Shown: piece after piece, positions 1-64,000 of the stretch | How the letters are laid out: every line of letters begins with the position of its first letter | Position numbering within the stretch: the stretch's first letter is position 1 | Source of the DNA: Defluviitaleaceae bacterium | Lineage (GTDB): Bacteria > Bacillota > Clostridia > Lachnospirales > WQUN01 | Length of the DNA: 64,000 nt | Assembly: GCA_009779835.1 (NCBI GenBank) | Contig: WRBD01000009.1 | Location: 1 to 64,000 of the forward strand | Direction: 5' to 3' | Program-made: the position numbers and the translations under genes | Notes under the pieces: generated by a model | Databases searched by the model: none | Told to the model about the DNA's origin: nothing | Seen by the model: the letters and a program-made list of their open reading frames with translations, nothing else

Positions 1-1
1 A

Positions 2-1495
2 TCCGATATCACCGATGGCGAAATGACGGTTGACTTCCTTCTTGACGGGGAATATATGCAAGCTATATATGTAAATGTTGAGAGATACGAGCAGTTTGAA
101 GTGGGTAGCGTCGTTAAAAAGGCCGAAGTCATCGCGCGAATGAGGAAGCATTCCAATGCGCTTGGCGATAACCGAACTATTTTAGAAATAGAAATTCATC
201 ATGACGGACAGCCAATAGACCCCGCGCCATTGTTTGACCTATCGGGAATAAGCATGGATACCGATTTCCTAAGCCAACCAATGGTAAACTTTTTTGCTCT
301 TAATGCGGGTACGAACGACATCACTTGTCCACACAGACGGTACGCCGAAAACTTAGACCTTGAAGATGACGAAATGTATCTGCGTAAGTGGATAGAAAAC
401 CTAGCACACAGTGAGAACATGGAAGATATAGACGAAATTCTTCAATGGAATTCGGAAGACAGCACAATTACCGTATTTATTGACGATGAAGTGTATTTGT
501 TTATCGCGCCGGGTATGTGTGAAGATGAAGCCTACGCCAATCACTTTAAACGGCTTGGAATTAACAACCCCAACGGCATTGAACCGATGGGATTCAGCGC
601 GGCAAGTGCTTTTGGTGGATTTGATGATTTCTTTATCGAACCTTTTCCAATAAATGATGATGAAACATGTTCAACACATCCCGGAATGCCCTTTCTTATA
701 GAAATAATAGAAATAAGAAATAGCCGGGCTGTGGTGGCTTTACATGCAGACCATGATATTGATTTATCTATGTATGATGGATATAGATTCAGTAGCCCGG
801 ATGAAGCCGCCATTGTTTTTGCATCGCGCTACAATCGACCATCTATCCACTTGGGACGAGAGTTTGGTGCTGTTATATTTAGGGTTCAAATATCTAGCGG
901 AATATTCGGAAGTATCGTAGATACTTTTTATAGTTATGGCTCAGAATGGGGAATAGGTAAAGTTGATGCCGGGAATGTAGCCACCTTTGAAAATGATTAT
1001 TCATTGACAGTAAATCCTTCGAATTTACCAACATCACCTCGCAATCATAGGTTTGATGTGGTTGCGGATATTCATACACATGGCCCTTTTAGCTATTATC
1101 ACTATACTAGTTTTAGGGGAGACGCGCAATTGCCAAGGCTTAAATCGCCCGGTTTTTCAGTAAGTGACATTGATGCAGCTAAAAGCAGAGCCAATCGCTT
1201 TTGGGAAACATTTAGATATATTTATGTAGTAGATAATTGCGGTACTTTGTTCAAGGCTACTAGTCTTCGTAATTGGAATGATGAACATGTATTACTCGGT
1301 GGATTTTATGTATGCCCTCTAAGGAAATATCAACATCAATCAGGTGCCTCTATTCCTCTTAATTTAACAGACCATCCTTTACATTGGTATTGGAATTTGT
1401 TTCCGGCTACCCCTTGGAATCCTGACATATTGTTAAACGACATAAATAGTTACCTTTACTATTTTATTGAAAACAACTTACCCCCGTTGCAATAA
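2..1495 (+). CDS. DUF4329 (JAB-like) domain protein, probable polymorphic toxin, 5' end outside window
   Basis: The frame is open from base 2, before the first ATG at 23, so the gene starts outside the window. Counting from that ATG, residues about 265-430 look like a DUF4329 domain: a 'DEAAIVFASRYNRPSIHLG' lead-in, a Glu in 'REFGAVIF', then 'VADIHTHG' and 'FSVSDIDAAK'. Together these give the E, HxH and SxxD ligand pattern of JAB/MPN metalloproteases, with a longer gap between HxH and SxxD than in classic JAMM proteins. In known families DUF4329 is common at the C-terminus of Rhs and other polymorphic toxins. The first 260 residues are acidic and I do not recognise them; no Rhs repeats are visible. 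The next gene resembles an immunity protein, which supports an effector role. Effector function is inferred. Confidence 0.6.
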   Translation, partial: SDITDGEMTVDFLLDGEYMQAIYVNVERYEQFEVGSVVKKAEVIARMRKHSNALGDNRTILEIEIHHDGQPIDPAPLFDLSGISMDTDFLSQPMVNFFALNAGTNDITCPHRRYAENLDLEDDEMYLRKWIENLAHSENMEDIDEILQWNSEDSTITVFIDDEVYLFIAPGMCEDEAYANHFKRLGINNPNGIEPMGFSAASAFGGFDDFFIEPFPINDDETCSTHPGMPFLIEIIEIRNSRAVVALHADHDIDLSMYDGYRFSSPDEAAIVFASRYNRPSIHLGREFGAVIFRVQISSGIFGSIVDTFYSYGSEWGIGKVDAGNVATFENDYSLTVNPSNLPTSPRNHRFDVVADIHTHGPFSYYHYTSFRGDAQLPRLKSPGFSVSDIDAAKSRANRFWETFRYIYVVDNCGTLFKATSLRNWNDEHVLLGGFYVCPLRKYQHQSGASIPLNLTDHPLHWYWNLFPATPWNPDILLNDINSYLYYFIENNLPPLQ

Positions 1496-1552
1496 ATTTT
1501 ACTATAATAAAGGATGGATTTGTGTTGCCGCTTCGCGGTGGAGGAGGAGTTT

Positions 1553-1999
1553 ATGAAAAAAATTGTGATAATATTTGGAATTTTAACTTTGTTAATTAAT
1601 TCGGTTGCCTTGTATTTTATATTGCTCTCGGTAGATTCTACTCCTCAATATATGATTATTACAGCCGATATCAACGACAGGTCTGGTATGTTGAATATTT
1701 CGGAAAATATGTTGTCCGAGATAGCCAATGTTAATAGAAGACCGGTAACTATTGATGCCGAAAGAGCGGTTAGAATCGCACATATGCTGGTGCTTGACAG
1801 GGAACAACATGAGCTTTATCAACCTTATATGGTATTTCATGATGTAGAAAATGGGTTTTTTAATGTGCTTGCCCAGCGTGTTAATAGGGATATGGTTTAT
1901 GATGGGGGTGGCGTTCGCAGTATTTTAGTATGTGAACGAACAGGGGGGGTTTTGGGTCAATCATTAGGGCGAGGGGCTGGGATGCCTAGTTATGATTAA
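1553..1999 (+). CDS. Small membrane-anchored protein resembling NTF2-fold immunity proteins
   Basis: 148 residues from the ATG at 1553, chosen over the ATG at 1514 because a strong GGAGGAG ribosome binding site lies just before it. An N-terminal hydrophobic segment (residues about 3-24) should anchor it in the membrane. The rest has 'AERAVRIAHMLV', 'YQPYMVFHDVENGFFNV' and a C-terminal 'GGGVRSILVCERTGGVLG'. That helix-then-sheet pattern with a GG-x-x-I-x-I-x-x-x-T-G-x-I/V ending resembles the NTF2-fold immunity families. It follows the DUF4329 gene by 57 bases, the usual place for a cognate immunity gene. The family call is tentative; the membrane anchor would put protection at the envelope. 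Confidence 0.4.
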   Translation: MKKIVIIFGILTLLINSVALYFILLSVDSTPQYMIITADINDRSGMLNISENMLSEIANVNRRPVTIDAERAVRIAHMLVLDREQHELYQPYMVFHDVENGFFNVLAQRVNRDMVYDGGGVRSILVCERTGGVLGQSLGRGAGMPSYD

Positions 2000-2370
2000 C
2001 CCATAACGTGAAATTCTTAAATGCAAAATATCTTCGGGCGCGAAATGCCAACGTACGGAAGCAGTGCGGCGGCGGTCGAAGCATCTGCACGCAACATGTA
2101 TTTCGCGTGGAAGTCGGTGTGGACTTCAATAACCAATAAATTACCATTGAACGCATAAAAAAAATGCCACAAGAAGTATCGCTCGCGGCGGCGCAAAAGT
2201 CCGCTTGTTTCTCTCAATACCATAACCGCTTTCTTTCCGAACGAGGAAACTGCTTTACCGTAAGTATTCACATAACATGAGGTTCCTAACTTGTACAAGC
2301 GTGTTTTGTGAATGAAGAAGTAAAAAACGGTAACGCAGCAGACCCGAGATGTACCTTAGTCAAAAAAAAA

Positions 2371-2408
2371 CCGTGAAGCGTTTTAGTCTCGTTAGCAACG
2401 CTTCACGG
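2371..2408 (-). terminator. Rho-independent terminator of the type IV pilus operon
   Basis: A perfect 10-bp stem (CCGTGAAGCG at 2371-2380 with CGCTTCACGG at 2399-2408) and an 18-base loop. Read on the minus strand it is followed by a run of nine T. It lies about 65 bases past the pilB stop codon and ends the long minus-strand pilus operon. Confidence 0.88.
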
Positions 2409-2420
2409 GTGGTAATTATA

Positions 2421-2451
2421 CCCGTTGCCCGTCATTGACGGGTTTAACGGG
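2421..2451 (-). repeat. Nested hairpin between pilB and its terminator
   Basis: An inner stem CCCGTC/GACGGG (2428-2433 with 2437-2442) sits inside an outer stem CCCGTT/AACGGG (2421-2426 with 2446-2451). It lies between the pilB stop and the terminator and could protect the mRNA 3' end. No T run follows, so it is not itself a classic terminator. Confidence 0.6.
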
Positions 2452-2473
2452 GCCACATACATCACGTATAACT

Positions 2474-4510
2474 TTACGATTCCAAATACGCGACGCGTAC
2501 AAGCTCTGCAATGGTTGTCATGCCGTTTTTGATTAATTCGATAATGCCATCGTCTAAGAATTGGGTGTTTTGTACCTTTATGCAGTGTTCTTTGATTTCG
2601 GCAAGAGGAGCTTTGTTTGTAATCATTTCGCGAAGCTTGGAGTCAATTTCTATAATTTCATGTACGGCAACTCTGCCCTTGTATCCTGTTTCGTTGCATT
2701 CTTTACAACCTGCGGCATTGTATGCGGTATTGATTTCAGGGTCGCGAAGCATAACTTTTTCCTGTGCTTGAAGTTCGACTTCAACTTTGCATTTTTCGCA
2801 CAGTTTTCTTACAAGCCTTTGCGCGATAAGGCCGGCAAGCGCGTCGGCAAGCAGATATGTTTTTGTTCCCATATCTGAAAGACGTGAAATTATTGAAATC
2901 GCGCTGTTTGTGTGAATTGTGGAAAGAACCAAGTGACCTGTTATTGCGGAACGAACGGCAATTTGTGCGGTTTCTTCGTCGCGTGTTTCGCCAATCATTA
3001 TAATATCGGGGTCTTGACGCAAAATGGAACGAAGCGCGGCGGCAAATGTAAGCCCCGCAACGGGATTGACTTGCACCTGAGATATTTTTTTAATTTTTCG
3101 TTCAACAGGGTCTTCAACCGACACAATACATACGGGAAGCTTTCGCAAATGTTCAAGAAAGGAGTAAAGCGTGGTGGTTTTGCCCGAGCCGGTTGCACCG
3201 CTTATATAAACACAGCCGTGCGGGTTTTCAAGAATTCTTAGTGCTTTTTCGTAATTTGCTTGCGTCATTCCGAACGAGCCTTCGTTTGTAATTCCGGTTT
3301 TCATGTCCAGAAAACGAAGCACAATTTTTTCGCCGTACACCGTGGGCAAAACGGAAACGCGTACATTTATTGAATTAGAGCCCAATTGCCCCTTGAAGTT
3401 TCCGTCTTGGGGCAATCTCTTTTCCGCAATATCCAAGTTGGAAATAATTTTCAAGCGTGCCACAAGCGCACTGTGAATAGAATTGTCAATGGTCATGTAT
3501 TCCCAAATTGTACCGTCGGCTCTCATGCGGATAACTACATCGCGCTCGTATGGCTCTATGTGAATATCCGTTGCTTCAACAGAAAAACCCTTCGATAATA
3601 TCGAATTTACAAGCCTTACAACAGGCACATCGTCTTCCGAATCCGCGGCATCGAAATTTAGTATCTCTTCTTTTCCCGTAACTACTGTCGTAGTGTCGGC
3701 AATTTCGGCGGCAACGCTTCTTGCGGCATGTTCGCTGTACAGATACATAATTCGTTCTTTGATATCTTCTTTTTTTGCAAGAACAACAATCACATTAAGA
3801 TGCACGAAAGAACGGGCTTCTTCAATTGCGCGGAAATTAAGCGGGTCGTTAACCGCAAGGGTAACATCAAATTCATCTTTCGCAATAACCAAAATACCGT
3901 AAAGCTCCGCAATTTGTTTGGGAAGCAAGCCCACTACGGTTTCGTCGATAGGCTCTGTTTTGAGATTGACTATACGAATGTTTAGCAGCTCCGATAAAAA
4001 ATTTAAAATTATCTCCTCTTTGATATATCCAAGTTCGATTAAACACTCGCCAAATCTTTTGCCGGGGTTAACCGTCTGATACTCCACAGCATCCGCAATT
4101 TGTATGTCGTTGATAAGCCCGTGCCGTTTAAGCGCGTCGCCTATTCTGATTGTGCGTATGTCTATATTGTTAAACGCAATCGCTTCGCTCTCGCTTATGT
4201 CTAACACTGAGCCGGATATCCCCGGTTCATTCGCGTCGTCTTTTGATGCATCCCAAGGCAAACGATAATCGCCTGAATCCGTAGTGGCGACAAAGGGCGT
4301 TCCGAACGGTTGCTCGCCCGGAAGTGAAAAATCATCCATTTTATCCAAGTCGCTTGGCGTTATATCTGTAAACACAGACATCTGAATAAGATTTGTTCCG
4401 CCTATCGCATTGGCAACGCCCAACGCAAGAAGCCTTTTCGCGGCATACGGGGAAACCGTCCGCAGTTTATTTCCGTTGGTATCAATAACTTGTTTGTAAC
4501 CTTTTAACAT
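2474..4510 (-). CDS. pilB: Type IV pilus assembly ATPase PilB
   Basis: 678 residues; the hexameric cytoplasmic ATPase that powers pilus extension. Residues about 100-270 form the N-terminal MshEN/T2SSE-N region ('RIGDALKRHGLI', 'GECLIELGYI'). Walker A 'GATGSGKTTTL' lies near residue 437, then the Asp box 'SVEDPVERKI', Walker B 'RQDPDIIMIGETRD' near 500, and the His box 'TGHLVLSTIHTN'. Two CxxC pairs ('CEKC', 'CKEC') form the zinc site typical of PilB/GspE. The start is ATG after TAGGAG. It is the last gene of the operon, directly after pilT, and is followed by a strong terminator. The N-terminal 90 residues are a variable extension I do not recognise. Confidence 0.95.
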   Translation of the reverse strand: MLKGYKQVIDTNGNKLRTVSPYAAKRLLALGVANAIGGTNLIQMSVFTDITPSDLDKMDDFSLPGEQPFGTPFVATTDSGDYRLPWDASKDDANEPGISGSVLDISESEAIAFNNIDIRTIRIGDALKRHGLINDIQIADAVEYQTVNPGKRFGECLIELGYIKEEIILNFLSELLNIRIVNLKTEPIDETVVGLLPKQIAELYGILVIAKDEFDVTLAVNDPLNFRAIEEARSFVHLNVIVVLAKKEDIKERIMYLYSEHAARSVAAEIADTTTVVTGKEEILNFDAADSEDDVPVVRLVNSILSKGFSVEATDIHIEPYERDVVIRMRADGTIWEYMTIDNSIHSALVARLKIISNLDIAEKRLPQDGNFKGQLGSNSINVRVSVLPTVYGEKIVLRFLDMKTGITNEGSFGMTQANYEKALRILENPHGCVYISGATGSGKTTTLYSFLEHLRKLPVCIVSVEDPVERKIKKISQVQVNPVAGLTFAAALRSILRQDPDIIMIGETRDEETAQIAVRSAITGHLVLSTIHTNSAISIISRLSDMGTKTYLLADALAGLIAQRLVRKLCEKCKVEVELQAQEKVMLRDPEINTAYNAAGCKECNETGYKGRVAVHEIIEIDSKLREMITNKAPLAEIKEHCIKVQNTQFLDDGIIELIKNGMTTIAELVRVAYLES

Positions 4511-4524
4511 AAAGCAGCTCCTAT

Positions 4525-5586
4525 TTATAATTTGTTTAGCATCTCTCCCGGGTTAAATGAATATCTCATTGCTATTTCCCTGGAAATTTTATGCTGACGA
4601 TATAAATCTAAAATATCGTCATCCATTGTGCGCATTCCGGATGCCGCAGATGTTTGTATGACATTATCAATTTGATAAACCTTGCCTTCTCTTATCAAAT
4701 TGCGTATAGCGGGGTTCATTAACATGATTTCATAAGCGGCGATGCGCTTGCTGTCTTGTGTAGGCAGCAATTGCTGTGCAACTATCGCCTGCAAACTAAC
4801 CGATAATTGCACACGTACCTGCGCTTGCTGGTTTACGGGGAAAACGTCTATTATGCGCTCAAGCGTTGCAGCGGCCCCTCTTGTGTGTAATGTGCTGAAA
4901 ACCAAATGGCCGGTTTCGGCGGCGGTTATTGCCGTCGCCATTGTTTCAAGGTCGCGCATTTCGCCAAGTAAAATAACATCGGGCGTTTGGCGAAGCGCGG
5001 ATTTTAATGCCGAAGCATATGAAACAGAATCTATCCCCAACTCGCGATGACTTACCGCACCCATTTTGTGCGGATGCTTGAATTCAATCGGGTCTTCTAT
5101 CGTAACAATGTGCCCGTCACGCGTGGAGTTTATTTTGTCTATAAGACACGCAAGAGATGTCGTTTTTCCGCTACCCGTTACGCCGGTAAAAAGAATAAGC
5201 CCTCTGGTATGGTCGGCAAGTTCCATAATTCCGGGGGGAATACCAAAATGCACGGGGTTTGGAATTTCGGAAGGAATAACCCTAAGAACAGCGGCTAACG
5301 AAACCTGTTGCTGATAGGCGTTTACACGAAACCGTCCTACGCCTCTTACACCTATAGCAAAATCATCGTCGCCCTTGCGTAAACGCGAAAAGTCACGTTG
5401 ATTGGCAAGCACGTATATTTCTTTAATATGTTCTTCCACGGCTTTTGGCGTAAGAGGTTCGTCGGAAAGATTTATCATTCGTCCATGCACTTTCATAATC
5501 GGTTGTTTGCCGGCTAGAAAAAGAACATCCGACGCGCCGTGACCCACAGCTCTTTGAAGGTAAGATTGAACGACCAAATGAAGCAC
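4525..5586 (-). CDS. pilT: Type IV pilus retraction ATPase PilT
   Basis: 353 residues, the usual PilT length. The protein drives pilus disassembly and twitching motility from the cytoplasmic side. Visible motifs are Walker A 'GVTGSGKTTSLA' (about residue 132), Asp box 'IVTIEDPIEFKH', Walker B 'LRQTPDVILLGEMRD', His box 'TGHLVFSTLHT' and the PilT-specific C-terminal 'AIRNLIREGKVYQI'. It lacks the zinc cysteines of PilB, as expected. Translation appears to start at GTG with only a weak AGGCG site. Pairing with pilB in one transcript ties extension and retraction together. Confidence 0.95.
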   Translation of the reverse strand: MLHLVVQSYLQRAVGHGASDVLFLAGKQPIMKVHGRMINLSDEPLTPKAVEEHIKEIYVLANQRDFSRLRKGDDDFAIGVRGVGRFRVNAYQQQVSLAAVLRVIPSEIPNPVHFGIPPGIMELADHTRGLILFTGVTGSGKTTSLACLIDKINSTRDGHIVTIEDPIEFKHPHKMGAVSHRELGIDSVSYASALKSALRQTPDVILLGEMRDLETMATAITAAETGHLVFSTLHTRGAAATLERIIDVFPVNQQAQVRVQLSVSLQAIVAQQLLPTQDSKRIAAYEIMLMNPAIRNLIREGKVYQIDNVIQTSAASGMRTMDDDILDLYRQHKISREIAMRYSFNPGEMLNKL

Positions 5587-5599
5587 CGCCTGTCATAGT

Positions 5600-6136
5600 T
5601 TATACGGGTGAATTAAAATTTATTGAAGGGTTTACAAATGTTGAGGTGCCGGGCGTAAAATTGGAATACAAAATCGATCCCGCATTGATTGCCAGATTAA
5701 TGTTTTCGATAAAAATACTTGTTCTGTAAACATCGTTACCGCCATGCACGGCAAAAATATCAATTTGCATTCTGTTATCGGAAGGGTCGGAAAGTAGGAC
5801 ATCGTAGCGCACACCAACAGAACCATACGACGCATTAAGGATTATTCCCGCTCCTGTGTTATTTACAATGTATCTATCGTTTAACCAGAAGCTTTCGCTG
5901 TAACCCGGTAAGAAAGTTCCCGAAGGCGATAAATGTATATCCGTCGCAAAAGTAAATTCATCCCTTAGTTTATCCGCAAGTGTGTGTACAACGTAAATAG
6001 CATCGTTCCGAACCTGAAAACGATTACGGGTATTCATCACAGCTATTGAAATGGTAAAAACCATTGTAAGAACAATAACCGCAAGGGTCATAACGATAAT
6101 CATTTCAATAAGGGTGTAACCTTTACGGAATTCCAC
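5600..6136 (-). CDS. Minor pseudopilin with type IV prepilin leader
   Basis: 178 residues beginning 'MEFRKGYTLIEMIIV'. This is a short basic leader, a Gly cleavage site and the Glu at mature position 5, followed by about 20 hydrophobic residues, the class III signal cut by prepilin peptidase PilD. The globular part (from about residue 40) is unlike the major pilin and fits a PulJ/GspJ-like minor component of the pilus tip. Its start overlaps the previous gene by 14 bases, which suggests translational coupling. No prepilin peptidase gene lies in this window. Confidence 0.85.
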   Translation of the reverse strand: MEFRKGYTLIEMIIVMTLAVIVLTMVFTISIAVMNTRNRFQVRNDAIYVVHTLADKLRDEFTFATDIHLSPSGTFLPGYSESFWLNDRYIVNNTGAGIILNASYGSVGVRYDVLLSDPSDNRMQIDIFAVHGGNDVYRTSIFIENINLAINAGSILYSNFTPGTSTFVNPSINFNSPV

Positions 6137-6446
6137 GGAACACCGTCCTTATTCTATTATCGGTAGAACCTGCCGGTGTAAAATCAGCTCTTATAAATTC
6201 AATATCGAATATTTCGGATACGCCTGTTCCAATCAAATCAATCGTAATGGTGCCGCTTGAATGCACTATTCCTGTGCCGTCATGTAAAATGCGTATTAAT
6301 TCCGAATTACTTGCAACCGTTTCCGCACCCCTGCCGTGAATTCTAAGTGCTACAACGATTGCTCCCGTGATACCCGCCAGTAGCATAACAGTAAGCGATA
6401 TGGCAAGCACAAGTTCCAGAAGGGTATATCCTTTTATTGACTTCAT
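6123..6446 (-). CDS. Small minor pseudopilin with type IV prepilin leader
   Basis: 107 residues beginning 'MKSIKGYTLLELVLA', the typical leader with cleavage after Gly6 and Glu at mature position 5, followed by one hydrophobic helix. The remaining 70 residues are a compact beta-rich tail, shorter than usual, consistent with a GspI/PilV-type tip pseudopilin. It overlaps its upstream neighbour by four bases (ATGA) and its downstream neighbour by 14, so the three tip genes are probably made in fixed ratio. Confidence 0.85.
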   Translation of the reverse strand: MKSIKGYTLLELVLAISLTVMLLAGITGAIVVALRIHGRGAETVASNSELIRILHDGTGIVHSSGTITIDLIGTGVSEIFDIEFIRADFTPAGSTDNRIRTVFRGIP

Positions 6447-7648
6447 CGCCCTCTCCTTACGCGGTTCATTGTGACGGTTATGTCTCTGGTTTCGGCAGCA
6501 CCTATGTCTTGAAACGGGTCGAAGTTCGGGTTTAAGTGGGAATGACGCGGCGGAACCCTTACGAAACCGTCATCGTTAAAAAGGGCATTCTCATTCCCGA
6601 CATGATAAGACGAACCGTGCATTCTTTCTCGTACATTATCGTGTAAATCAAACGTACTCTCGCTTTGAACATTGGGGTTTGCGGCAGAGTAAGGCGGAAA
6701 AGGCCCGCCTCCCATACCTGTAGGAGTATGATGCACAATGGCTACGCGGTTGCCGGGTGCAGTGATTACAGTGCCCGGGTTAGCAGGGTCTTCGTGTAAA
6801 ATATACAAATCAAATCTATCGCGGAACGAATTCCTCCAGCCGTCGCCGCCCGCGTTTGTTAAATTAAGTGTTGCGCCCGGCCTAAGAATAATATATAAGC
6901 TACGTGCCAAGTTATTCGTTCCGTCTCCCGGCCCGTGACGCATACCACGCTCCAAATCGGCATTGTTTCCAAAGGAAACAGTCACGTTGCTGTCTATAAC
7001 TAAAACCACTTCCGGGTGAACATTACTTCCGAAAGTAATGCCCGCGCCTGCGTTTATATTTGACCTGACGATATAAGACCGGTGTGTATTTTGGTTAGAT
7101 GCGCCAACGGTCCAGTTTGCGCGAATTTGACCGCTACCCGCGATATAACTATTGTTAGGAAAAAAATTACCGTCCGTAGCCGGCGTTGTAATGTCGCTTG
7201 CAACAATTATTATGCTTGCTACATATGAATAACCCGCAAAGTCACTTGCAACCGTGACTATAAAATCCCCGTTTACAGAATCGGGCGCAACGGTATGATT
7301 GCTTTCGGGCGGAGCTTCTTGAAATCTGCCGAAAACAACCGCCCTCCCCATGTTTACATTGGCCGGAAAATTTAATTCAAATAATTCGGTTCTTTCGGCA
7401 GGTGCTTCGCTAAGCAACCGGCTTGTGATTTCCATTCCAAAATCGCTTAATGAATTTCCGTCAAACATTTGCCCGGATATAAATTCCAAAGTTGAAGACG
7501 CAGTAAAAAAAGCTTGTGAATAATGCTCCATGTTTAACCCCAAGCGAAAAGTTTGATTGCTTGTGAGCAGCATAATTGTAACAAGCGAAAGCATAAGAAT
7601 ACCTCCGACAATCGCAACAACCAGCGCAGAACCACGTTTATTTTTCAT
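6443..7648 (-). CDS. PilX-like pilus accessory protein
   Basis: 401 residues with an N-terminal 'MKNKRGSALVVAIVGGIL' and a hydrophobic segment to about residue 30. This is the PilX/GspK-type start, in which the Glu at mature position 5 is missing. The rest is a large Gly/Asn-rich beta domain with no motif I recognise; a stretch near residues 180-260 is suggestive of a repetitive beta fold. Position between PilO and the minor pseudopilins fits a large tip component. PilX-like proteins in other bacteria take part in pilus initiation and adhesion; that role is inferred here. Confidence 0.7.
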   Translation of the reverse strand: MKNKRGSALVVAIVGGILMLSLVTIMLLTSNQTFRLGLNMEHYSQAFFTASSTLEFISGQMFDGNSLSDFGMEITSRLLSEAPAERTELFELNFPANVNMGRAVVFGRFQEAPPESNHTVAPDSVNGDFIVTVASDFAGYSYVASIIIVASDITTPATDGNFFPNNSYIAGSGQIRANWTVGASNQNTHRSYIVRSNINAGAGITFGSNVHPEVVLVIDSNVTVSFGNNADLERGMRHGPGDGTNNLARSLYIILRPGATLNLTNAGGDGWRNSFRDRFDLYILHEDPANPGTVITAPGNRVAIVHHTPTGMGGGPFPPYSAANPNVQSESTFDLHDNVRERMHGSSYHVGNENALFNDDGFVRVPPRHSHLNPNFDPFQDIGAAETRDITVTMNRVRRGR

Positions 7649-7663
7649 ACTGTCACGCTCCTA

Positions 7664-8224
7664 TTACCTGTACGAAAAAAATAATTCGGCAGAGTAATTT
7701 CCTTCGGGCAATTCGGGGTCGTTATCGAAGTTATAATTGATTATGCGAAAAGACCAAAACCCACTTACATAATCCAAGAATTTAATTTGGTCATGCAAAT
7801 CACCATGCACTCGTATATCCACCACTTGCCTTGATAAATATCCCGTGCTTCTTTCTACTTCCGATAACGGTTCCATGTCTTGAATTGTTAATTCCAGCAC
7901 TTTAACTTGGTTGTTTGTCAAAAATGAAGCAAAATCGTGGTCTAAATCTTCGTTGTTTCCGCGAGCTTCAAACATTGCAAGGGTTTCTTCAATAAATTCA
8001 TCAAGAGTGGAAACAGAATTCCGAAGATATTCCAGCCGTATATCCAGCATTCTCATTTCGTGCTGAACATCGCGCGCGCGGCGCAAATCCTCTTCAAGCT
8101 GTTCTAATGTGTCCATCATGGGAAAATACACGAAAATTGCAATTCCTGCTATTCCCGCAATAAGCATTGTAATGGTAAGCAGCACTTTTTCCCTTGTAGA
8201 TAATTTGTATTTTTTTCTATTCAT
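7664..8224 (-). CDS. pilO: PilO-like inner-membrane alignment protein
   Basis: 186 residues: a short cytoplasmic tail, one membrane helix (about 14-36), a coiled coil ('LEQLEEDLRRARDVQHEMRML') and a C-terminal domain compatible with the ferredoxin-like fold of PilO. PilO dimerises with PilN on the outer face of the membrane and links the ATPase platform to the pilus. It follows the PilM-PilN fusion gene with an eight-base overlap, the expected gene order. The call rests on architecture and context, since PilO sequences are poorly conserved. Confidence 0.75.
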   Translation of the reverse strand: MNRKKYKLSTREKVLLTITMLIAGIAGIAIFVYFPMMDTLEQLEEDLRRARDVQHEMRMLDIRLEYLRNSVSTLDEFIEETLAMFEARGNNEDLDHDFASFLTNNQVKVLELTIQDMEPLSEVERSTGYLSRQVVDIRVHGDLHDQIKFLDYVSGFWSFRIINYNFDNDPELPEGNYSAELFFSYR

Positions 8225-9701
8225 CGCTGCTCACTCCTCGCGTTAAAAAGACATAAACATCAAAGTGATATGAATAATACTCATAAAACGACGATGCGCT
8301 GTCGGTAGCGTGGCCGTAGTACTCGGCACCCGTAAAATATGGCAACGCTCTAACCCGCGCAACGCGCTGCGCAATAGAAAGTTGCTCATTCGTTAACGCC
8401 GAGAACCGAGCCCAGCCTTCTTCTTCATTAAACGCAATATTTGTTATTACCAAACCTTCACCCAGTGCGTTTTGCACTGCAATTATTTCAGAGGCCGGAA
8501 GCACAGCACCGGATTCCAGTAAAATATTGTGAGTCAAAAATTCGTTTCTGAAAATATTTAAAAGCTCGTATTGAACTTCAAGCTCGGCGGGTATTTCAAC
8601 ATGAATCGTGTCACGCCGAACATTGTTAACTTTTTTTCGCAAATCTTCTATTTCCATTTGAATGTTAAAAAGAAAAAGGCCGATAGCTAAAATAATTATC
8701 AGCGAAATAATAACTGTTGTAATAAATTTAAAAAACGCGCCCGAATCAAGGGATTTACCGAATTCCGATTTTTTGACGTCACGCAGAAAGTTAATAGCAG
8801 GGTTTTTTCTTGCCTTCACGGCAGACATTACAATAAAAAAACGGTTACAATCGCCTTGCGGTATTCCATCTATAAGCACACCCGCGCTTGTTATAATATT
8901 TGTTGCCCTAAGCGATGTGATATTATTTTCATACACACTCATGTCGGGTACATTTGTGTCTATTACATATAATGTGTCAAGTATTTCGGAGGGATTGCTT
9001 GTGCGGCGTGAGCGTATGGCAGTATAAATTGTATTTACTATTTCGCCCGCGTAATCTTTGCCCAAGCCTTCTGCAAGCAAGCGCGTTTTTGATATATAAA
9101 TTTCGCCTTCTTCGGTAATGCCGTAAACAGAAAGCAACTGTCCGTCTACCACGCAAAACAGAAAACTCTTGTTTTGCCATTCCGGCAGTGACGTTCCTAA
9201 AAGATACAGAACGTCATAAGACGCAAAACGAATTTGAGACAATTTAATTCCCGAAGTTGAAAAAAATTCTATAAATTTTTCAATAATATCTTCTTCCGTC
9301 GAGCTCATTAATGCGTGAACTTGCTGTTTTGCCACGGTTTTTGAAGGGAGTACCCCAAAATCGAAAATATTTTTTCGTGTCTTGGAAACGGTGCTTGAAA
9401 ACTCGGTTTCCAGAACGTGAGGCACTTCTTTTGGCAAAAGTTTTGGCATCGGCTTTATTTTGTAGTAAATGTAATTGGTGTCTATAGAAAGACAAGCCTC
9501 TTTAAAAGGCGCAAGTTGTTCTATTGCTTCCATCAAAACATCTGTAACCGCGTTTTTGTTTACAATTACACCGTTAACCACATAACCGGGCGATAAATCA
9601 AGACAAAGTTTTTTTGTAACAACGCCCTTGTTTGTAGTTTGCACCGCATAAAGTGTTTTGGTGGATAAATAAAAATATGTGTCATACTTCTTTGGCATCA
9701 T
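8217..9701 (-). CDS. PilM-PilN fusion protein of the type IV pilus platform
   Basis: 494 residues. Residues 1 to about 300 look like the actin-fold PilM ('YFYLSTKTLYAVQTTNKG' start, 'LPKEVPHVLETEF', 'LYVIDTNVPD'). After that comes 'PAINFLRD', which matches the cytoplasmic INLLP-type motif of PilN, then one membrane helix (about 320-350), a coiled coil and a periplasm-side PilN-like domain. In most bacteria PilM and PilN are separate proteins that bind through exactly this motif; here they are joined in one chain. The gene lies between pilC and pilO, and no separate pilM or pilN is present in the operon. ATP-binding residues of the actin fold were not checked. Confidence 0.75.
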   Translation of the reverse strand: MMPKKYDTYFYLSTKTLYAVQTTNKGVVTKKLCLDLSPGYVVNGVIVNKNAVTDVLMEAIEQLAPFKEACLSIDTNYIYYKIKPMPKLLPKEVPHVLETEFSSTVSKTRKNIFDFGVLPSKTVAKQQVHALMSSTEEDIIEKFIEFFSTSGIKLSQIRFASYDVLYLLGTSLPEWQNKSFLFCVVDGQLLSVYGITEEGEIYISKTRLLAEGLGKDYAGEIVNTIYTAIRSRRTSNPSEILDTLYVIDTNVPDMSVYENNITSLRATNIITSAGVLIDGIPQGDCNRFFIVMSAVKARKNPAINFLRDVKKSEFGKSLDSGAFFKFITTVIISLIIILAIGLFLFNIQMEIEDLRKKVNNVRRDTIHVEIPAELEVQYELLNIFRNEFLTHNILLESGAVLPASEIIAVQNALGEGLVITNIAFNEEEGWARFSALTNEQLSIAQRVARVRALPYFTGAEYYGHATDSASSFYEYYSYHFDVYVFLTRGVSSDE

Positions 9702-9710
9702 AAACCTCCA

Positions 9711-10904
9711 TTATACCGAACCCAAGGATTCATACATTGCAAAAATAGGCAACAAGGCAGATACCATAACCGTTCCTATTACAAGTGCCATTATTACAAG
9801 AAATACAGGCTCTAACAGTGCGAGCATTCTTTCTATGGACATTTCGGTATCATATTCAAAAGATGCGGCGGAGCTTTCTAAAATTTCATCCAGCCGTCCC
9901 GATTCTTCTCCTATTTCAATAATGCTTTCCAGTTTTTTGTTAAAGCCTTCAACGCCTGAAATTGCTTTTGATACAGGCTGACCGTTGTTGATTTTTTTCA
10001 GAACTTCTTCAAAGAAAGATTCCACATATTTGTTATTTATAACCGTAGACGCAATAAGAACCGCCTGTGGGAGCTGAATACCGCTGCTGTATAAAGAACT
10101 TAGCGTTCTTGCGAAACGTGCCGAATATATTGTTCTAAGCAATGAACCCATTTTTGGAATCCCCAGCAAAAATCTGCTCCATTGATACATAATAAAGCCC
10201 ATCGACCGCAAGTAAAAAAACAAACCAACCAAGCCGCCCGCACCCGCCAATACTAAGTACCACCTGTGCCGCATAAATTCTGAAATATTTTTCATAAACA
10301 GTGAGATTGCAGGCATGTTTTCTTCGTCAACCATATCCAAAATAGGAGGAAGCACAAATGTAAAAACAATTAATAACGCTCCCACGGTAAGTGCCGCTAA
10401 AATTTTCGGATACATTGTTGCGGCACTTATTTTCCGCTTCATTCTATATTCAGACATGTAATAGGCTGACATTTTTTCGCATACATCGCTTAGATTGCCC
10501 ACAACTTCGCCGCTGTAAAACATATTTATAAATAATTCGGGGAACGCTTTACCTTGTGAGCGCATTGCTTCGGACAGTGCCGTACCTCGCTTTACAGCAC
10601 TAAGCAATTCTTTGAATATTTTCTTTTGCTTTTGAGAAAGCGTTTCTTGGTTTGCCATTATGTTAAGTGCCTTTACTATAGGAAGACCTGATTGCAGCAT
10701 CATGGATAGTTCTTTGGAAAATTCCGATAACTGCTTAGAGTTCAAAGAAGAATTTTTAACTTGCACTATTTTTTCGGATAATTCCGTAATAAAAAGCCCT
10801 TGCGCGCTTAATAAATTTATTGCTTCATCTTTTGTGGGTGCGGAAAAACTTCCGCGCACCGCCGCGCCAAGCTCTGTTCTGGCTTTATACAAAAATACTG
10901 CCAT
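9711..10904 (-). CDS. pilC: Type IV pilus platform protein PilC (GspF family)
   Basis: 397 residues from the ATG at 10904, preceded by AGAAAGGAT. An upstream frame adds 24 residues but has no ribosome binding site. The protein has the two-domain GspF/PilC layout: a soluble domain ('LSEFSKELSMMLQSGLPI', 'MFYSGEVVGNLSDVCEKMS'), membrane helices near residues 165-190 and 215-235, a second copy ('FARTLSSLYSSGIQLPQA', 'IGEESGRLDEIL') and a C-terminal helix. PilC is the membrane rotor turned by PilB and PilT. It is second in the operon, behind the pilin gene and a pair of hairpins. Confidence 0.93.
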   Translation of the reverse strand: MAVFLYKARTELGAAVRGSFSAPTKDEAINLLSAQGLFITELSEKIVQVKNSSLNSKQLSEFSKELSMMLQSGLPIVKALNIMANQETLSQKQKKIFKELLSAVKRGTALSEAMRSQGKAFPELFINMFYSGEVVGNLSDVCEKMSAYYMSEYRMKRKISAATMYPKILAALTVGALLIVFTFVLPPILDMVDEENMPAISLFMKNISEFMRHRWYLVLAGAGGLVGLFFYLRSMGFIMYQWSRFLLGIPKMGSLLRTIYSARFARTLSSLYSSGIQLPQAVLIASTVINNKYVESFFEEVLKKINNGQPVSKAISGVEGFNKKLESIIEIGEESGRLDEILESSAASFEYDTEMSIERMLALLEPVFLVIMALVIGTVMVSALLPIFAMYESLGSV

Positions 10905-10928
10905 TAAAATTATCCTTTCTAATATGTG

Positions 10929-10977
10929 AAGCCGTGTGAAGGCTTCTATGTATTTAATGCCCGCGGTACCGGGCATT
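10929..10977 (-). promoter_or_regulatory. Two hairpins between pilin gene and pilC (possible processing or attenuation site)
   Basis: Stem one pairs AATGCCCG (10956-10963) with CGGGCATT (10970-10977). Stem two pairs GAAGCC (10929-10934) with GGCTTC (10941-10946). Neither is followed by a T run on the minus strand. Such hairpins just behind a major pilin gene often stabilise the pilin mRNA or cut read-through, giving much more pilin than assembly machinery. That role is inferred. Confidence 0.5.
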
Positions 10978-10991
10978 TGTGGTTGTTTAGG

Positions 10992-11429
10992 TTACGGTCC
11001 TGTTACCAAGTCTAATCTTCCGTTAGTGTTAAGTGTAAAGTTAAATCCGTTAACTGTTGCCGTGAATGCTTGGACAATTCCATTAACAACACTTACAGCG
11101 GTGACAGTTCCACTCCAGTTATCCATGCCGTCACCGACCAGCCATGTTTGCACATCTGCATGAACATTAGCAAATGGAGCGACGGTGGAAAGACCTGCCT
11201 CCGAACGCGCATGTCTGAATGCCGATTCCGCTACTACCGCGCGCAATGCTATTTCTGCTTCGGAATGTGCGGCGGCTTCCGAACCTCTGCCAATCCACTG
11301 GGTTATCGCAAAGGCAGCAATGCCCGCAAGTACTACCAACAATACAATTACGATGATAAGTTCAACGAGTGTAAAACCTTTATTTTTTTTCTTCTCTGTT
11401 GTCTTCGGAAAAAATAACCTTTTTAGCAT
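10992..11429 (-). CDS. pilA: Major type IV pilin
   Basis: 145 residues, first gene of the pilus operon. The leader ends 'KKKNKGFTLVELIIVIV', with cleavage between Gly and Phe, Glu at mature position 5 and a long hydrophobic helix, the textbook class IVa prepilin. The C-terminal half is a small beta domain ('TVTAVSVVNGIVQAFTATVN'). No cysteine pair is present, unlike many proteobacterial pilins but common in Gram-positive ones. The leader peptide before the cleavage site is long (about 17 residues) and very basic. AAAGGGG precedes the ATG. Confidence 0.9.
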   Translation of the reverse strand: MLKRLFFPKTTEKKKNKGFTLVELIIVIVLLVVLAGIAAFAITQWIGRGSEAAAHSEAEIALRAVVAESAFRHARSEAGLSTVAPFANVHADVQTWLVGDGMDNWSGTVTAVSVVNGIVQAFTATVNGFNFTLNTNGRLDLVTGP

Positions 11430-11631
11430 GAAAAAACCCCTTTAAATATTTTTGATGTACATCCTTAAGGAAATGTACCGATTCCCTTTTGGCAGAAACC
11501 ATATGCATGCCAGCTTATAATATCCCCCAATTGCAGTCTATATACATGAGTCTATATACAAGGTGGTATCAGGTATTAGACATTTGTGTTTCCCGCGACT
11601 TTCTGTATGTACCTTTTTGCTTAAATAGTTT
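11430..11631 (-). promoter_or_regulatory. Upstream region of the pilus operon with a 12-bp direct repeat
   Basis: About 200 bases before the pilin gene. AGTCTATATACA occurs twice (11535-11546 and 11549-11560) with a two-base gap, a 14-base period that could be a regulator site. Nearer the gene, GTACAT (11457-11462) and ATGTAC (11473-11478) form a hairpin arm pair around CCTTAAGG. I saw no clear -35/-10 pair and no match to the cyclic-di-GMP riboswitch consensus. The operon promoter should nevertheless lie here. Confidence 0.45.
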
Positions 11632-11674
11632 AAGAGCCGGAATCCCCTTCTTGTTTAAGAGGTTTCCGGCTCTT
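11632..11674 (-). terminator. Terminator-like hairpin overlapping the end of xseA
   Basis: AAGAGCCGGAA (11632-11642) pairs perfectly with TTCCGGCTCTT (11664-11674), an 11-bp stem with a 21-base loop that covers the last codons and stop of xseA. No long T run follows on the minus strand, so termination may be weak or factor-dependent. It separates the asp23-nusB-xseA operon from the pilus operon. Confidence 0.55.
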
Positions 11675-12800
11675 TAATCTCTTTTATTTCTGCACCTGCG
11701 TATCCGTCAGCGTATGTTATTTTTATATTTTGCCCTTGCTTTAATTTTTTTACGCTTGTTATTACGGCGTTTTCGTATTGCGTTAATGCGTAGCCGCGTT
11801 TGAAAATGGCATACGGCGAAATTTTTTCCAGCAATTCTTCGAGATGTGTCAGCGATTGGCGTTCGTGAAGTAATCGCGTGTTTACGGCTCGTGAAATATT
11901 TGCGAAAAATGTTTTTAAATCGTTGCGGCGTTCGCGAATTTTTTCTTCAATTGCCTGCGAAAGTTCCTCTTTCATCTCATATAAATATTCTAAAATTTGT
12001 TGTTGGTCGTAGACGGCTGTTTGCGCGGCGGCTGTCGGAGTCGGTGCGCGAAGGTCTGCGACAAAATCTGTTATCGTGAAATCCGTTTCGTGTCCCACCG
12101 CTGAAATAATCGGAATCTTTGAAGCAACAACCGCACGGGCAAGAATTTCTTCGTTGAACGCCCACAAATCTTCAACCGAACCTCCGCCTCTTCCCAAAAT
12201 AATTACATCAACACCGCCGAACTCGTTTACCTCGCAGATTGCGCGAACTAAATCCTGTGCGGCATTTTCGCCCTGCACTATTGCCGGGGAAATAATAATT
12301 TTCACGGTGCGGTTACGCTCGCGAATAATTTTTATTATGTCGCGGACAGCCGCGCCCGTCGGGCTTGTAATCACCGCAACGGCTTTGGCAAACGGCGGAA
12401 TTTCACGCTTACGCTCCTTTGCGAAAAGCCCCTCTGCTTCCAGTTTTTCCTTCAATTGAGAAAACGCAAGCTGTAAACCGCCTATTCCCGCCGGCTCCAA
12501 ATATTCAACATACAATTGATACTGCCCTGTCTTCTCATATAACGACAACCGCCCAAACGCAATTACTTTCATGCCGCTTTTAGGCACAAAATTCAAATCC
12601 ATTGCGCTTCCCTTGAACATTACGCCGCTTATCGCCGCACTATCGTCCTTCAATGTAAAATACAAATGCCCCGATGAATGCGCATTAAAATTAGAAAGCT
12701 CGCCTTCAACAAAAAGACCTGCAAGTAACGCATCCGCTTCCAATGCTTTTTTTACATAACGATTGACTTGTGCAACCGAAAAAACCGTGCGCGTGTTCAA
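11655..12800 (-). CDS. xseA: Exodeoxyribonuclease VII large subunit
   Basis: 381 residues, a little short for the family (usually 400-450). An N-terminal OB-fold ('FFVEGELSNFNAHSSGHLYF'-type, here 'LSNFNAHSSGHLYFTLKD') is followed by the catalytic domain with 'AVITSPTGAAVRDIIKII', 'GRGGGSVEDLWAFNEE' and 'PIISAVGHETDFTI', all hallmarks of XseA. The enzyme degrades single-stranded DNA and needs the small subunit XseB. It overlaps nusB by four bases. No xseB follows; a hairpin and the pilus promoter region come next. The shorter C-terminal coiled coil may go with a displaced or divergent XseB. Confidence 0.95.
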   Translation of the reverse strand: MNTRTVFSVAQVNRYVKKALEADALLAGLFVEGELSNFNAHSSGHLYFTLKDDSAAISGVMFKGSAMDLNFVPKSGMKVIAFGRLSLYEKTGQYQLYVEYLEPAGIGGLQLAFSQLKEKLEAEGLFAKERKREIPPFAKAVAVITSPTGAAVRDIIKIIRERNRTVKIIISPAIVQGENAAQDLVRAICEVNEFGGVDVIILGRGGGSVEDLWAFNEEILARAVVASKIPIISAVGHETDFTITDFVADLRAPTPTAAAQTAVYDQQQILEYLYEMKEELSQAIEEKIRERRNDLKTFFANISRAVNTRLLHERQSLTHLEELLEKISPYAIFKRGYALTQYENAVITSVKKLKQGQNIKITYADGYAGAEIKEIKEPETS

Positions 12801-13273
12801 CTTATTTCGCGCCCTTTCGCTTGTATCTCGCGTGCAACATTTCCCAAGACACCATTAATAAACGCGGGAGACTCGTCCGCGCCGTATAGTTTTGCCAGCT
12901 CGACTGCTTCGTTTACCGCTACAGCTATTGGTACATCTTTTTCGCAAAGTATTTCGTAAATTGAAAGCCGCATTAACGCAAGGTCTACTTTGTTAATGCG
13001 GTCAATTGTCCACTCGCGCAGAAAATTTTCTATAACGCCGTCAAGCTCCGAAAGACGCTCAAAGACACCCCAAAAAACGCGGTCGATGTATTCCGCGTCG
13101 CGGCTTCTGGGGCGGGTGAGGTTTTCCAAGCCATAGTCTTCGGTTTCGCCTTCGTCAAGAAAATCAAAGTATGCCGCTTTTATTTTTGCCAATTTCTGTG
13201 CGTCAAGCGCGCCGTTGTACGGCATCGTGAAAATCAAATGAAACGCGTGACGACGCGCTGTTTTCCGGCTCAC
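12797..13273 (-). CDS. nusB: Transcription antitermination factor NusB
   Basis: 158 residues of the all-helical NusB fold: 'SRKTARRHAFHLIFTM' start, 'WTIDRINKVDLALMRLSIYEI' and 'VAVNEAVELAKLYGADESPAFINGVLG', the most conserved block of the family. NusB with S10 binds boxA RNA and helps antitermination on rRNA operons. It overlaps both neighbours by four bases (ATGA junctions), so asp23-nusB-xseA is one coupled unit, the arrangement of yqhY-nusB in other Firmicutes. Confidence 0.95.
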   Translation of the reverse strand: MSRKTARRHAFHLIFTMPYNGALDAQKLAKIKAAYFDFLDEGETEDYGLENLTRPRSRDAEYIDRVFWGVFERLSELDGVIENFLREWTIDRINKVDLALMRLSIYEILCEKDVPIAVAVNEAVELAKLYGADESPAFINGVLGNVAREIQAKGREIS

Positions 13274-13620
13274 GCTTTTCCTTTTTGCTCAATAATCGCG
13301 CCGACCGTCACATTAACTTCGGCAACAGAAAGCCCCGTCATTGTTTCAATGGCGGTCTTTACGCGCTTTTGAACATCCATTGATACTTCGTGAATTTTCG
13401 CGCCGAAACTTACCGCGACCAATAGCCCGATTGTAACCGTTTTGTTTTTCACGACAACGCTTGTGCATTTCGCCGGATACTTCCGCACCGTTTTGCCCCC
13501 CGAACGCCACGTTAATCGCGTAACCCCTTCTGCTTCCAATGCCGCGGTTCCCGCAATTTTCATTAAAACTTCATCTGCTATGCGAACGATACCGCCGCTT
13601 TCCTTTTTTATTTCAGTCAT
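13270..13620 (-). CDS. Asp23/Gls24 family protein (YqhY-like)
   Basis: 116 residues with the family pattern: 'GIVRIADEVLMKIAGTAALEAEGV' near the N-terminus and 'VQKRVKTAIETMTGLSVAEVNVTVGAI' at the end. Asp23 proteins are small envelope- or membrane-associated proteins. The paralog beside nusB in Firmicutes (YqhY) has been linked to control of fatty acid synthesis. No membrane segment is present. First gene of the three-gene unit with nusB and xseA. Confidence 0.9.
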   Translation of the reverse strand: MTEIKKESGGIVRIADEVLMKIAGTAALEAEGVTRLTWRSGGKTVRKYPAKCTSVVVKNKTVTIGLLVAVSFGAKIHEVSMDVQKRVKTAIETMTGLSVAEVNVTVGAIIEQKGKA

Positions 13621-13678
13621 TAAACGCGCCCCTTTCCACGCGAATTATAACATTTTGGTTACAGTTTGCAAGTTGCAA

Positions 13679-14194
13679 CTACTCCGGGAGGCCATAAACG
13701 TTTTCGACATGATCTACGGACGACCAATCGGTGATTTGGTTTTCATCCAAGTATACGCTCTCCAAATTCGTAAGCCCGGATAGCGCGGCTATGTTGCTGA
13801 TTTGATTCCCGGTCAAGTCTAGCCAAGTCAAATTTGTAAGTGCGGACAGCGGAGTTATATCGCTGATTTGATTTCTGCCCAAACTTAACTCGGTTAAATT
13901 TGTTAGTTCAGACAGCGGGGTTATATCAACGATTTGATTGCCCCATAAGTTTAACGCCGTTAAATTCGTCATATATCTGAGCGGAATAATGTCTTCACTT
14001 GTTAAATTTTCGGTGACTATTGCAAGTTCCGTAAGCTCTATACTGAATTCCTGTCCGGCGATTGTTACATATCCGGAGCGTTCACCTGTTGTTGCTGATT
14101 CATCTTGTCTTGTTCCTTCCGCGTCACCATTCTTTGGTGTACACGCGGTAAATACGAACGTTAACGCCAACGCAAAAAATAAAATCCTTTTCAT
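13679..14194 (-). CDS. Leucine-rich repeat lipoprotein
   Basis: 171 residues from the ATG at 14194, which follows AGAGGAG; an 18-codon upstream extension lacks a binding site. The signal peptide ends in a lipobox-like 'VFTAC', so the mature protein should be a surface lipoprotein. The mature part has about four internalin-type repeats of 22 residues, each with the 'LTNLTxLxLxxNQIxDITPL' pattern. Such small LRR lipoproteins often mediate protein binding at the cell surface. The partner is unknown. It is divergent from the MFS gene. Confidence 0.85.
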   Translation of the reverse strand: MKRILFFALALTFVFTACTPKNGDAEGTRQDESATTGERSGYVTIAGQEFSIELTELAIVTENLTSEDIIPLRYMTNLTALNLWGNQIVDITPLSELTNLTELSLGRNQISDITPLSALTNLTWLDLTGNQISNIAALSGLTNLESVYLDENQITDWSSVDHVENVYGLPE

Positions 14195-14216
14195 TTTAGA
14201 AACTCCTCTTTTCTTT

Positions 14217-14245
14217 TTGTATTTTTTCAGAGTGTACCATATAAT
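14217..14245 (+). promoter_or_regulatory. Sigma-A-type promoter for the MFS gene
   Basis: TTGTAT (14217-14222), a 17-base spacer and a perfect TATAAT (14240-14245), 27 bases before the ATG of the transporter gene. It overlaps the upstream region of the divergent LRR lipoprotein. Confidence 0.7.
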
Positions 14246-14271
14246 CAATCCGTAGCGAAAGGGGTTTTTTC

Positions 14272-15420
14272 ATGCGTGTTTTTGGTTTTTACATTGTGAC
14301 AGCATTTTTTTGGTTTTCGCTTTATACATACGTACCATATGTCTCGCCCTTTGCGGACGATATGGGTGCGAATTTACGGCTTGTCGGGCTTATAACAGGG
14401 GCTTACGGCTTTACGCAAATGGTAATTCGTTTTCCACTTGGAATTTTTTCGGATAAAATCGGCAAACGAAAAATTTTTGTTATTCTTGGAATGTTTTTTG
14501 CGGCTGCGGCGGGTTTCGTTGTATTTATCTTTCCTAATCCATACACACTTTTAGTCACGCGGGCTTTGGGCGGCGTTGCGGCTGCGGCATGGGTTACGTT
14601 TACAATTTTGGGTGTTTCATACTATCCTGCAGAAAAATCCGCAAAAGTCATGGGACATCTTAGCGCGTTCAACTCCTTCGGAAGAATGGCGGCATTACTC
14701 ACAGGCGGATTAATCGCACAACGGTTTGGTTTGGAGTTCGCGTTTTTGTTGGGTGGAATTGCCGGTGTTGTTGGATTATTCGGCGCGTTTTTTATTAAAG
14801 AAAAGGTAACTTCCTCGAGTTCTTCTCCGTCTTTTAAAGAACTTTTAACCGTCGCAAAAAACAAACAGCTTCTTGCGTGTTCGGTTTTGGGGATTGTTTC
14901 TATGTTTATTGCATTTGCCACTACGTTTGGTTTTGTTCCGCTTGCAGCATCTTTGCTTAACGCGAGTCAATTACAGTTGGGGCTTCTTGGTGTTGTTTCT
15001 ACTATACCGGGAATTTTTATGGCTCCGCTTGCGGGTAGTGTTATGCCGCGAAAGCTTGGTGCACCGGCTACTTTGGTGATTGGGTTTTTGCTTGCGGGTA
15101 TTGGTAGCGGGCTTGTTGCGTTTAGCGGAAGTTTAACTGTTCTTTTTATTGTACAAATTATTGCGAATATAGGTAATGCGATTTTAGGCGCACTGCTGCT
15201 TGGGCTTTGCATTCATGATATTCCCGCGTCGCGACGTGCCACCGCAATGGGTTTTTTTCAAGCTGTTTATGGTATCGGAATGTTTTTAGGGCCATTTGCT
15301 ATGGGGCAAATCAGTTACGTTTTTGGGCTAACGGTTGCATTTGTTTTCATTGGAATTGTAGGAATTTTCGGCGTGGTTTGCACAACATTTTATGCAAAAC
15401 GTGGCCATTTGATGTATTAA
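14272..15420 (+). CDS. Major facilitator superfamily transporter
   Basis: 382 residues with 12 predicted membrane helices and the MFS motif A between helices 2 and 3 ('GIFSDKIGKRK'). A proline/glycine-rich half-repeat starts near residue 200 ('NKQLLACSVLGIVSMFIAF'). It resembles YfkF/YbfB-like drug or metabolite efflux proteins of the DHA1 type, but the substrate cannot be read from sequence. AAAGGGG precedes the ATG and a promoter with perfect -10 lies upstream. It is transcribed toward dnaA. Confidence 0.88.
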   Translation: MRVFGFYIVTAFFWFSLYTYVPYVSPFADDMGANLRLVGLITGAYGFTQMVIRFPLGIFSDKIGKRKIFVILGMFFAAAAGFVVFIFPNPYTLLVTRALGGVAAAAWVTFTILGVSYYPAEKSAKVMGHLSAFNSFGRMAALLTGGLIAQRFGLEFAFLLGGIAGVVGLFGAFFIKEKVTSSSSSPSFKELLTVAKNKQLLACSVLGIVSMFIAFATTFGFVPLAASLLNASQLQLGLLGVVSTIPGIFMAPLAGSVMPRKLGAPATLVIGFLLAGIGSGLVAFSGSLTVLFIVQIIANIGNAILGALLLGLCIHDIPASRRATAMGFFQAVYGIGMFLGPFAMGQISYVFGLTVAFVFIGIVGIFGVVCTTFYAKRGHLMY

Positions 15421-15463
15421 TACTTTTTATACAGGCGAAAATTTAAATAAAAAAGGTGCCTGT

Positions 15464-16699
15464 ATGAAAAAAATATTACTTCTTCTTTTGCTAACACTTA
15501 CATCGTGCATGACGGATAATCCGCCGCAAATTATAGGTTCGCCGCGTTTTCACGCAGGTTCTACGGAGGAAAAAATTGCGGACGAAACAGAAACCGAGCC
15601 GCAAGAATTTACTGTTTTATTTCAGCGCGAAAATGAAGAATTCTCTCCGTATGAGCCTTCGGACGGAACATACATTGGGGCGTGGCTTATGCCGGATATT
15701 TCTATACGAATGTTTGAGCATATGACGGAAAAACGACACGCAATTTATGTAAGCGAAATTAATCTTGGCGACGAAATTCCTATTTCGTGGCTTTTACATT
15801 GCATCGCGTCACTTGCAACGCCGCTGATTATTGTTCATCCGCCGAATAATCCGGAACTTGAAGATGTTCCTGTTGTGGATTTAATTATTTATCTTGCACA
15901 AAGACTCGGCTCGTTTAATTTGCCTATGTTCATTGTATTTTTTCCGGAGGAATCAAATTCAATGATGCCGGCGGAATATACATTGCTTTTTAGAATAGCG
16001 CGAAACGCTTTTCATTCGCACGCGCCGATGACGGCATTTGTATGGAGCGCGCCGAACCACACGGCAACTACGCAGAATCCGTATTATCCCGGTCATAGCG
16101 CGGTCGATTGGGTTGCGTTGGATTTGCTTTCAACGTGGAAACCGGAAACGGGATACAAAGATATCTTACAGGCATTTGAAATTTTTTACAGTTCATTTCA
16201 CGAACACAAACCAATTATGATTTTACCGTTAGGGATAAGCCATTTCACACGCGGCGATTACGTTTACCGTTTGCACGATACCGCTACGGAAATCAAACGC
16301 GTATATAACGAACTGAAAAATTTTCCGCGACTCGGGCTGATTGTTTACGGTGACGCATTCACATTGGGGCATTTTCACACCGACGATTTTTCCGTTTCAA
16401 TAGAAAATATTTTAACAAATGCGTACAAACAAGCCATTTCTAATGATTATTTTTTGCAGGCATTGGAACGAACTCCGCAAGAAACGAGAAGATGGGTTCG
16501 CGCTATGGAACACGGATATTTTCTTGAAAATAAGATTTACATTGCTAACCGAACGCTTGAAAATGAATTATTTATTCCCGCACCGCGTCAAAGGACTGTG
16601 ATAAACGAAAATTATTATACAAATTCACAAAGAATTTCGGGGAAAAAAATTACAGCGTGTGCTAAACGTCGTGTTATTTTTATTGAAAACAAGTCCTGA
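15464..16699 (+). CDS. Lipoprotein with a GH26-like fold, probably not a standard hydrolase
   Basis: 411 residues. A lipobox 'LTLTSC' ends the signal peptide. From about residue 65 the order 'GTYIGAWLMPD', 'PMFIVFFPEESNSMMPAEY', 'MTAFVWSAPN' and 'YYPGHSAVDWVALDLL' follows the glycoside hydrolase family 26 (mannanase-type) pattern, in which 'YYPGD-x-YVDWVG' is characteristic. At the place where GH26 enzymes have the nucleophile Glu ('KPI-x-x-x-E-x-G') this protein reads 'KPIMILPLGISH', with no Glu. The acid/base could be one of the pair in 'PEESN'. It may bind rather than cleave glycans. The family call is tentative. Confidence 0.5.
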   Translation: MKKILLLLLLTLTSCMTDNPPQIIGSPRFHAGSTEEKIADETETEPQEFTVLFQRENEEFSPYEPSDGTYIGAWLMPDISIRMFEHMTEKRHAIYVSEINLGDEIPISWLLHCIASLATPLIIVHPPNNPELEDVPVVDLIIYLAQRLGSFNLPMFIVFFPEESNSMMPAEYTLLFRIARNAFHSHAPMTAFVWSAPNHTATTQNPYYPGHSAVDWVALDLLSTWKPETGYKDILQAFEIFYSSFHEHKPIMILPLGISHFTRGDYVYRLHDTATEIKRVYNELKNFPRLGLIVYGDAFTLGHFHTDDFSVSIENILTNAYKQAISNDYFLQALERTPQETRRWVRAMEHGYFLENKIYIANRTLENELFIPAPRQRTVINENYYTNSQRISGKKITACAKRRVIFIENKS

Positions 16700-16711
16700 T
16701 TTTGGTATAAT
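16683..16711 (+). promoter_or_regulatory. dnaA promoter
   Basis: TTGAAA (16683-16688), a 17-base spacer and TATAAT (16706-16711). The -35 lies in the end of the preceding gene. Transcription would begin near 16718, at the edge of the DnaA boxes, which suggests DnaA represses its own promoter. Confidence 0.8.
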
Positions 16712-16720
16712 CGAGAAAAG

Positions 16721-16753
16721 TTATTCACAGTCTGTGGATAACTCTGTGGAAAA
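16721..16753 (+). promoter_or_regulatory. Cluster of DnaA boxes upstream of dnaA
   Basis: TTATTCACA (16721-16729) and, in the opposite direction, TGTGGATAA (16733-16741) are both exact TTATNCACA boxes facing each other. TGTGGAAAA (16745-16753) is a weaker third copy. They sit at the start of the dnaA transcript and could serve both in autoregulation and in origin function. Confidence 0.85.
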
Positions 16754-16810
16754 GTCATTAATAACTTTTGAATAACTTTCTTTTTTATGTATTTGACGGG
16801 GGCTTAGGCT

Positions 16811-18127
16811 GTGGATATTAAATCTATATGGGAAGAAACTTGTAAACTGCTTTCAAAATCTATATCGGAAGTTGTTTTTGATACGATGGTTAAGCCCTTG
16901 GTTCCCGTTTCTTATGAGAACGGGGTTTTTACCGTCAGTGCGCGTAGCGATTTTTTCAAGACATCTGCAAGCCGTCATATACGCGAAATGACACGTTATG
17001 TTCGTTCCTTAACAAACGACGACGTTGAAGTTCATATAATTTCGCCTGAAGATTCCGACGACCCCACGCATTCCCGCCGCGTAAGTAATTACAGCAAAAC
17101 GGGTTTGCGGCCGCGTTATACGTTTGATACGTTTGTTTCAGGAAAATGCAACGAACTTGCCTATGCGGGTGCACGTGCCGTCGCAGATACTCCAGGGGAA
17201 GCAGAAGAATACAACCCCCTTTTTTTGTATGGCGGCGTTGGTCTTGGGAAAACGCATCTTATACATTCGATAGGAAATCAAATTCACGACAGCCGCCCGG
17301 ATTACAGGGTTTTATATGTACCCAGCGCAACCTTCACCAATGAATTTATTACATCCATACGCGAGAAAACAACACCGTCGTTTCGGAAGAAGTATCGAGG
17401 TGTGGATGTTCTGCTTATTGACGACGTACAATTTCTTGACGGCAAAATTGAAACGCAGGAAGAAATGTTTCACACATACAATTATATGACAGACATGGGA
17501 AAGCAAATAGTTTTCACATCAGACGTTCCGCCGAACGAGTTAAAAAATCTTGAAAGCCGTTTAACGTCGCGTTTTGCTTCCGGTTTAATAGCAGACGTAA
17601 GCATTCCCGATTACGAAACCAGGAGTGCAATCCTAGACAAAAAACTCGACCTCGAAAACCTTGAAATCCCTGCACCTGTAAAGGAATTCATATTAAAAAA
17701 TATAGTTTCAAACATCCGTGACATGGAAGGCGCAATTAATAAAATTTTAGCGTACTCGCGTCTTACCGATAAAAAAATGACCTTAGAAATGGCGCAAATT
17801 GCCCTAAAAGATCTTCTTGTCGCCAAAGAAAAGCCCGTTGTCACTATGGAATACATTCGCCAAATCGTAGCCGAACATTTCAAAATCACAATAGAAGACC
17901 TAAACAGCCGCAAACGAACGCAATCAATCGTTCTGCCGCGCCAAATAGCCATGTACCTTTGCCGGAAAATCCTCGACGTATCCCTTCCCGCTGTCGGTGA
18001 TTTCTTCGGAGGCCGCGACCACACAACCGCTATCCACGCCTGCAATAAAATCACAGCCGAACTTGATTTCGATGAAAAAATGAGACTTACAGTTGAAGAA
18101 TTGGAAATTAGAATTAACGGGGAATAG
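16811..18127 (+). CDS. dnaA: Chromosomal replication initiator DnaA
   Basis: 438 residues from a GTG start preceded by a GGGGG-rich site. Domain I is at residues 1-80, then comes a short linker. The AAA+ domain has Walker A 'GGVGLGKTHL', Walker B 'VLLIDDVQFL' and sensor 'VFTSDVPPNEL'. The C-terminal DNA-binding domain carries the DnaA signature 'VGDFFGGRDHTTAIHACNKI'. DnaA unwinds the origin. Linker domain II is short, as in many Clostridia. Flanking DnaA boxes and dnaN-recF-gyrB downstream mark the origin region. Confidence 0.98.
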   Translation: MDIKSIWEETCKLLSKSISEVVFDTMVKPLVPVSYENGVFTVSARSDFFKTSASRHIREMTRYVRSLTNDDVEVHIISPEDSDDPTHSRRVSNYSKTGLRPRYTFDTFVSGKCNELAYAGARAVADTPGEAEEYNPLFLYGGVGLGKTHLIHSIGNQIHDSRPDYRVLYVPSATFTNEFITSIREKTTPSFRKKYRGVDVLLIDDVQFLDGKIETQEEMFHTYNYMTDMGKQIVFTSDVPPNELKNLESRLTSRFASGLIADVSIPDYETRSAILDKKLDLENLEIPAPVKEFILKNIVSNIRDMEGAINKILAYSRLTDKKMTLEMAQIALKDLLVAKEKPVVTMEYIRQIVAEHFKITIEDLNSRKRTQSIVLPRQIAMYLCRKILDVSLPAVGDFFGGRDHTTAIHACNKITAELDFDEKMRLTVEELEIRINGE

Positions 18128-18345
18128 TACGATTCTTATGTGCATAAATACAAGTGGAATGTTAATAAAATTTTCATGTGTGAATTGTGTTAATAATTCT
18201 TACAATTATTATAGAGTTTTACACGGGGTTATCAATTAGACAAATGCAGTCACAGTTAGTGTTGCAAGGGGTTTTCCACTTTTGCACATAGCCTACTGCT
18301 ACCACTACTACAAAAGAATTATAATATATATTGGGGTGCGTGTTT
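18128..18345 (+). promoter_or_regulatory. dnaA-dnaN intergenic region, candidate part of oriC with dnaN promoter
   Basis: 218 bases. An exact DnaA box TGTGCATAA lies at 18139-18147. From about 18150 to 18215 the sequence is markedly AT-rich, suitable for unwinding. A possible promoter, TTGTGT (18185-18190), 16 bases, TATTAT (18207-18212), precedes dnaN. Only one perfect box is visible here, so the main box cluster may be the one upstream of dnaA. Confidence 0.6.
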
Positions 18346-19466
18346 ATGGTTTTTACCTGTGATAAATTTCAATTGCAAGATGCTTTGGCTTTGGTTGGGC
18401 GTGCAGTTTCTTCCCGTGCGTCTAATCCGATATTAGAATGTGTTTTACTTTCGGCAGAACCGGGGGTTGGTGTTACTTTAATTGGGAACGACAAGGAAAT
18501 TTATATTGAAACGGCGGCATTTCCTGCGGAGGTTGAAGTTGGCGGAAGTATTGCGCTTGATGCTAAACTTTTTACGGAAATAGTAAGACGCATATCGGGA
18601 AATTCCGTCGTTATTGAAACGGATGATTCTTTTAACGCGATTTGCAAGAGCGGACGTTCGCGGTTAAAAATTGCGGGACAGTCTTCGGAAGAATTTCCTG
18701 TTATTTCAGAGAACGAGCTTGGAGAAGTTACTTCGCGGTATAAAATTAGTTCTGCTTTATTGAAAAATATGATAAAACAAACTATTTTTTCCGTTGCGAT
18801 TGACCAGACAAAACCGATTCTAACGGGCGAAAAAATGGAAATCAAAAATAATATTTTAGAACTTGTTGCAATAGACATGTTTCGGATTTCTTACAGTTCG
18901 GTGGAAATGAGCGAGAATGCCACCGATTCAAGCGCGGTGGTTCCGGGAAAAGCATTGAGTGAGTTGTCGCGTATATTGCCGGACAGTGACGATGAAGTAA
19001 GTTTTTTTTTCACGCAAAACAAGGCTGTTTTTGAAACGAGCGGGTTTCAGCTTGTTTCGAGTTTACTTGCGGGAGATTTTATTCGTTACGACCAAATTTA
19101 CAATGAAGATTTTTCAACGATGGTCGTTGCAGACCGTGTGTTGCTTTTAAATGCATTTGAACGAGCGGTGCTTGTTGCTTCAGAGAATCGTATGTTGCCG
19201 GTTAAATTAGATATTGCAGATGACGATATTACAATTTCTGCCGTATCAGACCGCGGTCAAGTTGACGACGGTGTGCCGTGCGAAACAGAAGGTAAAGATT
19301 TGACAATTTATTTTAATCCTAAGTATTTTATTGATGTTCTTCGCGCGGTGGAAGATGAACGCGTTGTCATTAAATTCAACACGGTTTTGTCACCGTGTAC
19401 AATTCGCGGCAGTGAAAACGAAAAAAGTTTAAGATATTTAATTGTACCGCTTCGTCCTCCTGCCTG

Positions 19467-19467
<1 letters not shown>
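18346..19467 (+). CDS. dnaN: DNA polymerase III sliding clamp (beta subunit)
   Basis: 373 residues from the ATG at 18346, which follows GGGGTG; a TTG five codons upstream is less likely. Three repeated clamp domains are visible ('FTCDKFQLQDALALVGRAVS', 'ISSALLKNMIKQTIFSVA', 'LNAFERAVLVASENRM'). The end 'LRYLIVPLRPP' resembles the conserved 'YVVMPMR' tail. The clamp encircles DNA and tethers the polymerase. Its stop codon overlaps the recF ATG by one base. No yaaA-type S4 gene lies between them, unlike in Bacillus. Confidence 0.95.
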
Positions 19468-22453
<2,986 letters not shown>

Positions 22454-22577
22454 TAGATAAGCGAAACGGAAATAAGCGCTGGGGGAAGTATATGGTTGAT
22501 GATGGTAGGTATTGATAACACAGCAGAATCAAAGGTACAAATAATTAAAGAATTAAAAGACCCAAACAACAAATAGC

Positions 22578-22642
22578 AAAGCGAGGGCTGTGTGATTGCT
22601 TCGCAAATCGTTGCGCAAATCACACAGTCCTCCCTCGCTTTT
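22578..22642 (+). terminator. Long, probably bidirectional terminator after gyrB
   Basis: AAAGCGAGGG (22578-22587) pairs with CCCTCGCTTT (22632-22641), and the next ten bases CTGTGTGATT (22588-22597) pair with AATCACACAG (22618-22627). The result is a 64-base hairpin with a small bulge. The plus side ends in TTTT and the minus side in a short T-rich end, suiting its place between convergent genes. Confidence 0.85.
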
Positions 22643-22671
22643 ACATGCTTAAAGGGTTTGTTGAAATAAGC

Positions 22672-24182
22672 TTAGAACCCCAACTCCGGGAATTCCGGCA
22701 TATTTGTAGTGCAGAAATGTTTGCCGGGAATGTCGGAGAAGTCGGGAATGGGGAAGGTGAAATCAAACTCGTGGTATTGACTGCCCAAGTCAAGCTCTAA
22801 ACCGAACGACATTGCCGCTGTTGCTCCTGATATTGGACGTTGTGGGTCAAATCTTAAAGTGTCACAGAGAACTAATCCGACTTTTTCCCATCCCGTAACG
22901 TAATCAAGTGAGGGTATATCATTCTCCCTAATGCAAACATGTTCCAAATTAATGTTGTTTGACAAGTCTATGCCGGTAAGCCGGTTATTGCGAAAATCAA
23001 CCCAGCGTATATCCGGATTATTTGACAAATCCAAATTGTAAAGCTGATTGTTAAAAGCATTGCTTTCCCCCACCACGAGTCGGGAATGACGGGTTCGCCC
23101 CAATCGTCGGGAATACCCGTCTCAACACGTCCCCTATTAAAAAAGACGAAACTAAAAAACAATTCGCTGTTTTCACTTACTAACCTCTGTCCAATGGCTT
23201 CCAATTCTTTAAGTGTGGTCGGCGTAAATTCGACAGTAAAATGTCCACTACCGAGAAGACAGAAGCCAACCACTGTCCCGCCCGCAACTTCGACAGCTTC
23301 CGCTACAAGCGGCACAGCATCTTCACCCATGAGCCCCGCTGCACCAGCTAGATGGAAAACAAGTCTACTTGTGGAATATGGCGTTCCGTTAAGTCCAATC
23401 TCAACAAGCTCCGGGTCATGAGGAGGGGCTACTAGGTGCATAACAGAAGCATCTTTATAAGGCACACTCTCCACGGTATAAGTTGTTTCCAGTCCGGCGG
23501 AATCCTTTACCGTAAACACAATATGGCTTTCTCCGCTAGCGAAATTTAACGGGCCGGTTCCAAATGGAAACAAATCTCTCGGGTAGAGCTTTATGAACAA
23601 GGTATCATTTACGGTGTAAGAAACCCCTGTAATATGCGCTCCCCTGCTTGGGACAGCTATATATTCAATCGACATAGTACCAATCGTTATACGCCCGTCC
23701 GGGATAGGTGTCAAGAGGCTGAAATACGGCATATCTCCCGGCTCCGGCACATTATCTCCGGGATTATCGTCTCCCGGGTCATCGTCGTCGCCTCCGCCCA
23801 AATCACCCGAGCTAAACCCGTCACCGTTTAAAATATATTTTGTGGGTGTCGGCGTTGTTTCGCTTAGTTCATGCCGTCCACTAAGCCACACCGAAACCGA
23901 TTCCCCGGCGGGGATTATGCTATTCCAGCCAACATGGCTTATTCTCGTGCCGGCATTTCCGGTTTCAACTAATTTTCCTCCTGATATTCCGCTGTTGCCA
24001 ATCCTTAAAGAAACATCAGTTTCAATCTCCCAGTTGGCTATGTTTTCAGTTCCCGTATTGGAAATAATCATTTCCGCATTGTATCCGGTGTTCCAAATAC
24101 TTACGAAAAAAAGCTCCACTGAAAATCCGTTGCCATTGAAAATATGCCGTTCATTTGCAAACACAAATTGAACGGTCAGCAC
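22672..24182 (-). pseudogene. Frameshifted secreted protein with cellulose-binding-like domain and LRR end
   Basis: Two overlapping minus-strand frames read as one protein. The first (24182-22968) has a CBM2-like domain ('SIWNTGYNAEMIISNTGTENI', 'VGWNSIIPAGES'), a Gly/Asp/Pro linker, Ig-like repeats and a cohesin-like part. Its last meaningful residues are 'PVIPDSWWG'. The second frame continues with leucine-rich repeats ('NQLYNLDLSNNPDI', 'NNRLTGIDLSNN') to 22672. The switch falls at a run of five G (23067-23071 as C on the plus strand), and one more G would restore a single frame. The apparent start is also odd: a GTG inside what reads as a signal peptide, whose coding continues upstream to about 24240 without an ATG in frame. 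Real decay, a sequencing error or programmed slippage are all possible. Confidence 0.7.
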
Positions 24183-24388
24183 ACAAAATGCAACTACAAA
24201 AGCTAAAAATAATGCAATTGTCTTATTGATTTTTGTTCTTTTTACGTTGAATATCTCTCTTAAATGTCGGATAATTTCCCAATAAATGCATTTTACAACA
24301 TAACGTGTCGCATGTCAAACATGATAATGTGCAACATCTGATGTTGTCTGACATATTTTTGAGATTATTTTCTTTGCAAAATTCAAAA

Positions 24389-24667
24389 TTAACGCAAAAT
24401 TTCACGTCTTAGTTCGGATATGATTGCAAGATTCTTCCACGTCGGTTTCAGCGTGAGATTAATGTTGTATATATCAACCATAAATTGAGTATTGGAAAAC
24501 ATTAAATAACGTCGTTTGCCTTCTTCATATAATGTATCAAATGCAAAGCTGGACTTGCTGCTTCTAGACACACCGGTAATAACAGTTAGCTTGTTTTTTG
24601 GGATTTCTATATCAATATTTTTCAGATTATGTATCCGTGCGCCTGTAACTCTAATTTTCGTATCCAT
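24389..24667 (-). pseudogene. Truncated UvrA-like fragment
   Basis: 92 residues. The first 58 match the start of UvrA-family ABC ATPases ('[19 protein letters not shown]', 'KLTVITGVS', '[17 protein letters not shown]'). Full UvrA exceeds 900 residues, so this is a stub. The Walker A reads 'GVSRSSKSS' where functional UvrA has 'GLSGSGKSS', so two glycines are lost and ATP binding is unlikely. The last 30 residues ('[19 protein letters not shown]') do not match UvrA and may come from a deletion join. It lies just behind mrnC. Confidence 0.75.
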
Positions 24668-24703
24668 GAGTTATCACCTTTGTTTTTAAATATTAGGAAC
24701 TGT

Positions 24704-25093
24704 TTAGGTTATTCCTGAACAGTTCCTTACGCACATTAAAAAAACTTCGCTAAGCCTTGAAATTTCGCCGTTTTTGTGTAGGTGTCCGAACAAGGCTTCA
24801 AGACCGGTTGAGTGACGGTATTCCGAAACATCGGCATTTTTTGCCCGAGAAAGGCTGTGCAAATTTCGACCGCGTTTTAGTACAGCTTGCTCTTCGGGGG
24901 AAAGCTGCAGAAAAATTCTGTGATACATTTCCGACTGCGCCTTTGCAGAAACATAACTTTTTGCGCGACTGAACATATCGTGAAAAGGTACGCCTTCGCG
25001 AAGCAACATTTCGCGCACCATCAGTTCGAAAACCGCATCGCCAAGATATGCAAGTTCGGCGGCGGTGGAATGCCCGTTTATCCCCTGCGCCAA
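24704..25093 (-). CDS. mrnC: Mini-ribonuclease III
   Basis: 129 residues: an RNase III catalytic domain without a double-strand RNA-binding domain. 'ELAYLGDAVFELMVREMLL' carries the conserved acidic active-site residues; 'YVSAKAQSEMYHRI' and 'EYRHSTGLEALFGHLH' complete the fold. In Bacillus MrnC trims 23S rRNA ends with help of L3. It overlaps cysS by 16 bases, the usual cysS-mrnC pairing in Firmicutes. Confidence 0.95.
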   Translation of the reverse strand: MAQGINGHSTAAELAYLGDAVFELMVREMLLREGVPFHDMFSRAKSYVSAKAQSEMYHRIFLQLSPEEQAVLKRGRNLHSLSRAKNADVSEYRHSTGLEALFGHLHKNGEISRLSEVFLMCVRNCSGIT

Positions 25094-26541
25094 CGCACAC
25101 CACCCGGAGTATCTTCTAAAATAATTCCCATGCTTGATAATTCATCACGAATGCGGTCGGACTCAGCGAAATTTTTTGCGGCGCGAGCCGCTTGCCGCGC
25201 TTCGATTAATGCTTCAATTTCGGAATCATCCGTATTTTCGGTGACTGGTTCTTTTATTTTTATTCCTAAAATTTCGCAAAGATTTTCAAGCATCTCACGC
25301 AAATCAATTAGTAATTCACGCGAAAGCGTTTTTATTATTATTTCCGGCTGGCCCTCAAATTCTATGTGACGGCGTTTGTGGGTAGTTGTCCGTGCTTCCG
25401 CAATCTGTGTGTTTATAAATTTCACAAGTTCAAAAATTGCGGTGATTGCATCAGCAGTGTTAAAGTCATCGTCCATTGCTCGTGTAAATGGATTTGTGAG
25501 TGATTCTTTATATACAGATGTGTCGGTTAAGTCTGACACACCGTTTTCGGCATCTGTTAACGCGTGCTGCAAATTCGCATAGCAAGTTTTAATCCGTTGC
25601 AATCCCTGCCCTGCTGCTTTAAGCACCTCATTGTTAAACTCCATAGGCATTTTATAATGCCCGCTTAGCAAGTAAAATCGAATTACATCGGGTGAAAATT
25701 TTTCTGTCATTTCGCGGAACGTAAAAAAATTTCCGCGTGACTTAGACATTTTTTTATGGTCTGTCGTAAGGATTCCGCAGTGCATCCAAAAGCGCGCGAA
25801 CTCCTGCCCAGTTATGGCTTCGGTTTGTGCTATTTCGTTTTCGTGGTGAGGAAAAATTAAATCTTCTGCGCCGCCGTGAATGTCAATTTCATCACCAAGA
25901 TATTTTTTCGCCATTGCAGAGCATTCAATATGCCAGCCCGGGCGACCATCGCCCCACGGGCTTTGCCACGCGGGTTCACCTTTTTTGGCGGGCTTCCATA
26001 AAACAAAGTCCATCGGGTTTCGTTTGCCTGCTTCAACTTCTATACGCGCTCCGGCTTCAAGGTCTTCGGTCTTTTTCTTTGAAAGCTTTCCGTATTTTTC
26101 AAATTTGTTTACATCGTAGTAAACAGTGCCATTATTTTCATACGCATAATTTTTTTCTATAAGAGACGAAATAAGCGTGATGATTTCCGGAATTTCTTGC
26201 GTTGCGCGCGGATTCGTCGTTGCCGGCAGACAATTAAGCATAGAAAGGTCTTCCAGTGTATGCGCAATGTAACGCTCGGCTATTTCTTCCGTGGTGCAGT
26301 TTTCTTCTATGGCTTTCGCAATAATTTTGTCGTCGATGTCCGTAAAATTCTGCACGAAATTAACATCGTATCCGCGCCAAATTAAATAACGCCGTATCGC
26401 GTCAAATACGACGTAAAATCTTGCGTTTCCCATGTGTATATCGTTGTAAACGGTTTGACCGCATGTGTACATTTTTATTTTACCCGGCGTAATCGCGGAG
26501 AAATTTTCTTTCGTGCGAGTCATTGTGTTATAGATTTTCAT
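25078..26541 (-). CDS. cysS: Cysteine-tRNA ligase
   Basis: 487 residues from the ATG at 26541 after AAGGGG; an upstream in-frame ATG lacks a site. Class I synthetase: 'KMYTCGQTVYNDIHMGNAR' region with HIGH variant 'HMGN', KMSKS loop 'KKMSKSRGN', and zinc ligands in 'TCGQTV', 'WHIECS' and 'HGGAEDLIFPHHENE'. It charges tRNA-Cys. The stop of ispF overlaps its start and its end overlaps mrnC, giving a compact ispF-cysS-mrnC operon. Confidence 0.97.
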   Translation of the reverse strand: MKIYNTMTRTKENFSAITPGKIKMYTCGQTVYNDIHMGNARFYVVFDAIRRYLIWRGYDVNFVQNFTDIDDKIIAKAIEENCTTEEIAERYIAHTLEDLSMLNCLPATTNPRATQEIPEIITLISSLIEKNYAYENNGTVYYDVNKFEKYGKLSKKKTEDLEAGARIEVEAGKRNPMDFVLWKPAKKGEPAWQSPWGDGRPGWHIECSAMAKKYLGDEIDIHGGAEDLIFPHHENEIAQTEAITGQEFARFWMHCGILTTDHKKMSKSRGNFFTFREMTEKFSPDVIRFYLLSGHYKMPMEFNNEVLKAAGQGLQRIKTCYANLQHALTDAENGVSDLTDTSVYKESLTNPFTRAMDDDFNTADAITAIFELVKFINTQIAEARTTTHKRRHIEFEGQPEIIIKTLSRELLIDLREMLENLCEILGIKIKEPVTENTDDSEIEALIEARQAARAAKNFAESDRIRDELSSMGIILEDTPGGVRWRRG

Positions 26542-27026
26542 AATGCGCCCCTTTCGTTTAAAAGACAAACCGCGTGCGCGGCGATTCCTTCGCCCTCGCC
26601 GGTGAAGCCCATTCCTTCTTCCGTAGTGAATTTCACATTCACCATAGACGCAGGAATTCCGAGCGCGGTGGCGATATTGCCCTGCATTTCTTTGCGCAAA
26701 ATCTGCAATCGCGGAGCCTGCGCAATCACGGTAGAATCCACATTTTCAACACGCCATCCCGCTCTGGATAAAGACTGCCCAACTTCCCACAAAAGACGTA
26801 AACTAGAAATGTCTTTATAATATGGATTTTTGTCGGGAAACATTTGCCCGATATCGCCCATTCCCCCCGCGCCCAAAAGCGCGTCGATAACGGCGTGTAC
26901 TAAAACGTCCGCGTCTGAATGCCCTTCAAGTCCTTTTGAAAAGGGAATCTCCACGCCGCCAAGAATCAGCTTCCGCCCCTTCACAAGCCGGTGAACGTCA
27001 TATCCTTGCCCTACCCTAAGACTCAT
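26538..27026 (-). CDS. ispF: 2-C-methyl-D-erythritol 2,4-cyclodiphosphate synthase
   Basis: 162 residues from the ATG at 27026 (AAGGG site), the usual IspF length. It catalyses ring closure in the non-mevalonate isoprenoid pathway. Metal site 'GYDVHRL' (D-x-H), 'LEGHSDADVLVHAVIDALLG', 'GDIGQMFPD' and 'KFTTEEGMGFTGEGEGIAAHAV' are all present. ispD is not next to it here, unlike in many Firmicutes. First gene of the minus-strand operon with cysS and mrnC. Confidence 0.97.
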   Translation of the reverse strand: MSLRVGQGYDVHRLVKGRKLILGGVEIPFSKGLEGHSDADVLVHAVIDALLGAGGMGDIGQMFPDKNPYYKDISSLRLLWEVGQSLSRAGWRVENVDSTVIAQAPRLQILRKEMQGNIATALGIPASMVNVKFTTEEGMGFTGEGEGIAAHAVCLLNERGAL

Positions 27027-27072
27027 TATATCAAGCCCTTCCTGTATTTTATTATACAACACAGGAAAAACC

Positions 27073-27101
27073 TTGACAAATCAAAGAAAAAAAAATACAC
27101 T
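27073..27101 (+). promoter_or_regulatory. Strong promoter of the tRNA-Ser gene
   Basis: Perfect -35 TTGACA (27073-27078), 17-base A-rich spacer, -10 TACACT (27096-27101). Predicted start near 27108, eight bases before the mature tRNA. Confidence 0.85.
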
Positions 27102-27115
27102 CTCTTGTGCAGTAT

Positions 27116-27204
27116 GGAGACGTACTCAAGTGGTTTAAGAGGCGCGCCTGGAAAGTGCGTAGGTCGTGAATAGCGGCGCAGGAGTTCAAATCTCCTCGTC
27201 TCCG
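27116..27204 (+). tRNA. tRNA-Ser (anticodon GGA)
   Basis: Acceptor GGAGACG (27116-27122) pairs with CGTCTCC (27197-27203), with G as discriminator. The anticodon stem CGCGC/GTGCG holds the loop CTGGAAA, giving anticodon GGA. There is a long variable arm typical of serine tRNA, and the T arm GGAG-TTCAAAT-CTCC is complete. CCA is not encoded. It stands alone with its own promoter and terminator, divergent from ispF. Confidence 0.95.
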
Positions 27205-27209
27205 AAGGG

Positions 27210-27245
27210 AGCTTCCTCGACGTAAAGTTTGAGGAAGCTTTTTTT
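27210..27245 (+). terminator. Rho-independent terminator of tRNA-Ser
   Basis: AGCTTCCTC (27210-27218) pairs with GAGGAAGCT (27231-27239), followed by seven T. It starts six bases after the tRNA. Confidence 0.93.
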
Positions 27246-27802
27246 GATTTTCGGCTTTTTTCGTTGTCCTAAAAATTAGTTGTGGAAATTGAATTCGTCG
27301 GTGTGCGACGTAAGAAGTAACAACATGCAGTTGAAAAATCGCAATAAAAATTGTGTAAGCCGATTCATCCCCTACCCCTAACGTTTTATACGGCTTCTAC
27401 AATACCATCTTTTTACTAAGAAGTTTAGCACCCCATCTTGTTTATGGAATACAGGCAAAAATTGAATTTACAATTGACAAACTAAAATTGAACGGGGAAG
27501 TGTATGTTGAACGAAGGCATGAAGTTATACTGGATTACATAAGTGGTGGTGTTTCTTTTCCTTTCCTATAAACGTCGATTTACATTAACCACAAACAACA
27601 ATTCAGTCGAGGCAGTCGAGGAAGCTTCGGGTGTCGCTTCGTCTCTGAATGAAACAGTATACGGGAAGCCCTATGATTACGCCGTTTGCCGGGTGTCATG
27701 GGGATTTTTCTATGCTTGCTTTGAATCACTTTGTCACAACTTTTGTATTATCAAGGGATTTTATAAATAATTATGTAGATTTATCACGCCGCATTTGATA
27801 AA
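27246..27802. other. Intergenic stretch with a possible gene remnant
   Basis: About 560 bases between the tRNA terminator and the VanW gene. A plus-strand frame of 70 codons from 27359 to the stop at 27571 reads like real protein ('GIQAKIEFTIDKLKLNGEV', 'VERRHEVILDYISGG') but has no start codon. It is probably the tail of a lost gene of unknown family. A second frame (27543-27770) is low in complexity and rejected. No promoter is clear. Confidence 0.4.
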
Positions 27803-27820
27803 TTAATACAATAGTATTAA
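27803..27820. repeat. Perfect 18-bp inverted repeat upstream of the VanW gene
   Basis: TTAATAC (27803-27809), spacer AATA, GTATTAA (27814-27820). It ends 26 bases before the ATG of the VanW-family gene. Size and place fit an operator for a dimeric regulator, but it could also be a small mRNA hairpin. Confidence 0.5.
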
Positions 27821-27846
27821 CTTCTAAGGTGTAGGGTGTGGATAAC

Positions 27847-29445
27847 ATGAAACGGGTTATAAGAAGGGTTTGCCTGTTTTTTATATCATTTGTTGCAACA
27901 CTTGTTTTCATCGTTGCATCAGCTACGGTTGTGTTGGGATTTTTCATTTCCGGCAGTGATTTGATTTTTCCAAATGTCTCGGTAGAAGGAATAAACCTGT
28001 CCGGAATGACCATTATTGAAGCTAACAACAGGCTTGTTAGTTTGGGCTATGAAAATAACGCAGATTCTGTTTCGGTTACGGTTAATTTCCCTGATGGTAG
28101 CAGTTTTTCCATATCCGGTAATGATGCGGGTTTATCTTTGTGTGCGGAAGAAGCCGTGTTGGCGGCATTTCAACGCAGCAGAGATGCTTCATTCTTTGGG
28201 CGCATAAATATGTATGTTACGTCATTGTGGGTGCAGACAGATATAAACGGTGTTCCTGTGCTTGACGAAGAATTTGTACGCGGCGAAGTCGCCGTACATA
28301 CGGAACTATTTAACACTTCACTTGTCAAAAATGCGTCGTACAGTCTAAACGAGGACAGCATCACTATTATTCCGGGTTCGGTTTATGCGCCCGCAGATGA
28401 AACATCAGTTTTTAACCTGGTGACGCAAACCTTCTACACCGCTTTGGAAGAAGGAACACACTTGGTTGTGAATTATATGCCCGCATTGACTGACCCGATT
28501 ATTTTTGACTTGAACGAGCTTTACTATATAGTGCATACAGAACCTGTGTCCGCCGCTTGGGACTCCAAGACATTTGCCGCGACAGAATGTAAACCCGGTG
28601 TTAGTTTTGATATGGACATTGCTATGAACCAGCTTGCAAACGCACGGATGGGTGAGCAAATTGTAATTCCCCTGATATTTTCCAATCCGGAGGTTACGAC
28701 CGAATATTTGCAAGAAATGCTCTTCCGTGATGAACTTGCCGCCAGAACAACCAATGTGGCAGGCACTGCCGCCAGGCTTAGTAATGTAAAACTTGCAGCT
28801 TCCTTTATAGATGGTCTTGTGCTTAACCCCGGTGATACTTTTTCCTTTAACGAAACCGTACCTCGGCGCACGGCAGAAATCGGGTTCCTTATGGCAGGGG
28901 GTTTCCGGGACGGGGAATTGGTTGATATGGTAGGCGGCGGGATTTGCCAAGTGGCGTCAACCTTATACGATAATGTGTTGCATTCATACCTTGAAGTAGC
29001 TCAACGGCGTGCGCACACGCTTCCAATCACGTATCTCCCGCTTGGTCACGATGCCTCCATTTATTATGGTGTGCTTGATTTACGATTCAGAAATAACACA
29101 AACTACCCAATAAGAATAGAAATTGAATTTGATGGACGCAACATGACATCACGGCTTATTGGTACTCGTACTAACAATTATGTCATAAGAATTGAATCCA
29201 GTTCCACCGCAGTCCCGTTTGAAACTACCTATCGGGAAAACGAAAATATACCATATGGTCAAACAGAAGTATTTTTTACCGGACGAAACGGTTTTATTGC
29301 AAACACTCACCGGGTTATTTCTGATGCAGAAGGCAACCAAATAAGCCGGACGCATATCTCAAGGGACGTATACCGGGCGCAGAATCGCATAGTGCTTATT
29401 CCTCCTGCGGGCGCACAACCGGCACCTGCTGAGGAAACCCAATGA
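27847..29445 (+). CDS. VanW family protein with peptidoglycan-binding-like domain
   Basis: 532 residues from the ATG at 27847 (AGGGTG site); a GTG three codons earlier is possible. One membrane helix (about 9-33) anchors an extracytoplasmic protein. The first 270 residues contain PG_binding_4-type repeats ('VEGINLSGMTIIEANNRL', 'FDMDIAMNQLANARMGEQI'). A C-terminal VanW domain follows: 'LNPGDTFSFNETVPRR', 'GGGICQVASTLYDNVL', 'RRAHTLPITYLPLGHDASI'. VanW proteins are widespread in Clostridia; the name comes from vancomycin-resistance clusters, yet the function is unknown. No resistance genes are nearby. The next gene overlaps it by four bases. Confidence 0.92.
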   Translation: MKRVIRRVCLFFISFVATLVFIVASATVVLGFFISGSDLIFPNVSVEGINLSGMTIIEANNRLVSLGYENNADSVSVTVNFPDGSSFSISGNDAGLSLCAEEAVLAAFQRSRDASFFGRINMYVTSLWVQTDINGVPVLDEEFVRGEVAVHTELFNTSLVKNASYSLNEDSITIIPGSVYAPADETSVFNLVTQTFYTALEEGTHLVVNYMPALTDPIIFDLNELYYIVHTEPVSAAWDSKTFAATECKPGVSFDMDIAMNQLANARMGEQIVIPLIFSNPEVTTEYLQEMLFRDELAARTTNVAGTAARLSNVKLAASFIDGLVLNPGDTFSFNETVPRRTAEIGFLMAGGFRDGELVDMVGGGICQVASTLYDNVLHSYLEVAQRRAHTLPITYLPLGHDASIYYGVLDLRFRNNTNYPIRIEIEFDGRNMTSRLIGTRTNNYVIRIESSSTAVPFETTYRENENIPYGQTEVFFTGRNGFIANTHRVISDAEGNQISRTHISRDVYRAQNRIVLIPPAGAQPAPAEETQ

Positions 29446-30140
29446 TAACAGGCGCGATAATAAATGCAGTTGCAATTTTGGCAGGCGGTGGAATAGGTCT
29501 TTTGTTGAAAAACCACGTAAGCGAAAAAGCATCGCAAGGTGTAATGCGGGCGTTGGGGCTTTGCGTTTGTGTTATCGGAATTCACGGAGCATTGAGCGGC
29601 GATTTTATGCTTATGGCAATTTCGCTTGCGCTTGGTGCTTTTTTAGGCGAGCTTTTACATATCGACAGCCTCTTAAATAAATTCGGATTATTTTTACAAA
29701 GCAAGCTTAGCAAGGACGAAGAAAATTCTACATTCGGGCAAGGTTTTGTTTCCGCCACCTTGCTTTTTTGCGTTGGCGCAATGGCAATTGTCGGCTCGAT
29801 TGACAGCGGTTTGCGCGGCGATCAAAGTACTGTGATTACAAAATCAATTTTAGACGCTTTCGCGGCGGCGATTCTTGCGTCGAGGCTTGGGGCTGGGGTA
29901 CTTTTTTCGGCGTTTGCGGTTTTACTTTATCAGGGAAGCATCGAATTTTTCGCGGCGAATCTGCAAGATGTTTTCACAGAAACACTAATTATGCAAATTT
30001 CTGCCACAGGCGGCGTAATGATTTTGGGAATCGGCATAAATTTAATTTTCGGCGAAAAAATAAAAATTGCAAATTTGCTTCCGGGTTTTATTTTCGCGAT
30101 TTCCTATTATTATATTTTCCAAAACCTATTGACAACATAA
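29442..30140 (+). CDS. DUF554 family membrane protein
   Basis: 232 residues with about seven membrane helices and the DUF554 (YdfK/YqgA-like) pattern: 'MITGAIINAVAILAGGGIGLLL', 'GAFLGELLHIDSLLNKFG', 'FVSATLLFCVGAMAIVGSI', 'IMQISATGGVMILGIGINL'. The biochemical role of the family is unknown; a transport function is often assumed. It is translationally coupled to the VanW gene (ATGA), so the two are co-made. Its last codons carry the -35 of the next operon. Confidence 0.92.
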   Translation: MITGAIINAVAILAGGGIGLLLKNHVSEKASQGVMRALGLCVCVIGIHGALSGDFMLMAISLALGAFLGELLHIDSLLNKFGLFLQSKLSKDEENSTFGQGFVSATLLFCVGAMAIVGSIDSGLRGDQSTVITKSILDAFAAAILASRLGAGVLFSAFAVLLYQGSIEFFAANLQDVFTETLIMQISATGGVMILGIGINLIFGEKIKIANLLPGFIFAISYYYIFQNLLTT

Positions 30141-30189
30141 AATCAATGCGTAATACTACATATGAGCAACCATTCAATCATTCAACCAT
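30129..30189 (+). promoter_or_regulatory. Promoter and probable ArsR-type operator
   Basis: TTGACA (30129-30134), 16-base spacer, TAATAC (30151-30156). At the expected transcription start lies TGAGCAACCATTCA (30163-30176), close to the TGAA-N6-TTCA half-site arrangement of metal-sensing ArsR/SmtB repressors. ATTCAACCAT (30180-30189) follows. The same ten bases recur inverted after the regulator gene. The regulator therefore probably represses its own promoter. Confidence 0.65.
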
Positions 30190-30206
30190 ATAAAGCGAGG
30201 TGCATT

Positions 30207-30554
30207 ATGAAAGACCCATGCGACTGCGGTGTAATCCACGAAGAAGTAGTTAACCGCGTTCGGGTCGCAATGCCGTGCGGCGAAGAATTCTTAACTTTAT
30301 CGAATCTTTACAAGATGTTCGCAGACAACACACGTCTTAAAATTTTGTGGGCGTTGTCGTGCGAAACTATGTGTGTGTGCGATTTGGCGGTGTTACTTGG
30401 CATGACGAAATCGGCTATTTCACATCAACTTAAATCCTTACGCCTTACCAAGCTTGTAAATTGCGATAAACAAGGGAAAATTGTGTATTACTCTCTTACC
30501 GACGACCATGTGAGAAGTATTTTCGAGCAAGGTTTTGAGCACGTGAAGCATTAA
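30207..30554 (+). CDS. ArsR/SmtB-family transcriptional repressor
   Basis: 115 residues from the ATG at 30207, after GAGGTG. Winged-helix core 'DNTRLKILWALS', recognition helix 'MTKSAISHQLKSLRLTKLV' and wing 'DKQGKIVYYSLTDDHV'. Cysteines in 'CETMCVCDL' at the alpha-3 helix and 'CDCG' near the N-terminus match the metal-binding site of CadC/ArsR proteins, so it probably senses a thiophilic metal such as Cd, Pb, Zn or As. C-terminal 'GFEHVKH' adds histidines. It lies directly before an ABC exporter rather than the usual metal ATPase. Confidence 0.9.
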   Translation: MKDPCDCGVIHEEVVNRVRVAMPCGEEFLTLSNLYKMFADNTRLKILWALSCETMCVCDLAVLLGMTKSAISHQLKSLRLTKLVNCDKQGKIVYYSLTDDHVRSIFEQGFEHVKH

Positions 30555-30569
30555 AAATTTTTTAGCTGG

Positions 30570-30594
30570 ATGGTTGAATAGTTAAACAACTATT
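30570..30594 (+). promoter_or_regulatory. Second candidate operator before the ABC transporter genes
   Basis: ATGGTTGAAT (30570-30579) is the exact inverted copy of ATTCAACCAT at 30180-30189. It overlaps a perfect inverted repeat AATAGTT-AAAC-AACTATT (30577-30594). It sits between the regulator stop and the ABC ATPase ATG at 30617. A separate regulator site or a small hairpin are both possible. Confidence 0.5.
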
Positions 30595-30616
30595 ATTTTG
30601 GACAAGGAGGAGAAAA

Positions 30617-31321
30617 ATGAATTTATTTTCGATAAAAGATTTAACAAAAGAATATGGCGTGGGTGGTGCAAAAGTAACCGCACTTAACAAAATTAATTTA
30701 TCAATTCCCGAAGGTAAATTTGTAGTTATTCTCGGAGCTTCGGGGTCGGGAAAATCAACTTTGATAAATATGCTCGGTTGCATGGATACGCCTACTTCCG
30801 GTGCGATTAATTTTTACAAAACAGATATAACTACGTTTAGTAAACATAAAATGACGCATTTTCGCGGAGAAAATATTGGTTTTGTTTTTCAAAGTTATAA
30901 TCTTCTACCGGATTTAACGGCTCTTGAAAATGTGGAATTTTCCACGGAACTTGCGGGATTATCCCGTAAAGATGCCGAAAACGCGCTTTCACTTGTCGGT
31001 TTATCGGAGCGCGTGAACCATTATCCCGCGGAGTTATCGGGCGGTGAGCAACAGCGTGTTTCAATCGCCCGTGCTATTGCGAAGAACCCGAAAGTTTTAC
31101 TCTGTGACGAACCTACCGGCGCATTGGATTTCAACACGGGAATTATGGTATTGGAAGCGTTAAAACAGATTCACAAAGAAAAAAAATCCTCAATTCTGTT
31201 TATTACGCACAATCAAGAAATCGCAAAAATCGCCGACATTGTAATCACGCTTAGAAGCGGAGAAGTGCAGAGTATAAGCAAAAATTCCGCACCGATCTCT
31301 CCGACGGAGGTGATATGGTGA
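30617..31321 (+). CDS. ABC transporter ATP-binding protein (MacB/LolD type)
   Basis: 234 residues. Walker A 'GASGSGKSTLINMLGCMDTP', Q-loop 'FVFQSYNLLPDLTALENV', signature 'LSGGEQQRVSIARAIAKNP', Walker B 'VLLCDEPTGALD' and H-loop 'LFITHN' are all intact. The 'GCMD-x-PTSG' and 'NLLP-L-TA-ENV' features are those of LolD/MacB/FtsE-like ATPases that work with FtsX-type permeases. AAGGAGGAG precedes the ATG. It overlaps the permease gene by seven bases. Confidence 0.96.
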   Translation: MNLFSIKDLTKEYGVGGAKVTALNKINLSIPEGKFVVILGASGSGKSTLINMLGCMDTPTSGAINFYKTDITTFSKHKMTHFRGENIGFVFQSYNLLPDLTALENVEFSTELAGLSRKDAENALSLVGLSERVNHYPAELSGGEQQRVSIARAIAKNPKVLLCDEPTGALDFNTGIMVLEALKQIHKEKKSSILFITHNQEIAKIADIVITLRSGEVQSISKNSAPISPTEVIW

Positions 31322-33531
31322 AAACTTGTATAAAAATGACTATGCGAAAAATGCGCCTGAACATTCCACAATTATTAGGATTGGTATTACTGCTTGTTGT
31401 CGGAGTTTGCTTTTATATAACGCTGTTTACAATTGTTCAGCGATTCGAAGAAACCGCAGAACAATACATCTCCGATCACGCCTATGCCGATGTGACTTTC
31501 TACGGCGTGTTTGACAGCGAAAGTATCAGACTTCTCACGGAAACAGACGGCGTTCTATTGGCACGGGGGCGAACGGTTCGTGATATTCGGAAAGACGAGC
31601 GAATTTTCCGTGCAGTTTCGTTGACCGACGGTATAAATATTCCGCATATCTACGAGGGCAGACTACCGGAAAATCAAAGCGAGTGCATTCTTTTAAAGCG
31701 TAATGCCGATGCAATGGGTTTTGGCATTGGTTCTCAAATCACACTTGGCGGCATGGATTTGACTGTTACAGGGCTTGCCGCAAATCCCGAATATATTTAC
31801 ATGGTTCAGAATGAACGCAATATGATGGCGCAACAAAACCGTTTTGGCGTGATATATGTAGTTGAAGAATTTTTGGCAAGCGGTTTTAATGAAGTAGTCG
31901 TTTTAACAAACGATAATGCAAATATAAACGAACTTTCCGAAGCAATAGGAGCATTCAGAACCATCCGGCAAAAAGACCAGATAAATCATATTTTATATCG
32001 CAACGATTTAAGCGAACTCGGCAGTTTCGCTATGATATTTCCGCTTATTTTTGCTGTGCTTATTGCTGTTGTGATTTACGTTATGCTTTCGAGGAATATT
32101 CAAAAGGATAGAAAGCAAATAGGCGTGATGAAAGCGATGGGTGCGAGTGACAAGAAAATTGTTTTTATATATCTATCGCAGTTTTGCATAACTGCGGCTT
32201 TAGGCGCATTGCTCGGTTGTTTTACGGCGATGATTACTACAAACAGCATAATTTCTATTATGTCATCAATGTTTGTAGTGCCTGAATTAAATTTCGCATT
32301 ATATCCGTTTTTGTGGACAGCAGCGATAATTATAAGTGTTTTACTATGTACGGTTTCGGGGCTGATTGCGTTGGTTCGCATATTACCATTAATGCCCGCA
32401 CAAGCCTTGCGTCCGCGTACCCCGAAAGGCGGAAGGCGGATATTTCTTGAACGAATCGGATTTATATGGAAACGTTTGTCGTTTAATTCCAGATACGCAC
32501 TCAAGAATTCCCTGCGTAATAAAAGTCGTTTTTTCGCCGTTGTGCTTGGCATGGTGGGTTCATGTTCTTTACTTGCATTCTCGCTCGGATTTCATAATTC
32601 AATTACCGAAACGCAAAACAGGTTTTTCAATGATTTTGCGAATTACGATGTAATTGTCAGCTTCAACCCGATTCCGCTTACGCAACAACACTCTGCATCA
32701 GAACAAATCGACGAAAGCAGTAAAGCGTTGGTTCTGCATGTTGAAATTCGTGAAGAGAATTATATTCTCGCAATTACCGAAAGCGATTTCGATATGGTTC
32801 ATATTCCAACCGCAGAATTGCAAAACGGTGTAATAATTCCCGAGTATTTTTCTCAAATGTGGAATGTACAAGTTGGCGATTCTCTAGAAATAAACGGTTA
32901 TAAAGCTACTATTTCGGCAATTACACCGCAACACCTCGGACTTACACTGCACACAAGTTTTGATTACATTAACAAATTAACCGATGATATTCCTCCGCTG
33001 TATAATACGATTTACGGCAGAAGTGCGAATATGACCAAACTCACAGGCTTCCTTACAGAAAACAATTTTGATTTTACAACCATTGACGATGACAAAACCA
33101 GCTTCGATTCCATTATGGAGAGCATGGAAGTGCTGATTTGGTTTATGATTGGCTGTTCAATAATTCTCGGATTTACTGTGCTGTATGCGGTCGGGTTCAT
33201 TAATCTTTCGGCAAGAGAATATGAATATATGTTCATGGGTGTAATGGGTTATTCACACAAAAGCATACTTCTAACACACATAAAAGAAACGATTTTGCAA
33301 CTTGTTATAGCTATTCCGGCCGGATTTTTTGTCGGCGTTCTTCTTCTTGAAGCAATAAAGGGCGAATTTTCAAGCGGAAATTTCGTGATTGCGGCAAGAA
33401 TTTATCCGTTTAGCCACGTTATATCTGCACTGGCTGTAATTGGCGTAACAGCGGTTATGGCGATGGTTACATCAAGGCACATTGACAGGCTTGATATAGT
33501 CGAAGGGTTGAAGGCACAGGATGATGGGTGA
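31315..33531 (+). CDS. FtsX-like ABC transporter permease
   Basis: 738 residues with eight to ten membrane helices arranged as two FtsX domains: a first helix near 15-38, a large extracytoplasmic domain (40-225), a helix bundle (230-360), a second long helix (405-425), another outer domain and a final bundle (600-725). 'MKAMGASDKKIVFIYLSQ' and 'MGVMGYSHKSILLTHIKE' are the two characteristic FtsX inter-helix loops. MacB-type systems move peptides, lipoproteins or drugs by mechanotransmission rather than by a channel. The start follows GGAGGTGATATG. The substrate is unknown; control by a metal-type ArsR protein suggests metal stress. Confidence 0.93.
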   Translation: MVKTCIKMTMRKMRLNIPQLLGLVLLLVVGVCFYITLFTIVQRFEETAEQYISDHAYADVTFYGVFDSESIRLLTETDGVLLARGRTVRDIRKDERIFRAVSLTDGINIPHIYEGRLPENQSECILLKRNADAMGFGIGSQITLGGMDLTVTGLAANPEYIYMVQNERNMMAQQNRFGVIYVVEEFLASGFNEVVVLTNDNANINELSEAIGAFRTIRQKDQINHILYRNDLSELGSFAMIFPLIFAVLIAVVIYVMLSRNIQKDRKQIGVMKAMGASDKKIVFIYLSQFCITAALGALLGCFTAMITTNSIISIMSSMFVVPELNFALYPFLWTAAIIISVLLCTVSGLIALVRILPLMPAQALRPRTPKGGRRIFLERIGFIWKRLSFNSRYALKNSLRNKSRFFAVVLGMVGSCSLLAFSLGFHNSITETQNRFFNDFANYDVIVSFNPIPLTQQHSASEQIDESSKALVLHVEIREENYILAITESDFDMVHIPTAELQNGVIIPEYFSQMWNVQVGDSLEINGYKATISAITPQHLGLTLHTSFDYINKLTDDIPPLYNTIYGRSANMTKLTGFLTENNFDFTTIDDDKTSFDSIMESMEVLIWFMIGCSIILGFTVLYAVGFINLSAREYEYMFMGVMGYSHKSILLTHIKETILQLVIAIPAGFFVGVLLLEAIKGEFSSGNFVIAARIYPFSHVISALAVIGVTAVMAMVTSRHIDRLDIVEGLKAQDDG

Positions 33532-33561
33532 AACAATTCGTAAAATTTTCTAAAAAAGCCC

Positions 33562-33589
33562 TTGACATATAAATAAATCAAGGTATAAT
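33562..33589 (+). promoter_or_regulatory. Promoter of the S10-spc-alpha ribosomal cluster
   Basis: TTGACA (33562-33567), 16-base spacer, TATAAT (33584-33589), both perfect hexamers. The leader to rpsJ is about 75 bases. No other promoter of this quality was seen inside the 15-kb cluster. Confidence 0.88.
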
Positions 33590-33670
33590 CACTTCTTGTG
33601 TGCGAGTTTAAGAATTCGCCCTAAAATTTGGAACTATGACACGCCCGGGTGCGTGAAGCCGGAGGTACTG

Positions 33671-33985
33671 ATGCAGAACAATAAAATACGCATTAATTTG
33701 AAAGCATACGACCACAAATTAATTGACCAATCGGTGGTACAAATCATAGAAACGGCGAAGCGCACGGGTGCCGAAATCTGCGGGCCGATTCCCCTGCCGA
33801 CGAAAAAAGAAGTGGTGACGATTCTTCGCGCCGTGCACAAATACAAGGACAGCCGCGAGCAGTTTGAAATGCGCACGCACAAGCGTCTCATTGATATTCT
33901 TATGCCAACCCCAAAAACCGTGGACGCGCTCCAACGGATTGATTTGCCCGACGGTGTAGACATCACCGTTAAGGTAATGCAGTAG
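33671..33985 (+). CDS. rpsJ: Small ribosomal subunit protein uS10
   Basis: 104 residues from the ATG at 33671, which follows GGAGGT; a longer frame from 33596 would run into the promoter's leader and is rejected. Conserved '[17 protein letters not shown]', '[16 protein letters not shown]' and '[12 protein letters not shown]' are present. S10 sits in the 30S head and also pairs with NusB in antitermination; nusB lies in this window as well. First gene of the cluster. Confidence 0.97.
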
Positions 33986-33995
33986 GAGGTTCATG

Positions 33996-34634
33996 ATGAA
34001 AAAAGCAATTTTAGCAAAAAAACTGGGAATGACGCAAATATTTGCAGAAAACGGGCAAATGATTCCCGTCACGGTGCTTGAAGCAGGGCCGTGCGTTGTT
34101 GTTCAAAAGAAAACCGTTGAAAAAGATGGCTATGCCGCACTTCAAGTGGGTTTCGGAGAAATCCGCGAAAAATTGGTGAACAAGCCAGAAAAGGGACATT
34201 TCTCCGCACATCTTGGGGCTAATGCCGCACCGAAACGCGTTTTGAAAGAACTCCGCCTTGACAATTGCGACCAATTTGAAGTCGGTGCGGAAATCAAAGC
34301 CGATATGTTCGCTGCCGGCGACTATGTAGACGTAACCGGAACATCCAAAGGAAAAGGCTTTCAAGGTGCAATCAAGCGCCATAATATGCATCGCGGCCCA
34401 ATGACCCACGGTTCAAAATATCACCGCGGACACGGTGCGATGAGTGCAGGAACAACCCCGGGTAAAGTACCCAAAGGCAAAAAGCTTCCCGGTCATATGG
34501 GTGCGAAAAAGAGAACGGTTCAAAATATCGAAGTTGTTCGCACAGACGCGGAAAAAAATCTGATTTTAGTACGCGGCGCGGTTCCGGGAATCAAAGGTGC
34601 GCTTGTGACAATAAAAAGCACGGTTAAAGTTTAA
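33996..34634 (+). CDS. rplC: Large ribosomal subunit protein uL3
   Basis: 212 residues from the second of two tandem ATGs (33993 and 33996), chosen for better spacing to AGGAGG. It begins '[16 protein letters not shown]' and holds '[19 protein letters not shown]' and '[20 protein letters not shown]', the loop that reaches the peptidyl transferase centre. L3 is also the known helper of MrnC, whose gene lies nine kilobases upstream. Confidence 0.97.
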
Positions 34635-34648
34635 AGGAGTTGTGAGTC

Positions 34649-35269
34649 GTGGCTACAGTAGCAGTTGTAAACATGCGCGGCGAGTCCGCCGGTAAAATGG
34701 AACTTGACGATAATATTTTCGGAATAGATGTCAATGAACATGCCGTCCACATGGCTGTTGTGCAATATCTTGCAAATCAGCGTCAAGGTACGAAAAGCAC
34801 GAAAACCCGTTCGGAAGTACGCGGCGGCGGAGCAAAACCGTGGCGGCAAAAAGGCACGGGCCGTGCGCGTCAAGGTTCAACACGCTCACCGCAATGGACG
34901 GGCGGCGGCGTAGTTTTCGCACCTAAACCCCGTGATTTTTCTTTCAAATTAAATAAGAAAATGAAGCGTCTCGCGTTAAAATCCGTCTTGACGGACAAGC
35001 TGAAAAACAACGAGCTAATAGTTCTTGACTCGCTGGTGCTTCCCGAAATTAAAACGAAATCAATGAAAGCGATCTGTGATAATCTTGAACTCGGAAAAGC
35101 ACTGTTTGTAATGGATACCGGGAGTGAAAACGTAGTGCTTTCCGCAAGAAATATCCCCGGAGTAAAAACATCTGGAGTAAATACAATCAACGTCTACGAT
35201 ATCCTTCACCACGACAGGCTTGTAATAACAAAAGACGCAATCAAAAAAATGCAGGAGGTGTATGCATAA
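34649..35269 (+). CDS. rplD: Large ribosomal subunit protein uL4
   Basis: 206 residues with a GTG start after AAGGAG. 'RQGTKSTKTRSEVRGGGAKP' and 'GTGRARQGSTRSPQWTGGG' form the long loop of L4 that lines the exit tunnel. L4 can repress its own operon in some bacteria; no leader structure proving this is visible here. Its stop shares a base with the next ATG (TAATG). Confidence 0.97.
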   Translation: MATVAVVNMRGESAGKMELDDNIFGIDVNEHAVHMAVVQYLANQRQGTKSTKTRSEVRGGGAKPWRQKGTGRARQGSTRSPQWTGGGVVFAPKPRDFSFKLNKKMKRLALKSVLTDKLKNNELIVLDSLVLPEIKTKSMKAICDNLELGKALFVMDTGSENVVLSARNIPGVKTSGVNTINVYDILHHDRLVITKDAIKKMQEVYA

Positions 35270-35571
35270 TGGCAGATTTAAAATATTACGATGTCATATT
35301 CAAACCCCTCATGACAGAAAAAAGTATGAGCCTCTTGGAAGAGCAAACCTATTCGTTTTATGTGCACCCCAAAGCAACAAAAGTACAAATAAAAGAAGCG
35401 GTCGAGCGTCTTTTTAACAATGTAACCGTAGAAAAAGTAAACACAATGCATACTCACCCAAAAAAACGTCAACGCCGCGGTGCAAAAGCAGGCGAAACAG
35501 TAAGGCGTAAAAAAGCCATAGTAAAGCTAACCCCGGGCAGTAGTCCGATTGAATATTTTGAAGGTATTTAA
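35269..35571 (+). CDS. rplW: Large ribosomal subunit protein uL23
   Basis: 100 residues: 'YYDVIFKPLMTEKSM', 'YSFYVHPKATKVQIKEAVER' and 'VEKVNTMHTHPKKRQRRG'. L23 lies at the tunnel exit and is the docking site for trigger factor and SRP. Start overlaps the rplD stop by one base. Confidence 0.97.
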   Translation: MADLKYYDVIFKPLMTEKSMSLLEEQTYSFYVHPKATKVQIKEAVERLFNNVTVEKVNTMHTHPKKRQRRGAKAGETVRRKKAIVKLTPGSSPIEYFEGI

Positions 35572-35594
35572 GCAAGTAAGAAGGAGAATTTGCA

Positions 35595-36428
35595 ATGGGC
35601 ATAAAGCGTTATAGACCAATAACCCCATCCCAGCGTCAAATGACGGTTTCGGACTTTGCGGAAATCACAAAGGCAACGCCCGAAAAAAGCTTAACTGTTC
35701 ATTTGAAGAAGCATTCCGGACGCAACGGTCAAGGAAAAATAACCGTAAGACACAGGGGCGGCGGGGCGAAAATAAAATACCGTATTATCGACTTCAAGCG
35801 CAACAAAGACGGAGTACCCGCGAATGTTGCCGCGATTGAATATGACCCGAACCGCACCGCAAACATCGCGCTGTTGCACTACGCCGACGGAGAAAAACGT
35901 TATATCTTAGCACCAATCGGTGTAAATGTCGGTGACAGCCTGATGAGCGGCATTGAAGCGGAAATTCGTCCAGGCAACGCGCTTCCGATGAAAGTTATTC
36001 CCGTTGGTACAGAAATTCATAATATAGAAATGAAGCTGGGCCGGGGTGCGCAAATGGTGCGAAGCGCAGGAAACGTCGCACAGCTTATGGCGAAAGACGA
36101 AAAATTTGCTACTGTTCGTTTGCCTTCGGGCGAGATGCGCTTGGTTCCCGTGAATTGCCGTGCTACGGTCGGTCAGGTCGGCAACCCCGATAATGAATTA
36201 ATCAATGTCGGTAAAGCAGGCAAAAAGCGTCATATGGGAATTCGTCCGACTGTCCGCGGTTCGGTAATGAACCCGAACGACCACCCTCACGGCGGCGGCG
36301 AAGGACGCGCACCAATCGGTCGCTCGGCACCATGTACACCTTGGGGCAAACCGGCTCTCGGATACAAAACACGCAAGAAAAACAAGCAAAGTAACCAATA
36401 TATTGTACGTAAACGTGGTAGCAAGTAG
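35595..36428 (+). CDS. rplB: Large ribosomal subunit protein uL2
   Basis: 277 residues, normal length. '[20 protein letters not shown]' and the C-terminal '[19 protein letters not shown]', which includes the conserved histidine loop near the peptidyl transferase centre. L2 is needed for subunit joining. AAGGAGAAT precedes the ATG. Confidence 0.98.
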
Positions 36429-36437
36429 GAGGCATAT

Positions 36438-36722
36438 ATGGGTAGGTCATTAAAAAAAGGGCCGTTCTGTGACGCGCACCTGATGAAAAAAGTTGACGCA
36501 CAAGCCAATAGCACAAACAAATCTGTAATTAAAACATGGTCGCGTCGTTCTACGATATTCCCTGAAATGATAGGCTTCACCATTGCCGTTCACGATGGAC
36601 GCAAGCACGTTCCCGTCTATATTACGGAAGATATGGTTGGGCATAAACTTGGTGAATTTGCCGCAACCCGCACATATCGCGGGCATGGCAAAGATGCGGA
36701 AAAACGAAGTAAAGTAAAATAA
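36438..36722 (+). CDS. rpsS: Small ribosomal subunit protein uS19
   Basis: 94 residues: '[19 protein letters not shown]', '[19 protein letters not shown]', '[11 protein letters not shown]'. A 30S head protein that contacts tRNA and S13. Start after AGGAGG, nine bases behind rplB. Confidence 0.97.
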
Positions 36723-36733
36723 GGAGGGCAATC

Positions 36734-37120
36734 ATGGGACAAAGCAGAAGTCAATATAAGCAACAGCGCAATGCGGAAAACCGCGAAAAGCGTCCTCATG
36801 CGATTCACAAATTTGCCCGAATTTCAGACCGCAAAGCAAGAATCGTTTTGGATCAGATAAAGGGCAAGGATGTAATACAGGCCGCCGCAATATTGCAATA
36901 TAACCCGCGTTACGGCGCGTATCTTGTCGGAAAAGTTTTAAAATCCGCCGTGGCAAACGCAGAAGAAAACCACTCGATGGATGCGCAAGATTTATTCGTA
37001 GAAGAAGCAATCGCAAACCAAGGCCCATCAATGAAGCGTATTCAACCCCGCGCAAAAGGCCGCGCATACAGAATAAACAAGCGCACAAGTCACATCACGA
37101 TAGTGCTGAACGAGAGGTGA
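36734..37120 (+). CDS. rplV: Large ribosomal subunit protein uL22
   Basis: 128 residues; an N-terminal stretch of about 18 residues precedes the core. '[20 protein letters not shown]', '[19 protein letters not shown]' and '[20 protein letters not shown]', the hairpin that reaches into the exit tunnel and is a site of macrolide resistance changes in other species. Confidence 0.97.
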
Positions 37121-37124
37121 ACTA

Positions 37125-37922
37125 ATGGGACAAAAAGTTAATCCCCACGGTCTTAGGCTGGGCATAAACAAAGAATGGGATTCCGTATGGTACGCGGAAA
37201 AAGATTTTGCGAAATATCTTTTAGAAGACCATAAAATTCGTCAATTTATAAAAAAATATTTCAAAGATAAAAAACCGGTTCCGGTAGACCCGAAAATCGC
37301 GAGAATCACAATAAAAAGAACGACGAATCGCGTAAAAGTTACACTGCACACCGCAAGCCCGGGTATTATAATTGGGCGCAACGGCGAAGCTATAAAAGTT
37401 TTAACGGATGCGGTTCAGAAATTAATTGACCGCAGCCCAAACGAATACAAAGCCGATGTTGAAATACAGGAAATAAAAAGACCGGAGCTTAATGCGCAGC
37501 TTGTTGCGGAAGTAATAGCGAAAGACCTAGAGAACCGTGTAACATTCCGTCGCGCAATGAAGCAAGCAATGACCCGCGCAATGAAAAACGGTGCGAAGGG
37601 CATAAAAACGGCGGTATCGGGTCGTCTCGGTGGCGCGGACATCGCAAGGACAGAGCATTATCACGAAGGAACAATTCCACTGCAAACATTGCGTGCGGAT
37701 ATAGACTACGGCTTTGCCGAAGCAGACACAACCTACGGAAAACTTGGAGTAAAAGTGTGGCTGTATAAAGGCGAAGTTCTTCCCGGGCAGGAAAGGCGTG
37801 AAGAACGCCCGTTCCGGGCAGAAAGACGGGAAGGAGCAGGTGGCGACTATGCTAATGCCAAAAAGGGTAAAAAGACGCAAGCAGTTCCGCGGTCGAATGA
37901 CCGGAAAAGCCCTGCGCGGTAA
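37125..37922 (+). CDS. rpsC: Small ribosomal subunit protein uS3 with extended C-terminus
   Basis: 265 residues; most bacterial S3 proteins have about 210-235. Core features are '[20 protein letters not shown]', the KH-domain '[16 protein letters not shown]' and '[20 protein letters not shown]'. After the usual end ('[16 protein letters not shown]') a Gly/Lys/Arg-rich tail continues about 30 residues. The tail is read through the rplP ribosome binding site and first 24 codons of rplP in another frame. S3 has mRNA helicase activity with S4 and S5 at the entry channel. Confidence 0.96.
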
Positions 37923-38307
37923 TACAATCACTTACGGATCATTTGGGCTTATTGCAATGGAGCCAACATGGATAACCGCAAACCAAATTGAAGCGGCACG
38001 TATCGTTTTGAACAGAACTATGAAACGCGGCGGTAAAGTCTGGATAAAAATTTTCCCCGACAAGCCCGTTACGGAAAAACCCGCCGAAACCCGCATGGGT
38101 AGCGGTAAGGGTTCGCCGGAATACTGGGTAGCGGTTGTAAAGCCCGGTCGTGTAATGTTCGAGATTGCCGGTGCGGACGATGAAACTTCACGCCGTGCGT
38201 TGAAATTGGCAAGTTACAAACTGCCGATTCGTTGTAAAGTTGTCTCGAAAGAAGAACTTGAAGCAATTTTAGCGGAAGCGGAAACGCCCAAAGCTAAAGC
38301 AGAATAA
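37849..38307 (+). CDS. rplP: Large ribosomal subunit protein uL16
   Basis: 152 residues from the ATG at 37849, matching the family start '[17 protein letters not shown]', with AAGGAG 18 bases before it. '[18 protein letters not shown]', '[18 protein letters not shown]' and '[19 protein letters not shown]' are the conserved blocks near the A site. The first 74 bases lie inside the rpsC reading frame, an unusual overlap in a ribosomal operon. Confidence 0.96.
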
Positions 38308-38325
38308 CAAGGAGGCTGGAGTGCT

Positions 38326-38535
38326 ATGAAATCAAAGAAATATCTCGAGTCCCTTAAAGATAAATCCGTGGAAGAATTAAAGGTTGAACTTGTTTCTACC
38401 AAAAAAGAATTGTTCAATCTGCGCTTCCAAAACGCCACCAACCAACTGGATAATACGGCGCGTATAGGCGAAGTTCGTAAGAATATCGCGAGAATTCAAA
38501 CGGTAATGACACAGCGCGCCAAAGGTTTGGCATAG
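38326..38535 (+). CDS. rpmC: Large ribosomal subunit protein uL29
   Basis: 69 residues of two helices: '[20 protein letters not shown]' and '[20 protein letters not shown]'. It binds near the tunnel exit beside L23. AAGGAGG lies upstream. Confidence 0.96.
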
Positions 38536-38546
38536 GGAGGTAAAAA

Positions 38547-38807
38547 ATGGAGACTCAACGTAATTTGCGTAAAACACGCGTAGGCAAAGTTGTGAGCGAT
38601 AAAATGGACAAAACAATCGTAGTTGCCGTGGAAAACCGAGTAAGACACCCGATAATCGGCAAAATTGTAAAACGCACTTATAAATTGAAAGCTCACGATG
38701 AAGCCAACGAATGCGGAATCGGCGACAGGGTTCGCGTAATGGAAACGCGTCCACTATCGAAAGAAAAACGCTGGCGTTTGGTAACAATCCTTGAGAAAGC
38801 GAAGTAA
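38547..38807 (+). CDS. rpsQ: Small ribosomal subunit protein uS17
   Basis: 86 residues with an OB fold: '[20 protein letters not shown]', '[20 protein letters not shown]' and '[17 protein letters not shown]'. A primary 16S rRNA-binding protein. It begins 11 bases behind rpmC after GGGAGG. Confidence 0.97.
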
Positions 38808-38821
38808 TTGGAGGTTTTAAA

Positions 38822-39190
38822 ATGATACAACAGGAATCAAGATTAGCCTCCGCGGATAATTCGGGAGCAAAAGAACTTTTGTGTATTCGTGTACTTGGCG
38901 GCACGGGACGGCGTTACGCCAACGTGGGCGACATTATCGTGGCATCTGTGAAAGATGCCGCACCGGGCGGCGTGGTGAAAAAAGGCGAAGTTGTAAGAGC
39001 GGTAATCGTCCGCACGGTGAAAGGTCTTTCGCGTAAAGACGGCTCGTCCATTCGCTTTGACGAAAACGCGGCGGTTATTATCAAAGAAGACAAAACGCCG
39101 AGAGGTACTCGTATTTTCGGGCCGGTTGCAAGAGAATTACGCGAAAAGCAATTTACGCGCATCGTTTCTCTCGCACCCGAAGTATTGTAG
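38822..39190 (+). CDS. rplN: Large ribosomal subunit protein uL14
   Basis: 122 residues, the standard length: '[20 protein letters not shown]', '[17 protein letters not shown]', '[20 protein letters not shown]' and '[14 protein letters not shown]'. It forms part of an intersubunit bridge and is the binding site of silencing factor RsfS. Confidence 0.98.
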
Positions 39191-39201
39191 GAGTCGATAT
39201 T

Positions 39202-39525
39202 ATGAATAAAGTTAAAATAAAACGCGGTGATACGGTTCAAGTAATCGCAGGGAAAGAAGTCGGCAGAACAGGTCGTGTTCTTCTGATTGACCGCGAAAAA
39301 AATAAAGTGCTGGTTGAGGGGCTTAATATGCAAGTGAAGCACCAAAAGCCCAACCGCGCTAACCAAGCAGGCGGCATAACTCGCCGCGAAGCCCCATTGC
39401 ACATTTCCAACGTGATGTATTTACACAAAGATAAACCAACCCGACTCGGCTATAAATTAGAAGAGTCGGATGGCAAGATTGTGAAAAAGCGTTACGCGAA
39501 ATCTACGGGCGAAGTGATTGACTAA
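39202..39525 (+). CDS. rplX: Large ribosomal subunit protein uL24
   Basis: 107 residues. A KOW motif lies in '[20 protein letters not shown]', then '[18 protein letters not shown]' and '[19 protein letters not shown]'. It is an assembly initiator that binds 23S rRNA early. Confidence 0.97.
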
Positions 39526-39538
39526 ACGGAGGATTGCA

Positions 39539-40096
39539 ATGAGCAGACTCAAAGATATTTACGAGAAAGACGTTGTAGCCGGAATGATGAAAAAATTCGG
39601 TTATAAAAATAAAATGGCTGTTCCTAAAATCGAAAAAGTAGTAGTTAATATCGGTTTGGGTGAAGCGAAGGAAAACGCTAAGGTAATCGAACACGCAACC
39701 AACGACATCGCAACGATTACGGGTCAAAAAGCGGTTGTAACCAAAGCGAAAAAATCAATTTCGGCGTTTAAGCTTCGTGCTGGAATGCCGGTCGGTTGCA
39801 AAGTTACCCTTCGCGGCACGAAAATGTACAGCTTTGTTGACAGATTAATAAACGTAGCGATTCCGCGCGTTCGTGACTTCCGTGGTGTTAGTGCGGATTC
39901 TTTCGACGGACGCGGAAACTATACGCTCGGCATTAAAGAGCAATTAATTTTCCCGGAGATTTCTTTCGACAAAATAGATAAACTTCGCGGAATGGAAGTA
40001 GTATTTGTAACAACCGCCGAAACGGACGAAGAAGCAAGAGAGCTTCTTGCGCTGTTCGGAATGCCTTTCATTCGTCCAATAGGAGGAACAAATTAA
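39539..40096 (+). CDS. rplE: Large ribosomal subunit protein uL5
   Basis: 185 residues from the ATG at 39539 after CGGAGG; a seven-codon upstream extension overlaps rplX and is rejected. '[17 protein letters not shown]', '[20 protein letters not shown]' and '[20 protein letters not shown]' are family hallmarks. L5 binds 5S rRNA in the central protuberance. The stop shares a base with the rpsN start. Confidence 0.97.
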
Positions 40097-40281
40097 TGGC
40101 AAAAAAAGCTCTTGTATTAAAAGCTGCAAAAAAACCGAAGTTTGCCGTAAGGGCATACAGGCGCTGTAATATCTGTGGAAGACCTCACGCGACATTGCGT
40201 AAATATGGCGTATGCCGTATATGCTTCCGCGAATTGGCTTATCGCGGGCAAATTCCCGGTGTAAGAAAAGCCAGTTGGTAA
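40096..40281 (+). CDS. rpsN: Small ribosomal subunit protein uS14, zinc form
   Basis: 61 residues, the short zinc-ribbon type of S14 (rpsZ). Ligands are in 'CNICG' and 'CRICF', with the usual '[18 protein letters not shown]' end. Organisms with this form often keep a zinc-free paralog elsewhere for zinc limitation; none is seen here. Confidence 0.97.
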
Positions 40282-40323
40282 AAAATAGTTTTTCATATGA
40301 AGATTTAGCTAGGAGGATTGCCA

Positions 40324-40722
40324 ATGTTATCCGACCCTATTGGGGATATGCTCACGAGAATCCGCAACGCAAACATGGCAAGGCACACAACCGTTGATAT
40401 GCCTTCATCAAAAATGAAAGAATCAATTGCCGCAATTTTGGTGAAAGAAGGCTATGTAAAAGGTTATGAAATAGTGCCTAATGGTGTAAAGAAAACCATG
40501 CGAATAACGCTTAAATACGGCAAAAACAAAAGTGAAAAAGTCATCGCGGGATTAAAGCGCATTTCTAAACCTGGTTTGAGGGTTTATGCGGGTTGCGAAG
40601 ATTTGCCGAAGGTTCTTAACGGGCTTGGGCTTGCGATTGTTTCAACGAACAAAGGCGTTATGACAGATAAAGAGGCTCGCGCAAACGGTGTTGGCGGGGA
40701 AGTCTTGGCTTTTGTGTGGTAA
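40324..40722 (+). CDS. rpsH: Small ribosomal subunit protein uS8
   Basis: 132 residues from the ATG at 40324 (AGGAGG seven bases before); a TTG two codons earlier is less likely. '[18 protein letters not shown]', '[13 protein letters not shown]' and '[19 protein letters not shown]' are conserved. It binds the central 16S domain and in other species represses the spc operon. The end '[13 protein letters not shown]' is typical. Confidence 0.97.
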
Positions 40723-40761
40723 AAATTTCGTAAAAACATTCAATAGAGGAGGTGCAGAATC

Positions 40762-41304
40762 GTGTCAAGAATCGGAAAACTTCCCGTTATTATTCCTACG
40801 GGTGTGACAGTAACAATTGCCGTGGGAAATGAAGTTACGGTAAAAGGTCCCAAGGGAACTTTAAGCCGCAAGTTATCGCCTGACATGACCATCGCACAGG
40901 AAGAGGGCAAGCTGACTGTAACTCGCCCGAATGATTTAAAAAGATTTAAAGCGTTACACGGTCTTACGCGCACACTTATAAACAACATGGTGGTGGGCGT
41001 AACGGAAGGCTATATAAAGCGTTTGGAAATCAACGGAACAGGTTATCGTGCTGCAAAGGCAGGGAATAAACTTACGTTGAACCTCGGATATTCCCATCCA
41101 ATTGAAATGACCGACCCCGAGGGCATTGAAAGTACAGTTGACGGAACAACAAAAATAGCTATTTCCGGCATAGACAAAGAAAAAGTTGGTCAATATGCCG
41201 CGAACATACGCGAAAAACGTCCGCCCGAGCCGTACAAAGGCAAGGGTATCAAATATGAAAACGAATATATCAGACGCAAAGCCGGTAAAGCCGGTAAGAA
41301 ATAG
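40762..41304 (+). CDS. rplF: Large ribosomal subunit protein uL6
   Basis: 180 residues with a GTG start after GAGGAGG. '[18 protein letters not shown]', '[14 protein letters not shown]' and the C-terminal '[19 protein letters not shown]' are family signatures. L6 lies near the sarcin-ricin loop and the factor-binding site. Confidence 0.97.
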
Positions 41305-41318
41305 GCAGGTGACGGAAT

Positions 41319-41693
41319 ATGATAAACAAACCATGTCGCGCAGATGCGCGTAAAAAACGGCATTACAGGTTGCGCCGTAATCTTTCCGGCACCGCAGCCA
41401 GACCGCGGCTTGCCGTTTTCAAGTCGAATAAATATATCTATGCACAATTAATTGACGACGTGAAGGGGCATACCCTTGCAAGCGCGTCTACAATGGATGC
41501 GGCTTTGGTTAAAGCCGACAGTTTGAAAAGCACGTCGAACATTGATGCCGCGAAAGCCGTTGGTGCACAAGTTGCGAAAAAAGCCAAAGCATTAGGCATT
41601 GAAGAAGTTGTTTTCGACAGAGGCGGATATATCTATCACGGAAAAATCGCGGCGTTGGCAGATGCTGCCCGCGAAGCCGGTTTGAAATTTTGA
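41319..41693 (+). CDS. rplR: Large ribosomal subunit protein uL18
   Basis: 124 residues: basic N-terminus '[20 protein letters not shown]', '[17 protein letters not shown]' and '[20 protein letters not shown]'. It binds 5S rRNA with L5. Confidence 0.97.
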
Positions 41694-41711
41694 CCTTTTA
41701 AGGAGTAGGCT

Positions 41712-42233
41712 ATGGCGATGAAAAAGATTGACGCAAATTCCCTTGACATTAAAGACAAGGTGGTTTCGATAAATCGCGTAACAAAAGTTGTAAAAGGCGG
41801 GCGTACGTTCCGTTTTGCGGCTCTTGTTGTAGTAGGCGATGAAGCCGGGCATGTTGGCGTCGGGCTGGGTAAAGCGAACGAAATACCTGAAGCCATTCGC
41901 AAAGGCAAGGAAGATGCGAAGAAAAACATGATATTTCTTGAGAAAAACGAAGATGATTCGTTGTATCATGAAATTATCGGTCACTTCGGCGCGGCGAAAG
42001 TTTTAATGCGTCCTGCTCCCGAAGGAACCGGTGTTATTGCTGGCGGTGCGGTTCGTGCTGTTTTGGAACTCGCGGGTGTTCGCAACGTTGTTACAAAGTC
42101 GATTGGTTCAAATAATAAACATAATGTAGTTAAAGCCACTCTTACGGGCTTGAAAGCAATGAAAACTCCTTCCGTTGTGGCGCGCCTTCGTGGCAAGCCC
42201 GTTGAAGAAATATATGAAGCGAGGAATTCCTGA
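41712..42233 (+). CDS. rpsE: Small ribosomal subunit protein uS5
   Basis: 173 residues. Double-strand RNA-binding fold with '[19 protein letters not shown]', '[19 protein letters not shown]' and '[20 protein letters not shown]'. It helps decoding fidelity and lies at the mRNA entry. Its stop TGA overlaps the ATG of rpmD. Confidence 0.97.
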
Positions 42234-42406
42234 TGTTGAAAATCACGTTGGTGCGTTCGCCCATCGGCGCGAAACCTAAGCATAGGGCAACCATTGAAGC
42301 TTTGGGTCTGAGAAAACTTCATATGACCGTAGAGCAAAAAGATAACCCCGCAATCAGGGGCATGATTCACCATGTAAAACATTTAATTAAAGTTGAAGAA
42401 GCTTAG
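42233..42406 (+). CDS. rpmD: Large ribosomal subunit protein uL30
   Basis: 57 residues, a short gene in the gap between rpsE and rplO. It reads '[20 protein letters not shown]', '[19 protein letters not shown]' and '[18 protein letters not shown]', matching L30. The ATG lies inside the rpsE stop (TGATG), so it is translated by coupling. Confidence 0.96.
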
Positions 42407-42418
42407 GAGGCTCCTGCT

Positions 42419-42859
42419 ATGAAATTAGGAGAACTTAGACCCGCCGAAGGCGCGACAAGAAAAGCATGGCGGCGCGGACGCGGGCATGGCTCTGGTAATG
42501 GTAAAACCGCAGGGCGCGGGCACAAGGGACAGAAATCCCGTTCTGGAAGCGGCGGTAAAGTAGGATTCGAGGGCGGTCAAATGCCTTTGTATCGTCGTTT
42601 GCCGAAAAGAGGTCATACTTGCCGCAACACCAAAGAAATCGTTGCGATAAACGTGCAGCTTCTTAACGTATTTGAAGACGGCGCGACCGTTGATATCGCG
42701 GCTCTTAAACAAAAGGGTCTTGTGTCGAACCCGCGTGACGGCGTGAAAATTCTTGGCAACGGCGATATCACAAAAAAGCTTACAGTAAAAGTAAATTATT
42801 TCAGCAAAGGTGCTGCGGATAAAATTGAGTCCGCAGGCGGCAAAGCTGTTGCTGTTTAA
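42419..42859 (+). CDS. rplO: Large ribosomal subunit protein uL15
   Basis: 146 residues: 'LGELRPAEGATRKAWRRGRG', 'GKTAGRGHKGQKSRSG', 'GFEGGQMPLYRRLPKRG' and the C-terminal globular part. A late assembly protein with a long extension into 23S rRNA. AGGAGG lies upstream. Confidence 0.97.
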   Translation: MKLGELRPAEGATRKAWRRGRGHGSGNGKTAGRGHKGQKSRSGSGGKVGFEGGQMPLYRRLPKRGHTCRNTKEIVAINVQLLNVFEDGATVDIAALKQKGLVSNPRDGVKILGNGDITKKLTVKVNYFSKGAADKIESAGGKAVAV

Positions 42860-42907
42860 CTTCATCTGAATGGGGCGAAGCCCCAAACCCCAACCGAGGT
42901 GGTATAG

Positions 42908-44227
42908 TTGTTCAAAATATTCGCCAATGCTTGGCGCGTTGAAGATATTCGCAAAAAAATATTATTCATTTTGTTGTTACTGTTTATCTATCGAGTGGGC
43001 GCAATTCTTGTTCCGCTTCCGGGCATAGATTTGGAAGCGTTGGCGTATTGGAGAAACCCCGCCGGTGGTGCAGGCGATGCCGTAATGACATTTTTCTCTT
43101 TGCTTATGGGCGGCGAACTTGGTACGGTTTTTGCGATGGGTATCGCGCCATACATTACAGCTTCGATTATAATGCAACTTCTGACTTATGCTATTCCCGT
43201 GCTTAGTCAAATGCAAAAAGAAGACGAGGAAGGGCGCAAAAAAATTCAGCAGATTACACGTTATCTTGCTGTAGGGCTTGCTGCGCTTCAAGCCGCCGGA
43301 ATGGTGTTTTCTTATACGCGTTACGGTGCGCAGTTTGGCATTGAAACGATTAATCTGTTCGCACATCAAAATATGTTCGTGTACATCGTTGCAACCGTTT
43401 CGATGATGACCGGTACGATTTTCATTATGTGGCTCGCGGAGCTTTTAACAGAAAAAGGTATCGGAAACGGCGCGTCGTTCTTGATTTTCGCTAATATCTT
43501 GGCAGGGCTTCCTGCCGGGTTTATGACTTTTTGGAATATGCTTACCGCTGAACCCGATATTTTAACGATTCTTCTAGTTGTATTTTTATTGGCTACCTTC
43601 GCACTGATTATCGCGTTTGTTGTGCTTGTGCATGAGGGTGAAAGGCGTATTCCTGTGCAATATTCGCGTAAAGCAGCGGCGGGAAGCGGCTTTAAAGGGC
43701 CGCAGCAGTATATTCCCTTGAAAGTAAACATCGCGGGCGTTCTCTCAATCATCTTCGCAATGTCGTTGCTTGGTTTCCCCGTGCAAATTGCGCAGTTTTT
43801 CCCTAACGCAACTTTTATTAACAATGTAGCGCGGTTTGTTGATTTCCGTGACTTACACTGGGCGGGCGCAATCATTTATGTAGTTTTGATTTTTGCCTTT
43901 ACACATTTCTATACATCTTTTGCCGTTAATCCGATTGAGATGGCAGAGGGTTTGAAGAAAAACGGCGGCTTTATCCCCGGAATCCGTCCGGGTAAGCCGA
44001 CAAGCGATTTCATTCAGACAACCGTAAATCGTTTATCTTGGATTGGCGCATGTTTTTATGCATTAATCGCAATGACCCCAATACTGATGGGGCAACTTGT
44101 TCCCCAAATGGCGCATATCGCGTTCGGCGGAACGTCGCTCTTGATTGTAACGGGTGTTGCTCTTGAATTCGTGAAACAACTCGAAAGCCAGCTTCTTATG
44201 CGTCATTATAAAGGATTCCTCGAGTAA
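42908..44227 (+). CDS. secY: Protein translocase channel subunit SecY
   Basis: 439 residues with ten membrane helices; it forms the membrane pore with SecE and SecG. It begins at TTG behind GAGGTGG. 'YRVGAILVPLPGID' (helix 1), 'MQKEDEEGRKKIQQITRY', 'GIGNGASFLIF', 'RRIPVQYSRKAAAGSGFKG' and 'NPIEMAEGLKKNGGFIPGIR' are characteristic. The non-ATG start may lower its translation relative to the ribosomal proteins. The next gene starts two bases after its stop and is map; adk, usually here, is absent. Confidence 0.97.
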   Translation: MFKIFANAWRVEDIRKKILFILLLLFIYRVGAILVPLPGIDLEALAYWRNPAGGAGDAVMTFFSLLMGGELGTVFAMGIAPYITASIIMQLLTYAIPVLSQMQKEDEEGRKKIQQITRYLAVGLAALQAAGMVFSYTRYGAQFGIETINLFAHQNMFVYIVATVSMMTGTIFIMWLAELLTEKGIGNGASFLIFANILAGLPAGFMTFWNMLTAEPDILTILLVVFLLATFALIIAFVVLVHEGERRIPVQYSRKAAAGSGFKGPQQYIPLKVNIAGVLSIIFAMSLLGFPVQIAQFFPNATFINNVARFVDFRDLHWAGAIIYVVLIFAFTHFYTSFAVNPIEMAEGLKKNGGFIPGIRPGKPTSDFIQTTVNRLSWIGACFYALIAMTPILMGQLVPQMAHIAFGGTSLLIVTGVALEFVKQLESQLLMRHYKGFLE

Positions 44228-44228
44228 A

Positions 44229-44975
44229 ATGGCGGTTTTCATCAAGAATGACGAACAAATTTCATATATGAGAACTGCAAGCAAAATTTGCGCAAGAGCT
44301 CACGAAATGCTTGCTAAGTATATTAAACCGGGCATCACAACAGTGGAACTTAGTGCGATTGCTGAGGATTTTATCCGAAGTAATGACTGCAAACCGTCTT
44401 TTCTTGGGTATCGTGGTTTTCCGGCGGCAATCTGCACCAGTGTCAACGATGAAGTAATTCATGGTGTACCCGGTTTAAGGAAGCTTTTAAGCGGCGATAT
44501 TATTAGTATTGATATCGGAGTATGCTTTAAAAGATTTCATGGCGACGCGGCTCGAACTTTCGCGGTCGGAAAAATTGATGAGATTCATCAGAAATTAATT
44601 GATGTTACGAAGCAAGCTTTTTTCGCGGGAGTGAAAAACTGCACAGAGGAAAACAGACTTCACGACATTTCCAATGCAATTGACGATTATGTAAAACCAT
44701 TTGGTTTCGGCATAGTGGCGGAATGGTGCGGACACGGAGTTGGACGGCAGGTTCACGAAGACCCGCAAATTCCCCACACACGGCAAGAAAAACGCGGCCC
44801 GCGCATACGGCGCGGAATGACACTGGCGATTGAGCCTATGATTAATATTGGCACGCACGACATACACATGACAGACGATACTTGGACGGTAATTACCAAA
44901 GACGGAAAATATTCTGCACATTATGAAAACACAGTGTTAGTAACCGACGGGGAACCGGAGATTTTAACCTTATGA
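44229..44975 (+). CDS. map: Methionine aminopeptidase, type I
   Basis: 248 residues. It removes the N-terminal Met from new proteins. Metal ligands appear in order: 'DIISIDIGVCF' (Asp), 'HGDAARTFAVG' (Asp), 'WCGHGVGRQVHEDPQIPH' (His), 'TLAIEPMINIG' (Glu) and 'SAHYENTVLVT' (Glu). It is spaced two bases from secY and overlaps the KOW gene by four (ATGA). Confidence 0.97.
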   Translation: MAVFIKNDEQISYMRTASKICARAHEMLAKYIKPGITTVELSAIAEDFIRSNDCKPSFLGYRGFPAAICTSVNDEVIHGVPGLRKLLSGDIISIDIGVCFKRFHGDAARTFAVGKIDEIHQKLIDVTKQAFFAGVKNCTEENRLHDISNAIDDYVKPFGFGIVAEWCGHGVGRQVHEDPQIPHTRQEKRGPRIRRGMTLAIEPMINIGTHDIHMTDDTWTVITKDGKYSAHYENTVLVTDGEPEILTL

Positions 44976-45241
44976 CACGCGGAACGATTGTTTTTTCAAA
45001 ATTCGGACGCGACAAAGGCAAAGCGATGGTGGTTCTTGAAGGTGATGGGGAAATTTTAAAGTTGGCAGACGGAAAACGCCGAACCATTGAAAAGCCAAAG
45101 AAAAAAAAGTTAAAGCATATTCAACCAACGAATTTTCAGATACAAATGCAGCCCGAATGCGGGCGTGCATTACAAGATGCAGATATTCGGAAACAGATAA
45201 AAAATTTTTTGAGTAAAACGGCACCGACCGGAGGGAGGTAA
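44972..45241 (+). CDS. KOW-domain RNA-binding protein (L14e-like)
   Basis: 89 residues with a KOW-type start 'RGTIVFSKFGRDKGKAMVVL' followed by a very basic stretch ('KRRTIEKPKKKKLKHIQPTN'). It resembles the small L14e/L6e/L27e-like KOW proteins coded between map and infA in many Clostridia. Location suggests a ribosome- or rRNA-binding role; the precise function is not known to me. Confidence 0.88.
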   Translation: MTRGTIVFSKFGRDKGKAMVVLEGDGEILKLADGKRRTIEKPKKKKLKHIQPTNFQIQMQPECGRALQDADIRKQIKNFLSKTAPTGGR

Positions 45242-45247
45242 AGCGCA

Positions 45248-45466
45248 TTGTCAAAAGACGATGTAATTGAAGTAGAAGGCAAAGTTTTAGAAAAACTGCC
45301 TAACGCTACGTTCCAAGTTCAACTGGAGAACGGACATATTATTCTTGCGCACATATCCGGAAAATTAAGGATGAATTTCATTCGGATAATCCCCGGGGAC
45401 AAGGTGCTGATTGAGATGTCACCGTATGATTTAACAAAGGGAAGAATTGTCTGGAGAGACAAGTAG
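45248..45466 (+). CDS. infA: Translation initiation factor IF-1
   Basis: 72 residues, exactly the family length, OB fold: '[20 protein letters not shown]', '[20 protein letters not shown]' and '[20 protein letters not shown]'. TTG start after GGAGGG. IF-1 occupies the A site during initiation. Confidence 0.97.
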
Positions 45467-45477
45467 GAGGAAAAACA

Positions 45478-45591
45478 ATGAAAGTAAGACCATCGGTTAA
45501 GCCGATTTGTGAAAAATGCAAAGTTATAAGGCGCAAACGCGCTATAAGAGTCATTTGTGAAAATCCCAAGCATAAGCAGAGACAAGGCTAG
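45478..45591 (+). CDS. rpmJ: Large ribosomal subunit protein bL36, zinc form
   Basis: 37 residues in the gap between infA and rpsM, after GGAGG. '[20 protein letters not shown]' and '[17 protein letters not shown]' give the C-x2-C ... C-x4-H zinc site of the standard L36. Confidence 0.97.
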
Positions 45592-45603
45592 GAGGAAATT
45601 TTT

Positions 45604-45972
45604 ATGGCACGTATTGCAGGTGTTGACTTGCCGCGCGAAAAACGGGTTGAAATCGGGCTTACCTATATTCACGGAATAGGCCGCCCAAGTTCTAAAAGAA
45701 TTTTAGCGGAAGCGGGAATCAATCTTGACACTCGCGTTCGCGATTTAACCGATGACGAAGTTATAAAAATTCGTAGTGTTATAGAATCGACACAAGTGGT
45801 GGAAGGTGACTTGCGCCGTGATGTGGCATTGAATATTAAACGGCTGGTGGAAATCGGCTGTTATCGTGGTGTGCGTCACCGTAAAGGTTTGCCTGTTCGT
45901 GGACAGCGTACTCGCACAAACGCACGCACACGCAAGGGTAAAGCTAGAACAGTTGCCAATAAGAAGAAATAG
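45604..45972 (+). CDS. rpsM: Small ribosomal subunit protein uS13
   Basis: 122 residues: '[19 protein letters not shown]', '[19 protein letters not shown]', '[19 protein letters not shown]' and '[17 protein letters not shown]'. A 30S head protein that contacts the 50S subunit and the P-site tRNA. Confidence 0.98.
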
Positions 45973-45984
45973 CGGAGGTCAGTA

Positions 45985-46386
45985 ATGCCAAAAAAACAAG
46001 TTAAAAGAGCGGCAACACGCCGCAGGCGCGATAGAAAGTTTGTTGACAGAGGGCAGGTTCATATTCAATCGTCGTTTAACAATACGATTGTTACAATAAC
46101 AGACGCTGTTGGTAATGCTCTTAGTTGGGCATCCGCAGGACAACTTGGTTTCCGAGGAAGCCGTAAGTCTACACCGTATGCGGCGCAAATGGCTGCCGAT
46201 ACCGCAACTGTTGCGGCAAAAGAATACGGACTTAAAACAGTAGAAGTTTTCGTAAACGGGCCGGGCAGCGGTCGTGAAGCCGCAATCCGAGCTTTGCAAG
46301 CCGCAGGTCTTGAAGTAACTATGATAAAAGACGTAACGCCCGTACCGCATAATGGTTGCCGCCCACCAAAGCGCAGACGTGTCTGA
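45985..46386 (+). CDS. rpsK: Small ribosomal subunit protein uS11
   Basis: 133 residues: '[18 protein letters not shown]', '[20 protein letters not shown]', '[12 protein letters not shown]' and '[18 protein letters not shown]'. It lies on the 30S platform near the mRNA exit. The Asn-Gly in 'HNGCRPP' is the conserved isoaspartate site. Confidence 0.98.
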
Positions 46387-46406
46387 TTATTAGGAGGATT
46401 TAATTT

Positions 46407-47033
46407 ATGGCGAGATATACTGGCCCTGTTTGCAGGCTTTGCCGCAGGGAAGGCGAAAAACTTTTTCTAAAAGGGGAAAAATGCTCTAAGGGTATTTGTC
46501 CTGTAAATAAGCGTCCGACCGCACCCGGACAACACGGTACAAGCCGTAAAAAACTTTCCGAGTATGGTCAGCAAACGCGCGAGAAGCAAAAAACCAAACG
46601 CATTTACGGTATTTTAGAAAAACAGTTCCGTAAATATTTCGAGATTGCGCGCAGTACTCCCGGCGTTACAGGTGAAAACTTGTTGCGTCTATTGGAGCAA
46701 AGGCTGGACAATGTTGTCTATCGGCTTGGATACGGGCGTTCGCGCACGGAAGCGCGTCAAATTGTCCGTCATAATTTAATCACCGTAAACGGCAAGAAGG
46801 TTAATATACCTTCTTATCAGGTGAAAGTCGGCGATGTTATTCAGGTGCGAGATAAATCCAAAAGTTTACAGCGTTTCAAAGATGTGCTTGACGTAACGGG
46901 TATGCGTGCGATTCCCGAATGGCTTACATCAGATTCGGAGAATTTCCGCGGTACAGTTGCCTCAAAACCGCTTCGCGAGCATATTACGTATGACTTGCGT
47001 GAAACGCTTATCGTTGAGCTTTATAGTAAGTAA
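46407..47033 (+). CDS. rpsD: Small ribosomal subunit protein uS4, zinc form
   Basis: 208 residues. Four cysteines near the N-terminus ('[18 protein letters not shown]', then 'CPVNKRP') form the zinc-binding variant of S4. The S4 RNA-binding domain '[20 protein letters not shown]' and '[20 protein letters not shown]' follow. S4 starts 30S assembly and often regulates the alpha operon. Together with S14 and L36 the cluster has all zinc forms. Confidence 0.97.
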
Positions 47034-47054
47034 TTAAAGGGAGGTTGACGCAGT

Positions 47055-48008
47055 ATGCTGGAAATCGAAAAACCTCGTATAGAAATTGTGGAAACAAAGG
47101 GCAATGAATACGGCAAATTTATTGTTGACCAGCTTGAACGCGGTTTTGGTACAACTATGGGAAACTCTCTTCGCAGAGTGCTGTTGTCGAGCCTGCCGGG
47201 CGCGGCTGTAAGCAATATCCGTATAGACGGCGTTTTGCATGAATTCAGCCATTTGCCCGGGGTTAAAGAAGATGTAACAGAAATTATTTTAAATTTAAAA
47301 AGCCTTGCTCTGCGCGATTTGAGCGAGAACAACGAATCTAAAACCGCTACGATTGAAGCAAGCGGCGAAGGTGTAATTTATGCGAGGGATATTAAGCTTG
47401 ACGCGGATATTGAAGTTATGAATCCGGATTTGGTGATAGCTACCCTCGGGAATAAGGACGCCAAACTTTTTATTGAAATGACGATTCGTAAAGGACGCGG
47501 TTATGTAGGCGCAGACAAAAATAAAGGCGAAGACCAACCAATCGGTCTGATTCCGATTGATTCGATTTTTACGCCTGTTCGCAAGGTTAATTTTCACGTT
47601 GAACCGACCCGTGTAGGAAACATCACGGACTACGATAAATTAACGCTTGAGGTTTGGACGAACAGTACAATCAGCCCGAAAGATGCGGTTTGTCTTGGCG
47701 CGCAAATTTTAACAGAACACTTCAATATGTTTGTTGACCTTTCGGATTCCGCAAAAGTTTCAGAGATAATGGTTGAACGCGAAGACGGAATAAAAGAAAG
47801 AATGCTTGAAATGAGCATAGAAGAGCTTGACCTTTCCGTTCGCAGTTACAATTGCTTGAAACGCGCGGGAATTAATAATGTAGAAGACCTTGCAAATAAA
47901 ACCGAAGACGATATGATGAAAGTACGCAACCTCGGACGCAAATCCTTGGAAGAGGTACTGAAAAAAATGACGGATTTGGGGCTCGCGCTTCAATCGTCGG
48001 AAGAGTAA
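47055..48008 (+). CDS. rpoA: RNA polymerase alpha subunit
   Basis: 317 residues. N-terminal dimerisation domain ('[20 protein letters not shown]', '[20 protein letters not shown]') and C-terminal helix-hairpin-helix domain ('[20 protein letters not shown]', '[20 protein letters not shown]') that binds UP elements and activators. Standard length and place between rpsD and rplQ. Confidence 0.98.
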
Positions 48009-48037
48009 AGTCGGAAGAGCAAAAAGGAGCGATAACC

Positions 48038-48574
48038 ATGTCCGGTTACAGGAAATTAGGTCGCACATCAAGCCAGCGTAAAGCAATGCTTCGCAGCCTT
48101 GCAACGCAGCTTATTTATCACGGAAAAATTACAACAACGGAAACCCGTGCAAAAGAAGTGCGCAAAATGGCCGAAAAATTAATCACCCTTGCGGTTAAAG
48201 AAAAAGATAATTTCACTACGGAAGAAGTCATGGTGAAGGTGCCGCAGAAGGACAAAGACGGAAAGCGAATTAAAACTGTGGAAAATGGCCGCAAAGTTAC
48301 AGAGTACAACGAAGTTGAGCGTACCATTAAAAAAGACAGCCCTACACGTCTTGCCGCACGCCGTAAAATTCTGAGCGTACTTTACCCTGTAACACAAGTA
48401 CCCGCAGATGGTCGGCGCAAACGCTCAGAAACAAAAAAGGTAGACCTGGCAAACATCATGTTTGAAAAATGGGCTCCGAAATATTCCGGTCGCAGCGGCG
48501 GTTATACGCGAATGATTAAAATCGGTCCAAGACGCGGCGATGCCGCACCTATGGTGTTATTAGAATTATTATAA
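48038..48574 (+). CDS. rplQ: Large ribosomal subunit protein bL17, long form
   Basis: 178 residues; the minimal family length is about 115-125. The core 'YRKLGRTSSQRKAMLRSLAT' and 'HGKITTTETRAKEVRKMAEK' is followed by an insert of some 60 residues rich in Lys/Glu ('KVPQKDKDGKRIKTVENGRK') before the end 'YTRMIKIGPRRGDAAPMVLL'. Long L17 forms with such inserts are known in Lachnospiraceae, supporting the taxonomic placement. Last gene of the cluster. Confidence 0.95.
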   Translation: MSGYRKLGRTSSQRKAMLRSLATQLIYHGKITTTETRAKEVRKMAEKLITLAVKEKDNFTTEEVMVKVPQKDKDGKRIKTVENGRKVTEYNEVERTIKKDSPTRLAARRKILSVLYPVTQVPADGRRKRSETKKVDLANIMFEKWAPKYSGRSGGYTRMIKIGPRRGDAAPMVLLELL

Positions 48575-48581
48575 AACCTTT

Positions 48582-48620
48582 GGGGGGAGAGTCTTTTTTC
48601 TAAAAAAGGGTTCTCCCCCC
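48582..48620 (+). terminator. Hairpin at the end of the ribosomal cluster
   Basis: GGGGGGAGA (48582-48590) pairs with TCTCCCCCC (48612-48620). Inside, CTTTTTT pairs with AAAAAAG, so the stem has a GC-only base and an AT-only top. No T run follows, so it may stabilise the 3' end or stop transcription only partly. It lies eight bases behind the rplQ stop. Confidence 0.55.
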
Positions 48621-48656
48621 GAGAATTTACATATAATAAAAGAGAGGGAGGTCGCG

Positions 48657-49565
48657 ATGAAAAGAAAAAAAAGTACGGTTCTCGTTGTTGATGACAGTCC
48701 CAGCAGCAGGAATCACCTTATGCAAATTTTGCAGAATGATTATATTATGCTTGTAGCTTCGGGCGGTGTTGAGTGTATTCAGGTCGCGAAGGCGGCGAAG
48801 CCCGATATTATTTTATTGGACATTGTAATGCCGCAAATGAATGGGTATGAGGTTCTTGCCGCGCTTCGTGAGATGCGGGAGACGAAGGATATTCCTGTTA
48901 TTTTTATTACGGGTCTGGACCAAGAAGGCGAAGAGGAAAAAGGGTTGAAACTGGGAGCTAGTGATTATATTACAAAGCCATATAATCCGGTCATTGTTAG
49001 GTTGAGGGTTAGGAATTTGCTTCAAATTACAGAGCAAATGCGCACGATTAATGAACTTAGCATGGTGGACGTGACGACAAAGCTGCCGAACAGACAGTAT
49101 TTTGACAAGCGTTTGAGCGAGGAATGGCAAAGGGCTGAAAATGAAAACCGTCAGCTTGGAATTTTAATGATAGAAATTGATACACTAAGGTCATACAATA
49201 CGATTTACGGGTATCGCAATGGTGATGCCATGATTATAAGGGTGTCGGAAATTATTTCGTCTTACGCGAATGTGAATCCGGGCGATTTTGCGGCTCGGTG
49301 GGCGTATGGCGGGTTCGTTGTGCTGTTGTTAAACGTTGCAATTGGTGAGTGCAATACTGTCGGTGAAAATATTCGCAAGGCAATTGGCGACGCTGTTATT
49401 GAAACTTCGGGCGGCGAAGAAACCCGCGTGACAATCAGTGTGGGGGCGAATTCCGTTAGCCCGGCTTCGGATGATTGCTCAATCGAAAAATTTATCGCAA
49501 ATGTTGATTCTGCACTATATCTTGCAAAAGAACTTGGGCGTAATCAGGTTGTGGTTCATTCGTGA
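48657..49565 (+). CDS. Response regulator with degenerate GGDEF domain
   Basis: 302 residues. The receiver domain (1-120) has the acid pair 'VVDDS', phosphoacceptor Asp in 'PDIILLDIVMPQMNGYE', Thr in 'FITG' and Lys in 'DYITKPYNP', so it should be phosphorylated. The second domain (about 135-300) has the GGDEF fold ('SMVDVTTKLPNRQYFDKRL', 'TISVGANS', 'VDSALYLAKELGRNQVV'), but the catalytic motif reads AYGGF instead of GGDEF. The inhibitory-site Arg is Asn ('NPGD'). It is therefore probably no cyclic-di-GMP synthase and may act as a protein-binding or nucleotide-sensing output. GGGAGG precedes the ATG. First gene of a coupled four-gene operon. Confidence 0.85.
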   Translation: MKRKKSTVLVVDDSPSSRNHLMQILQNDYIMLVASGGVECIQVAKAAKPDIILLDIVMPQMNGYEVLAALREMRETKDIPVIFITGLDQEGEEEKGLKLGASDYITKPYNPVIVRLRVRNLLQITEQMRTINELSMVDVTTKLPNRQYFDKRLSEEWQRAENENRQLGILMIEIDTLRSYNTIYGYRNGDAMIIRVSEIISSYANVNPGDFAARWAYGGFVVLLLNVAIGECNTVGENIRKAIGDAVIETSGGEETRVTISVGANSVSPASDDCSIEKFIANVDSALYLAKELGRNQVVVHS

Positions 49566-50248
49566 ATATTTTAGACATTTGTGTACTGGTTTTGGTGGCA
49601 TTATGCGCCTTTGCCGGGTATCAGCAGGGGCTAATCCGTACAGTGTATAGGTTAGTCTCCTTTTTTATAGCAGTCTTTCTTGCAAACATGCTGTATCCGT
49701 ATGTTGCGCAGTTTTTACGGGGAACGCTTGTTTTTTCGGGAATTCAAGACAGCGTAAAATCGGGGCTTGACCTCGGTGGTTTTGTTTCTGAATACTCAAC
49801 GGAGTGGCAAAATGAAGTTTTTGAATCCTTGCCGTTGTCTACCCAGATTCGCAGTTTTTTATTTTCGCATTTTGAGCCTGATGTTCACGGAATTTTACGC
49901 ATTGATACCATCGAAGAGTATATTTCCCTTTTTTTCGCAAACATCGCCATTAATGGAATTGCCATTATTGTTGTTTTTTTCCTTGTTATAATAATTCTTT
50001 CTGTTATCGGAATCGCAATTGACATTGTTGGAAAGCTGCCTGTAATTAAAACTTTTAACAATCTCGGAGGGTTTATCGTTGGTGTAGTTATCGGTGCGGG
50101 AATTTCGTGGATATGCATTGTTGTGCTTTCCATGGTTTTCGCGACAAGCGCGAACGAAGAGATTTTTGAATTAATTCAGGATTCTTTTATAGTGAGCAGG
50201 GTGACAGATTTGGTGCTGCCTAGGTTGGCGGCAAACACACTGACATGA
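49562..50248 (+). CDS. CvpA-family membrane protein
   Basis: 228 residues with four or five membrane helices; 'MNILDICVLVLVALCAFAGY' and 'QQGLIRTVYRLVSFFIAVFL' match the start of CvpA (colicin V production protein), and 'PVIKTFNNLGGFIVGVVIGA' is the conserved 'LN-x-x-LG-x-x-x-G' block. The family's role is unclear, with links to envelope homeostasis. An outer loop (about 65-125) is longer than usual. GTG start overlaps the preceding stop (GTGA), so it is coupled to the response regulator. Confidence 0.82.
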   Translation: MNILDICVLVLVALCAFAGYQQGLIRTVYRLVSFFIAVFLANMLYPYVAQFLRGTLVFSGIQDSVKSGLDLGGFVSEYSTEWQNEVFESLPLSTQIRSFLFSHFEPDVHGILRIDTIEEYISLFFANIAINGIAIIVVFFLVIIILSVIGIAIDIVGKLPVIKTFNNLGGFIVGVVIGAGISWICIVVLSMVFATSANEEIFELIQDSFIVSRVTDLVLPRLAANTLT

Positions 50249-50751
50249 GTAAATTGCAAATTTTTGCTATATTCGCGTTAATAAATATTGTGGTTGTCGC
50301 CTTTGCGAGCGCGTTTTGGGTTCGCCCTGTTGTCGGTTCGTTGCGAGGTGGGATGGCGGGTGTGCGTTTATTGGAAAGAAGGTATGCCGCCGAGCGCAGA
50401 TTTTTGGCGGAATACGATGCAAATAAACGAGAACTTGAAGAAATTCTGTTAGCGCAGTTGGTTTTGGGTTATCATGAAAAAATACCCGCGCTTGCGGAAA
50501 TTTCGCGTCTTGATACGTTGTATGGACTTGAAAATTTAGAATTTGGAGCATCGCAGGTTTCGGTTGGTTATTTGGGTGAAAATCGTCTTTTTGAAACGCG
50601 TGTAAATGTGGAATATTTGGGCGCGTTTGCGGATATAATATCGTTTTTACATGAGATTTCAGAGAGTGACGGGAAAATTTGCTCGTTTTCGGTTTTGCTG
50701 GAAGAAAATGCGCGGTTAAGGTTGGAATTTTCCATGTTTGGTGGTGGATAA
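50245..50751 (+). CDS. PilO-like single-pass membrane protein of unknown role
   Basis: 168 residues: one helix (about 5-27), a short coiled coil ('VRLLERRYAAERRFLAEYDA', 'NKRELEEILLAQL') and a C-terminal alpha/beta domain ('FETRVNVEYLGAFADIISFL'). The layout equals that of PilO and GspM proteins, with the 'V-x-G-x-x-x-x-I-x-F-L' end typical of PilO ('YLGAFADIISFLHEI'). The pilus operon 40 kb away already has its own PilO. The call is architectural only. It overlaps the CvpA gene by four bases. Confidence 0.5.
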   Translation: MSKLQIFAIFALINIVVVAFASAFWVRPVVGSLRGGMAGVRLLERRYAAERRFLAEYDANKRELEEILLAQLVLGYHEKIPALAEISRLDTLYGLENLEFGASQVSVGYLGENRLFETRVNVEYLGAFADIISFLHEISESDGKICSFSVLLEENARLRLEFSMFGGG

Positions 50752-52632
50752 ATGATTTCGATTGGCACCAAATTTCGTAAGCCAATGCTAATGGTGGCGG
50801 ATTTTTTATTGTTTTCCGCCAGTTATTTTAGTTCTTGGTTTATTTTGATGCGTCGGATTATTTTTGAAGAATACGCAAATACGATGTTTTTGGGTTATGT
50901 CTTTTTTATTGCAATATTTTTCGTGGTTTTTTGGGGGTTCGGAATGTATGAAAGTTTGTGGCGGTATGCCGAGGCATATGAATTTTTGAAGTGCATGATT
51001 GCGATAATGCTGGCGATTACGACATTTGTGACAGTAACGTGGTTTGTGTTTCAGCCGCCGCGTATAGAGCGGCGTTTGCCGATTACGGTTTATTTAGTGT
51101 CGGCGGCGGCGGCGGGTAATAGTACGCTTTTTTTCCGGACGGCGTATCGGGCTTTTCGTGCGAGCAGGACGCGGCGGCGGGCAGGCACAAAGCGAAAAAA
51201 GGTGATGATTGTTGGCACAAGCGAGACGGGAGTGGCGGTAATTCAAGGGCTTGAGCGGAACCCTAATCAGCGTTATGAGGTTGTTTGCGCCGTTGACGAT
51301 AACCCTGCGATGGTTGGGCGAAAAATACAGCGTGTACCTGTGGCGGGAACAACTCGTGATATTCCTAGATTAACGGAGCGTCACGGAATACAAGTGATTC
51401 TTTTGGCGATTCCTCATGTTACGGCGAAGGAAAAACGCCGGATTTCGGGCATTTGTGCGAAAACAAATTGCGAATTAAAAAAAATTCCTGATATCTTTGA
51501 TTTTAAAAATAATGAAGCGGATTCTTCCGAAGCAGGGGTAATTTCGCGTATTGAAGACGTTTCCGTTGAGGATTTATTGGGGCGCGACGTTGTTGACATA
51601 AAACGGTTTAAGGAAAAATATTTGAAGGGGCAAACGGTTTTAATTACAGGCGCTGGCGGAACAATTGGTTCGGAATTGTGTAGGCAGGCGGCGGCACATG
51701 GCGCGGCGCGGCTTGTGATGGTCGATGTTTGGGAAAACGGATTGTACGCGATGGAGCAGGAATTGCTATATAAATTCGGGCGGGAAAATTTCGAGCCGAT
51801 TGCCGAAGTTGCGAATATACGCGAAGAAGGCCGGCTGGACAGGCTTTTCGAGCGGTACAAGCCAAATTTGGTGTATCATGCTGCCGCGCACAAGCACGTC
51901 CCGCTGATGGAAACCGCACCCGAAGAAGCTGTGAAAAATAATATTTTCGGCACACTTTACACGGCTCGTTGCGCACAGCGTCACGGCGTAAAGCGGTTTG
52001 TTTTGATTTCGAGCGATAAAGCGGTTAATCCGACGAATGTTTACGGCGCGACAAAGCGCGTTTGCGAAATGGTTGTACAAGCTCTCCACGCCGAAAGCAA
52101 AGGTGCGGGAGCAACAGAATTTGTTGCGGTGCGTTTTGGTAATGTACTTGGCTCAAACGGTTCTGTTATTCCGCTTTTCAAGGCGCAAATTGCGGCGGGT
52201 GGGCCTGTGCGTGTAACGCACAAGGAAATTATCCGTTATTACATGACCGTTTCAGAAGCGGTTTCGTTGGTGATGAGTGCGGGCGAAATGGCAAAGGGCG
52301 GCGAAATTTTCGTGCTTGATATGGGCGACCCCGTTAAAACTTTGGATTTAGCGGAAATGCTGATTCGCCTTTCCGGACACGAACCGTATCAAGAAATCGA
52401 CATAGAAATTACGGGTTTGCGCCCCGGCGAAAAGCTCTACGAGGAACTTCTAATGGCAGAAGAAGGACTGAAAACCACATCTAACAATAAAATTTTCGTA
52501 GGCCGCCCGATAGATATCGAACCCGCGAAACTGTTTGATACTCTCGAAATACTAAAAAAAGCCGCAGACAACGGCAAGCGCGGCGAATTAAAGGACAAGT
52601 TGCATGAACTTGTTCCGGGGTTTGTGGTATAA
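50752..52632 (+). CDS. Membrane-bound nucleotide-sugar 4,6-dehydratase (CapD/FlaA1 family)
   Basis: 626 residues. Four N-terminal membrane helices (about 15-120), then a CoA-binding-like Rossmann domain ('VMIVGTSETGVAVIQGLE'), and a second Rossmann domain with 'VLITGAGGTIGSELCRQA', 'YHAAAHKHVPLMETAPEEAV' and 'SSDKAVNPTNVYGATKRVCE'. This is the SDR dehydratase of the CapD/WbpM/PglF type that makes UDP-4-keto-6-deoxysugars for glycans, lipopolysaccharide or protein glycosylation. No other glycan genes are next to it. ATG follows the preceding stop directly (TAAATG), so it belongs to the operon with the response regulator. Confidence 0.93.
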   Translation: MISIGTKFRKPMLMVADFLLFSASYFSSWFILMRRIIFEEYANTMFLGYVFFIAIFFVVFWGFGMYESLWRYAEAYEFLKCMIAIMLAITTFVTVTWFVFQPPRIERRLPITVYLVSAAAAGNSTLFFRTAYRAFRASRTRRRAGTKRKKVMIVGTSETGVAVIQGLERNPNQRYEVVCAVDDNPAMVGRKIQRVPVAGTTRDIPRLTERHGIQVILLAIPHVTAKEKRRISGICAKTNCELKKIPDIFDFKNNEADSSEAGVISRIEDVSVEDLLGRDVVDIKRFKEKYLKGQTVLITGAGGTIGSELCRQAAAHGAARLVMVDVWENGLYAMEQELLYKFGRENFEPIAEVANIREEGRLDRLFERYKPNLVYHAAAHKHVPLMETAPEEAVKNNIFGTLYTARCAQRHGVKRFVLISSDKAVNPTNVYGATKRVCEMVVQALHAESKGAGATEFVAVRFGNVLGSNGSVIPLFKAQIAAGGPVRVTHKEIIRYYMTVSEAVSLVMSAGEMAKGGEIFVLDMGDPVKTLDLAEMLIRLSGHEPYQEIDIEITGLRPGEKLYEELLMAEEGLKTTSNNKIFVGRPIDIEPAKLFDTLEILKKAADNGKRGELKDKLHELVPGFVV

Positions 52633-52643
52633 AGAAAACGGCT

Positions 52644-53558
52644 TTACATCCAAAACTTTGCAAGTTCAATCAGCTCGTTATAATCATGCTCGGTGGAAAG
52701 CACCATTTGAAAGTCGTGCAGATTAAAAAATAATATGCTGTGCGTGTTTTCAACAAGAATATACGCGGGGGTTTGGTCTATGAGAATTTCGCGGAATTCG
52801 CCGTGGTCGGGGTCGTAAACGGGTTCGCCCGCGAGTACATTTACAATGCTTCCCGATGCGCTTTCCAGATGAAGAATTGCGTTATGGGAATTAACGTCGG
52901 ATGAGAGTGAGAGTATTTGCCAGCCTTCGGGTGCGGTAAGCGATGCGAGCGCGGAAAAACGAGATAAAAATTCTTCTGCTTGCGCAAGGGGTTCGGTGGG
53001 TGCGGGTTCTTCATCGGCGGTTATTTCCAATTCGTTGCCGACAGGCGCACCGGCAGCCGCCGCAGGCGCGGGCATTATCCTTGAATCCGTATCAGCTTCC
53101 GCCCATAAACCGGCATCACTCATGCCCCAATACATATCATCCGCTTCTTCTATAATATCAACAGCCCCTGCAACAGACGGTCTTGCCGCGTTCTGCGTCA
53201 TTAATTCACGGGAAGAGTCACCGAGATTAAACCCGTGTTCGGTAAACCAATACGCCGCTACAAAACACACGGCAACAAAGGAAGCAGCAACCGCACCCCA
53301 TGCGACAAATCTTTTACTGCGTTTTGTTTCCCTGTTTTCGCGCATAAGTGAGACTTTGAATTTCGCGTCCATTCGCAGAATGGCGAAGTCGTCAATCTCA
53401 CTTGATGTTTCAAGCTCTTCGCACTCACGCAGATACTCCTCGCCTTTTTCGCTTACATATTCCGCGGCAAGCGACTTAAAAAACTGTTCCGATTGATGTG
53501 TTTTAAACTCGGTTATAAATTCTTCCGTTTCCCGCAAATTTTTTAATTCATCTTTCAT
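52644..53558 (-). CDS. Probable anti-sigma factor with extracytoplasmic sensing domain
   Basis: 304 residues. A cytoplasmic N-terminal part of about 85 residues ends in 'ETKRSKRF', then one membrane helix ('VAWGAVAASFVAVCFVAAYW', about 88-107). An acidic, proline-rich linker follows, then a C-terminal domain ('PEGWQILSLSSDVNSHNAIL', 'QTPAYILVENTHSILFF') resembling DUF4367-type sensors. It overlaps the ECF sigma gene by four bases, the standard sigma/anti-sigma arrangement. No zinc (HxxxCxxC) motif is visible, so it is not of the ZAS type. The sensed signal is unknown. Confidence 0.75.
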   Translation of the reverse strand: MKDELKNLRETEEFITEFKTHQSEQFFKSLAAEYVSEKGEEYLRECEELETSSEIDDFAILRMDAKFKVSLMRENRETKRSKRFVAWGAVAASFVAVCFVAAYWFTEHGFNLGDSSRELMTQNAARPSVAGAVDIIEEADDMYWGMSDAGLWAEADTDSRIMPAPAAAAGAPVGNELEITADEEPAPTEPLAQAEEFLSRFSALASLTAPEGWQILSLSSDVNSHNAILHLESASGSIVNVLAGEPVYDPDHGEFREILIDQTPAYILVENTHSILFFNLHDFQMVLSTEHDYNELIELAKFWM

Positions 53559-54061
53559 GCCTGCCGCACCTCCTTTGCCATGTCTGCCAGTTTTTTCTTT
53601 GCTCTGTGCAAGCGTACCGTTACATTATTTTCTGTTATTCCTAGAATATCCCCAATTTCCTTGTGCGGTAAATCATTCGCGTATTTTAATAAGAAAACCG
53701 CACGCAATTCTTCGCTTAATCTGTCAACAAGTCGCACCGCCCGTGCTGTTTCGTCTTTTTCAGCAATGATTTCTTCTAAATTGAAATCCGACGCTTGTTC
53801 AAATTCCTCAAAATCTGTGGGAATAATCCGGTTTCGCTTGTGATATAAATTTATGGAAACATTTTTTACAACGGTTACAAGAAATGCGGCTGTTTTAGAA
53901 GAATCAGCGTCTTCTAATCTGTGAAAATGTTTGTAAATCCGAATAAACGCCTCACTAACGGCATCTTCGGCAAGGGCGTAATCTTTCAGAATGTCATATG
54001 CTTTTCGCCACAATAGCTTTTTGTATTTCTCGTATAGATACTCGAACGTATTTTTATTCAA
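53555..54061 (-). CDS. ECF-type RNA polymerase sigma factor
   Basis: 168 residues, sigma region 2 ('LYEKYKKLLWRKAYDILKDY', 'AEDAVSEAFIRIYKHF') and region 4 ('LSEELRAVFLLKYANDLPHK', 'EIGDILGITENNVTVRLHRA'). TTG start after GGAGG. ECF factors redirect polymerase to a small regulon in response to envelope signals and are held by an anti-sigma factor, here the next gene. Autoregulation is usual but I could not identify its promoter motif. Confidence 0.94.
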   Translation of the reverse strand: MNKNTFEYLYEKYKKLLWRKAYDILKDYALAEDAVSEAFIRIYKHFHRLEDADSSKTAAFLVTVVKNVSINLYHKRNRIIPTDFEEFEQASDFNLEEIIAEKDETARAVRLVDRLSEELRAVFLLKYANDLPHKEIGDILGITENNVTVRLHRAKKKLADMAKEVRQA

Positions 54062-54102
54062 AAGAATCCTCCAATTAATACACCATTTTGCCGTGCGATT
54101 TA

Positions 54103-54618
54103 TTACACTTGCAACTCCAAAAGTTCATCGACACTGCGAAGACCATAAAATAACAAAAATTCTTCTGATGTGCCAAAAAGAATGGGTCTGCCCGGCGCGT
54201 CCAGACGCCCTTTTTCCTCAACAAGCCCGAACTCCACAAGTCTGTTAACCCCGTGGTCGCAATTTACGCCGCGAATATTTTCAATAACAGCCTTCGTAAC
54301 GGGCTGTTTAAATGCAATTATAGCCAATGTTTCAAGTAAAGTTTGTGATAACGCCCTGCGTGGTTTAATTTTCAAAAGTCTTTGAATTGCCGGATAATAT
54401 TCCGGATTTGTACACAGGCGAAAACAATCGTCAACTTCACGCAATTGTATGCCCGAGTTTTCGCCCGAATATGTATCCGCCATTTTGGCAAGCAAATTCC
54501 GCACCAGCGGTATATCACAGCCAAGTGCCGCCGCAAGCTTCGCAACAGGCACACTTTCGCCGCTTGCAAAAAGCATAGCTTCAAGCATTTTTTCACGCTC
54601 TGTTGTTAAGCCGGGCAT
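54103..54618 (-). CDS. scpB: Segregation and condensation protein B
   Basis: 171 residues of two winged helices: 'EREKMLEAMLFASGESVPVA', 'LCTNPEYYPAIQRLLK', 'LSQTLLETLAIIAFKQPVTK' and 'IRGVNCDHGVNRLVEFGLVE'. ScpB with ScpA and SMC forms the bacterial condensin. scpA, its usual partner gene, is not adjacent. AAGGAG precedes the ATG. Confidence 0.96.
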   Translation of the reverse strand: MPGLTTEREKMLEAMLFASGESVPVAKLAAALGCDIPLVRNLLAKMADTYSGENSGIQLREVDDCFRLCTNPEYYPAIQRLLKIKPRRALSQTLLETLAIIAFKQPVTKAVIENIRGVNCDHGVNRLVEFGLVEEKGRLDAPGRPILFGTSEEFLLFYGLRSVDELLELQV

Positions 54619-54630
54619 TGTTTTCTCCTT

Positions 54631-57354
54631 TTACAATAACTTTGCTCTTACAGGTTGAACGTCTTTTACCAAGTTTGAAATTAATTTTTCAACTTGGTCG
54701 TGCTTGAACATTTGCTCGAAAATGATTGCGTTGTTTATTGTAAAATATGGGTCGTCGTGGTTTTCGTGAATGAAGGCTTTTGTATTTTTAACGGAAAATT
54801 CTTTCGTTGTTATACTGCCGGAAGCCATTTCTTCGGAAAAATAATATGTTAAAGTTTCGTTGTAGAACATTGGAACGGCGGCAAGATATATTCCGTAGCG
54901 CACGTATTGCATAGGCACGGCGGAAAACGAAGTTGCGCCATCTATACGATAATACAACCAACAGTCCTTGTCGGGCAAGCTTTTGTACATAAAAGGTTGA
55001 AATTTTTCTATAAACGGAGTGGGTACCGTTTTGTTTTCTTTGAAAACGGGGAAAAGAATTCCTTCGTTTTCGAGGGTGGAAATGGCGTACTTGATAATTT
55101 CTTCGGATTTGAATGTTGTAATGTTATATCGAAGATAAATTCCAGCAAGCCCCCACGCAAGTAAAACAGGAGGTTCAGCAGCGTTCAGATATATTTTTTC
55201 CAGTATGCCAAGCACATCGTAATTCGGGCGGGTAGAGTTTGCAAGCATTTCATATGTTGCGAGTTCGGTAAATTCGGTGAGTAAATTATTTTTTTCGCCC
55301 GCTGTGTATAATCGCGTGAATGCTTTTTGCGCGTGTTGGTCGAAGCTTGTCATTACGAGCGCAGATTCCAAAACTCGTGCGTCCAGTTCGGGCGCGGTGC
55401 GGTTGTCCTCGTCTGTTACCTGTGAAAGAATTGCCAATTCGCTGTAACTTGGGCGATAATTTTCTAAAACGAATTTTTGTAAATCTTCGTTGTAAAAATT
55501 GTTTACAAGTAAATTGTAACCTATTGCCGCAATTATTTCGGTGGTTTGCTCGTCGCTTTTTGAAAGCAACTTATTTACGGCTTCAAATAGAATTTCATGC
55601 GGAATTTTTTTGTGCTTCGCGTTAATTAGTTTCGCGGCGCGTGTTAATTCGCGGGTTTGCATATAAATACTTAAAAGTTGTTCGATAAAATCGTCGTCTA
55701 TGGAGCTTTCGTCTATCTCGCCGAAGCATTCGAGTGCCTGTTCAAAGCTGAATGCGTTGTAATGCAAACGCCCGAGCGCGACTAAAATTTTCATTTTATA
55801 TGATTTCGTTATGCCTTTTTCCGATAATAGAGCTTCAAAAACAGGCGCGGCGTCGTCGGGCGGGGTTTCCTGTGATAAATAATAATTCGCAAGATATGCC
55901 AATAGATGAAAGCGTCTGTCACCTTTTTGGAAGAAGTATAAATATAGTTCCGGGCCGGCTTGGCCAATCATTCGTTTAATTGTGATTTCTTCGTTAAGAA
56001 TTTCGCGTTGCGCTTTGCCGAGACAGGTGCAACCGGCGTTTTCGCTTACGGCCTCTATTGTAATCGGAGAGTTTCCTTCCGTTTCGTAAACTTCCATGCG
56101 GCGTTTTTCCGGCTCTGTGATATAAATAAAATGTACCGCAGAATTTTCTTCTGTGTGCAATTCAAAGAGTGTTAGATTTTCGCGTAAAATTTCTTCAGCT
56201 TTATCAAAGTTTACTCCGGAAATTCCCAACGCGCGAAAACGGTTCCATAAATAATAATAAATGCTGTTTACCTCTCGCCCCGTGATTCCTTCATCAAGGC
56301 AAAGCGTCCCAAGCTGAATAATTTTGTTTTGTGCTTCGGGAAGAAGGTCGCCGAATGCAGGGTCTGTAAGAATAAAATGATATACGTAGACGGCAAAAGC
56401 CGGCTCGGGGATGTCGGCGAGGTCAACGCTTGCCAAAAAATTTTTTAGCGGATACCGATTAATTTGAGGAGATTTATTTTCATATGCGGCACGAACCAGC
56501 GCGTTAAAAAGTTCGGGAGTGTAAATTTGTTTTTTTTCCGCGTCACGATAAAAAGCGAATGCTTCCGCCGACATATCGCCTTTACTTATGCGGTGCGCGC
56601 AAATATCTTTTAAAATTGGAGGATAATTACTTGCGGCATAAAGTTTTTCGCCCGCTTGCGGGTCTGCTGAAATTGCCGCGGATAATGTTTCCTGATATTT
56701 TGTCGCAACCGTTCCTATTTCCGCGCCACGGTTAGCCGCGTAAATTAACACAGGCAAAATGCTCGAGCCTTGAAAACCGCCTTCGGCTGTTTTGTAATAA
56801 CGAAACAGCCCTTCGTAAAGAAAAATGCTGTTACAGCCTGCATGAAGTGCTTCCGTTAAAAATGTATATGCTTCGTTGAGCTCGCTTGCCGCAAGATGCA
56901 GTAAGCCCTGCATAACTGCGTAATACGGCGAAGGCCGCTCGGTTTTTATGTGGTCGGCAAGTGCGCGGCGATACTTTTTTGCGGAACGCGCTCTGCGCTG
57001 GCTAAGTTCCAGATATGCGTACAAAAAACACAGAACTCCGTAATAAAATGGCGCGTTGTTTTTCAGAAAATTTTTATAACTCATCGCTTTATCAAGCATT
57101 TCGTTCGCGCTATCGTAATGGCGTGCTTCGATTGCAATAAAAATCGTTAATACATAAAGTCGCATATGCGCAATGTTTTTCCTGTGCGCGGCAATAACAG
57201 CGTGATTCGCCCGCTGTAAAAGAATACGCATTTCATATTCCGGTTCCAAAAAACAATACGCCTGCCACGAACGTAAAACAAGCGCAATCGTATGAGCCGC
57301 GTCATTTCGATTGCGCGTTTCGAGGTCTTTTATCGTTTTTTGTAAATCAAACAT
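54631..57354 (-). CDS. C-terminal part of a DUF5717-type protein (helical repeat protein)
   Basis: 907 residues from the ATG at 57354, placed four bases upstream of the preceding gene's stop-codon end in the direction of reading and served by GGAG. A TTG five codons earlier is less likely. It is almost all alpha-helical with TPR-like pairs ('YYGVLCFLYAYLELSQRRAR', 'LVALGRLHYNAFSFEQALEC') to about residue 780, then a beta-rich tail. As I remember DUF5717 proteins of Clostridia, they are single chains of about 1200 residues whose second half looks like this. Function unknown. No membrane segment or catalytic motif seen. Confidence 0.6.
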   Translation of the reverse strand: MFDLQKTIKDLETRNRNDAAHTIALVLRSWQAYCFLEPEYEMRILLQRANHAVIAAHRKNIAHMRLYVLTIFIAIEARHYDSANEMLDKAMSYKNFLKNNAPFYYGVLCFLYAYLELSQRRARSAKKYRRALADHIKTERPSPYYAVMQGLLHLAASELNEAYTFLTEALHAGCNSIFLYEGLFRYYKTAEGGFQGSSILPVLIYAANRGAEIGTVATKYQETLSAAISADPQAGEKLYAASNYPPILKDICAHRISKGDMSAEAFAFYRDAEKKQIYTPELFNALVRAAYENKSPQINRYPLKNFLASVDLADIPEPAFAVYVYHFILTDPAFGDLLPEAQNKIIQLGTLCLDEGITGREVNSIYYYLWNRFRALGISGVNFDKAEEILRENLTLFELHTEENSAVHFIYITEPEKRRMEVYETEGNSPITIEAVSENAGCTCLGKAQREILNEEITIKRMIGQAGPELYLYFFQKGDRRFHLLAYLANYYLSQETPPDDAAPVFEALLSEKGITKSYKMKILVALGRLHYNAFSFEQALECFGEIDESSIDDDFIEQLLSIYMQTRELTRAAKLINAKHKKIPHEILFEAVNKLLSKSDEQTTEIIAAIGYNLLVNNFYNEDLQKFVLENYRPSYSELAILSQVTDEDNRTAPELDARVLESALVMTSFDQHAQKAFTRLYTAGEKNNLLTEFTELATYEMLANSTRPNYDVLGILEKIYLNAAEPPVLLAWGLAGIYLRYNITTFKSEEIIKYAISTLENEGILFPVFKENKTVPTPFIEKFQPFMYKSLPDKDCWLYYRIDGATSFSAVPMQYVRYGIYLAAVPMFYNETLTYYFSEEMASGSITTKEFSVKNTKAFIHENHDDPYFTINNAIIFEQMFKHDQVEKLISNLVKDVQPVRAKLL

Positions 57355-57355
57355 G

Positions 57356-58534
57356 CTACCATTCTCCAACTGTCACCGGTAAAATTTTTTTAATTTCTTT
57401 ACCGGGGCTTTTGGCTTTTATTTCTATGACTGTTTCCATGAAGGGAAGTTTTCTGAAAAGCATTTGCGCGTTCATAAAAGCGGAAAGTTTTATTTCAAAC
57501 GGGATTTCGGCGCGCGCACCGACGGGAAAGGACTGGGCGATAAAGCGAATATAATTTTCCGGGCAGAAGACATAAATTTGCATATTTGTGCCGGAATTGT
57601 TAATTACTTCGATTGTACCGCGGTCGGCATAGCGGTATGAATCGCGGTTGAGTTTTAATATAAGTTGCGGCAAACGGCGGTAAACTATTTCCATTACCAA
57701 TGTGCCGATTTGAATTTGCTCCTGCGTGAAAGTATTTTTTATTTTTGTGGGGTCTATTGTGAATTTTACGGTTGCCGTGTTTGTTTCGTCGAAGTCGGTT
57801 GTGGTTAGCTTGCCTGATGAAAGCGAAAGCCAATCCGCTTCACAAACAAGCGGGGCTTCCACGTAACCCGTGTCGGATTTTTTTATATGAAATTCGCCGG
57901 AAATTATTTCGGAATTACCCGGTGCTTGGGAAAACTCTAAACGATTTCCGCTCTCTCCGTAATCGCCGATAATCGAAATCTTTGTTTTTTCTTTCAGTCC
58001 GGACAAAATAAAAAAATTATCCATTGATCGCTCGCGGTTTGCGTCTTTGTGTAACGATTCATACACTTCCATATATTCATAGCCGCTTGCCATAAGCAGC
58101 ATATAAAATTCACTGTCGGTAAAAAGCCGCCGCGCCTGTGCCGCGTGCGTTAGGGAATATTCGTAAAAGTCGTGGATGTTTGCAATTGTGTGACCGTCGG
58201 GTGTGGAAATTGACATTTTTGTAAGCTTTGCCGAAATCGGAATTTCTTTTTCACCGCCGTTGGACGTGATGAAAAATTTCGCGTTTACCGCTTCGCCTAT
58301 TCCCAAGCCCGCCGCCTGTGCGTTGAACGTGTAATTTATTTCTACGCTGTTGCCTTCAAATTCAACAGGTTCAAAAGAAAGCCCGCGGCACCGCGAAAGT
58401 ACACAGCCTTTAAGCTCACCGCCGCCCGTGTTTTTTATTTTGATTTTTCCCTTTTGCGTGTCCTTCGTTTCAATGAAAAGGGAGTCCGTGTCGGCGGATA
58501 GGATTGGTTTGGGGTGTTCGTGTTTGTCGCTCAT
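57356..58534 (-). CDS. N-terminal part of a DUF5717-type protein (Ig-like domains)
   Basis: 392 residues of beta-rich, Ig-like domains: 'GKIKIKNTGGGELKGCVLSR', 'NFTFNAQAAG'-type strand ('EINYTFNAQAAGLGIGEAVN'), 'FFITSNGGEKEIPISAKL' and 'VEAPLVCEADWLSLSSGKLT'. A short helical piece sits between (about 120-190). This matches my memory of the first third of DUF5717 proteins. Its stop codon nearly touches the start of the helical-repeat gene, so the two make up a split version of one protein. GGGGAG precedes the ATG. Confidence 0.6.
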   Translation of the reverse strand: MSDKHEHPKPILSADTDSLFIETKDTQKGKIKIKNTGGGELKGCVLSRCRGLSFEPVEFEGNSVEINYTFNAQAAGLGIGEAVNAKFFITSNGGEKEIPISAKLTKMSISTPDGHTIANIHDFYEYSLTHAAQARRLFTDSEFYMLLMASGYEYMEVYESLHKDANRERSMDNFFILSGLKEKTKISIIGDYGESGNRLEFSQAPGNSEIISGEFHIKKSDTGYVEAPLVCEADWLSLSSGKLTTTDFDETNTATVKFTIDPTKIKNTFTQEQIQIGTLVMEIVYRRLPQLILKLNRDSYRYADRGTIEVINNSGTNMQIYVFCPENYIRFIAQSFPVGARAEIPFEIKLSAFMNAQMLFRKLPFMETVIEIKAKSPGKEIKKILPVTVGEW

Positions 58535-58548
58535 TTTACCGCTCCCCT

Positions 58549-58827
58549 TTATTCATTTAAACTTTGCTCAATATACCAATTTCTCTCTATTTCGTCTTTT
58601 ATTTTAGAAAATAATGTTATGTTATTACGCCATGGCAAAAGGTCAACACCCCGTTGACTTTTTGTAAAATCGGGATAAGTTTCGGCAAATCTACGCAATA
58701 TTTCAATATTCCAATACAATTCCATGAGTTCCTTATTTGCACCCAATGCCGCCCTGTATTGGGTTATTTTTATTCGTGATTTAATATTTTCGAGTGCATT
58801 AAAGTATTCGCTATTATTAATCAGCAT
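58549..58827 (-). pseudogene. Shortened DUF1016 (YhcG-type PDDEXK nuclease) fragment
   Basis: 92 residues. 'ALENIKSRIKITQYRAALGA' and 'NKELMELYWNIE' match the start of DUF1016 N-terminal domains. Then about 40 expected residues are missing, and it resumes with 'LRRFAETYPDF', 'LLPWRNNITLFSKIKD' and 'ERNWYIEQSLNE', the later part of the same domain. The C-terminal nuclease domain (usually about 200 residues) is absent. The ATG still has AAGGTG before it. It looks like a deletion relic lodged inside the minus-strand operon; a small functional product cannot be excluded. Confidence 0.75.
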
Positions 58828-58833
58828 TAGTAC

Positions 58834-60084
58834 TCACCTTTTCGTCAAGTTCATAATCGTTTCTATATTGGTTCTCATAGCGTCGTTTATGGTTTGTGCG
58901 CCGGTTTGCGCGTGAAGATTAATAAACGCGCCAAGCCCGTCTCCTATGGATTGTGTGAGATTTTGCAATGAGGATTCATATGCGTTTAAGGAAACTTCCA
59001 GTGCTTTTTGGTTGCGTTCTATGAATTCGGATTGTTTAGCCATAGATTTTTGGCTTGATTGAAGTAATTTCAATTCGGTTTTCATTTCGTCTATTGCGGA
59101 GACTAGCGTGATTAACTGCTCTGAGAGGGCGTTGCTATGGCCTTTCATTTGCGACGCAAGCAAGTCTGATGCGGTATAAATTTTATCGCTTGCTTGGGAA
59201 AGACGTTCCGCGCCGCCATTTATTGCGGCTTGAATTTCGGCGGATTTTTTCAGCGCGGTTTCCCAATCTTGCAAAATTTTTGTAAGTGATTCGTTCATGT
59301 TAATTAGTTTTTTGTCCATAGCTTTCGCGACAATCGGGCCGATGGAATTTGCCGCGCCAACCATGCTGTGTGAAACTTCCTTGAAAGTATCGGACATTTT
59401 TGCAGAAATTGTTTCCATTGTTGTTTTATACGCGGCGGCTTGCCGGTCTATGGCTTCCGTTAAATCTTTTTTCAATCGAAGCAATGCACCTCCTGTGTCT
59501 GCCGAAAAAAACCGCCCTATTTCACGCTCGATGAAAAGAACCATTTCGTCTGAAAGTTGTGAACGAATTTCGCGTACATTAAAAAAAGCCGCCGCCGCGC
59601 GGCAAGAAACAAAAACGATAATCGCAAGAAGCCCGTAAACCGTTGCTACTTCGCCAAAAACAACAGCTAAAATAAACCCGGAACCCAAAAGCCCGAACTC
59701 CATTGTTTCAATGAACGGCAAAAGCCCGGTATATTTCCAGCCAAGAAAACCCATGCCCGAAACCGCACGTTCTACGATATGTGTCGTTGGTACGGCGGAA
59801 ACGGAGCGCTCTGCCACGCGAATATATTCTGCCATTGCTTTCTTTAAGATATGATGTTTGATACTCGCCACGTCAGCCTTGCTTTTTATTTCCTTCTCTG
59901 CCGTGTGCTGAAACGCGAGCAACACACCTCGAAAATGTAAATGTGAAATAATTCGCAATAAAATCAAGCCCGCCGCAAAACACAAATAGACAGCCACGAT
60001 AATCACATGATTATTGTGAGCGTGGCTGCCTAAAATCTCGTAAATATTTTCAAAAAAGCTAAAGAGACTGTTTATCTCTCTCAC
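58834..60084 (-). CDS. Membrane protein with MotA/ExbB-like layout and long coiled coil
   Basis: 416 residues. Hydrophobic segments lie at about 27-47, 120-140 and 145-165; a charged cytoplasmic loop ('HTAEKEIKSKADVASIKHHI') separates the first from the others. From residue 200 to the end it is a helical coiled coil ('SLQNLTQSIGDGLGAFINLH', 'QLITLVSAIDEMKTELKLLQ'). The TM-loop-TM-TM-tail order is that of MotA/TolQ/ExbB proteins and of ZorA. I do not see a clear proton-channel motif and no MotB/ExbD partner is present. GTG start overlapping the acetyltransferase stop. Function unknown. Confidence 0.5.
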   Translation of the reverse strand: MREINSLFSFFENIYEILGSHAHNNHVIIVAVYLCFAAGLILLRIISHLHFRGVLLAFQHTAEKEIKSKADVASIKHHILKKAMAEYIRVAERSVSAVPTTHIVERAVSGMGFLGWKYTGLLPFIETMEFGLLGSGFILAVVFGEVATVYGLLAIIVFVSCRAAAAFFNVREIRSQLSDEMVLFIEREIGRFFSADTGGALLRLKKDLTEAIDRQAAAYKTTMETISAKMSDTFKEVSHSMVGAANSIGPIVAKAMDKKLINMNESLTKILQDWETALKKSAEIQAAINGGAERLSQASDKIYTASDLLASQMKGHSNALSEQLITLVSAIDEMKTELKLLQSSQKSMAKQSEFIERNQKALEVSLNAYESSLQNLTQSIGDGLGAFINLHAQTGAQTINDAMRTNIETIMNLTKR

Positions 60085-60584
60085 CCTCTATTATAACGCA
60101 ATTTTATCGCTGCAGATGCCTGTTCACGCGTACCGAGTTTTTCCCAGCCGTCCGTGTGCGTTTCTTTGAAACCCTTTGCGGCAAGCATTTCTTTATCCGC
60201 GTCGATTTTGACCCGCTCACCTACAAAAAAAGTTGCGTTTTTTGTTCCTGCGTCATATTCCAGTCTTTTCAAAAAACCGTCAATTACGCCCGGATTATTC
60301 CTGTACGCCCACGCAGTATGCACATCTTCAATAAAAATATTCTCGCCGTCGTATCTGTAGAAAAAAATGCCCGCCAAAATTCCGCCGTCAAGCGCGACAA
60401 ATAACCGCCGGTTAATGTCCGTAATAGATTTGCGCATTTTCTGCTGCCACATAATTATATGCTCCGGTGGTTCCAATCCGGAAAGCTTATCACGTTCCGC
60501 GTTAATTTTCAGCATCTCATGAATTTTCGGCAGCATAGGAACAAGAACACCCCTGCGGCTCGAGTAATCGTTTATTTCCAGCAT
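60081..60584 (-). CDS. GNAT-like N-acetyltransferase
   Basis: 167 residues from the ATG at 60584 (GAGGTG site). The fold pattern fits GNAT: 'RLFVALDGGILAGIFFYRYD', 'ENIFIEDVHTAWAYRNNPGV' (beta-4 and the start of the acetyl-CoA region), 'IDGFLKRLEYDAGTKNATFF' and 'KEMLAAKGFKETHTDGWEKL', with the 'GF' near the end. The Q/R-x-x-G-x-G/A loop is not obvious, so activity is uncertain. It overlaps the isomerase stop region and the coiled-coil gene by four bases. Confidence 0.65.
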   Translation of the reverse strand: MLEINDYSSRRGVLVPMLPKIHEMLKINAERDKLSGLEPPEHIIMWQQKMRKSITDINRRLFVALDGGILAGIFFYRYDGENIFIEDVHTAWAYRNNPGVIDGFLKRLEYDAGTKNATFFVGERVKIDADKEMLAAKGFKETHTDGWEKLGTREQASAAIKLRYNRG

Positions 60585-60592
60585 ATGCACCT

Positions 60593-62074
60593 CTAAACAA
60601 ACGGGTTTTCTCCGCAATATAACCTTCCGACGGGTTGATTATATGCCACGTCGCAGATTCCCAGCATTTTCAATGCGGCGAATAAGGTCTTTCCGATATG
60701 ACCGTAACCCATTGCAGCGTGGTGGGGATAGCGTTTGGCAATGAGAACATGACGATAGAAGCGCGCCATTTCGGGAATTGCTATTACGCCGACGGAGCCG
60801 AAAGTTTGCGGGTCTACGTCAATTGTTTCGCCTTGGGCGATGTATGAACGCAAAGTGCAGTCGGCGGTGGATTGCAAACGGAAGAGGGTAATGTCGCCGG
60901 ATTTCAACGCACCTTCAAGGGTTCCGCGGGTTATGTCGGGTTCTCCGTCGGGTTCAAGCAAACGTTTCATGATTAATTGGTATTTCATTTCGGGGTTTTT
61001 CAAGAGACTGCTGGGCGTGTTTCCACAGTGGAAGCCCATGAAAATATCGTTAATACCATAACCTCCGAATTTGGATTGTTCAGCCAAATACAAATCATGT
61101 GGCACGGTATTGTTAATGTCCAGCAAGGTTGGGGGAAGTTGAGTTGCGCAAGTCAGAATGTATTCGGAAAGCGCGCCGTAGATATCTGTTTCGCAGGCAA
61201 CGGGGATTCCACGCCCGGTAAGCCGTGAGTTTACATAACACGGAACCATTCCGAACTGTGTTTGGAACGCAGGCCAGCATTTATTCGCAAACGCAACGTA
61301 TTCGCTTGCGCCGGCGTGTTGTTCTGCCCAGTCGAGTAATGTGATTTCAAGTTGCGCAAGCTTTGGAAGAATCCCGGCTTGTTTATTGCCGCCGCCAAGT
61401 TCTTCCGCCATTTCCGCCGCAACTTTTTCTACTCGTGGGTCATTAGCATGTGCGTTAAAGCTTGCGAACAAGTCAAGCTCAGAGTTTTCCTGTACTTCAA
61501 CACCGAGGTCATAAAGCGGCTTAATTGGTGCATTGCAGGCAACAAAATCAAAAGGACGCGGACCGAAACCAAAGATTTTCAATTTTTTAAGCCCCAAAAT
61601 TATACGCGCAATGGGAATAAATTCCGCAATCATTTCCGCAACTTCTGCCGCCGAACCAACGGGGTATTCGGGAATATACGCGTTAACCTTGCGAAGCCCC
61701 AAATTATAAGAAGCGTTAAGCATTCCGCAGTAAGCGTCGCCGCGGCCTTGAATTAAATCCGCCGCGCTTTCTTCTGCCGCCGCAACAAACATTACCGGCC
61801 CGCAGAATTTTTGTGCAAGCATCGACTCCGGCCCTTCCGGCCCGAAATTTCCAAGATAAACAACAAGCGCGTTGCATTCCGCAGAATTTAACTCTGCAAG
61901 TGCTTTCATCGCGTCTTTTTCGTTTTCAACCGTTGTTTTAATTTCAACAAGCTTCGTGCCGGACATTTCAGCCGCACGAACCACTGCCCCCCTGCGTTTT
62001 TCCGAAAGTGTTATTGGGAAACAATCTCTGCTTACAGCTACTATTCCAAGCTTAACTACAGGTACATTTTTCAT
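60593..62074 (-). CDS. L-fucose/L-arabinose isomerase family protein
   Basis: 493 residues. Blocks 'EKRRGAVVRAAEMSGTKLVE', 'FGFGPRPFDFVACNAPIKPL', 'CWPAFQTQFGMVPCYVNSRL', 'GIPVACETDIYGALSEYILT' and 'FGGYGINDIFMGFHCGNTPS' fit the FucI/AraA superfamily; a Glu ('CETD'), Asp and His ('GFHCGN') in the C-terminal half are likely metal ligands. It converts aldose to ketose sugars. No fucose kinase, aldolase or transporter lies near, so the substrate is open. AAGGAG precedes the ATG. Confidence 0.85.
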   Translation of the reverse strand: MKNVPVVKLGIVAVSRDCFPITLSEKRRGAVVRAAEMSGTKLVEIKTTVENEKDAMKALAELNSAECNALVVYLGNFGPEGPESMLAQKFCGPVMFVAAAEESAADLIQGRGDAYCGMLNASYNLGLRKVNAYIPEYPVGSAAEVAEMIAEFIPIARIILGLKKLKIFGFGPRPFDFVACNAPIKPLYDLGVEVQENSELDLFASFNAHANDPRVEKVAAEMAEELGGGNKQAGILPKLAQLEITLLDWAEQHAGASEYVAFANKCWPAFQTQFGMVPCYVNSRLTGRGIPVACETDIYGALSEYILTCATQLPPTLLDINNTVPHDLYLAEQSKFGGYGINDIFMGFHCGNTPSSLLKNPEMKYQLIMKRLLEPDGEPDITRGTLEGALKSGDITLFRLQSTADCTLRSYIAQGETIDVDPQTFGSVGVIAIPEMARFYRHVLIAKRYPHHAAMGYGHIGKTLFAALKMLGICDVAYNQPVGRLYCGENPFV

Positions 62075-62210
62075 GCGCGACCGCTCCTTTTATTTTTCCT
62101 AAGAAATGTTAATTTTAATAATATATTCACGTTGTTTGCTAGTCAAGTAAATTAGCATTTTTGCGGATATTCTGATATCCTTAAAGAAAAAATCTTAGAA
62201 TGGTGAACAT

Positions 62211-64000
62211 ATGCAAAAAGAATATGGAAATGAAAGTATAACCGCATTAAAAGGCGCGGACAGGGTTCGCAAGCGTCCTGCGGTTATTTTTGGTTCGGAC
62301 GGAATCGAAGGGTGTCAGCACGCGATATTTGAAATTATTTCAAACTCGATTGATGAAGCTCGTGAAGGGTTTGGGAAAAAAATTGAAATTACGCGTCATG
62401 CGGATTTTTCTGTTACGGTGAAGGACTACGGGCGCGGCGTTCCGGTGGACTACAACCCGATTGAGGAACGTTATAACTGGGAACTTGTTTTTTGCGAGCT
62501 TTACGCCGGCGGAAAATACGCGAACAACGACGATGACGCGCATTATGCGTTCAGTCTTGGGCTGAACGGTCTGGGGCTTTGCGCAACGCAGTATTCATCG
62601 GAGTACATGAACGCGGAAATTATTCGCGAGGGATGGAAGTATACATTGCGCTTTGAGAAGGGCGAAATAGCGGGTACTTTGCAAAAAGAACCTTTCGGCG
62701 GGAAAAAGACCGGTACAACGGTAAACTGGCGACCCGACCGCGATGTTTTCACAGACATAGCTGTTCCGCTTGAGTGGTATCAAGATATGTTGAAACGCCA
62801 AGCCATTGTGAACGACGGGCTTTCGTTTTTGTTGCGTGACGAAGAAAGCGGCGAAGAGTACACTTTCCGATACGAAAACGGAATCCGCGATTATATAAAA
62901 GAATTTTCCGGCGAAACGGCTCTTACCGAGCCGCATCTTTTGTCACACGAAACGCAAGGCCGCGACCGCGAAGACCAACAGGAATACAAATTAAAATTTG
63001 ATATAATTTTTTGCTTTTCAAACGACGCAAATGTGCTGGAATATTATCACAATTCCAGCCATTTGGTGTATGGCGGCGCGCCGGACAAAGCTGTTCGGGC
63101 AGCTTTTGTTTCCGCGATTGATGCTTATTTGAAAAATGGCGGGCATTACAAAAAAGACGAGAAAAAAATAAACTTCCCCGATATCGAGGAAAGTTTAATT
63201 CTGATTACAAATTCATTTTCAACGCAGACATCCTACGAAAACCAAACAAAAAAAGCGATTACAAATAAATTCATTCAAGAAGCCATGACGGATTTTTTAA
63301 AAAAGCAACTCGAATTTTATTTCATAGAAAACAAAGCCGACGCAGACAAACTTTGCGCGCAAATTCTTGCAAACAAACGTAGCCGGGAATCCGTGGAGAA
63401 AACCCGTGTCGCGCTGAAAAAGAAACTTACGGGGCAAATCGACCTTAACAATCGCGTTGAAAAATTCGTAAACTGCCGCACAAAAGACACCAATCGGCGC
63501 GAATTATATATTGTGGAGGGTGATTCCGCGCTGGGGTCGTGTAAACTTGGGCGAGATGCGGAATTCCAAGCAATCATGCCCGTGCGCGGCAAAATTTTTA
63601 ATTGTCTGAAAGCCGACTATAACCGAATTTTACAAAACGAGATTATCACAGATTTAATGCGCGTTCTTGGTTGCGGTGTGGAAATTAAACACAAGCCACA
63701 TTCAAAGCAAACCAAAAGCGATTTCGATATCAGCCGCCTAAACTGGAACCGAATAATAATCTGCACGGACGCGGACTACGACGGCTATCATATCCGCACA
63801 TTAATTCTGACAATGCTGTACAGACTAACTCCGAAACTAATTGAGCGCGGAAAAGTTTTCATTGCAGAGTCCCCGCTTTACGAAATAACCGCCGGGAAAA
63901 ATACTTACTTTGCCTACACCGAACGCGACAAAGCGGAAATTCTTGCCCAAGCCGAAAAAGACGGTAAGAAATGCCATATCCAACGCTCGAAGGGTTTGGG
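62211..64000 (+). CDS. parE: GyrB/ParE-type topoisomerase subunit B, 3' end outside window
   Basis: 596 codons are visible and the frame is still open at the right edge. The start 'MQKEYGNESITALKGADRVR' and 'KRPAVIFGSDGIEGCQHAIF' resembles the second GyrB-like protein (topoisomerase IV B type) of Lachnospiraceae. ATPase features 'EIISNSIDEAREGFGKKIEI', 'KDYGRGVP' and 'LGLNGLGLCATQYSSEYM', TOPRIM 'VEGDSALGSCKLGRDAEF' and 'DADYDGYHIRTLIL', and at the edge 'QRSKGLG'. It differs from the gyrB at 20.5 kb, which has DADVDG and a normal GHKL loop. Its likely partner, parC, would lie to the right. The short GGTGA upstream may be the binding site. Confidence 0.9.
   Translation, partial: MQKEYGNESITALKGADRVRKRPAVIFGSDGIEGCQHAIFEIISNSIDEAREGFGKKIEITRHADFSVTVKDYGRGVPVDYNPIEERYNWELVFCELYAGGKYANNDDDAHYAFSLGLNGLGLCATQYSSEYMNAEIIREGWKYTLRFEKGEIAGTLQKEPFGGKKTGTTVNWRPDRDVFTDIAVPLEWYQDMLKRQAIVNDGLSFLLRDEESGEEYTFRYENGIRDYIKEFSGETALTEPHLLSHETQGRDREDQQEYKLKFDIIFCFSNDANVLEYYHNSSHLVYGGAPDKAVRAAFVSAIDAYLKNGGHYKKDEKKINFPDIEESLILITNSFSTQTSYENQTKKAITNKFIQEAMTDFLKKQLEFYFIENKADADKLCAQILANKRSRESVEKTRVALKKKLTGQIDLNNRVEKFVNCRTKDTNRRELYIVEGDSALGSCKLGRDAEFQAIMPVRGKIFNCLKADYNRILQNEIITDLMRVLGCGVEIKHKPHSKQTKSDFDISRLNWNRIIICTDADYDGYHIRTLILTMLYRLTPKLIERGKVFIAESPLYEITAGKNTYFAYTERDKAEILAQAEKDGKKCHIQRSKGL

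Follow-up and report, generated by a model that had tools for sequence, protein, structure and literature searches.

Two adjacent genes encode consecutive parts of a DUF5717 protein, a probable adaptor of an Hsp70 system

Why should a protein that some bacteria make as a single chain be encoded by two genes one base apart, and what might the two products do? The question is raised by a locus in the window, by which we mean the whole 64,000-nucleotide stretch of DNA from a Defluviitaleaceae bacterium that was analysed. The original prediction took an Ig-like gene and a helical-repeat gene, here called A and B, for the two parts of one DUF5717 chain, and named a real fission, the first sign of decay and a sequencing error at 57355 as possible causes of the split. 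The pair is arranged as follows:

57356..58534, minus strand: gene A, 392 aa, ATG at 58534, TAG stop; N-terminal part of DUF5717
54631..57354, minus strand: gene B, 907 aa; remainder of DUF5717_N and the DUF5717 C-terminal domain
57352..57373, minus strand: A/B junction, GGAGAATGG; TAG (A stop), one base (C), ATG (B start)

The ATG of B occupies 57354..57352 and its reading frame, which ends at 54631, differs from that of A, the single base 57355 (C) separating the stop of one gene from the start of the other. An alternative TTG start for B lies five codons upstream of the ATG.

Searching each half against DUF5717 bore out the assignment. Residues 8-284 of A correspond to positions 18-281 of the 875 in the DUF5717_N model (PF18984; E 1.4e-39, 136.1 bits), residues 38-602 of B to positions 319-874 of the same model (E 4.9e-15, 54.9 bits), and residues 609-895 of B to the C-terminal DUF5717 model (PF18983; E 7.7e-26, 91.4 bits), all three matches exceeding the curated Pfam cut-off, which is 25 bits for either model. 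The halves do not belong to different families, since PF18984 spans both, and judged by these profiles A and B are consecutive portions of one DUF5717 chain that jointly cover one Pfam family end to end. Models and order are those of the one-chain form; the differences are that the single polypeptide is replaced here by two reading frames, and that A carries a third beta-sandwich retained in only 4 of 17 one-gene relatives, all of one genus. Because Pfam makes no demand for a single chain, the two frames weaken the description as a one-chain DUF5717 and not the family membership, and the N- and C-terminal models fall in separate polypeptides here as they do in 74 of 95 genomes.

The AlphaFold2 models of A (pLDDT 87.4) and B (pLDDT 88.3) agree with the Ig-like and helical-repeat characters first proposed for them, although that description has to be extended by two beta-rich parts in B. 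A is predicted to fold into three Ig-like beta-sandwiches of the PapD/ASH type and a helical segment, and B into a TPR-like helical solenoid interrupted and followed by the beta-rich parts:

58223..58501, minus strand: first Ig-like domain of A (Ig1), residues 12-104; predicted structure and fold comparison
58004..58177, minus strand: helical segment of A, residues 120-177; predicted structure
57674..57979, minus strand: second Ig-like domain of A (Ig2), residues 186-287; predicted structure and fold comparison
57368..57664, minus strand: third Ig-like domain of A (Ig3), residues 291-389, beyond the Pfam match; predicted structure
56176..57345, minus strand: solenoid 1 of B, residues 4-393, helical; predicted structure
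55972..56169, minus strand: beta-rich part of B between the solenoids, residues 396-461; predicted structure
55003..55953, minus strand: solenoid 2 of B, residues 468-784, helical with TPR similarity; predicted structure and sequence profile
54787..55002, minus strand: C-terminal beta part of B, residues 785-856; predicted structure and conservation

When compared with HYDIN, OCRL1, CEP192 and FimC-type domains, the domains of A align over 94-106 residues with Z of 10-11 and rmsd of 2.0-4.6 (OCRL1 3qbt, Z 11.1, rmsd 3.0, 106 aligned; the FimC-type chaperone 9fxb, Z 11.1, rmsd 2.0, 94 aligned; HYDIN 2ys4, Z 10.6, rmsd 3.6, 100 aligned), but glycosidase Ig-like domains tie with them (3zmr, Z 11.4; 6nps, Z 11.0), so the PapD/ASH fold class is not specific for A. 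No family of the PapD-like/ASH fold gave a significant sequence match to A, the weak hit to Cep192_D6 (E 0.0076, 16.9 bits) staying below the cut-off of 35, and a profile of A against PDB sequences returned nothing usable (best E 0.24). For B, a portion of solenoid 2 gave matches to designed TPR chains and to LapB (E 1.1e-7 for LapB, profile positions 431-541), and the sequence signature together with the helical solenoid identifies a TPR repeat protein, while no TPR Pfam family is reported for it. Foldseek with B returned many eukaryotic TPR scaffolds at TM-scores of 0.1-0.3, which reflect a common arrangement only. The best conserved block of B outside family f2, residues 801-850, overlaps the C-terminal beta part.

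Is the two-gene form peculiar to this genome? Among 95 genomes surveyed, the window's own included, both forms exist and the split is the commonest: the genes are adjacent in 65 genomes from 12 families, apart on one contig in 3, and on different contigs in 6 (3 of them clearly unlinked), while 17 have a single gene (ORFs of 823-1,335 aa) and 4 yielded one half only. At the loci that were read, one-gene forms occur in families f2, f104 and f96 (G423), in G452 and in genus g267, whereas in-frame stops separate A from B in f5, f91, f92 and f101. A single-gene protein of g267, 1,332 aa long, retains every domain. In three genomes (G394, G399 and G400) both halves are retained on different contigs with other genes in the partner's place, and in a sister genome within the window's genus (G396) they lie about 2 kb apart. 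B was found without A in two further members of that genus (G392 and G398, assemblies 92% and 78% complete) and in G279 of f2, where A is undetectable. The split arrangement is thus stable, widespread and no accident. In genus g267 the single gene is nested among split genes in a tree of B, and one gene is the derived state there. Outside g267, splitting and joining may have recurred, a claim we make weakly because the 6 state changes on this unrooted tree of 97 rows, in which rows without a detected A were counted as split, become 5 without G279 and drop to 2 once six rows that are odd or have long branches are set aside. The term fission presupposes a one-gene ancestor, and the tree carries no root.

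These data bear directly on whether the split is an artefact or a relic. It is easy to imagine a single continuous gene broken by a sequencing or assembly frameshift, as the frames lie one base apart and would be fused by an indel placed within about 15 bases; yet in the window's family A stops after ...GEW in 20 of the 33 genes with complete ends, in independent assemblies, and in several genomes the halves sit in unrelated places. We therefore exclude an error at 57355 as the cause, leaving this explanation a practically negligible probability. A recent break in a decaying protein is hardly better placed, and we consider it very improbable. It could draw on the window's genus, where A and B do not have Hsp70 genes as neighbours, and on the 2-kb separation in the sister genome; however, the halves are adjacent and conserved over 12 families, both survive where they are unlinked, and dN/dS is low in both (0.054-0.156 for A in 6 usable of 9 pairs, 0.058-0.140 for B in 8 usable of 9), even in the unlinked pair G394/G399 (0.125 for A, 0.140 for B). 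The idea of a first sign of decay is refuted on these grounds, and by these substitution ratios both genes are under purifying selection. Distances between A genes and between B genes correlate closely (r 0.948 over 75 genomes; maximum 0.089 in 200 shuffles), as expected from plain vertical descent.

The junction itself suggests how the two products could be kept together. In 44 of 65 adjacent pairs, B has an in-frame ATG no more than 20 bases from the A stop, against a background rate of 0.24 in equally sized windows taken inside B; we preferred this ATG-only count to the 49/65 obtained with the nearest ATG, GTG or TTG, which is biased towards proximity. The C-terminus of A is conserved as ...VGEW, and its Gly-Glu codons appear to resemble a ribosome-binding site for B. 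That the Gly-Glu-Trp end is a mere ribosome-binding site is unsupported, because it persists in three genomes (G394, G399 and G396) in which B is elsewhere or far off.

What the pair does is suggested by its neighbours in relatives, which were assigned by Pfam; Pfam states no function for DUF5717 or DUF5716. In most families, B is succeeded by genes for an Hsp70, a GrpE-like protein and DUF5716. The genes that come next include one for a group-c2 Hsp70 in 12/12 f5, 8/9 f101, 8/8 f106, 3/3 f104 and 12/31 f1 loci, and DUF5716 lies downstream of B in 6 of 8 f2 loci. In 8 of 12 f1 genomes inspected, Hsp70-1, the GrpE-like protein and DUF5716 cluster at another locus, and genus-mates of the window carry this triad on other contigs. 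Within the window's order, DUF5717 is present in 229 of 392 genomes, DUF5716 in 225 and both in 220. In the window's own genome, Hsp70-2 and an Hsp70 with a VWA domain are both encoded on another contig, C51; Hsp70-1, the GrpE-like protein and DUF5716 were not found in the assembly, which is 80% complete, the only DUF5716 match being a sub-cut-off one inside an Hsp70. Family f2 indicates that a genome can have DUF5717 but neither Hsp70-1 nor its exchange factor: the long GrpE-like protein is missing from all 9 genomes searched, which have DUF5717 and DUF5716, and in 5 of the 9 the only Hsp70-type hits are DnaK and short matches of the MreB-like kind. Hsp70-1 lacks the lid part of the Hsp70 model, and DUF5716 is partly Hsp70-like. 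In 60 of 60 cases Hsp70-1 has V[DE]x[LM]Y at its end, followed by 0-3 residues, which is only moderately striking because the protein is conserved throughout (mean 0.81 per column). A further gene often stands on the other side of A:

58834..60084, minus strand: upstream partner c4 (416 aa), a long coiled coil preceded by hydrophobic segments within residues 24-58 and 124-171

It is found at most two genes upstream of A in 26/32 f1 and 11/12 f101 loci, and it is beside A in 1/12 f5 loci and in none of the f106 (0/8), f104 (0/3) or f2 (0/8) loci.

Taking these observations together, we consider it probable that A and B are two subunits of a DUF5717 scaffold or adaptor for a dedicated Hsp70 system, in a stable two-gene form. 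The subunits, which form one chain in some relatives, would be separately encoded and probably co-translated, with translational coupling keeping them at equal dose, and they would reassemble. Their partners in this joint work would be the lidless Hsp70-1, the GrpE-like exchange factor, DUF5716, Hsp70-2 and the Hsp70 with a VWA domain, joined in many lineages by the membrane coiled-coil protein encoded directly upstream of A. The Ig-like sandwiches of A could bind clients or this membrane protein, and the TPR-like solenoid of B could hold the Hsp70 partners, perhaps through the invariant tail of Hsp70-1, which we regard as a candidate ligand of B. It is tempting to speculate further that the adaptor anchors a lidless Hsp70 team, with B gripping the tail as an independently evolved counterpart of EEVD-TPR binding, A linking clients or the membrane coiled-coil protein, and the chain repeatedly split and joined at one domain border while several lineages lost the third sandwich; in this full form the proposal is rather unlikely. 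A comparison of f2 with the other families, looking for relaxed conservation, gave no clear signal of an Hsp70-binding region in B.

Two other readings of the locus deserve weighing. A and B could have separate functions and be no more than operon neighbours, A working with the membrane protein c4 and B with the Hsp70s, the one-chain form being incidental. In G400 the halves part exactly along this line, c4 staying with A and B with Hsp70, GrpE, DUF5716 and a second Hsp70, and G279 has B without A. Against this, several families have one-gene forms, adjacency is the commonest state (65/95), and A lacks c4 as a neighbour in f106, f104, f2 and most of f5; we hold such separation to be an unlikely reading. 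It is improbable, in our estimate, that we are dealing with a module for defence or conflict instead of a housekeeping chaperone system. The model for such a module would be the GTPase/Hsp70/GrpE systems of Kaur et al. 2020 (PMC7159879), whose main text describes Hsp70, GrpE and FNIII-TPR or FNIII-DnaJ proteins in the GAP1-N2 theme, and VWA in another theme. GAP1-N2 shares features with the present system: in that text, too, an Hsp70, a GrpE and a beta-sandwich/TPR protein are co-encoded in firmicutes, with an additional Hsp70-like protein. There are also weak PADLOC matches, of the c4 coiled coil to LmuB and ZorA, and of the two Hsp70s on contig C51 to PDC-M61B (E 1e-7 and 2e-7). However, neither A nor B has a PADLOC match, a Pfam scan of ten neighbour groups brought up no GTPase, and DUF5717, present in 36 of 38 f1 genomes seen and in the 229 of 392 genomes of the order, is unlike a patchy defence island. 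In addition, the Hsp70-only protein of the theme is not described in the passages on it with a VWA domain or a V[DE]x[LM]Y tail, and the string DUF57 has no match in the main text of that paper.

Returning to the adaptor that we favour, its interest lies in the reach of the families involved, DUF5717 and DUF5716 each occurring in more than half of the genomes sampled from the window's order, 392 in all. DUF5717 is an uncharacterised bacterial protein and the Hsp70 chaperone system of the relatives is little studied; from their neighbourhood a specific proposal emerges, in which DUF5717 would be the adaptor of a dedicated system of several Hsp70s, one of them lidless, that has a GrpE-like protein of its own. 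Moreover, the two-gene form marks a natural cut site, so that either half can be produced and studied by itself.

In the literature searched, no paper names DUF5717, and searches for DUF5716, the Pfam accessions and the Hsp70/GrpE/VWA/TPR and ASH/PapD combinations gave no listing that describes this system. A parallel is known from eukaryotes, whose TPR co-chaperones bind the C-terminal EEVD tail of Hsp70. The motif differs here, it sits on an Hsp70 from which the lid part of the model is missing, and it is a putative ligand; in both settings, a conserved short acidic Hsp70 C-terminus (here 60/60) is paired with a TPR-like protein, which in these bacteria is encoded beside the Hsp70.

Two adjoining minus-strand genes, A for the N-terminal part of a DUF5717 protein and B for the remainder with the C-terminal domain, had been predicted to be the parts of one DUF5717, and the reading frames and Pfam order bear this out:

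58534-57356, minus strand, gene A, 392 amino acids, ending in TAG
57354-54631, minus strand, gene B, 907 amino acids, starting with ATG, in a frame different from that of A

One base separates the TAG of A from the ATG of B. A matches DUF5717_N positions 18-281, with residues 285-392 (about 100) beyond the Pfam match, while B matches DUF5717_N 319-874 and then the DUF5717 C-terminal model. Together they cover a single Pfam family in the correct order, and these matches confirm the DUF5717 identity of both. Upstream lies the gene of c4 (58834-60084, minus strand), a membrane protein that contains a long coiled coil, whose weak matches to ZorA (E 1.3e-4) and LmuB (E 3.7e-5) probably reflect the coiled coil only. 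The 92-amino-acid ORF between c4 and A (58549-58827, minus strand), with a partial DUF1016_N match (positions 68-118 of 137, E 1.6e-13), resembles a gene fragment inserted into the operon. Farther on, an isomerase-like ORF of 493 amino acids (60593-62074, minus strand) weakly matches sulfoquinovose isomerase (80 bits, where the cut-off is 700).

Our survey of the locus covered 95 genomes, namely that of the window and those behind loci L072-L171, chosen among genomes with a DUF5717_N match and including only nine from the large family f2, which we infer to be Lachnospiraceae; the fractions are not natural frequencies. A and B are adjacent in 65 and form a single gene in 17. They lie apart on the same contig in three (G396, G496, G510) and on different contigs in six, and only one half, B every time, was seen in four (G392, G398, G631, G279). 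In three of the six different-contig genomes (G394, G399, G400) other genes occupy the partner's place; in G391 and G542 the halves are at contig ends and thus ambiguous, and in G500 a contig break falls within B. Of the 65 adjacent pairs, 44 have an in-frame ATG for B no more than 20 bases from the stop of A, compared with a rate of 0.24 in equal-sized windows inside B. Of the 33 complete A genes in the window's family, f1, 20 have GEW as their last residues, among them those of G394, G399 and G396, in which B does not follow immediately. At L103 (G600), an in-frame TGA within the DUF5717_N match is the stop codon of A, with the ATG of B nine bases on. The dN/dS values, rough since many dS exceed 1, are 0.054-0.156 for A (six of nine pairs usable, two saturated, one without a half) and 0.058-0.140 for B (eight of nine usable, one saturated).

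The locus survey, ATG spacing, GEW ends and dN/dS therefore establish that the split is neither error nor decay, the two outcomes that the original prediction had allowed for: sequencing error is excluded by the relatives' split loci, shared GEW ends and separated halves, and decay by low dN/dS in both halves together with the conserved arrangement in relatives. Over 75 genomes, those of f2 and f104 being excluded, the distances of A and B are correlated at r 0.948, and no shuffle exceeded 0.089; this demonstrates that the two halves share their descent, and does not demonstrate contact.

Nothing is unusual in a Pfam family having a two-gene version. Among the loci read, single-gene forms occur in eight of nine f2 genomes, all three of f104, the one of f96, G452 of f101 and four f106 genomes of genus g267, two of which have identical B parts. 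The ninth f2 genome, G279 (L147), carries B without detectable A (853 amino acids from the first start codon), downstream of a gene recognised by eye as metK-like. Because the g267 group nests in the tree within split f106 relatives, joining is the derived state there, and its four genomes keep the whole of A. In the other 13 single-gene forms the B part begins earlier (residue 173-407 versus 463-467) and the third beta-sandwich of A is missing or incomplete; one deletion across this sandwich, the stop and B's start would account for both. An unrooted 97-row tree needs six changes of state, five without G279, and two when six rows that are odd or have long branches are set aside.

A and B are two stable genes of one family, tied to Hsp70 genes in most families. 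The usual order there is c4 (when present), A, B, Hsp70-1, a GrpE-like gene, DUF5716 and more Hsp70s, the neighbour groups being identified with Pfam from one representative each. Among the genes that immediately follow B there is an Hsp70 of neighbour group c2 in 12/12 loci of f5, 8/9 of f101, 8/8 of f106, 3/3 of f104, 3/4 of f99 and 12/31 of f1. The c4 gene lies upstream of A, at most two genes away, in 26/32 loci of f1, 11/12 of f101 and 1/12 of f5, and in none of 8 f106, 3 f104 and 8 f2 loci. In a search of 12 f1 genomes for chaperone genes away from the DUF5717 locus, Hsp70-1, GrpE-like and DUF5716 stood together in eight; G396, G409 and G503 have only GrpE-like and DUF5716 in the stretch, and G399 has DUF5716 alone on a 3-kb contig. 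This triad was not found in the window's 80%-complete assembly, where contig C51 carries Hsp70-2 (549 amino acids) and a VWA-bearing Hsp70 (699 amino acids, VWA_4 E 1.5e-10). In the latter (L182:4299-6395) the VWA is fused C-terminally and was shown in this protein only; the eight listed Hsp70s of its kind (695-727 amino acids) share nearly identical last 25 residues.

In a single set of 392 genomes from the order (lists compared by eye), DUF5717 occurs in 229 and DUF5716 in 225, both in 220, DUF5717 alone in nine and DUF5716 alone in five. DUF5716 follows DUF5717 in six of eight f2 loci; in the remaining two, a longer opposite-strand ORF overlies the place in the gene map, and a sequence search puts DUF5716 there. 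The f5 DUF5716 also matches HSP70 (E 1.4e-7), and that of f2 does not. The long GrpE-like protein is present in three of four genomes searched outside f2, the window's own being the exception, and in none of the nine f2 genomes searched, where a 318-amino-acid frame of G087 gives a GrpE match below the cut-off. In five of these nine, the only Hsp70 matches were DnaK and short MreB-like ones; G087, G137 and G202 carry additional Hsp70s that are not near DUF5717, and fragments are present in G279.

The AlphaFold2 model of A (16 alignment rows; mean pLDDT 87.4, pTM 0.59) has beta-sandwiches at 12-104, 186-287 and 291-389 and helices at 120-177. Its closest solved folds include PapD-like/ASH domains (OCRL1, Z 11.1; FimC-type chaperones, Z 11.1; HYDIN, Z 10.6; CEP192, Z 10.0) as well as chains with several domains from the ciliary central pair. 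A is thus predicted to be Ig-like of PapD/ASH type, with no claim of kinship, because glycosidase Ig-like domains score equally (Z 11.0-11.4). The model of B (21 rows; mean pLDDT 88.3, pTM 0.56) has solenoids at 4-393 and 468-784, beta parts at 396-461 and 785-856, and then more helices. TPR proteins match its second solenoid by sequence (LapB, E 1.1e-7), and outside f2 its best conserved block is 801-850. Hsp70-1, of about 560 amino acids, lacks the lid part, since its HSP70 match stops at position 493 of 599. All 60 distinct complete copies, from 60 genomes, end in V[DE]x[LM]Y plus 0-3 residues; because the protein is well conserved throughout (mean 0.81), this tail is suggestive, not proof. 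In eukaryotes, the EEVD end of Hsp70 contacts TPR proteins, and the Hsp70-1 tail beside a TPR-like protein recalls that arrangement.

We consider it likely that A and B form a two-part DUF5717 adaptor for a dedicated Hsp70 system, with confidence slightly lowered because several f2 genomes are without Hsp70 partners. The halves would assemble into a single adaptor in which B carries the Hsp70 partners and A a client or membrane contact. In G400, c4 is beside A, and B is beside the Hsp70 operon, a layout that fits this division of labour. It would also fit if A and B worked separately, the main rival, which we regard as rather improbable.

The literature searched does not name DUF5717, PF18984, PF18983 or PF18980, and mentions DUF5716 once, in an unrelated paper; the available part of a DnaK duplication study (PMC11019930) has no mention of the DUF5717 family. 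The Defluviitaleaceae of termite guts are described in the available part of a MAG study (PMC7024585). The interest of the locus lies in an unstudied Hsp70 system and a protein cut at a natural border. As far as the available part of the source goes, GAP1-N2 systems have a GTPase, whereas none was seen among the ten neighbour groups scanned here, and the nearest described setting is their HSP70/GrpE/FNIII-TPR theme (PMC7159879).
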